Under the pieces are notes generated by a model. It was given only the letters and a program-made list of their open reading frames with translations. It searched no databases and had not been told where the DNA came from. The position numbers and the translations under genes are program-made. A DNA stretch of 26,299 bases from a virus, in IMG/VR virus record IMGVR_UViG_3300005782_000024, positions 1-26,299 of that record, one strand, 5' to 3'. Shown in pieces: positions 1-26,299 of the stretch (positions within the stretch are counted from its first letter, which is position 1; each line of letters begins with the position of its first letter).

Positions 1-2
1 TC

Positions 3-491
3 GCTTCGCGGATCGCCGCCATCAAGAAGGAACATGGCGAAGCCGTGGCAGCACTCACCACCACAAAGGATAATGAGATCAGCACCAAGCAAGATCAGCT
101 CGAATCCTATATGCTTGATTCCTCAATCATGCACGCCGGTGCTGGTTGGGCCGGGCTCAACACTACGCTGATCTCGCCGTTTGCTCGCAAGCAGATGAAG
201 GTCGCAGACGTAGACGGTAAGCCTCGCGTCGTTGTTGTCGGTGCCGATGGTGAAGCCCGCTATTCCACAAGCCCTGAACGTGCTGGCGAACTGATGAATC
301 CCGACGAGCTGTTGATCGAGATGTCCGAAGATAAGAACTTTCGTCAACTCTTCCCATCAACACAAGCAGTTGAAGGTGGTGGTTCTCAGGCGAGAAACAC
401 TCCGGTAGGTGTGCGGCGTGGTGACGCGACGAAAAACATGACACCCGCCCAGAAGATCGGGCACGGTCTCAAGACCAAGACCAGAAAGTAA
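3..491 (+). CDS. Probable capsid scaffold protein, 5'-truncated
   Basis: The frame is open to the left window edge, so the first residues of the gene are missing; 162 residues remain (ASRIAAIKKEHGEAVAAL...). The internal GTG at 45 is not needed as a start. The visible N-terminal part is charged and helical-looking (IKKEHGE, KDNEISTKQDQLES), followed by a mixed middle with VVVVGADGEARYS and a strongly basic C-terminus (KIGHGLKTKTRK). A gene ending just before the major capsid protein, with a basic tail, is the usual place and shape of a scaffolding protein, whose C-terminus binds capsid subunits during procapsid assembly. There is no recognisable protease motif in the part seen. I do not recognise the family by sequence; the call rests mainly on position, and a minor capsid protein is possible. 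Confidence 0.45.
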   Translation, partial: ASRIAAIKKEHGEAVAALTTTKDNEISTKQDQLESYMLDSSIMHAGAGWAGLNTTLISPFARKQMKVADVDGKPRVVVVGADGEARYSTSPERAGELMNPDELLIEMSEDKNFRQLFPSTQAVEGGGSQARNTPVGVRRGDATKNMTPAQKIGHGLKTKTRK

Positions 492-503
492 AAATACCTG
501 GAC

Positions 504-547
504 CCAAGAGTCAAGCAAATTATTTTTATTTTCCGCTTGACTCTTGG
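504..547. repeat. 13-bp perfect inverted repeat around the capsid promoter
   Basis: CCAAGAGTCAAGC (504-516) is the exact reverse complement of GCTTGACTCTTGG (535-547), with an A/T-rich 18-nt centre. The right arm contains the -35 hexamer TTGACT, so the left arm carries the same hexamer facing the opposite way. As RNA it would be a stable hairpin ending the upstream gene's transcript, although the T-rich run lies in the loop and not after the stem. As DNA it could be an operator for a dimeric regulator. The sequence cannot decide between the two. Confidence 0.75.
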
Positions 548-565
548 TTCCGATAATGTTATAAT
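537..565 (+). promoter_or_regulatory. Sigma70-like promoter for the capsid gene
   Basis: TTGACT at 537-542, a 17-nt spacer, and a perfect TATAAT at 560-565 preceded by TGT (557-559), which is an extended -10 element. Transcription would start near 572, giving a leader of about 100 nt before the capsid ATG. Capsid protein is needed in hundreds of copies, so a dedicated strong promoter here is sensible. Confidence 0.8.
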
Positions 566-675
566 ACAGGCTGAAAAGTTAATAGCACTTGGCTTGAGTG
601 ATTCTTGCCGGAACCGCGATGGTTTTCAATGTGCTGATTGAAAATTATTAACGCGAGTCCAGAAAGGATAGTTCT
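566..675 (+). other. Capsid mRNA leader with small hairpin
   Basis: Non-coding stretch between the promoter and the capsid start. It holds one clear hairpin: TTTTCAAT (623-630) pairs with ATTGAAAA (637-644) around a 6-nt loop. The ribosome binding site AGAAAGGA lies at 661-668, 7 nt from the ATG at 676. The hairpin could stabilise the message or shape ribosome access; no known riboswitch class is visible. Confidence 0.45.
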
Positions 676-1596
676 ATGGCAAGTGTAACATTAGCTGAAA
701 GTGCGAAACTCGCACAAGACACACTCATCTCCGGACTGATTGAGTCCGTCATAACCGTCAATCACATGTTCCAGTTGCTGCCTTTCGAGGGCATCAACGG
801 TAACGCTTTGGCGTACAACCGCGAAAATGCCCTCGGCGATGTTGAGAGTATCGGCGTAGCTGGTACGATCACCGCGAAGGCTGCGGCAACTTTCACCCAG
901 GTCACAAGCAACCTGACCAAAATTATCGGTGACGCCGAAGTTGATGGCTTGATCCAAGCCACTCGCTCCGACGACAACGATCAGACCGGCGTCCAGATTG
1001 CGTCGAAAGCCAAGAGTGCCGGCCGAAATTATCAGAACCAACTCATCAACGGTTCCGGTGCTTCGGATGAATTCAACGGCCTTATCAACCTGTGTGCTTC
1101 GGGCCAAAAGGCCACCACAGGCACAGATGGCTCGAACCTGAGCTTCACCATAATGGATGAGATGCTCGACCTCGTAACCGCGAAGGATGGCGAAGTAGAC
1201 TATCTCGTCATGCACGCCCGCACGATCCGGTCTTACAAGACTTTACTTCGTGCCCTCGGTGGCGTCAGCATGGTAGAAGTCTTCGAGCTTCCCAGTGGCA
1301 AGAATGTTCCGGCGTACTCCGGTGTTCCGATTCTGCGGAACGACTGGATTCCCACGAATCAGGTCAAAGGTGCCTCTGGTGCTGTTTGTACCACAATCTT
1401 CGCCGGCGTTTTTGATGATGGCGACATGAAGACCGGGCTGCTCGGTTTAACCGCAGCCAATGCTTATGGCCTCCAGGTCGTAGACGTTGGTGAAGCCGAG
1501 ACCAAGGATGAGCATATCTGGCGTGTCAAGTGGTATTGTGGCTTGGCATTGTTCAGTGAGCTCGGCCTGTCTGCCGCAGAAGGCATCCTGAACTAA
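676..1596 (+). CDS. Major capsid protein, HK97 fold
   Basis: A 306-residue protein of the size and layout of HK97-fold capsid proteins that lack a long N-terminal delta domain. Residues about 40-75 (FEGINGNALAYNRENAL onwards) match the E-loop strand region. Residues about 100-125, including SAGRNYQNQLINGSG, match the spine helix and the turn after it. VDYLVMHARTIRSYKTLLRAL fits the A-domain. The C-terminus WYCGLALFSELGLSAAEGI follows the usual capsid ending in which a basic or aromatic strand leads to a hydrophobic helix. It builds the icosahedral shell around the genome. It has its own promoter and is followed at once by a hairpin that can uncouple its level from that of later genes. Family identification is from remembered sequence pattern, probably the group of gp13-like capsid proteins. 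Confidence 0.88.
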   Translation: MASVTLAESAKLAQDTLISGLIESVITVNHMFQLLPFEGINGNALAYNRENALGDVESIGVAGTITAKAAATFTQVTSNLTKIIGDAEVDGLIQATRSDDNDQTGVQIASKAKSAGRNYQNQLINGSGASDEFNGLINLCASGQKATTGTDGSNLSFTIMDEMLDLVTAKDGEVDYLVMHARTIRSYKTLLRALGGVSMVEVFELPSGKNVPAYSGVPILRNDWIPTNQVKGASGAVCTTIFAGVFDDGDMKTGLLGLTAANAYGLQVVDVGEAETKDEHIWRVKWYCGLALFSELGLSAAEGILN

Positions 1597-1613
1597 GAAC
1601 CAACCGATTGAAT

Positions 1614-1645
1614 GAGGGAGTCTTTGGACTCCCTCTTCTTTCTTC
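1614..1645 (+). terminator. Hairpin terminator or attenuator after the capsid gene
   Basis: GAGGGAGTC (1614-1622) and GACTCCCTC (1627-1635) form a perfect 9-bp G/C-rich stem with a TTTG loop, followed by the pyrimidine-rich run TTCTTTCTTCC. It starts 17 nt after the capsid stop codon. The tail is interrupted by C residues, so partial read-through into the following gene is likely. Confidence 0.75.
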
Positions 1646-1668
1646 CCTCTTTGATAGAAAGGATTATC

Positions 1669-2226
1669 ATGGGAATTTTTCACGTAGCACTGGGCGTCGA
1701 TGCTAAGACGTTCTTAAAAGCCGGACACGACCAACTGGTCGTAGTAGCAGAGTCCGCCGCAGACGTCAAACAGGTCGCAAAAGCATACATGGGCCTTCCC
1801 AGTGACGCTGCCTGGGCGGCTGCAACTGTCACCGAAATCACTGAGGGTACAGACCTCGCTGGTTGGCGTGCCAGAGTCACCGTCAAAGATACTGGTGTAG
1901 TCGTTGAACAAGTAACTGTCACTGGCGTAACCGTCGCTGATTTTGACAGCATAGCTGCTTTGCTGGTCACAGCATTGAATGCTACGTCCTCAATAGCTGG
2001 TGCAGCTTACTCAACGCCGAATCTTACCATCGCTGGGACCACAGACACGTTGGGCGACCACACTGTCGAGGTAGCGATGCTTCCCCCGATAACCTGGGAT
2101 GATCCTGAGATAGCGATTGCTGGCCTGTTCGGCACAATCACGCACCAAGGTATGTTCGATGACGCCTTGGCCGTAGTCATGCTGGACACCAAGTTACCGG
2201 CGATCAAGTACGAAGTCGGCAGCTAA
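1669..2226 (+). CDS. Unknown virion-region protein, possible decoration protein
   Basis: 185 residues beginning MGIFHVALGVDAKTFLKAG. The ATG at 1669 is chosen over an in-frame ATG at 1612 because GAAAGGA lies at 1657-1663, 5 nt ahead, and because the upstream codons fall inside the terminator stem. The N-terminal 50 residues look mixed alpha/beta. The middle is rich in T, V and A with beta-strand character (WRARVTVKDTG, EQVTVTGVTV), then FDSIAALLVTALNA is a probable helix. There is no signal peptide or membrane segment. Its place directly after the major capsid protein suggests a capsid decoration, stabilising or minor head protein, but I do not recognise the family. It is bracketed by two hairpin terminators, so its amount is probably set separately. 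Confidence 0.7.
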   Translation: MGIFHVALGVDAKTFLKAGHDQLVVVAESAADVKQVAKAYMGLPSDAAWAAATVTEITEGTDLAGWRARVTVKDTGVVVEQVTVTGVTVADFDSIAALLVTALNATSSIAGAAYSTPNLTIAGTTDTLGDHTVEVAMLPPITWDDPEIAIAGLFGTITHQGMFDDALAVVMLDTKLPAIKYEVGS

Positions 2227-2237
2227 ATCTGAAACCT

Positions 2238-2273
2238 AAGCCCAGGGACGTCCTGGGCTTTCTTTTTTTTATT
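2238..2273 (+). terminator. Strong intrinsic terminator
   Basis: AAGCCCAGG (2238-2246) pairs perfectly with CCTGGGCTT (2252-2260) around a 5-nt loop, followed directly by TCTTTTTTTTATT. This is a textbook rho-independent terminator. No clear promoter is visible before the next ATG at 2283, so some read-through or a distant promoter must supply the downstream neck and tail genes. Confidence 0.92.
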
Positions 2274-2282
2274 GGAGACAAT

Positions 2283-2726
2283 ATGCCCGCTGCAAAGAAA
2301 ATCCGAATGACCCTAACAGGCCCGTTTAAGGGCGTAACAAAATTATTTGGTCGATACCAATTCATCAAAGGTATCTGTGACTTCATCGGAAACGAAGATC
2401 AAGTCGCCAATGTTGCCAAATACTTCACCAGAAGTTATCAGGTAAAAGTGAAAAACATTACAGGCAAAATTGATGATCCTGTGGATGATCCAGAGGCCGA
2501 TGACTCAGGTGTGGTTGGTGATGAACAAATTCAGGACGTCCCAGAAGAACCGAACCCAAGACAGGCTGATATCATAGCCGCCGTGAATGGAATCGAAAAA
2601 GAAGAGTGGGTCGATCTAAAAGCGAAGACACCGCGTCCCAGAGTTAAAGATGTCTCGGTGTTGATGGAAGACCCAACTATCACAAAAGCAGAAATTGTTG
2701 AGGTCATCGAAAAATGGCTTTCGTAG
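2283..2726 (+). CDS. Small neck-region protein with C-terminal HeH-like segment
   Basis: 147 residues in three visible parts. Residues 1-58 are a compact basic, beta-rich segment (IRMTLTGPFKGVTKLFGRYQFIKGICDF) ending near YFTRSYQVKV, a pattern I associate with small phage proteins found between capsid and connector genes. Residues about 60-95 form an acidic, proline-containing linker (DDPVDDPEADDSG). Residues about 110-147 (RPRVKDVSVLMEDPTITKAE to the end) resemble the short helix-extension-helix/LEM-like segments often found at phage protein C-termini. GGAG at 2274-2277 is the ribosome binding site. Function is not known; a capsid-associated or head-completion role is inferred from position only. 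Confidence 0.7.
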   Translation: MPAAKKIRMTLTGPFKGVTKLFGRYQFIKGICDFIGNEDQVANVAKYFTRSYQVKVKNITGKIDDPVDDPEADDSGVVGDEQIQDVPEEPNPRQADIIAAVNGIEKEEWVDLKAKTPRPRVKDVSVLMEDPTITKAEIVEVIEKWLS

Positions 2727-3232
2727 TACAAGACCCAGACGCCCCGCTATCAACAGCAAATGCTTACATCGACGTGGCTGCATTCAAAACCTACCACGAT
2801 GATCGGGGTAACGCGTACACCGCTACCGATACGGAGATCGAACAAGCGATAGTCAGGGCAACGGATTACATGGACTCCAGATGGACGTTCGCGGGCTCGC
2901 GGCAGGACGCAGATCAATCTACCGAGTGCCCGCGATCTGGGGTCTATGACCCCAACTCTGGTCTATCCGTGGACCCGTACCCGGAAGAATTAGAAGAGGC
3001 TTGTGCAGAATATTCAATATCCGCGTTGGCGGGTTCGTTGTATCCTCTCTCGAATGTTGACAGCACTGGCCGAGACGTTAAAAAACTTAGAAAGAAAGTT
3101 GATGTTATTGAGACCGAAACTGAATATTTCAATCCAGGCGGCACTGCCTGGAAATTATTTTCGGTGGCTGATGGGAAGATGATTAAAACAAAATTATTGG
3201 TGTCTCGAAGACGAACTTTGGGAAGAAGTTAA
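2714..3232 (+). CDS. Head-tail adaptor (DnaT-like family)
   Basis: 172 residues, overlapping the previous gene by 13 nt with GAGGT at 2700-2704 as ribosome binding site. The opening FVVQDPDAPLSTANAYIDVAAFKTYHDDRGN, the aromatic helix ATDYMDSRWTFAGS, the strand with TECPRSGVY, and the helix YPEELEEACAEYSISALAG match a well-spread phage family that databases often label a DnaT-like DNA-binding protein. In phage gene order this family sits exactly where the first head-completion adaptor (gp6/gp15-like) belongs, joining portal and neck. I therefore take it as the adaptor and regard the DnaT label as unhelpful. The conserved stretch VKKLRKKVDVIETETEYF near the C-terminus is also typical. Confidence 0.72.
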   Translation: MAFVVQDPDAPLSTANAYIDVAAFKTYHDDRGNAYTATDTEIEQAIVRATDYMDSRWTFAGSRQDADQSTECPRSGVYDPNSGLSVDPYPEELEEACAEYSISALAGSLYPLSNVDSTGRDVKKLRKKVDVIETETEYFNPGGTAWKLFSVADGKMIKTKLLVSRRRTLGRS

Positions 3233-3265
3233 TTTAATCTAATTTGAAATAACAAGGAGTTAATA

Positions 3266-3664
3266 ATGGGAAGCTTTGCAGATTTTTGGGAACAGGAAAT
3301 CCTGGACCATGTCTTCAATAAAGGTGCGTACACTGCCCCGACAATTTACGTTGGCCTGAGTACCGCTGATCCTGGTGATGACGAAGCTGGTCTGGCCGAG
3401 CCTTCGGGCAATGGTTATGCTCGTGTAACAACCGCTGCTGGTGATTGGAATGCGGCAACTGCGGCCGGCCTCATCGACAACCTGAACGCTTTAACCTTTC
3501 CCGAAGCTTCTGGTTCGTGGGGCACTGTGACGCACTTCGCGTTGTTTGACGCCGCCACGCTTGGAAACATGCTGGCCCACGGAACATTGGGCACACCGCA
3601 GGCAATCGTCAGTGGTAATACGCCCAGCTTCGCTGCCGGCGAGCTTGATGTATCCTTGGATTAA
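3266..3664 (+). CDS. Small virion protein of tail-fibre-like beta-sandwich family
   Basis: 132 residues. It begins with a short amphipathic helix (FADFWEQEILDHVF), then PTIYVGLSTADPGDD, the GNGYARV motif, LTFPEASGSWGTVTHFALFD, and ends in AAGELDVSLD. This series of motifs marks a common phage family of about 130 residues, usually annotated as a tail fibre or structural protein, and the fold is expected to be all beta. A ribosome binding site AAGGAG stands at 3254-3259. A diverged paralogue is encoded at 14409-14795 among the fibre genes. Placed here, before the neck genes, it may decorate the head or connector; the true location in the virion is not shown by the sequence. Confidence 0.72.
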   Translation: MGSFADFWEQEILDHVFNKGAYTAPTIYVGLSTADPGDDEAGLAEPSGNGYARVTTAAGDWNAATAAGLIDNLNALTFPEASGSWGTVTHFALFDAATLGNMLAHGTLGTPQAIVSGNTPSFAAGELDVSLD

Positions 3665-3690
3665 TAGTCCGGCCAAATAGATTTGAGACT

Positions 3691-3721
3691 TTGCGGCCTG
3701 TGTCGCTTGCACAGGCCGCAA
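3691..3721 (+). terminator. 12-bp hairpin before the repeat-protein gene
   Basis: TTGCGGCCTGTG (3691-3702) pairs perfectly with CACAGGCCGCAA (3710-3721) around the loop TCGCTTG. The stem is long and G/C-rich but only TTAATAATG follows, not a run of T, so it is a weak terminator, pause site or RNA processing element. It ends 9 nt before the ribosome binding site of the next gene. Confidence 0.65.
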
Positions 3722-3740
3722 TTAATAATGAGGTAGTGCA

Positions 3741-5531
3741 TTGGCTACTGAGAAGCGAAATCTTTCTGCCCTTGATGTTAATCTAAATGTCACATGGACT
3801 AACGCGTCCAATGCATATACTGAGGACGATAACTACGCATCAGGTTCGGATATAGGAACCGCCGGCAATTACGCTGGTGGAAACTTTCAAGATATCACGC
3901 AGACACCTACCGCTCTCGATGACTTCAAAGTTAGATTCTACGACATAAACTCAGAGCATACCAATGACACCTATGATCTTGAAGTCTATAATCCAGACAC
4001 CACATCCTGGGAATCTCTGGAGACATTCAATGCCGGAAATCTTTTGCCAACAAGTTTGACGACGAAAGATTACACCACTGCGATGCAGAGCAAATACTCT
4101 GCGGCAACCAATAAGACAACTTTCCTGGATGGTCTCCAATTAAGGCTCTATGTCACCACAAAGCAAGCGGGTCCGGACAACGTGAACCTTGGGTTAGCGT
4201 GGGCCAACTTTACATACACCTATTCCGGTACTACTCCTGTTGCATTAGACGGAACCTCGGATGCAGTATCAACTGTTACTGGTGACATTGAGGTCTCAAA
4301 AAAAATTACTGGAACCTTGGACGCGGCGGCAACCGTTACTGGTGACATCAAGGTCTCGAAGAAAATTACTGGAACCTCGGACGCAGTATCGACCGTTACT
4401 GGTGACATCAAAGTTGCAAAGAAGCTCACGGGCACAATAGCAGCAGTATCGAGTGTTGATGGCGATCTCTCAATAACCACAGCACTCACAGGTACAAGTG
4501 ACGCAGTATCGACCGTTACTGGTGACATCAAAGTTGCAAAGAAGCTCACCGGAACCTCGACTGCGGTGTCAAGTGTCAACGGCACACTCTCGGTTTCAAA
4601 GAAGCTCACAGGTACAAGTGACGCAGTATCGACCGTTACTGGTGACATCAAAGTTGCAAAGAAGCTCACAGGCACAATAGCAGCAGTATCAAGTGTCAAC
4701 GGCACACTCTCGGTTTCAAAGAAAATCTCAGGCACAATAGCAGCGGTATCAAGTGTTGATGGGGAACTAACAATCGTCGGAGCTGAGGTGCCGCTTGATG
4801 GAACCTCGGACGCAGTATCGACCGTTACTGGTGACATCAAAGTTGCAAAGAAGCTCACCGGAACCTCGACTGCGGCGTCAAGTGTCAACGGCACACTCTC
4901 GGTCTCAAAGAAGCTCATTGGCTCTGTAATCGCCAGCTCAAGCGTAGATGCTACGCTCACAACGTTCGCATTTTTATCGGGAAGTATTATTGCCAACTCA
5001 AGCACCTCTGCTCCTGAACTTAAAGTGTTAAAGAAATTGAGCGGTGCTATCCAAGCAACTGCCTCAGTGGATGGTCTTATCCTCGTAATTAAAAAACTCA
5101 CTGGAACCATATTGGGAGTGTCAACAGTAATTGGCGACCTCACTATCTCAGGGGGACCAGTTGAATCCGAAGTTGATCTCCCAGATGAGTGGATGTGGAT
5201 AGGAAATCTGATAAATGATGAGGGCCGCGAAATGACCATCGCCGTCCCTGGGTCTGAGGCTAATCCGCCAGAGGATTGGCGAGGCAATACTCCCGGACCA
5301 CCAGTAACTGCTACCGGCGTCATGGTTAGATATAAAGCGGCCCAGATTGACAATGACCAAATTAAGCGTGCGGATAAGAAAATTTTACTTGCCCCGGTAA
5401 CTGCGATAGATATTGAGGCCGGGACTAAGATAAATGATTCCCTGGACTCTTCGAGCTGGATTGTAAAAAATGTTAAAAAGATTACTGTGAAATCAGATAT
5501 TCTACTTTATGTTTTACAGGTGAGACAATAA
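3741..5531 (+). CDS. Repeat (whisker-like) protein fused to a head-closure-like domain
   Basis: 596 residues from a TTG start; GAGGT at 3730-3734, 6 nt upstream, supports it, and no ATG is available in frame. Residues 1-170 look like a jelly-roll/lectin-type beta sandwich (DDFKVRFYDIN, LQLRLYVTTKQ). Residues 171 to about 475 are about 15 units of 20-23 residues with consensus GTSDAVSTVTGDIKVAKKLT. The last about 115 residues (LPDEWMWIGNLI to SDILLYVLQVRQ) align along their length with the whole protein of the next gene, sharing WRGN, ATGV, SSW-VKN and SDILLY-LQVRQ. So a neck-type domain seems to anchor a long repetitive stalk carrying a distal lectin-like head, as in a collar whisker. The stalk model is inference; the repeats and the duplication are seen directly. 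The TTG start and the hairpin upstream suggest low expression. Confidence 0.75.
   Translation: MATEKRNLSALDVNLNVTWTNASNAYTEDDNYASGSDIGTAGNYAGGNFQDITQTPTALDDFKVRFYDINSEHTNDTYDLEVYNPDTTSWESLETFNAGNLLPTSLTTKDYTTAMQSKYSAATNKTTFLDGLQLRLYVTTKQAGPDNVNLGLAWANFTYTYSGTTPVALDGTSDAVSTVTGDIEVSKKITGTLDAAATVTGDIKVSKKITGTSDAVSTVTGDIKVAKKLTGTIAAVSSVDGDLSITTALTGTSDAVSTVTGDIKVAKKLTGTSTAVSSVNGTLSVSKKLTGTSDAVSTVTGDIKVAKKLTGTIAAVSSVNGTLSVSKKISGTIAAVSSVDGELTIVGAEVPLDGTSDAVSTVTGDIKVAKKLTGTSTAASSVNGTLSVSKKLIGSVIASSSVDATLTTFAFLSGSIIANSSTSAPELKVLKKLSGAIQATASVDGLILVIKKLTGTILGVSTVIGDLTISGGPVESEVDLPDEWMWIGNLINDEGREMTIAVPGSEANPPEDWRGNTPGPPVTATGVMVRYKAAQIDNDQIKRADKKILLAPVTAIDIEAGTKINDSLDSSSWIVKNVKKITVKSDILLYVLQVRQ
4251..5159 (+). 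repeat. Tandem 60-bp coding repeats
   Basis: About 15 in-frame units, mostly 60 bp. Three copies starting GACGCAGTATCGACC at 4380, 4500 and 4620 are spaced exactly 120 bp apart and are near-identical for about 50 bp; a fourth begins at 4809, 189 bp on, because one unit in between is 69 bp long. A second unit type (GTxxAVSSVNGTLSVSKK) alternates with the first, giving a 120-bp higher-order repeat. Units after about 4920 are diverged. This pattern indicates recent duplication by unequal recombination or slippage in the central part, with older units at the 3' end. Confidence 0.92.
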
Positions 5532-5896
5532 TGTCGCAAGCACTTCCAACCGAATGGGCCTGGATCGAAGCATTGATCGAAGATAAAGGTAGAGCATTAA
5601 CAATCACGATTCCCGGAACCGAATCAGATGTAAATAAGCCGTGGCGTGGGAATGTCGATGGTGTACCAATAGACGCTATAGGTGTATTTATTCATTATAT
5701 GTCTACAGAGGTTCATAGCGATCATATCAGACGTGGCGATCAAAAGGTATTTCTTATCCCCAACGAGGTTGTGGATATTGAGGAAGGCACCAAAATAGTG
5801 GATTCATTGGATGGTTCGAGCTGGAATGTTAAAAATATTGAGAAAATTACCAATAAGTCCGATATTTTACTTTACATTTTGCAGGTAAGACAGTAA
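5531..5896 (+). CDS. Head-closure (stopper)-like neck protein
   Basis: 121 residues, with the ATG overlapping the previous stop (TAATG). The pattern is that of the small beta-barrel neck proteins that close the head after packaging: an N-terminal helix (TEWAWIEALIEDKGR), LTITIPGT, PWRG, a barrel core with IGVFIHYMSTEVHSDHIRRGDQ, VFLIPNEVVDIEEGT as the strand before the IVDSLDGSSW turn, and the final YILQVRQ. The C-terminal domain of the preceding repeat protein is clearly its paralogue. The order adaptor, closure, terminator, tube agrees with neck assembly in lambda-, HK97- and SPP1-like phages. Identification is by pattern and position; it could instead be a different small neck protein. Confidence 0.6.
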   Translation: MSQALPTEWAWIEALIEDKGRALTITIPGTESDVNKPWRGNVDGVPIDAIGVFIHYMSTEVHSDHIRRGDQKVFLIPNEVVDIEEGTKIVDSLDGSSWNVKNIEKITNKSDILLYILQVRQ

Positions 5897-5905
5897 AATA
5901 GTAAT

Positions 5906-6325
5906 ATGATAGCATCACGTACAGACGCAAGAGATAGAATGCTAACGCCGCTGAAAGCGGTGGTGGATGCTCAATCATTGTATGCGATTTATGATGATAC
6001 GAATAAAACAGTGCCGAAAGATGAAACGATCAAGTGGGTTCGCATCAGTGTTCGACACCGAGTCGGAACAAGAGCATCTTTGGGCCGAGCAGATGATAAG
6101 AGCAAGCATACACAGGCTGGATTTGTGTTCGTGGAGATTTTTACTCCGCGTGAAGATGGGTTAGTAAATAGTGACGTTCTTTCTGCGGCGTTCGCAGATA
6201 ACTTTCGGAATCCGTCAGACGGTGACATCTGGTTCAAAGATGTTTCGGAAGTTGAAATGGGCGAAGATGGAAATTGGTTTAGAACAGACGTAATCGCAGA
6301 GTTCGAGTACGACTTGATACAGTAA
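5906..6325 (+). CDS. Tail terminator / tail completion protein
   Basis: 139 residues. The N-terminal helix (RDRMLTPLKAVVDAQ) is followed by IKWVRISVRHRVG, SLGRAD, then QAGFVFVEIFTPREDG, a helix VLSAAFADNF and the C-terminal strand WFRTDVIAEFEYD. This is the layout of the phage tail terminator group (lambda gpU-like, often listed as DUF4128), which caps the tail tube and docks it onto the neck. It sits directly before the tail tube gene as expected. The ATG at 5906 has no clear ribosome binding site and starts 9 nt after the previous stop, so translation may depend on coupling. Confidence 0.68.
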   Translation: MIASRTDARDRMLTPLKAVVDAQSLYAIYDDTNKTVPKDETIKWVRISVRHRVGTRASLGRADDKSKHTQAGFVFVEIFTPREDGLVNSDVLSAAFADNFRNPSDGDIWFKDVSEVEMGEDGNWFRTDVIAEFEYDLIQ

Positions 6326-6341
6326 AAAAGGAGCTTACAAA

Positions 6342-7877
6342 ATGGCAGCAGTAAACAAAATCAATTCAAATGTAGTTGAGACAGCGTATGCTGAGGAATC
6401 CAGCATCAAGACGCTGCCGGGTACTCCAATCTGGCGTCCTCTCGATGTGAACAGCTTTTCAGATTTCGGTGGTTCGATCTCCAAGGTTACGAGAACACCG
6501 TTTCGCACGGATCGACAGCGACGTAAGGGTCAGACGACTGATCTGGACGCGGCTGGTTCCGTTAACCATGATCTTGTCCAAGAAGGGCTACAAGATTTAT
6601 TGCAGGGTTTCTTCTTCGCCGACTTGCGGGCAAAAGCCGAAGTTGGTGGTGCCGGTGAAATAACTGGTGTCACTACAGGCCCCAATACCTACACCGCAGC
6701 AGCGGGACTTGACGTCTATGAAGTTGGCGATCTTGTCTTTGTCACTGGCTGTACCAACGCCGCCAACAACGGACTCAAGACTGTCACCACCGTCCTTGCG
6801 ACTGTGTTGACTGTTAGTGAGACGTTGGTTGCCGAGACACCTCCGGCCACAGCCAAGATTGTGGCAGTTGGCTTTGAGTTCACTACTGGTGATCTCGTAG
6901 TCGATACGACCGGAAGTCTTCCGCAGTTGACCGCGACATCTAAAGACCTGACCGAGTTGGGCCTCGTACCCGGCGAATTCATCTACATCGGTGGTGACGC
7001 CGCAGCCACGCAGTTCGACACAAGTGGAATGGGTTTTGCCCGTTGCCGGTCAATCGCTGCGGGTGCAATCGTTATCGACAAGTGTCAGGCCGACATGGTC
7101 GCTGACACTGCCGCAGCCAAGACAATCCAAGTCTTCTTCGGTCGCGTCTTGAAGAACGAGACCGGAACCGACATCGTAAGGCGAACCTACAATGTCGAGC
7201 GTCAGCTCGGTGCTCCCGATGACGCATCGCCGACGGAGATTCAATCAGAGTATTTGGTTGGAGCTACTCCGAATGAGATGACCTTAAACATCCCCACCGC
7301 TGATAAAGCGATGATTGATCTTGCGTTCGTCGCAATGGATCACGAGACCCGCACAGGAGCCGTGGGTATAAAGTCCGGCACGAGAGCCGCAGCAATTGAA
7401 GAGTCGGCATTCAATACGTCGTCAAATGTTCCGCTGATTAACCTGGCGGTCGTCAGCGACACCGATGAGAATCCGACACCGCTGTTCGCGTTTGCTGAGG
7501 AGATGAGCATTGTTATCAACAACAATGTTTCGCCCGACAAAGCAATCGGCATCCTCGGTGGGTTCGACGCGAGTTATGGCAACTTTGAAGTCAGTGGCAG
7601 TATGACTGCTTACTTCATGGATGTCAATTCCATTGCAGCGATCAGAGACAACTCCGATGTCACGATGGATATGCACCTCGTCAAAGAGAACGCCGGTATC
7701 ACGGTCGATGTCCCGCTGATGTCCCTGGGCGATGGAAGACTGGACGTAACTCAGAATGAAGCGATCCGAATTCCACTGAGCCAGGAAGCAGCCATTGGCT
7801 CCGGTGCCATAGCTGGCTACACACACACAATGCTGATATGCTTCTGGGATTATCTACCAGACGCAGCGGCTGTATAA
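6342..7877 (+). CDS. Major tail tube protein
   Basis: 511 residues, with AAGGAG at 6328-6333. The N-terminus (NVVETAYAEESSIKTLPGTP, then WRPLDVNSFSDFGGSI and a TRTPF segment) and the following motif GQTTDLDAAGSVNHDL fit a broad family of siphovirus tail tube proteins. This protein polymerises around the tape measure to form the tail shaft. It is longer than typical tube proteins (about 200-400 residues). Residues about 105-185 (TGVTTGPNTYTAAAGLDVYEVGD and the following strands) look like inserted beta domains, which may project from the tube surface. The C-terminal third (IVINNNVSPDKAIGILGG, MTAYFMD) looks like the second tube-like domain. It is followed by a terminator. Confidence 0.82.
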   Translation: MAAVNKINSNVVETAYAEESSIKTLPGTPIWRPLDVNSFSDFGGSISKVTRTPFRTDRQRRKGQTTDLDAAGSVNHDLVQEGLQDLLQGFFFADLRAKAEVGGAGEITGVTTGPNTYTAAAGLDVYEVGDLVFVTGCTNAANNGLKTVTTVLATVLTVSETLVAETPPATAKIVAVGFEFTTGDLVVDTTGSLPQLTATSKDLTELGLVPGEFIYIGGDAAATQFDTSGMGFARCRSIAAGAIVIDKCQADMVADTAAAKTIQVFFGRVLKNETGTDIVRRTYNVERQLGAPDDASPTEIQSEYLVGATPNEMTLNIPTADKAMIDLAFVAMDHETRTGAVGIKSGTRAAAIEESAFNTSSNVPLINLAVVSDTDENPTPLFAFAEEMSIVINNNVSPDKAIGILGGFDASYGNFEVSGSMTAYFMDVNSIAAIRDNSDVTMDMHLVKENAGITVDVPLMSLGDGRLDVTQNEAIRIPLSQEAAIGSGAIAGYTHTMLICFWDYLPDAAAV

Positions 7878-7894
7878 GCAAAGAAATAAATGAC

Positions 7895-7928
7895 GGGTCC
7901 GGGACGTCCCCCGGACCCAACCTTTTGT
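7895..7928 (+). terminator. Terminator after the tail tube gene
   Basis: GGGTCCGGG (7895-7903) and CCCGGACCC (7910-7918) form a perfect 9-bp G/C-rich stem with loop ACGTCC, followed by AACCTTTTG. It separates the highly expressed tube gene from the chaperone and tape measure genes. The short T run implies partial read-through. Confidence 0.78.
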
Positions 7929-7944
7929 ACTGGAGAACCTGACT

Positions 7945-8382
7945 ATGAGTATGAATGCACTTCGTAGAATGTTTGAGACAGACACTGCGGTGGAACGTGA
8001 AGGTATATGGGTTGTGTACGCCCCCGACGTCGAAGTAAGAGTTGCCCGTGCTGGTGGTGGCAATAAACACTTCGCTAAGGTCATGCAGCGACTCGCCAAG
8101 CCTCATCGCAGAGCAATTCAGACCGACTCCGTAGATGAAACGATTTTGAAGAATATCTTCATCAAGGCATACGCCCAGGCAGTCATTGTTGATTGGAAAG
8201 GATTCACCAAAGACCTCATCACCCATAATGACGCCGACTCTAAGACAATGTTGGACTTCAACAGCGACAACGTCGAGGCCGTTCTTCGGGCACAGCCTAA
8301 TTTGTTCCAGGACATTCAGAAAGCTGCGGACACAATTTCGTATTTCCGAGCCGAAATCAACGAAGCCGATTCGGGAAACTGA
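7945..8382 (+). CDS. Tail assembly chaperone G
   Basis: 145 residues. GGAGA at 7932-7936 serves the ATG at 7945. The protein is of the size and place of the gpG-type tail chaperone, which binds the tape measure protein and recruits tube subunits. It opens with a short helix (NALRRMFETDT) and a beta strand pair (IWVVYAPDVEVRVARAGGGN), then is mainly helical, with a segment NNIFIKAYAQ-like (KNIFIKAYAQAVIVDWKGF) near residue 70-88. Just before the stop codon lies the heptamer GGGAAAC in X_XXY_YYZ register, which would send a fraction of ribosomes into the T frame. I assign the role from context and from this frameshift signature, not from strong sequence resemblance. Confidence 0.78.
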   Translation: MSMNALRRMFETDTAVEREGIWVVYAPDVEVRVARAGGGNKHFAKVMQRLAKPHRRAIQTDSVDETILKNIFIKAYAQAVIVDWKGFTKDLITHNDADSKTMLDFNSDNVEAVLRAQPNLFQDIQKAADTISYFRAEINEADSGN

Positions 8383-8418
8383 TTGACTGCCTGCTCTATT
8401 ATTTAGAGATGGGGCAGG
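8373..8418 (+). promoter_or_regulatory. -1 programmed frameshift site (G/GT)
   Basis: The slippery heptamer G-GGA-AAC occupies 8373-8379 with G-frame codons GGA (8374-8376) and AAC (8377-8379), and the G stop TGA follows at once. After slipping back one base the frame reads CTG ATT GAC TGC and stays open to 8714. A stem can form 10 nt downstream: CCTGCTCT (8390-8397) with GGGGCAGG (8411-8418), eight pairs including two G-U, with a 13-nt loop. Lambda uses GGGAAAG at the same point. Confidence 0.82.
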
Positions 8419-8714
8419 TAGAGCAAAGAATGATCCGAGAATGCTACCTCCGTAGGAAGGCATTACCTGAACGCATACAGAAAGCTCCAGACCTATTTGT
8501 TGGTTTGGAGCTATATTTCGGTGCGTTCACCGAGCTAAACACTTGCCGCAGTACAGGCTGGTCGGCTGGGCCGATACCGTCTTGGACCATTGATGAATAC
8601 GCTGATAGGCTGGATTTGAGTGAAGAAGAAGCTGAGGATTTACACTATCATATCAGAATGATGGATAAAGCTTTTTTAGATTATATGTCTCGAAAAAATA
8701 AAGATAAAGCTTGA
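8409..8714 (+). CDS. Tail assembly chaperone T frame (read as G-T fusion)
   Basis: The independent ATG at 8409 gives 101 residues but lacks a good ribosome binding site. The frame is open upstream through KLIDCLLYYLE to the slippery site, so the product is best read as a fusion: 145 residues of G followed by 111 of this frame, 256 in all. The T part is acidic and helical (IRECYLRRKALPERIQ, YADRLDLSEEEAEDLHYHIR, KAFLDYM). In lambda the T domain of gpGT binds the tube protein while G binds the tape measure protein. The C-terminal segment is typical of small tail chaperone T proteins. The stop codon TGA (8712-8714) lies inside the -35 box of the next promoter. Confidence 0.75.
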   Translation: MGQVEQRMIRECYLRRKALPERIQKAPDLFVGLELYFGAFTELNTCRSTGWSAGPIPSWTIDEYADRLDLSEEEAEDLHYHIRMMDKAFLDYMSRKNKDKA

Positions 8715-8739
8715 TTTCGCCGATAATATCGGGTATAAT
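8711..8739 (+). promoter_or_regulatory. Sigma70-like promoter before the gp10-like gene
   Basis: TTGATT at 8711-8716, 17-nt spacer, TATAAT at 8734-8739. The start of transcription would be about 8746, only about 2 nt before the ATG at 8748, so the first gene would be read from a leaderless or nearly leaderless message. It could mainly serve the long tape measure gene downstream. Confidence 0.6.
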
Positions 8740-8747
8740 GAGCGTAT

Positions 8748-9182
8748 ATGGCACGGAACTTTGGAAGTCGAATAAATGCAATTGGCGATGTGCTTGTGCA
8801 TAATGCCTCTAAGACAATTCGTAAAGCTGCTATGGCGGCTACGAATGAGGTCGTGCTGCGTACTCCGGTAGACACTGGACGTGCCCGGATCAATTGGAAG
8901 CTTTCATTCGGTACTCCGAAAGCGAGTCAGATCGAAGGCCCGGATACGGAAAAGGTTGAGACGAATCGACAGATCGCATCTACCAAAGCGTTAGTGGATG
9001 CGGCGAATAAAATTAAAGTATGGAAGATCGGGAAGGGGCACATCTTCATCGCTAATCCAGTTGGTTATATCAACGATCTTGATGAAGGATCATCCGGACA
9101 GGCTCGTGCAGGCATGACTGTGTTTGCTATTGCTGCAGCACGAGCTATTTTGAGAAAAGGTAGGTTACTCCGTGGCAGATAA
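8748..9182 (+). CDS. HK97 gp10-like neck/minor tail protein
   Basis: 144 residues. The family is recognised by its N-terminal long helix (KTIRKAAMAATNEVVLRTPV) running into the PVDTGRARINWKLSFG motif, a hallmark of the HK97 gp10-like group (T[PV]VDTG-LR-S). It ends with a G/R-rich segment after a helix (GMTVFAIAAARAIL). Members usually lie in the neck cluster between adaptor and tail terminator; here the gene sits after the tail chaperones. It acts in head-tail joining or tail completion. The gene overlaps the tape measure gene by 11 nt. No clear ribosome binding site is visible, in keeping with a leaderless start. Confidence 0.75.
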   Translation: MARNFGSRINAIGDVLVHNASKTIRKAAMAATNEVVLRTPVDTGRARINWKLSFGTPKASQIEGPDTEKVETNRQIASTKALVDAANKIKVWKIGKGHIFIANPVGYINDLDEGSSGQARAGMTVFAIAAARAILRKGRLLRGR

Positions 9183-11619
9183 GAAAGAACTACTGTTAAT
9201 TGAAATTCGTGAAAACGGTGCCCGTGTTGTCAAACGTAATATCGAAGGTGTTGGCAAAGCTGGTGACGCAACTTCGGATCAGATGGATAGGTTGAAGGGA
9301 ATTCTCGCCGGACTCGTTTCTGCGAGGGTACTACGTGACACCATCATGCTCGCAGATGCTTACGCGAATATGCTCAATAGACTTAGGGTTGTAACAGAAA
9401 GCACCTGGGAGTTGAATGCGGCGATGGAAGGTGTCTTTAGGATGAGTCGAGAGACGCGTACCTCAATGGAAGCAAACATTGATATGTATGCCCGTGTTGC
9501 AATCAACACAAAGCAGTTGGGTTTACAATATAAAGACGTTCTTCGATTCGCAAAGCAATTGAATCATGCGATTATTCTATCAGGTGTCACCGCCCGTGAG
9601 GCTCAGTGGGGTATGGTTCAGTTCTCCCAGGCACTTGCATCAAACGCATTACGTGGTGACGAACTTCGTGCTATTCTTGAACAGTTGCCTGTAGTGACAG
9701 ATGTCATCTCGGCACATTTTAATGTCACTCGTGGTGAGCTTCGAGAGCTTGGTTTTCAGGGTCGAATCACAGCCAAAGAAATTATCAAGGCTTTTGAGAC
9801 GGCCGAAGAAAGTTTGCGGACGCGATTTGAGAAACGTATTCCAACAATCGACCAGGGTATAACGGTTTTGAGATCAGCTATTCTTAAATTTGTTGGTGAC
9901 ATAGATCAAGGCATTCAATTCACCAGTAATTTTGCCGGTGCCCTTCTTTGGGTGGCAGACCACATGGAAACATTTGGCCGATTTGCGATGATTGCCGGCA
10001 CAGTCTTAGGCACGATCTATTTGAAGAACCTAATTCTAATTATTGCTCAGATGAGATTATTCAGTCTTGAGGTACTCAAAGTTCATCCGTTGGCAACAGC
10101 TCTTCTTCTGGCGGGCACTGCATTGGTAATTTACTCGGACAAGATTAAACTTGCTTCCGACTCGAACGCGACCTTGGCTGATACAATGAAAGCCCTCGGC
10201 GAAAATGCTAAAACAACATACAAATTTTTGCGGGACGGTATTGCAGGTTTACTTGAAGGCAGAGAAATCCAGACAGAGTTTTCAGTGACGCTTGAGAATG
10301 TCTTGTTAGACGGTGCAAGATTCATCGACAAATTTCTCGGCCTCTTCGTTGGTGCCGGTGAAGTTATTAAGAAAGTATTTAAGGATATTCCCAATTACGC
10401 TAAACATGCTTGGAATGCAATACTTAGTGGGATTGAGACTATCGCCGATTATATTATGGCAGTGTTCGTAAGTATAGGTGACATGATCCTAATCTTTGCG
10501 TTGAATATCAAGGCAGGGATGGGTTCACTTTCTGGTGCGGCCGAGCAACTGCTGGCTGGTAATGCCTCGAAGGCGGCAGAATACGCCGATCAAGCAGCGT
10601 TATCATTTAAGAACGCGGCTACCCAAGGATTCAAAAGCTTCTCCAATATTTTAAGTGATAACCTTAAAGCTGCCGCGAGTGAGGATTCACTCGCCGGAGC
10701 CAAATTCAAAGTAGAGCAGGCCGGTGAGTCGATAGGTGATGCGTTCGGTCGTGGTTTCGCTATGTCCGATGTTATTGGTGCTGGAGTTGAAGCCATCATT
10801 GGTAGAGCGAAGACAGCGGCAGCGGCTCGCGGTGGTGACGCCCCGGAGCAAGAAGATTTTACGAAGTGGTCTCCGACACCTGTTCAGAGTCAGCTCATCA
10901 AAGAGATGACTGGTGACATAGGTCGATTTATTGGTGAGATGGAACAGCTTGACGATATTTGGCAGATGGTAGCCTCACGCACAGAAGACAAACAGCTCAT
11001 TAATTTTGAGCAGTATACCAGAAAAATGGCTCAGTTGAGACTGGAGGCAATGAAGACTGCCACCGACGTGAAGACAGGTTTCCAACGTGGCTTCCTTACT
11101 CTGGGCCTGGAGATAAGCAACTTCGCCGAATTAGCAGAGAAGACAATCACTAACGCCTTTAAGAATATGGAGGATGCCTTGGTGTCCTTTGTCACCACAG
11201 GCAAGATTGACTTCAAAGGTCTTGTAGATTCGATGCTTGCAGACCTGACTCGGCTCCTGGCCAGACAAGCTATTATGGGATTACTCACAAGCATGGCTGG
11301 CGGCGGTGGAATGGGCAGCACGATAGCTGGTGCTTTCGGCGTGACACCAAACACTGGCTCCCCAGTCCCAAGAGCCCTTGGTGGTGCGGTCTCTCCAGGT
11401 ATGCAGTACATGGTTGGCGAACGCAGACCTGAACTATTCCAACCGGCACAGCCTGGGCATATAACACCGGCACCAATTATTCAGCCGCCTGCCCAGGAAG
11501 GTGCGGTGACGATCATCAACGTGGCAAGTGAAGAAGAAGGTCTCGCCGCAATGCAGAGTGCAGAGGGTAAGAGAATTATTAGAAACGAAATCAGAACCTA
11601 CAAAAGTGGGAGAAACTAA
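9172..11619 (+). CDS. Tape measure protein
   Basis: 815 residues from a GTG start that overlaps the previous gene. Residues about 45-240 form the conserved tape measure N-terminal domain (LKGILAGLVSARVLRDTIM, LRVVTESTWELNAAM, GDELRAILEQLPVV, ITAKEIIKAFETAEE). Hydrophobic, probably membrane-active segments lie near residues 271-292, 305-322 and about 430-450. Residues about 660-715 (FKNMEDALVSFVTTGKIDF then LADLTRLLARQAIM) match the lambda gpH-like C-terminal domain, and RALGGAVSPGMQYMVGER is the usual ending motif before the tip-binding end. It sets tail length, blocks the tube lumen before infection and may help DNA cross the inner membrane. At about 0.15 nm per residue the tail would be near 120 nm. 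Confidence 0.93.
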   Translation: MADKKELLLIEIRENGARVVKRNIEGVGKAGDATSDQMDRLKGILAGLVSARVLRDTIMLADAYANMLNRLRVVTESTWELNAAMEGVFRMSRETRTSMEANIDMYARVAINTKQLGLQYKDVLRFAKQLNHAIILSGVTAREAQWGMVQFSQALASNALRGDELRAILEQLPVVTDVISAHFNVTRGELRELGFQGRITAKEIIKAFETAEESLRTRFEKRIPTIDQGITVLRSAILKFVGDIDQGIQFTSNFAGALLWVADHMETFGRFAMIAGTVLGTIYLKNLILIIAQMRLFSLEVLKVHPLATALLLAGTALVIYSDKIKLASDSNATLADTMKALGENAKTTYKFLRDGIAGLLEGREIQTEFSVTLENVLLDGARFIDKFLGLFVGAGEVIKKVFKDIPNYAKHAWNAILSGIETIADYIMAVFVSIGDMILIFALNIKAGMGSLSGAAEQLLAGNASKAAEYADQAALSFKNAATQGFKSFSNILSDNLKAAASEDSLAGAKFKVEQAGESIGDAFGRGFAMSDVIGAGVEAIIGRAKTAAAARGGDAPEQEDFTKWSPTPVQSQLIKEMTGDIGRFIGEMEQLDDIWQMVASRTEDKQLINFEQYTRKMAQLRLEAMKTATDVKTGFQRGFLTLGLEISNFAELAEKTITNAFKNMEDALVSFVTTGKIDFKGLVDSMLADLTRLLARQAIMGLLTSMAGGGGMGSTIAGAFGVTPNTGSPVPRALGGAVSPGMQYMVGERRPELFQPAQPGHITPAPIIQPPAQEGAVTIINVASEEEGLAAMQSAEGKRIIRNEIRTYKSGRN

Positions 11620-13385
11620 TGGCGTTCTTTAAGGGAACAGCGACAGAATATCAAGACTTCTTGGATCAGTTAAAGAGTTTGGTTAAAGATGATCATATCT
11701 CCGTAGCTGGTGTATACAATGGCGGCACTGGTTATGCTGTGCATGATACCATCACACTGGCTGGTGGTACAAAAGCCCATGAACCTGAGCTTAAAGTGCT
11801 GGCTGTTGGCAGTGGTGACTACATCACGGTTGCAGCAGTTAACGCTGGTGGGTCGGGCTATGCTGTTGGAGATTCACTTGTCCCAACAACTGGAACTTAT
11901 GATGTGGCCCCGGAGCTGGAAGTTTTAACCGAATCGGCTGGGGTAGTGACATCAATACTCATTAAGAATCCAGGTATTTGTTCTTCGCAGCCGACAAATC
12001 CAGTAGCGACTACGTCGGACGGTTCCGGCACTGGCTGCACGATTGATTTTACGTTTGCAGCAGGTACGGGAATTGTCACCAGCGTGCATATTGCTGACGC
12101 TGGGGTCTATACGACACAGGCGACCAATCCTGTAAGTCAAAATACAACAAGCGGCTCTGGCACAGGTGTGAAATTTACATTAACCTATCTTGATACCGCG
12201 TGGGAAGTTTTGATTGATTTTGAGGCTCAAGAGGCTACAGCAGCAGTTATCAGTGCGGCAGGCACTGGCTACACAGCAAACGACATTGTGACAGTCGTTG
12301 GTGGATCATTCACGGTCGCCACTACTGTCAAAATACTCACCGTATCGGGCGGCGTACCGCAGACAGTTGAGGTCTATACCGAAGCCGGTGAATATAGTAC
12401 AACGCCATCCAACCCGGCAGCGACGTCTGGCGGCACAGGCACAGGATTGACACTCACGATGACTTGGGCGGATGCAACGGACGAACGCAAATACCTAATG
12501 ATCCACAACACGACCTCAGACCAATACATTGGTTGGAAGGGTTTCAAAGAGACGGTTCCTGAGACAGCTTACTTGCTTCAATGCACAGGATTCACGGGCT
12601 TTAATTCAATAAATACGCCGTGGGACGAACAGCCAGGAGCAAGCACAGCTTTGGCGATTAATGCAGGCACCTATACACCGCTGTCTGGCGGTGGCAGTCC
12701 AGCAACAATCAACTATTGGCTGAGCGTGCAGGATTCACGGGTAGTTGGTGTGTTTCGAGTTGCTTCCACCTATCCCAACATGTACTTAGGTAGTGTTGAC
12801 GCATATCTCACTGTGGGTGAGTATGCTTATCCTCAACTGATAATGGGTTGTATTTCAACAAAACTTCCTTACACATACTCAGGTGTGCCTTACGCGGGCA
12901 TGAACAATCCAGGGTGTAATGATGCTGATTCACCAACCTATCCTGGACCAGGTTGGTTGCGTACACCAGACGGCTCCTTCAAAAAAGTGCTTAATTGGGA
13001 AGGCACAGCCCAACCGTTCATATTTTCGGATGAAGTCAATGTCACACCATCAGGCGGGGCTAATTATACTATACCAGCCGCACCAAACGCTTGGTATAAT
13101 AATTCACCATCCAATTGGCGTGAACTGTTTCGAGAAAGCACCACTATATCAGGCACGCAATACGAGTTGTTGCGAGTGTCCGATGAGTTTATATTTGTGC
13201 CCTGCACCTTAGTTTCCAAAACATACGGCAGGGTCTATGGCAACATGAGAGGCATTTACTGCATCAATCCGGATGCGGCAGTTGCTCCAGAAGATCAAAT
13301 ATATGTCGGTTCTGATATATACCGAGTATTTCAAAACTGTAATAAAACAAACAGAAATTACTTCTTCGTCTTGAAGGAAAATTGA
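11619..13385 (+). CDS. Tail-associated virion protein with GGxGY-VGD repeats
   Basis: 588 residues, start overlapping the tape measure stop (TAATG). A short N-terminal helix (TEYQDFLDQLKSLV) leads to glycine-rich beta repeats: GGTGYAVHD (residues 35-43), GGSGYAVGD (77-85) and AGTGYTAND (214-222), each followed by strands ending in GSGTG or GTGTG. This repeat type is common in phage structural proteins. Residues about 289-588 form a globular domain (RKYLMIHNTTSDQYIGWKGF, INYWLSVQDSRVVGVFRV, YLGSVDAY) that resembles in layout the next gene product, so the two are probable paralogues with different N-terminal parts. A fibre or tail-surface role is inferred from place and repeats. Confidence 0.68.
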   Translation: MAFFKGTATEYQDFLDQLKSLVKDDHISVAGVYNGGTGYAVHDTITLAGGTKAHEPELKVLAVGSGDYITVAAVNAGGSGYAVGDSLVPTTGTYDVAPELEVLTESAGVVTSILIKNPGICSSQPTNPVATTSDGSGTGCTIDFTFAAGTGIVTSVHIADAGVYTTQATNPVSQNTTSGSGTGVKFTLTYLDTAWEVLIDFEAQEATAAVISAAGTGYTANDIVTVVGGSFTVATTVKILTVSGGVPQTVEVYTEAGEYSTTPSNPAATSGGTGTGLTLTMTWADATDERKYLMIHNTTSDQYIGWKGFKETVPETAYLLQCTGFTGFNSINTPWDEQPGASTALAINAGTYTPLSGGGSPATINYWLSVQDSRVVGVFRVASTYPNMYLGSVDAYLTVGEYAYPQLIMGCISTKLPYTYSGVPYAGMNNPGCNDADSPTYPGPGWLRTPDGSFKKVLNWEGTAQPFIFSDEVNVTPSGGANYTIPAAPNAWYNNSPSNWRELFRESTTISGTQYELLRVSDEFIFVPCTLVSKTYGRVYGNMRGIYCINPDAAVAPEDQIYVGSDIYRVFQNCNKTNRNYFFVLKEN

Positions 13386-13386
13386 T

Positions 13387-14409
13387 ATGGCTTATCAAAC
13401 TGGTTCAGCCTCCGACGCCACAGACTTAATGAATAAGTTGCAGACATTTGCTGCGGCAAATGGGTTCACAGTGGATTATTACAATGGCACTACTCGATTC
13501 TTATCAATCAGCCGTTCGACTGATTTGTTATGGTGCTCCTTCTATTGGGATAATGTAAACACTATCGCCATGTACCAAGCGTTGGGTTACGCCGGGGGTT
13601 ACGCTGAGACACCTTGGCTCCAAGTAAGTGACTCTGGCAACGGCTCCAGCACTCCTGGTTCAACAATCGAAGCCGGCCGTCACGTTAGTAACATCGGGGC
13701 TGGCCCATTCGTGGCGTACCATTTCTTTGCCTACACCGATCCGTATGCCATCCACGTCGTACTTGAATTTGTCTCTGGACTGTATCGTCACTTTGCTTTC
13801 GGCCAACTGAATAAAACAGGTACATGGGTGGGCGGGGCCTTTGTTACCGGCCATATATGGAATGATGGTGGTGCCTACGGTGTGTATTCAATACCACATG
13901 CCTCTTCGCATTCCTTATTGCTGGATGGAGGATTAAGGTTGGATGCGGGTTATTCTGTTGACAACGGCAGCGGCACTCTACACGCTTCGGGCTTACCAGG
14001 ACAGGCCGCAGGAAGCAAGTGGGGCTTGGGCACTGCTCCAGAATCGCCTGATGCTGAGTTGTTGACTGATCGAGACGGCAACGCACGTATTCGCACACCT
14101 GGCGGCTGTCGTCATGGCTTGGCACTTTCTCAATTGGGGCCTTACTTACCAGACCTATCCAATGGTTTTATCCCGATCATACCGTTTGAGGTATTCTATA
14201 CACGCGGATTAGAGGGTGCAGATGGATATTACTATCTGGGCCGAATGGCTAACTGTGGTCACATACATTTACATGGAATTGATCCTGCCCAAGAGCTGAC
14301 AGTGGGAGCGGATACATGGATTGCGTTTCCCGCCGTGCGGAAGTCGAACATCGGTGGGATCAATCAAGAAAGCGAAAACATGGGCATCATTTATCGAAAG
14401 GATGTTTGA
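13387..14409 (+). CDS. Tail-associated virion protein, paralogue of upstream gene
   Basis: 340 residues with AAGGA at 13374-13378. It begins with the same kind of helix as the upstream gene (SDATDLMNKLQTFAAANGF), then FLSISRSTDLLWCSFYWDN, and the middle VAYHFFAYTDPYAIHVVLEF, YRHFAFGQLNKTGTW corresponds in order and spacing to INYWLSVQDSRVVGVFRV, YLGSVDAYLTVGEY in the upstream protein. It ends in a segment ILGM-like (WIAFPAVRKSN to MGIIYRKDV). It lacks the GGxGY repeats. The family is one I associate with phage virion proteins of unknown fold near the tail tip. The stop overlaps the next start (TGATG), so the two are translationally coupled. Confidence 0.65.
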   Translation: MAYQTGSASDATDLMNKLQTFAAANGFTVDYYNGTTRFLSISRSTDLLWCSFYWDNVNTIAMYQALGYAGGYAETPWLQVSDSGNGSSTPGSTIEAGRHVSNIGAGPFVAYHFFAYTDPYAIHVVLEFVSGLYRHFAFGQLNKTGTWVGGAFVTGHIWNDGGAYGVYSIPHASSHSLLLDGGLRLDAGYSVDNGSGTLHASGLPGQAAGSKWGLGTAPESPDAELLTDRDGNARIRTPGGCRHGLALSQLGPYLPDLSNGFIPIIPFEVFYTRGLEGADGYYYLGRMANCGHIHLHGIDPAQELTVGADTWIAFPAVRKSNIGGINQESENMGIIYRKDV

Positions 14410-14795
14410 TGAGTTTTTCAAACTTTTGTGAAAATTATTTACTCAATGCTTTATTCACAGGCAAGACAATATATGTTGGTTATGGATCAGCGGCTGATGA
14501 AGCAAGCATGACTGAATTATCAGGCAGCGGCTATACCCGTAAAGCGTATGGGGCCTGGACGCTGACAGCAGTGGGTTTGGACGAACAGGCCGTATCAAAC
14601 GACGCAGCGATTACGTTTGACACAGCCACTGGCTCACAAGGAACGTGCTCTGTTATCGGTTTCTTTGACGCAGTGACGGGTGGTAATTTTTTAGGCAGCG
14701 TGACTCTGGCTGAACTTGGCCTGAGCGATATTAATGTTATTCTCGGCACACAAATTTCAATGGCTATTGGAAAATGTAAGTGCCTTCTGGATTGA
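14409..14795 (+). CDS. Small virion protein, paralogue of the 3266 gene
   Basis: 128 residues. The ATG at 14409 is preferred to an upstream in-frame ATG at 14316, which would lie wholly inside the previous gene; AAAGGA at about 14397-14402 supports it. The motif series helix (SFSNFCENYLLNALF), TIYVGYGSAADE, GSGYTRK, ITFDTATGSQGTCSVIGFFDAVTGGNFLGSV repeats that of the 3266 product, with the C-terminal VSLD motif replaced by KCKCLLD. It is a beta-rich small structural protein, here in the fibre cluster. It contains several cysteines not found in its paralogue (FCENY, GTCSV, KCKC). Confidence 0.7.
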   Translation: MSFSNFCENYLLNALFTGKTIYVGYGSAADEASMTELSGSGYTRKAYGAWTLTAVGLDEQAVSNDAAITFDTATGSQGTCSVIGFFDAVTGGNFLGSVTLAELGLSDINVILGTQISMAIGKCKCLLD

Positions 14796-14806
14796 TAGGA
14801 GGAGAC

Positions 14807-16066
14807 ATGGCGATATCCAATAATACTATGTGGGAAGTTAGGGCGGCTGGAGTCGAGACCAATGGTGGCGGTTTCAAAGACCTCAATCCCGGAACGTCTG
14901 TTGATTACAGTCAGCAAGACGCTGCACAATTAGCTCTTACCGATTTGGTTTCGGACGGGGCCGGTACTGGGATCACCTCAGTGACTGGCGGGTTCACTGC
15001 CGCGATGGAAGGCAACTGCATATATATAGCAGGAACCGGATGGACTACCGGCTGGTATCAAATCACTGGCTACACAGATACAAACACTATTACTATAGAC
15101 CGCAGTGCTGCCGCCAACCAAACTGGTGGCACTGGTAATGTTGGCGGAGCCTGGCTGTTTGAAAGCTCCCTCAATGCTACCTTCTTTAACACCACAAATA
15201 AGAGTACCTATAATACGGTTTGGGTGAAGTCTGGCACCTATACTGGTGCAACTGTCCTTGGTTCGTCAAGCTGGTCACTTGCTCGAAGCTATTTCAAGCT
15301 TCAAGGATATGTCACTACAAGAGGAGATTTTCCAATCGGAACCGATAGGCCGTTGCTTGACTTTGGTGTCACTGACGCCGGTATAAGTTTTACAGGCACC
15401 TACGTCCATCTTCTAAATATGAGGATGGATAAGCAAAGGACATCTGGGTCCAGAACCATGTATATGGCCGGTACAAGCTCCGTCATGCGTAATTGTAAGA
15501 TAACGCGATCCGGCTACAACACCGCAGCCTGTATCATGGGCGGTACATACGCTCGTGTCTTTCAGTGTGAGTTTGTTTCGACTCTTGGTCAAGCATTTCA
15601 ATTTGGTCAAGAATATGGCTACATGTCATTTTGTTACATACATGACTCTGCCAGCGGTGTTTCATACTCAGGAGGAAACGCTCTCGGCTGTACTGTTGCA
15701 AATTCAATCATAGACACTTGCACTGGTGCAGGTATAGCACTGTATTACGGCGGTCAGGCATTCGGTAATACCATTTACAACTGTGCCACCGGCTTTTCTG
15801 TGTCTTCAACATTTTATACCGCCGCCGTGAATAATATATTCCACAGTTGTACTACAGCATTGGCCGCAAAAGAAGATACATACTCAGACAACAATTGTTT
15901 TTACAACAACGGCACTGATCGGTCAGGCGGTGTGGTAGCCGGAGAAAATGATATCTCGGCCAATCCTCTTTTAACCGATCCAGCTAACCAAGATTTCTCC
16001 TTAGCAACAAGCAGTCCATGCTTTGATACGGCTGCTAAATTAGGAGCGGCAGTAGGCTTGCCGTAA
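14807..16066 (+). CDS. Right-handed beta-helix protein, probable tailspike
   Basis: 419 residues; ATG 14807 chosen because AGGAGGAG lies at 14797-14804. After an N-terminal region with a GTG-rich strand segment (SDGAGTGITSVTGGFTAAMEG), residues about 200-360 have the regular hydrophobic/asparagine ladder of a parallel beta-helix (YVHLLNMRM, SSVMRNCKITRSGYNTAACIMGG, YARVFQCEFVST, YMSFCYIHDS, CTVANSIIDTCTGAGIAL, FGNTIYNCATGF, AAVNNIFHSC). The end, NPLLTDPANQDFSLATSSPC, is the classical closing of bacterial and phage beta-helix proteins. Such proteins bind or cut surface polysaccharide. No catalytic residues can be assigned. The typical final motif IGAYEY is missing here but appears at the start of the next gene. 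Confidence 0.8.
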   Translation: MAISNNTMWEVRAAGVETNGGGFKDLNPGTSVDYSQQDAAQLALTDLVSDGAGTGITSVTGGFTAAMEGNCIYIAGTGWTTGWYQITGYTDTNTITIDRSAAANQTGGTGNVGGAWLFESSLNATFFNTTNKSTYNTVWVKSGTYTGATVLGSSSWSLARSYFKLQGYVTTRGDFPIGTDRPLLDFGVTDAGISFTGTYVHLLNMRMDKQRTSGSRTMYMAGTSSVMRNCKITRSGYNTAACIMGGTYARVFQCEFVSTLGQAFQFGQEYGYMSFCYIHDSASGVSYSGGNALGCTVANSIIDTCTGAGIALYYGGQAFGNTIYNCATGFSVSSTFYTAAVNNIFHSCTTALAAKEDTYSDNNCFYNNGTDRSGGVVAGENDISANPLLTDPANQDFSLATSSPCFDTAAKLGAAVGLP

Positions 16067-16071
16067 TCTAT

Positions 16072-17988
16072 ATGGCTGATTATAAACAAAATATAGGAGC
16101 GTATCGGAACGATTATCCTGCTGGAGCCCACACAGGTAACATAGGGGCACATCAGAATGATCCACCGTCGTTTTCGGATGCGACTATACCCATTTCCGGT
16201 GCAGGCTCTTTCACGGTTGAAATTGTTATCAACTTCGATCTTGAAATTGATGTCTCAGGAGCCGGTGAGTTTACGGCTGAATTGGATGTCACCAACAATC
16301 TCAACCGGGGCCGCACCATAGAAACTTTCTTAATCTCGACTATTCCGGGATGGGATTCAGGAGCCAACCAAGGCTCGGCCCAACCGTGGAGTCGTTCTGT
16401 GCCACAGATCATCGCTGACCTGAGTAGTGGTGGCGGTGAACAAGGAGTAAGACAACCACCAGACGGCAAGGTGAAAGAAGGGGCTGGCATCATAGTGGGC
16501 CACGAGATTCCGTGGTTTGGTTTCGCCCATCTTCTGCCACGACTGGTCCAAGACATGGGCAACCTGGTTTCAGAACAGGTAATAGACTGCGAACTATATA
16601 ATGCAGATCGACACAATCAAATCACTGTGTCATCCATCACTAATAATCTTGGTACTGGTATAGAAGTCTCTGGAGTCCCAACACCTCCGTTCAACATTGA
16701 CTCACAAAACGGCCTTCTCTTCACGGTGACAGTGGAGCGTACTGGCGATCTGATTATTGATGGCACCTACACACTTACGTTATCAACTGGCGAAGAGTAC
16801 ACACTATACTTCATCGGCTCAAGAATTGTTTTGTTCCCGATTCGTCCAGAGAGTCCGCTCCGAGAGCATTTACTTTTCGATACAAAGATCATTGAAGCGG
16901 TGGATGGTTCTGAGCAGCGTATCGCAAATCGTCAATATCCTCGTGGTATGTTCGAGGCGACATATAAAGGCGGTCAGAAGAAAATAGAAATGCTTCTGTT
17001 TGATCGTCAAAGCAAAGTCGTAGCTTATCCGGCATGGCATGAGCCGTCGTATTTAGCTGGGTCTCACTCAGTAAGTGATTTAACTGTCACTGTCAACACA
17101 ACTAACTATGCGAACTTTTTTGTTGGCGGCTACGCGGTTGTGCTGCAAGATGAGAATCATTTTGACGCATTGAAGATTGCGTCGATGACTGCAACGACGC
17201 TTACGTTTGAGTCTGGCCTGAGCTATAACTATGCCGACAAGGTGCAAGTAATGCCGCTACTCACGGCGTACATCGAGGCTTCGTCGGCGTCTCTCAAATA
17301 TCCATACAATCAGCAATACTTCAATTTGCGAGTCCATGTGCATCCGGAACTCAACGATATCGCGGATGACTCGGCTTGGAGTGTTTATGACAGTAAACCA
17401 TTCATGGATGCTCCGAACATGATCGAAGGCGGTCAGCTCGCAGAGGCTCTACGAACCAAAGTCTTCGTCATCGACAACCTCACTGGGCATCGGACATCCG
17501 TAACAGCGTGGGATCACGGCAAACGATATAGTAAGAAGGGCTGGAAAACAAATAGTCGTCAGGAACTCTGGGAACTTCGTCAGCTTCTTCATTTCCTCAA
17601 AGGCCGGCAAGTGTCATTCTACATCCCAACATTTTGGAAAGACCTTGTTGTCACTGAGACAATGATGATCGGCACCTTTATTCTCAATATGGATAATATT
17701 GGCTACACGACCAACGCTGCTCAAAGATGGCCGAAACAATTTATTCGCATCATCTTCAAAGATGAGTCGATACTGGTCAGGGAAATTCAGAGCAGTGCTG
17801 AGGTCAGTGAGACCCAAGAACAGCTTACATTGGACGTTTCGTGGGGTGCCACCTATCAGCCCGAAGATATCGAGCGGATAGAATTTTTAGAAAAAGTCAG
17901 AATAGATGTTGACGACATCGTCATAATACATTATAATGCACTTGGACAATCAGAATGTATAGTGCCGATTAAGGAGGTCAATAAGTAA
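16072..17988 (+). CDS. Distal tail / baseplate protein
   Basis: 638 residues. Residues 1-30 hold two short related motifs, NIGAYRNDYP and NIGAHQNDPP, like the closing motif of beta-helix proteins. Residues about 80-250 (TIETFLISTIPGWDSGANQ, GHEIPWFGFAHLLPRLVQDMG) and the C-terminal half with the helix SRQELWELRQLLHFLKGRQ followed by VSFYIPTFWKDL match the pattern of the tail-tip protein that precedes the hub in gene-transfer-agent-like and BR0599-like tails. It likely forms the ring between tube and hub. Two strand segments (ASMTATTLTF, YADKVQVMPLL) read as a small inserted barrel. The start has a poor ribosome binding site, 5 nt after the previous stop. Confidence 0.58.
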   Translation: MADYKQNIGAYRNDYPAGAHTGNIGAHQNDPPSFSDATIPISGAGSFTVEIVINFDLEIDVSGAGEFTAELDVTNNLNRGRTIETFLISTIPGWDSGANQGSAQPWSRSVPQIIADLSSGGGEQGVRQPPDGKVKEGAGIIVGHEIPWFGFAHLLPRLVQDMGNLVSEQVIDCELYNADRHNQITVSSITNNLGTGIEVSGVPTPPFNIDSQNGLLFTVTVERTGDLIIDGTYTLTLSTGEEYTLYFIGSRIVLFPIRPESPLREHLLFDTKIIEAVDGSEQRIANRQYPRGMFEATYKGGQKKIEMLLFDRQSKVVAYPAWHEPSYLAGSHSVSDLTVTVNTTNYANFFVGGYAVVLQDENHFDALKIASMTATTLTFESGLSYNYADKVQVMPLLTAYIEASSASLKYPYNQQYFNLRVHVHPELNDIADDSAWSVYDSKPFMDAPNMIEGGQLAEALRTKVFVIDNLTGHRTSVTAWDHGKRYSKKGWKTNSRQELWELRQLLHFLKGRQVSFYIPTFWKDLVVTETMMIGTFILNMDNIGYTTNAAQRWPKQFIRIIFKDESILVREIQSSAEVSETQEQLTLDVSWGATYQPEDIERIEFLEKVRIDVDDIVIIHYNALGQSECIVPIKEVNK

Positions 17989-18785
17989 TGACATTTGAAG
18001 CCTATGAAACCTCAGTCGAGGCTGGCAGTACAATTGAGATATACACTCTGTCGATGGGATCAACTATCTATCGAATGCACGATTCACCTGAACCCGTTCT
18101 CAATATCGGTGGTGATGATTACGAACGTACCCAAATCTCCAGGGGCTCCGTGGCGACCGGCCAGGAGTACCTGGAGATTACTTTACCTGGATCACACGCA
18201 TTCACTCTAAAGTTTGCGACGATTGCTCCCGGCCAAACCGCATCATTAACGATCCGAGCTTTTCAGCGGGCCGATCCATCGGACATTCGAGTAGTCTACA
18301 AAGGCGTGGTTCGGTCAGTGGCGTTTACGCAGAATGCCTCGAAGTCAGCCCTATCTCTGATACCGATCAATGACGCGTTTGATAAAGAGATACCAGAGCG
18401 GACATTCCAAGCAGCATGTAATAACGTGCTATTCGACCCGGACTGCAAAATCTCTGCGGGATCATACTCACACATAGGTGCGATCACTGCTATCGTAGAT
18501 AACATAGTGACAGTCGGTGGCTTACTTGCTGCCAAAGGCACGGCCTGGTCCACTGGTGGATATGTCGCTTATGGTGTATTGGATTATAGACTCGTCCTCG
18601 AACAGTCTGGAGATGATCTGACTCTGGTGCTGCCGTTCCATGATGACGTGCTGTCTAAGGATGTCACGGTATATGCGGGCTGCGATCATACCATAGCCAC
18701 CTGCTTATCAAAATTTAGTAATGACACTAACTTCGGCGGCTGTCCGTTTGTGCCGACGAAAAATATCTTTATTACAGGGCTCTAA
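17988..18785 (+). CDS. Tail hub protein, BR0599/DUF2163 type, probable Fe-S protein
   Basis: 265 residues with the best ribosome binding site of the window, AAGGAGGT at 17971-17978, and TAATG overlap. The family is recognised from YKGVVRSVAFTQN, FQAACNNVLFDPDCKI and YAGCDHTIATCLSKFSN followed by FGGCPF. Cysteines 144, 153, 232 and 239 are at the four positions conserved in this group; C252 is extra. In lambda gpL and the gene transfer agent hub these cysteines hold an iron-sulphur cluster. The protein links the distal tail ring to the large tip protein that follows. The domain order is an N-terminal beta part (residues 1-125) and a cysteine-bearing C-terminal part. Confidence 0.85.
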   Translation: MTFEAYETSVEAGSTIEIYTLSMGSTIYRMHDSPEPVLNIGGDDYERTQISRGSVATGQEYLEITLPGSHAFTLKFATIAPGQTASLTIRAFQRADPSDIRVVYKGVVRSVAFTQNASKSALSLIPINDAFDKEIPERTFQAACNNVLFDPDCKISAGSYSHIGAITAIVDNIVTVGGLLAAKGTAWSTGGYVAYGVLDYRLVLEQSGDDLTLVLPFHDDVLSKDVTVYAGCDHTIATCLSKFSNDTNFGGCPFVPTKNIFITGL

Positions 18786-18786
18786 T

Positions 18787-21528
18787 ATGTTTTGGATTAC
18801 ACTACTTCTATGGGGTGCGACATTCGCACTTTCTCAATTATTGACGCCAAGGCCAGAGATAGAAGACGCCCGGCCGGCGAATCTGAATGACTTCAATTTC
18901 CCGACCGCGACTGAGGGTCGGATCATCCCACTGCATTGGGGCACTGATCTGGTGAAAGGCCCTAATGTAATTTGGTATGGTGACTTGAGAAACTATCCCA
19001 TCACCGAACGAGTTCGGACCAGCTTATTCAACACTAAGCGAGTGACAGTGGGTCACAAATACCACGTCGGTTTCCAGATGGGTATTTGCCACGGCCCCGC
19101 GACCCTCAAGGCGATTTATGTCGGTGACGAACCAGTGTGGACTGGCACGCAATCAACTGATGGCTCAATCGCTATCGACATAAAGGGCTTGAAAGGCACC
19201 TTCTCATTCTTCACTGGCTCCAAGACACAATCGAAGAGTAGTTACCTCCAGCAGCATCAGAGCCCGTGCCCCGCGTATCGCGGTCTATGTTACGGCGTCT
19301 GGGAAGGCGGACTCGTTGGCGAGTCAACCTCAATCAAAGCGTGGAGCTTCGAGATCGAACGCATCCCTACTGGGCTTGGTGGTGGAAAAGAAAGAGTCAA
19401 CACTGCCGACTGTAATCCAATGCACTTGGTTTATGAAATACTCACTGACACGAGTTGGGGATATGGTTATCCGTCCAGTGACATTGATATCGCCGATCTT
19501 CAAACTCAGGCTGCGACACTGTGGACTGAGGGCAATGGGATGTCACTCATTCTGGCAAATCAGCGAAATGCCACGGGCATAATTCAAGAGGTTGAGAAGC
19601 AGATCGACGGCCATTTCCGAATTGATTCGGAAACAGGGCAGTGGAAGTGTGTCCTCATCCGAGGCGGTTATTCAACAAGCGGCCTCAAGACCGCCAACGT
19701 ATCGAATGCTGAGGTAGTCGAATATTCCCGAAGTAGTTGGGAAGGCACAGTTAATGTGGTTCGGCTCCAATATAAACGGCGAGACAATGATTATGCCGAT
19801 GGCTATGCTCAGGCCCAGGACGCGGCCAACATGAAGGTTCAGGGACGAAAGGTGCCTGCGATCAGGAGCTTTGTCGCGGTACGTGATGATACTCTGGCGA
19901 ACAAACTTGCGTGGCGAGAAATTCGTGCCCTCAGCTATCCGTTTGCTAAACTTCGTATGAAGACCAACCGAGAATTTTGGAATTCGTATGTCGGTGAGGT
20001 CATCCTATTCACGTGGGTATTTGACGACTTCTCAGTCACTGAGCTACCTTTCAGGGTTACTCGGATCGAGGCCGGTAATCACGAGAACCCGGAGATGTTG
20101 ATCGACGCGGTGCAAGATGTTTTCTCATGGCGGGCCGCGTCATTCGCGGATCAGGATTCAACGAAGTGGGTCGCTCCTGATAGAAATTTGATTCCATTCC
20201 CATCAGCGGATCAGCTCGCATTCGAGGCCCCATACGCTATTGGCCGCAGAGACGAGTCCTACACAGAGGGTCGGATATGGTGCATGGGAGAATCGCAAGG
20301 CCGCGACGAGGCGGGCTTTGAGCTTCTTCAACGAAACGCTTCTGGCTCTCCGACAGGAGACTTCTACAATGCTGGCACAGTAAGTGGATTCACACATGTT
20401 GGAACTCTTGATGGTGCTATTGCTCAGGATGATGTCACCATTGATGTTTTCACCGATATGAATATCACTGAGATAATTACAGCCACAAGCAGTGACGTAG
20501 GTGAGTATTTGACAAACATGTTTATGATCGGTGATGAGATGATCGCGTGCACTGATGTTACTGCGATCACTGGCGGATTACGCTTGACCGGATGTCTTCG
20601 TGGTTTCTGCGATACTGCACAGGCCAGTCATGCCGACACGGATAAGGTGTGGTTCTTACACAATGGCGGCGAGCTGACTGTCACTGCATTTAATCCAGAC
20701 TACAATGTTGATTTGAAATTCCTACCATACGACGCGGTAGGTAATAAGGTATCAAGCGGCGACGCAGGGCTGACCGTGATTCAGCTCGATCTGAATTATC
20801 GAGATCGTCGGCCCTATTGTCCGACATTCATCGACTGGAATTCAAGTCAGTATCCCGCGACGGTAGATATCATCTCAGATGTCGTTGTGGAATACAATCG
20901 TCGTGACTATCGAATCCTCAATGAGTATTCGCAGCATCACATCGACGCGAGTACACTCGTCGGCGACTTCCCGGCGAACAACGATACCAGATACAGGTTG
21001 AAGCTCTACGACGGTGCCGCACTGGTCTACACGGCCCCGTGGAACGCTTCCGGTGCTGCATCCTATACTATGAGCTTTGAGAAGATTATCCGCTACCTGG
21101 ACGGCCTACCAGCCACGTTAAAGATGTCGGTTGATGCCAGGCACACATTCAGTGCTGTGGATTATGAATCTATCCAGGAAGTGCTGCATGAAGCAACGGT
21201 TCAATCATCAGATTATGATGACGATGTCTGGCTCGGCGTCTGCACGCCTTCGACAGTGAGTCCGAACATCTGGGTAGCACCACAAACAGGCACCTACGTG
21301 TTCACTATAGGCACCAGCATCGTTGGCGATGTCGAGGCTCGGATCAACGGCGGGTCTTGGCAGCAGGTCATTGTTTCAGGCAACACCGCAGGTAATTTAT
21401 TAAGTGTTACTGCCGCCGACGACATAGAGGTTCGCCATCTGGATTCGACTTCGTCGGACGAAGTGCTCTTGACGATAGCGGCTCCATCAGGCACAGAAAA
21501 TGGGCTCGGTATTTTAATTTTCGCTTGA
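18787..21528 (+). CDS. Tail tip / host-specificity protein
   Basis: 913 residues from ATG 18787, directly after the hub stop; an upstream in-frame ATG (18721) lies wholly in the hub gene and is rejected. It begins with a hydrophobic helix (FWITLLLWGATFALSQLL) followed by TPRPEIEDARPANLNDFNFP, EGRIIPLHWGT and GPNVIWYGDL, the usual opening of the large phage tail tip proteins of the gpJ/GTA-megatron type. The middle (NPMHLVYEILTDTSWGYGYP, IIQEVEKQIDGHFRID, VVRLQYKRRDNDYADG) is the conserved tail-protein domain, and the last third is made of beta domains, one with GCLRGFCDTAQASHADTD. It forms the tip that touches the host. No peptidase gene lies between hub and tip. The stop codon is inside the next promoter. 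Confidence 0.87.
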   Translation: MFWITLLLWGATFALSQLLTPRPEIEDARPANLNDFNFPTATEGRIIPLHWGTDLVKGPNVIWYGDLRNYPITERVRTSLFNTKRVTVGHKYHVGFQMGICHGPATLKAIYVGDEPVWTGTQSTDGSIAIDIKGLKGTFSFFTGSKTQSKSSYLQQHQSPCPAYRGLCYGVWEGGLVGESTSIKAWSFEIERIPTGLGGGKERVNTADCNPMHLVYEILTDTSWGYGYPSSDIDIADLQTQAATLWTEGNGMSLILANQRNATGIIQEVEKQIDGHFRIDSETGQWKCVLIRGGYSTSGLKTANVSNAEVVEYSRSSWEGTVNVVRLQYKRRDNDYADGYAQAQDAANMKVQGRKVPAIRSFVAVRDDTLANKLAWREIRALSYPFAKLRMKTNREFWNSYVGEVILFTWVFDDFSVTELPFRVTRIEAGNHENPEMLIDAVQDVFSWRAASFADQDSTKWVAPDRNLIPFPSADQLAFEAPYAIGRRDESYTEGRIWCMGESQGRDEAGFELLQRNASGSPTGDFYNAGTVSGFTHVGTLDGAIAQDDVTIDVFTDMNITEIITATSSDVGEYLTNMFMIGDEMIACTDVTAITGGLRLTGCLRGFCDTAQASHADTDKVWFLHNGGELTVTAFNPDYNVDLKFLPYDAVGNKVSSGDAGLTVIQLDLNYRDRRPYCPTFIDWNSSQYPATVDIISDVVVEYNRRDYRILNEYSQHHIDASTLVGDFPANNDTRYRLKLYDGAALVYTAPWNASGAASYTMSFEKIIRYLDGLPATLKMSVDARHTFSAVDYESIQEVLHEATVQSSDYDDDVWLGVCTPSTVSPNIWVAPQTGTYVFTIGTSIVGDVEARINGGSWQQVIVSGNTAGNLLSVTAADDIEVRHLDSTSSDEVLLTIAAPSGTENGLGILIFA

Positions 21529-21553
21529 CAAGTGAGTTGAGAAGTGATACAAT
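21525..21553 (+). promoter_or_regulatory. Strong sigma70-like promoter of the right-hand operon
   Basis: Perfect -35 TTGACA (21525-21530), 17-nt spacer, -10 TACAAT (21548-21553) preceded by TGA (extended -10). Transcription would start near 21560, about 29 nt before the ATG at 21589. It begins a unit of non-tail genes. Confidence 0.88.
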
Positions 21554-21588
21554 AAAAGTACATTAAATTGAGGCTTATTGAAGGTAAT

Positions 21589-21840
21589 ATGAGTATGACT
21601 GAACATGAGATGGAGCAAGTAATTGATAGGACAGTGAAGTCCACTCTGACTAAGGTAGGTTTTGATTTATCGGACCCAATCAGTATTCAAGAAGACATGC
21701 ACTTTCTAAGATCAGCAAGGCACCTCACGGGAGCTGCCGGAACAAAAGCAGTGATGGTATTGATCGGCATAGCAACACTCGCCGTAGCCGGAGGAGTTTT
21801 TCTCGCCATTGGAAAGGCCATAAAGCAAGCTGTTACATAA
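21589..21840 (+). CDS. Small single-helix membrane protein, holin candidate
   Basis: 83 residues from ATG 21589, with AAGGT at 21581-21585; an in-frame TTG at 21568 is less likely. The N-terminal half is soluble and charged (EHEMEQVIDRTVKSTLTKVG), with SDPISIQEDMHFLRSARHL, and the C-terminal half has one membrane helix (KAVMVLIGIATLAVAGGVFLA) followed by a short basic tail. The pattern of a DPI-x-MQ-D-like motif followed by one helix is common in phage genomes, often listed as a domain of unknown function. Its placement right after the tip gene makes a holin or lysis accessory role possible, but no endolysin is in the window. It is the first gene after the strong promoter. Confidence 0.72.
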   Translation: MSMTEHEMEQVIDRTVKSTLTKVGFDLSDPISIQEDMHFLRSARHLTGAAGTKAVMVLIGIATLAVAGGVFLAIGKAIKQAVT

Positions 21841-21873
21841 TACGAGGCAGCAGAGGAGAGAATGCCAATAGTA

Positions 21874-21901
21874 TTGAAAACACGTTCAGTGTTGTTATAG
21901 T
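21874..21901 (+). promoter_or_regulatory. Second promoter, before the diphosphohydrolase gene
   Basis: TTGAAA (21874-21879), 16-nt spacer, TATAGT (21896-21901) preceded by TGT as extended -10. It lies in the 88-nt gap between the membrane protein and the 21929 gene. It is weaker than the promoter at 21525. Confidence 0.55.
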
Positions 21902-21928
21902 GAAGAATGTCTATCTATAGGAGATTCA

Positions 21929-22693
21929 ATGCAGAAACAGAACAAGAACAAGAAATCCAAGGCTGTAGTGAAGCCGACAAATCCAAAGTGTGCAATCGGA
22001 ATTAAGAAAGTTTCGATGAGCTGTTTATCCTCGCAGGCGATTGTATTGGTGGCTCAGGCTATGGTGGTTGAGAAAGTGTTGCTCCAAGAAATAAATGTCT
22101 ATGTATGTGAGCAAATCAACGCGGCCTTAACTCACCTCATGTCCTTCTGGGAAGGGCTTGATGATGAGTGGAAGATTCCACATCTGGCACGAGCAATGGC
22201 GAGGGTCATGGTCGTTCGTGCAGCCGAACTTGACGGTACACTTGACGATGATCGCGTATTTGACGAAGATGAGCCGGGTGTGCACATCACCGGCCTCAAT
22301 ACGAAAGCTGCCGGGATCATCGAGAAGATTCCTGTCTGCGTCGATCCATTCACACAGAAACCTGCGGGCTCCTTGGGCTTCAAGGTCTCGGCCCCAATAA
22401 AGACCGACTCACCGCTCCATGTTCTTCCCTGGCGAGTCGTTCTTGAAACGGCTCTGGGAATGATGGAGGGCGGACGAAAGTACGGCCGACATAACTATCG
22501 AGCCATTGGCGTCAGAGCCAGCGTCTATTATGATGCGACGATGCGTCACCTCGCGGACTATCTTGAGGGAAAAGATGTGGATCACGAAAGCGGCCTTTCT
22601 CATTTATCGAAGGCTTTGTCCAGTTCTCAGGTACTGCTCGACAGCATGATCATGGGTAACTGGGTTGATGATAGACCCTTAAGAATTAAGTAG
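21929..22693 (+). CDS. dATP/dGTP diphosphohydrolase-like enzyme with extra N-terminal domain
   Basis: 254 residues. The C-terminal about 95 residues carry the pattern of the phage dATP/dGTP diphosphohydrolase family (formerly DUF5664, a MazG-like helical fold): LHVLPWRVV (163-171), GGRKYGRHNY (181-190), MRHLADYLEGKD (205-216), DHESGLSHLSKA (218-229) and the final DDRP (247-250). The acidic residues E220 and D216-D218 fit metal binding. Such enzymes cut dNTP to dNMP and shape nucleotide pools during replication. Residues 1-160 are not part of that domain: a basic lysine-rich start, helices through VAQAMVVEKVLLQEINVYV and ARAMARVMVVRAAELDG, and an acidic loop; I do not recognise them. It is followed by a dNMP phosphatase gene, so the two could act in sequence. 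Confidence 0.75.
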   Translation: MQKQNKNKKSKAVVKPTNPKCAIGIKKVSMSCLSSQAIVLVAQAMVVEKVLLQEINVYVCEQINAALTHLMSFWEGLDDEWKIPHLARAMARVMVVRAAELDGTLDDDRVFDEDEPGVHITGLNTKAAGIIEKIPVCVDPFTQKPAGSLGFKVSAPIKTDSPLHVLPWRVVLETALGMMEGGRKYGRHNYRAIGVRASVYYDATMRHLADYLEGKDVDHESGLSHLSKALSSSQVLLDSMIMGNWVDDRPLRIK

Positions 22694-22702
22694 GAGAAAC
22701 AC

Positions 22703-23317
22703 ATGAGACAACACATGGTATATCTTGATTGTGATGGAGTCTTTACCGACTTCACCACTGGAATTTGTGCCACATTGGGGATTGAGTTCCCCGGCTTTGA
22801 CAAGTGGCCTTGGAGCCAAGATTGGAATTGGTTTCAGGAAGCAGGCTTCACATGGGAGCAAGCCCATGCGGTATGTGACACGCCCTTCTGGGCAAATCTA
22901 CAGTGGATGCCTGACGGCAAAGACATCCTCCGCGAAGTCTGGGCTCGGTTTCTCCCAATAGAAATCACAATGTTGACTACGCCAATGGATCACAACGGCT
23001 CATTCACAGGCAAGGCCCAGTGGATAGCGGAGAACATTCCTGAGCTGTGGAGACGGTTCATCCCTACGTATCTACCAAAGGAAGAATTTACGAGCTGTGG
23101 TTTTAACAGCTTGCTTGTCGATGACGCTGACAGTAATATCGAGAAGTTCATCCAGGCAGGCGGAGCTGGTATTTTGGTTCCGCGTCCCTACAATAAAAAT
23201 TCAGAAATCTTTTACGCCGGCGAAGCGGTCAACTATATTGCTGACCGTTTAGATAAGTGGATGGAGCTGGCTAAACATCCTGCAAGGAATAGGAGAACAA
23301 ACGCATGTCAAAAATAA
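22703..23317 (+). CDS. HAD-family 5'(3')-deoxyribonucleotidase-like phosphatase
   Basis: 204 residues with AGGAG before the ATG. HAD motif I is YLDCDGVFTDF with nucleophile D9 and acid D11; motif II is MLTTP (90-94), K104 is the likely motif III lysine, and LLVDDADSNIEKF gives motif IV acids D140 and D141. The closest group is the 5'(3')-deoxyribonucleotidase (NT5C-like) family, which turns dNMP into deoxynucleoside plus phosphate. The pattern WPWSQDWNWF between motifs is the cap region that holds the base. T5 makes a functionally similar enzyme, Dmp, that empties the dNMP pool made from degraded host DNA. It overlaps the next gene by 13 nt. Polynucleotide phosphatase activity is an alternative. 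Confidence 0.78.
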   Translation: MRQHMVYLDCDGVFTDFTTGICATLGIEFPGFDKWPWSQDWNWFQEAGFTWEQAHAVCDTPFWANLQWMPDGKDILREVWARFLPIEITMLTTPMDHNGSFTGKAQWIAENIPELWRRFIPTYLPKEEFTSCGFNSLLVDDADSNIEKFIQAGGAGILVPRPYNKNSEIFYAGEAVNYIADRLDKWMELAKHPARNRRTNACQK

Positions 23318-24915
23318 CAATGGAGCAAGTAGTCGATGCCTATCAAAACCACGGGGGCAACATTCAAGCTGCGGCTAAAAGCTTAGGTGTCGGTAGAGCC
23401 ACTGTTTACCATCATCTAAAGAAAGCAGGGATTGATCGAACCAAAAAGATCGTTGATGGAAGTGTCCGAGGAATTGAAGCTATAAGATGTCCGCTGCCCA
23501 AAGGTGGCGAGATCAAACGATATATTCTGACCTCAGCCCAGAACAACACTCATGTTCACACTCGTGTGTGGAATAGTTTATTGGCTTTGGCAAAGCACTA
23601 TGACGCACAGGTGATGGTAGGAACATTCACCTATAATCAAAACGCTTTTGGTAAGCTATCTGTCAAGCGTGGTAAGGCTAAAGGCCGGGAGCAAACACTT
23701 TGGTACGATCAAAAGGTTGTGCCGTATATTGTGGATAAACGTCACCTTATCGCTAACCACCTATGTTGGTGCGGTGAGATGAACATTCTTCCCACAGCGG
23801 TTCGTCCTTTAACTGGTTTCGATTCTTATACAGGCCGATCCAGTGCTATCTTCCCACAAGTGAAGTTTGCTATGGAGTCCATTGCAACCGGACGGAAAGA
23901 GAACACCAAGTTCAATTACACAACCGGAACTGTCACTCAGCGTAACTATATTCAGAAACGTCAAGGGCTCAAAGCTGAATTCCATCACTGCTATGGTGCC
24001 GTAATTGTCGAAGTGGACAGCGACGGCAATTGGTGGTTACGTCAATTAAATGCTACAGAAGACGGCACAATCTACGATCTTGATGTAGTGGTTGAAGACG
24101 GTGTCGTGTATGACAATGATCGCATTGAGGCTATTACGTGGGGTGACACTCACGCCTTAATGCTTCTGGATGAAAGTGTCAATCAATGTTCTCAGCGTAT
24201 GCTGGACGAGCTACGTCCCAAGTTTCAGTTCATCCATGATCTCATGGCTGGGTCTGTGACAAACCATCATTCCCGGAAGTCGCTGCATCAACGGTTCCGC
24301 AACTTCGCTCGATCTGGGGCGTGGAATGATCTCAAAAAGGAATTCTTGGCATGTAACAACCATCTTCGTGAAATGTATCGTGACTTCTGCCAAACCCATG
24401 TCGTAGACGCCAACCATGACCGTCCTTGGATTGAGCGTTGGTTGGATAGTCGGGAGGGTTTGGACGACCCCAAGAATGCCGTGATTTGGCTAAAACTTAA
24501 TGCTGCCCTGTACGAAGCTATGGAGACCGATCCCTATGGCCGAGACTTTCATATCTTGGAGTATGCCTGCCGAATGTTAGGTCTGGAAGAGCGTGTAGCA
24601 AACTTCTTGCGTGAAGATGAAAGTATGCTAATTACAGACGCCAATATTGAGTGCGGTATGCACGGCTCCCTTGGACCTAACGGATCACGAGGCAATCCAT
24701 CCTGCCTAAGTAGGATGGGACGCAAAGCCAACATTGGTCACTTGCATAAGGCAGGAATCCATGATGGTCTTTATGTGGCAGGTGTATCTTGTGACATTAA
24801 GTCTGATGTCTGGTACACCAGGGGTCCATCAAGTTGGTCGCACTCACATGTTGTGACATATCCTAATGGTAAGCGTACTATTATTACCGTCTGGAAAGGA
24901 AAGTACAGAGCATGA
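23305..24915 (+). CDS. Metallophosphoesterase resembling T5 A1, with N-terminal HTH
   Basis: 536 residues. Residues 4-43 form a helix-turn-helix (NIQAAAKSLGVGRATVYHHL). The rest carries the dispersed motifs of calcineurin-like metallophosphoesterases: GDTH (280-283), HDL (311-313), NHD (370-372), GMHG (451-454) and GHLH (478-481). The overall layout, with a long N-terminal region before the phosphoesterase core, resembles the DNA transfer protein A1 of T5, needed for host DNA breakdown and completion of genome entry. AGGAG and overlap with the nucleotidase gene suggest one operon. The middle (residues 70-260: NNTHVHTRVWNSLLALAKHY, GEMNILPTAVRPLTGFDSYTGR) is likely an accessory domain. The A1 match is from pattern memory and motif order, not from an alignment. 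Confidence 0.7.
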   Translation: MSKITMEQVVDAYQNHGGNIQAAAKSLGVGRATVYHHLKKAGIDRTKKIVDGSVRGIEAIRCPLPKGGEIKRYILTSAQNNTHVHTRVWNSLLALAKHYDAQVMVGTFTYNQNAFGKLSVKRGKAKGREQTLWYDQKVVPYIVDKRHLIANHLCWCGEMNILPTAVRPLTGFDSYTGRSSAIFPQVKFAMESIATGRKENTKFNYTTGTVTQRNYIQKRQGLKAEFHHCYGAVIVEVDSDGNWWLRQLNATEDGTIYDLDVVVEDGVVYDNDRIEAITWGDTHALMLLDESVNQCSQRMLDELRPKFQFIHDLMAGSVTNHHSRKSLHQRFRNFARSGAWNDLKKEFLACNNHLREMYRDFCQTHVVDANHDRPWIERWLDSREGLDDPKNAVIWLKLNAALYEAMETDPYGRDFHILEYACRMLGLEERVANFLREDESMLITDANIECGMHGSLGPNGSRGNPSCLSRMGRKANIGHLHKAGIHDGLYVAGVSCDIKSDVWYTRGPSSWSHSHVVTYPNGKRTIITVWKGKYRA

Positions 24916-25052
24916 AGAATGGTAAAGGCGACAAAAGACGTCCAAGACTTGTAAGCCGTGAGCTATATTATTTGAACTATGACTTGGCTCACGGCAACAT
25001 CAGCCGAAGCACATACTACAGACGAAAGAAGAAGCTGAATGAAACAAAATAA
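24912..25052 (+). CDS. Small basic protein, 46 residues
   Basis: ATGA overlap with the end of the A1-like gene, running through the next start and ending with TAA at 25050-25052. Sequence starts MKNGKGDKRRPRLVSREL and has YYLNYDLAHGNISRSTYYRR near the end, followed by KKKLNETK. It contains many K and R residues, and the segment NISRSTYYRRKKKL looks like the recognition helix of a small helix-turn-helix domain. Coding support comes from the tight overlaps on both sides and the fully open frame. A nucleic-acid-binding role is inference. Confidence 0.6.
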   Translation: MKNGKGDKRRPRLVSRELYYLNYDLAHGNISRSTYYRRKKKLNETK

Positions 25053-25311
25053 GGCAGACAAGATCAACAGCGTATTCGAGGCGGGCGGCGGGCTCTTTGT
25101 AATTCTGAGCATCATACAGGTGATATGTGATAAATCAGTGGCGGGCGTAAGTCCATACCATGTAGCGTTCTTCGCAACCTGGGGATATTGGCACCTGTAC
25201 TACTACAAGATAATCAAACAGCGATGGACGCTATATTCTTCTTGTTTGATTACGGCCGCTAACACCGTCTGGTTGGTTCTACTTATATACTACATAATGA
25301 CAGGAGGATAA
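25039..25311 (+). CDS. Small polytopic membrane protein
   Basis: 90 residues overlapping the preceding 46-codon gene by 14 nt. Three membrane helices are visible: about 13-30 (EAGGGLFVILSIIQVIC), 41-58 (HVAFFATWGYWHLYYYKII) and 66-87 (SSCLITAANTVWLVLLIYYI). The motif VAGVSPYHVAFFATWGYWHLYY and AANTVWL is shared by a widespread phage membrane protein group with SemiSWEET-like helix pattern. Function is not known; lysis, transport or superinfection exclusion are possible. The ribosome binding site is weak, so it is probably coupled. Confidence 0.72.
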   Translation: MKQNKADKINSVFEAGGGLFVILSIIQVICDKSVAGVSPYHVAFFATWGYWHLYYYKIIKQRWTLYSSCLITAANTVWLVLLIYYIMTGG

Positions 25312-25312
25312 T

Positions 25313-25768
25313 ATGCAGTATCCAAAGACATGGGTATGTGACGACCCGAAGCTTATTGAAGAAATGATGGAATACTGGAAGCCTTTACTCGGCCTATCAG
25401 ATTGGGCAATCTCACTATCTGTTAAGCCGATGATTGATGTCCCCCATGAAGGCATGGCCGCTTCAAGCTGGCTCTTTTCCAGACGGACCGCATGGCTTGA
25501 TTTATCTCATAGTGAGACAAGATGTAAAAACACTATGGAAGATGACGCCGAACAATCGCTACTCCATGAACTACTTCATGTGACATTTGCGGCGTGGCAT
25601 GATCACTCAAAAGACTCATTGATGAACAGAAGCACTCTATATAATGTGTGCTGTGAACAGCCCATAGACCAATTATCAGAAACCTTGGTCCTGATGCGAC
25701 GTAGCTCAGGACATAAATTCAGTTTTGAACAAGAAGGAAGTAATAATGAAGACATTCAAAGTAGGTGA
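25313..25768 (+). CDS. HELLH zinc-metallopeptidase-like protein
   Basis: 151 residues with a strong AGGAGG at 25303-25308. The motif HELLH (H85-H89) within SLLHELLHVTFAAWH is the HExxH zinc site of zincins. It is preceded by a beta strand (TAWLDLSH) as in SprT- and minimal-gluzincin-type folds, and the helix QPIDQLSETLVLM near the C-terminus may supply the third ligand (E138 region is not certain). There is no signal peptide or membrane helix, so it acts in the cytoplasm. Members of this group in phages are not well characterised. It overlaps the next gene by 23 nt. Substrate is unknown. Confidence 0.75.
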   Translation: MQYPKTWVCDDPKLIEEMMEYWKPLLGLSDWAISLSVKPMIDVPHEGMAASSWLFSRRTAWLDLSHSETRCKNTMEDDAEQSLLHELLHVTFAAWHDHSKDSLMNRSTLYNVCCEQPIDQLSETLVLMRRSSGHKFSFEQEGSNNEDIQSR

Positions 25769-26129
25769 CACAGTACCTTTCCGCGTTCGGATCAATGGTG
25801 ATCCACTGACGGACAATCCAACAGCCACAGTCTATGATGGGGCCGACGCACCTTTTCCGCCTCCGCTAACCATCGGCTCTGGCCTTACACTTATTCCAGG
25901 AACGAAGATCGTAGTCGGGTCATTTGTGCCTACCGCAGAGGGTCAGTGGTCGGTTAACATTGTTGACGACAGCGGTATGGATCGCGTTAAAGAATTCATC
26001 ATCCGTGGGGTCTCGCTGGAATCAATTGGCGGTGACGTTACCGTGATGGGGGATAAGCTTGATGCTCAGAATCTCATCCTTGCTTCGATCCTGGCAAACA
26101 CTTCGGGCGGAGGCGGGCACTTCGGATAA
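25746..26129 (+). CDS. Ig-like beta protein, possible virion component
   Basis: 127 residues from ATG 25746, with AAGGA at 25734-25738 inside the upstream gene; an in-frame TTG at 25725 is weaker. The sequence MKTFKVGDTVPFRVRINGDP, TATVYDG, then KIVVGSFVPTAEGQWSVNIVDD is an immunoglobulin-like beta-sandwich of the type seen in phage baseplate and fibre proteins. The C-terminus (LDAQNLILASILANTSGGGG) is a short helix with a glycine tail, probably for oligomerisation. The context with the next, truncated gene suggests a second structural module beginning here. I do not recognise the family. Confidence 0.65.
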   Translation: MKTFKVGDTVPFRVRINGDPLTDNPTATVYDGADAPFPPPLTIGSGLTLIPGTKIVVGSFVPTAEGQWSVNIVDDSGMDRVKEFIIRGVSLESIGGDVTVMGDKLDAQNLILASILANTSGGGGHFG

Positions 26130-26132
26130 GCT

Positions 26133-26280
26133 ATGCAATTTCTCCGCGACACATATCGACCTGGGAAAGATCGGTTGGCTTATGCGGCCGTAGACAAAAA
26201 TGCCGCATCTGTGATAACTCGTGTCTACGGCCCAGGTCTTCGGCCTCGCAGCAAAGAACTTAAACTGCATAAGTTAGAGC
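26133..26280 (+). CDS. Truncated gene at the contig end, unknown
   Basis: Open frame from ATG 26133 (MQFLRDTYRPGKDRLAYAAV to LKLHKLE), cut off at the right end. The frame continues into the adapter bases, which do not belong to the gene. The 49 or so residues seen are basic (R and K rich) and not recognised. GGATAAG lies shortly upstream as a weak ribosome binding site. Confidence 0.5.
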
Positions 26281-26299
26281 CTGTCTCTTATACACATCT
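26281..26299. other. Nextera transposase mosaic-end adapter
   Basis: The last 19 bases, CTGTCTCTTATACACATCT, are exactly the reverse complement of the Tn5 mosaic end used in Illumina Nextera libraries (AGATGTGTATAAGAGACAG). They are untrimmed adapter and not viral DNA; the true sequence ends at 26280. Confidence 0.97.

Follow-up and report, generated by a model that had tools for sequence, protein, structure and literature searches.

Between the head-tail adaptor and the tail terminator of a siphophage, a single open reading frame (ORF) joins an N-terminal domain, a long array of repeats and a neck-type domain, raising the question of whether a protein of the head-tail joint can itself carry a fiber. 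The window analyzed here, a stretch of 26,299 nucleotides that corresponds to IMG/VR virus record IMGVR_UViG_3300005782_000024, contains this ORF with the following parts.

3741 to 5531, + strand: gene of the putative fiber-stopper fusion, 596 aa, TTG start, start context common to contigs L003 and L005
3741 to 4235, + strand: N-terminal head domain, residues 1 to 165, tentative beta-sandwich, same module in contig L014 (72 to 73% identity)
4251 to 5162, + strand: repeat stalk, residues 171 to 474, 15 repeats of about 20 aa, predicted to be beta-solenoid-like
5175 to 5528, + strand: C-terminal Hc1/stopper domain, residues 479 to 596, PHROG 161, Z of 11.5 to the phage 812 stopper, member of the fused-Hc1 clade

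Parts of the fused protein

A Shine-Dalgarno-like GAGG precedes the TTG start; L003 and L005, the latter sampled independently, show both this start and the reading frame of the fused ORF. The three-part build that a sequence-only reading had assigned to the ORF, namely, an N domain, repeats and a neck-type C-terminal domain, was confirmed by ORF, repeat and profile analyses.

The C-terminal domain matched PHROG 161, "head closure Hc1," with an E value of 8.5e-11 over residues 489 to 596 (positions 13 to 119 of the 120 in the profile) and was identical to the product of the next gene at 65 of 117 positions (56%; E = 2e-49). An hmmsearch with the family profile retrieved PDB entry 10lj, "Stopper protein gp12" (E = 1.2e-7). 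The full-length model (27 rows) had a mean pLDDT of 61.6, with the Hc1 part mostly at 75 to 86, and its residues 481 to 596 aligned with the phage 812 stopper 8qgr (Z of 11.5, rmsd of 3.6, 110 aligned residues). Foldseek returned the T1 stopper 9l0e and the entry 9jlf for the fused protein with a probability of 0.99, the E values being weak for a query that was the whole 596-aa model, and neighbors of the Hc1 part included T1, FCWL1, Pam3, GTA and SPP1 neck proteins. Profile, synteny and fold thus agree with the earlier claim that this domain and the product of the gene starting at 5531 are neck proteins, in both cases of the Hc1/stopper type, and the structural comparison with neck folds that had been proposed as a check gave the same answer.

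Upstream of this domain, 15 repeat units with the consensus GTxxAxSxVxGDLxVxKxLT occupy residues 171 to 474, 12 of the 14 intervals being exactly 20 aa, so that the initial estimate of about 15 tandem 20-residue repeats was accurate. At the DNA level their period is 60 bp (TRF score of 276), and a 120-bp period scores 509. Residues 171 to 474 were predicted to be all-beta, with a pLDDT of about 60, and were modeled as a parallel beta-solenoid matching 3p4g (Z of 21.9, rmsd of 3.7) and tailspikes (Z of 18 to 19), a match that may be generic, given that the repeat model is at pLDDT 60. At 4.8 Å per turn, the 15 repeats might span about 7 nm, an estimate in which we have low confidence. Similar repeats occur, as repeat-level matches only, in fiber-region proteins of Microcystis and Pseudanabaena phages among the named phages, and the N terminus of the tail assembly protein of the window (16072 to 16300) contains about two stalk-like units (ISGAGSFTVEIVI...VSGAGEFTAELDV). 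In L003, the array comprises five units fewer (4251 to 4712, versus 4251 to 5000 in the window) and carries private substitutions; the same metagenome also yielded L004, a contig identical to the window. Judged from these two contigs, stalk length varies within one population.

The neck operon and its relatives

The neighbors of the fused gene were identified mainly by profile searches.

2714 to 3232, + strand: head-tail adaptor Ad1 (PHROG 477, E = 1.7e-34)
3266 to 3664, + strand: GP4 fiber-I-like protein (PF23140, Pfam E = 7.6e-41), at the neck position only in fused loci
3691 to 3721, + strand: GC-rich RNA hairpin between the fiber-I-like gene and the fused gene
5531 to 5896, + strand: free-standing Hc1/stopper, 121 aa (PHROG 161, E = 1.4e-12; 70% identity to the Hc1 of L035)
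5906 to 6325, + strand: tail terminator (PHROG 179, E = 1.9e-14)
6342 to 7877, + strand: major tail tube protein (Phage_tube_2; profile matches, homology to the YuA tube)

Overall, the window encodes a scaffold, capsid, Ad1, PF23140 protein, the fusion, Hc1, tail terminator, tube, chaperones, Neck1 and tape measure. Its major capsid and tube proteins are 72 and 52% identical, respectively, to those of Pseudomonas phage YuA, with the same gene order, and by these comparisons the phage belongs among the YuA-like siphophages (Mesyanzhinovviridae). YuA and its relatives have Hc1 immediately after Ad1, and the order seen in the window (Ad1, fiber-I-like protein, fusion, Hc1, terminator, tube) matches theirs apart from the bracketed pair formed by the fiber-I-like gene and the fusion.

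A PF23140 gene directly after Ad1 was present in all three fused loci with upstream sequence (the window, L041 and L042) and in L005, which carries the N domain; of about 76 unfused loci with Ad1, none had it there. These neck copies are 79 to 83% identical to one another; a second, 39% identical copy lies downstream, nearer the tail genes, and the unfused relatives L056 and L037 have only the downstream type. In the window, this second gene (14316 to 14795) stands among putative tail-fiber/structural genes and, if its first ATG is the start, overlaps the end of the preceding ORF. We know of no function for PF23140 in a siphophage neck. Strong hairpins of different sequence occupy the same place, between the fiber-I-like gene and either the fused gene or the ORF ahead of it, in the window (3691 to 3721), L005 (4944 to 4981) and L041 (2338 to 2363, found by reading), the one in L041 being the only one of the three followed by a T-rich tail; the hairpin possibly acts as a terminator or in mRNA processing and thereby controls how much fused protein is made. 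L041 (2329 to 2772) and L042 (2881 to 3324) have between the fiber-I-like and fused genes a 147-aa ORF that is absent from the window. Elsewhere, the Ad1 ORFs of L081, L097, L107 and L108 are 281 to 320 aa long, with an apparent insertion of about 75 to 105 residues that could be another neck decoration. Two adjacent genes of the window (11619 to 14409) have a PHROG 687 "structural protein" domain in common, and the first of them also has several repeats matching a PHROG head-decoration family.

To place the fusion among related phages, we took the best 80 of 395 confirmed relatives obtained by a tube-protein alignment scan and scored their ORFs with purpose-built profiles. Of the loci examined, about 84, some of them overlapping, had one free Hc1 of 117 to 167 aa, and four phages had a fused Hc1, namely, the window, L039, L041 and L042. 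The window carries the 596-aa fusion plus a free Hc1. The fusion is a 1,107-aa ORF in L041, a 923-aa ORF in L042 and at least 484 aa long in L039, a 4.3-kb fragment in which it is cut at the contig edge. In these three, it lies directly before the tail terminator, the usual position of the free Hc1, and it is the only Hc1 detected. Whole-contig searches of L041 (50.7 kb) and L042 (52.1 kb) with PHROG 161 and the L035 Hc1 found no second Hc1; the two phages are close relatives from one metagenome, and their contigs are linear and may miss a few kilobases, the YuA genome being 58.7 kb. A dedicated scan for the repeat-Hc1 junction added no members to the four, the junction was not found in 50,697 named phage records, and two scans of genome contigs found no prophage copies in bacterial genomes. 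The closest relatives of the window, L034 and L035 (96% tube protein), have the free Hc1 alone, which in L035 directly follows Ad1.

In a tree of Hc1 domains, the four fused ones formed one clade (97/97) and the free Hc1 of the window fell outside it, its highest identity (70%) being to the free Hc1 of L034/L035. Tree and identities together ruled out a local tandem duplication of Hc1, so that the "duplicated neck subunit" of the sequence-only reading does not hold as a local event, and the fused copy appears to be an old lineage rather than a local duplicate. In all four fusions, conservation covers not only Hc1 but also the linker and the last repeats (55 to 88% to L042), which argues for one fusion event. 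Since the close relatives L034 and L035 lack the fusion, the window phage is most simply seen as a phage with a free Hc1 that has the fused lineage in addition. The fused Hc1 is under purifying selection, like the free Hc1, with a dN/dS of 0.095 to 0.10 (L039 versus L041/L042, dS of about 1.4) compared to 0.10 to 0.14 for the free form. Ten close free Hc1s have 38 invariant residues in common; the fused Hc1 of the window retains 35 of these and the sole-Hc1 fused forms retain 28 to 30, with mostly conservative changes. The fused lineage can apparently serve as the stopper itself.

The N-terminal parts of these proteins differ more. The N domain is common to the window and L039, while the head of L042 combines a Laminin_G_3 domain (Pfam E = 2.4e-7) with a further domain, and that of L041 is a longer version of the L042 head. 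A Pfam search of the window N domain (residues 1 to 165) gave no match, and no lectin (LamG/ConA-like) Pfam domain was found in the window head; the lectin-like head that had been proposed for the window protein was thus not recovered there but in L042. As to the beta-sandwich suggested for the N terminus, the models were of this character but their confidence was low (pLDDT of 50 to 62). Modeled alone, the N domain had a pLDDT of 50 and generic jelly-roll neighbors (PNGase F N domain, Z of 6.6; chondroitinase CBM, Z of 6.0); a fold assignment from these neighbors was set aside, since these values lie below a safe level. The same module (72%) begins an unrelated protein of more than 1,200 aa in L014 (5001 to 8723 of a 77-kb contig), which carries SPSASESPS (Ser/Pro) repeats and ends at the contig end; the gene preceding it in L014 apparently has a distant copy of the domain at its end. 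Across the fused proteins we therefore found the arrangement of neck fibers or whiskers, with a constant anchor, a stalk and exchanged tips. Together with the variable stalk length, this looks like the pattern of an adhesion fiber.

A proposed stopper-anchored fiber

Because the heads differ between phages while the repeat-to-Hc1 junction and Hc1 itself are conserved, the protein resembles a fiber anchored by its C terminus. We consider it likely that the fused protein is a neck fiber anchored by its stopper (Hc1) subunit, and it is probably an accessory adhesin. The C-terminal Hc1 domain would dock to the adaptor ring where head and tail meet, the repeats would form a stalk leaving from the N-terminal side of the stopper, and the N-terminal domain would be an exposed, exchangeable tip. 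The T1 stopper is a hexamer in which the N-terminal helix surrounds adaptor hairpins (PMC11945409); that of R4C is likewise hexameric, and its N-terminal helix makes contact with the adaptor (PMC10276861). Since this helix contacts the adaptor in both phages, an N-terminal extension can plausibly leave outward, and since the siphophage stoppers solved are hexamers, up to six fibers could surround the neck where the fusion is the sole stopper (L041, L042 and probably L039). In the window phage, fused and free Hc1 may share the ring, or the fused form may build a second layer, giving fewer arms or a mixed ring. Like other neck fibers, for which such roles have been proposed, it would serve in sensing or in accessory binding to glycans of the cell surface. 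We infer virion incorporation, stoichiometry and binding of the fused protein.

The idea of a docked fiber gains strength from L041 and L042, where no Hc1 other than the fused one was found. Against it speaks the window phage, which keeps a free Hc1, so that the fused copy is not needed for the slot. This free copy also bears on the reading that the window fusion is an accessory or decaying paralogue outside the neck, the free Hc1 doing the work and the stalk protein attaching elsewhere, for example, at the head or tail tip. That L034 and L035 manage with the free Hc1 alone, and that unrelated phages have the N module and this type of repeat without Hc1, would fit such a paralogue. However, the retention of nearly all invariant residues in the window fused Hc1, the use of the same lineage as the only Hc1 of relatives and the place of the gene within the neck operon make this explanation unlikely. 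An assembly chimera was rejected as the source of the architecture. Repeats can break assemblies, and the L003 array is indeed shorter, but the same architecture was found with diverged sequences in independent assemblies from three metagenomes, parts of it lying on L003 and L004, other contigs of one metagenome, and the remainder of the evidence coming from L039 and L041/L042, which represent two further metagenomes; we regard an artifact of this kind as extremely improbable.

Two further explanations concern how the polypeptide is made or processed. The fusion could be a precursor in which a protease cuts between stalk and Hc1, yielding an ordinary stopper and a released fiber. A short, less conserved linker does precede Hc1 (...GGPVESEVDLPDEW in the window, ...GVTEAEIDLPDDW in the others), residues 462 to 480 have a pLDDT below 50, and a freed Hc1 would ease crowding of the ring. 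Yet no protease site is known, the last repeats beside the linker share the conservation of Hc1, which fits the two remaining joined, and the separate free Hc1 gene would make processing pointless in the window; we consider cleavage unlikely. Alternatively, internal translation starts could yield free Hc1 plus some full-length fiber, with few ring positions bearing fibers. This would explain how L041 and L042 avoid six large appendages, and GTG codons are found upstream of Hc1 in L039, L041 and L042, but these GTG codons lack a clear Shine-Dalgarno site, and in the window no in-frame start codon lies just ahead of Hc1, the first being an ATG inside the first helix (WMW), so that we think internal initiation quite improbable.

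Taking the stopper-anchored fiber further, the head-closure ring of some siphophages might itself be a fiber array, in which each stopper bears an N-terminal arm of about 1,000 residues ending in a lectin. We put this forward tentatively and consider it doubtful; if true, one polypeptide would both seal the genome and contact the host or environment, possibly coupling binding to neck opening.

Comparison with known neck proteins

The stopper domain itself is of a familiar kind. It is homologous to the siphophage stopper Hc1 (SPP1 gp16 type; PHROG 161; T1 gp44) and belongs to the slot between the adaptor and terminator genes, but known Hc1s stand alone (117 to 167 aa here), whereas the fused protein adds about 480 to 990 N-terminal residues of stalk and head. 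The neighboring fiber-I-like gene has its own counterpart in fiber I of podophage GP4 (gp80; PF23140, PDB 8jou), the same domain being encoded in the gene after Ad1, separate from the fused protein.

A parallel in design is the neck passage structure (NPS) of the lactococcal 936 and P335 phages, likewise an optional long neck protein with a constant anchor, a stalk and exchanged carbohydrate-binding tips (PMC6669499, PMC10684548). The NPS has an N-terminal BppU-like sandwich as its anchor, followed by a helical stalk and a C-terminal tip, whereas the fused protein would have a C-terminal stopper anchor and an N-terminal tip; the N domain of the window has no Pfam match and a low-confidence model, and the recognizable neck domain is C-terminal. 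The tips of the lactococcal NPS show weak binding to host cells, and TP901-1 can do without its NPS (PMC6669499).

Fibers radiating from a neck ring are also found in Anabaena phage A-1(L) (gp82-gp81-gp80 on gp5), but these are separate proteins hooked noncovalently on a pentadecamer, with no stopper fusion, and they may not act in primary recognition (PMC10966104). The fibritin whiskers (wac) of T4 are neck fibers as well, made of coiled-coil proteins separate from the neck rings; we found no sequence relation between fibritin and the fused protein, which gave no Pfam match and whose stalk was predicted to be all-beta rather than coiled coil. Alteromonas phage R7M, a siphophage, has hairy whiskers at the head-tail interface, for which ORF28, adjoining Ad1, is the candidate and whose role was left open (PMC8265664). 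ORF28 (1,154 aa) precedes Ad1, the 126-aa Hc1 is separate, and R7M has no repeat-Hc1 fusion, unlike the window.

The open-license literature yielded no described case of a stopper-fiber fusion, in agreement with the earlier remark that no neck protein of such build had been described. If confirmed, the fusion would make the neck a site of covalent, stoichiometric display and give a C-terminally anchored fiber, the reverse of many fibers. It would also allow the role of neck whiskers in siphophages, still open for R7M and the lactococcal phages, to be addressed directly. Known neck fibers are separate proteins on neck rings, whereas here the genome-retaining stopper itself would be the anchor, and some phages of the fused type apparently encode no other stopper.
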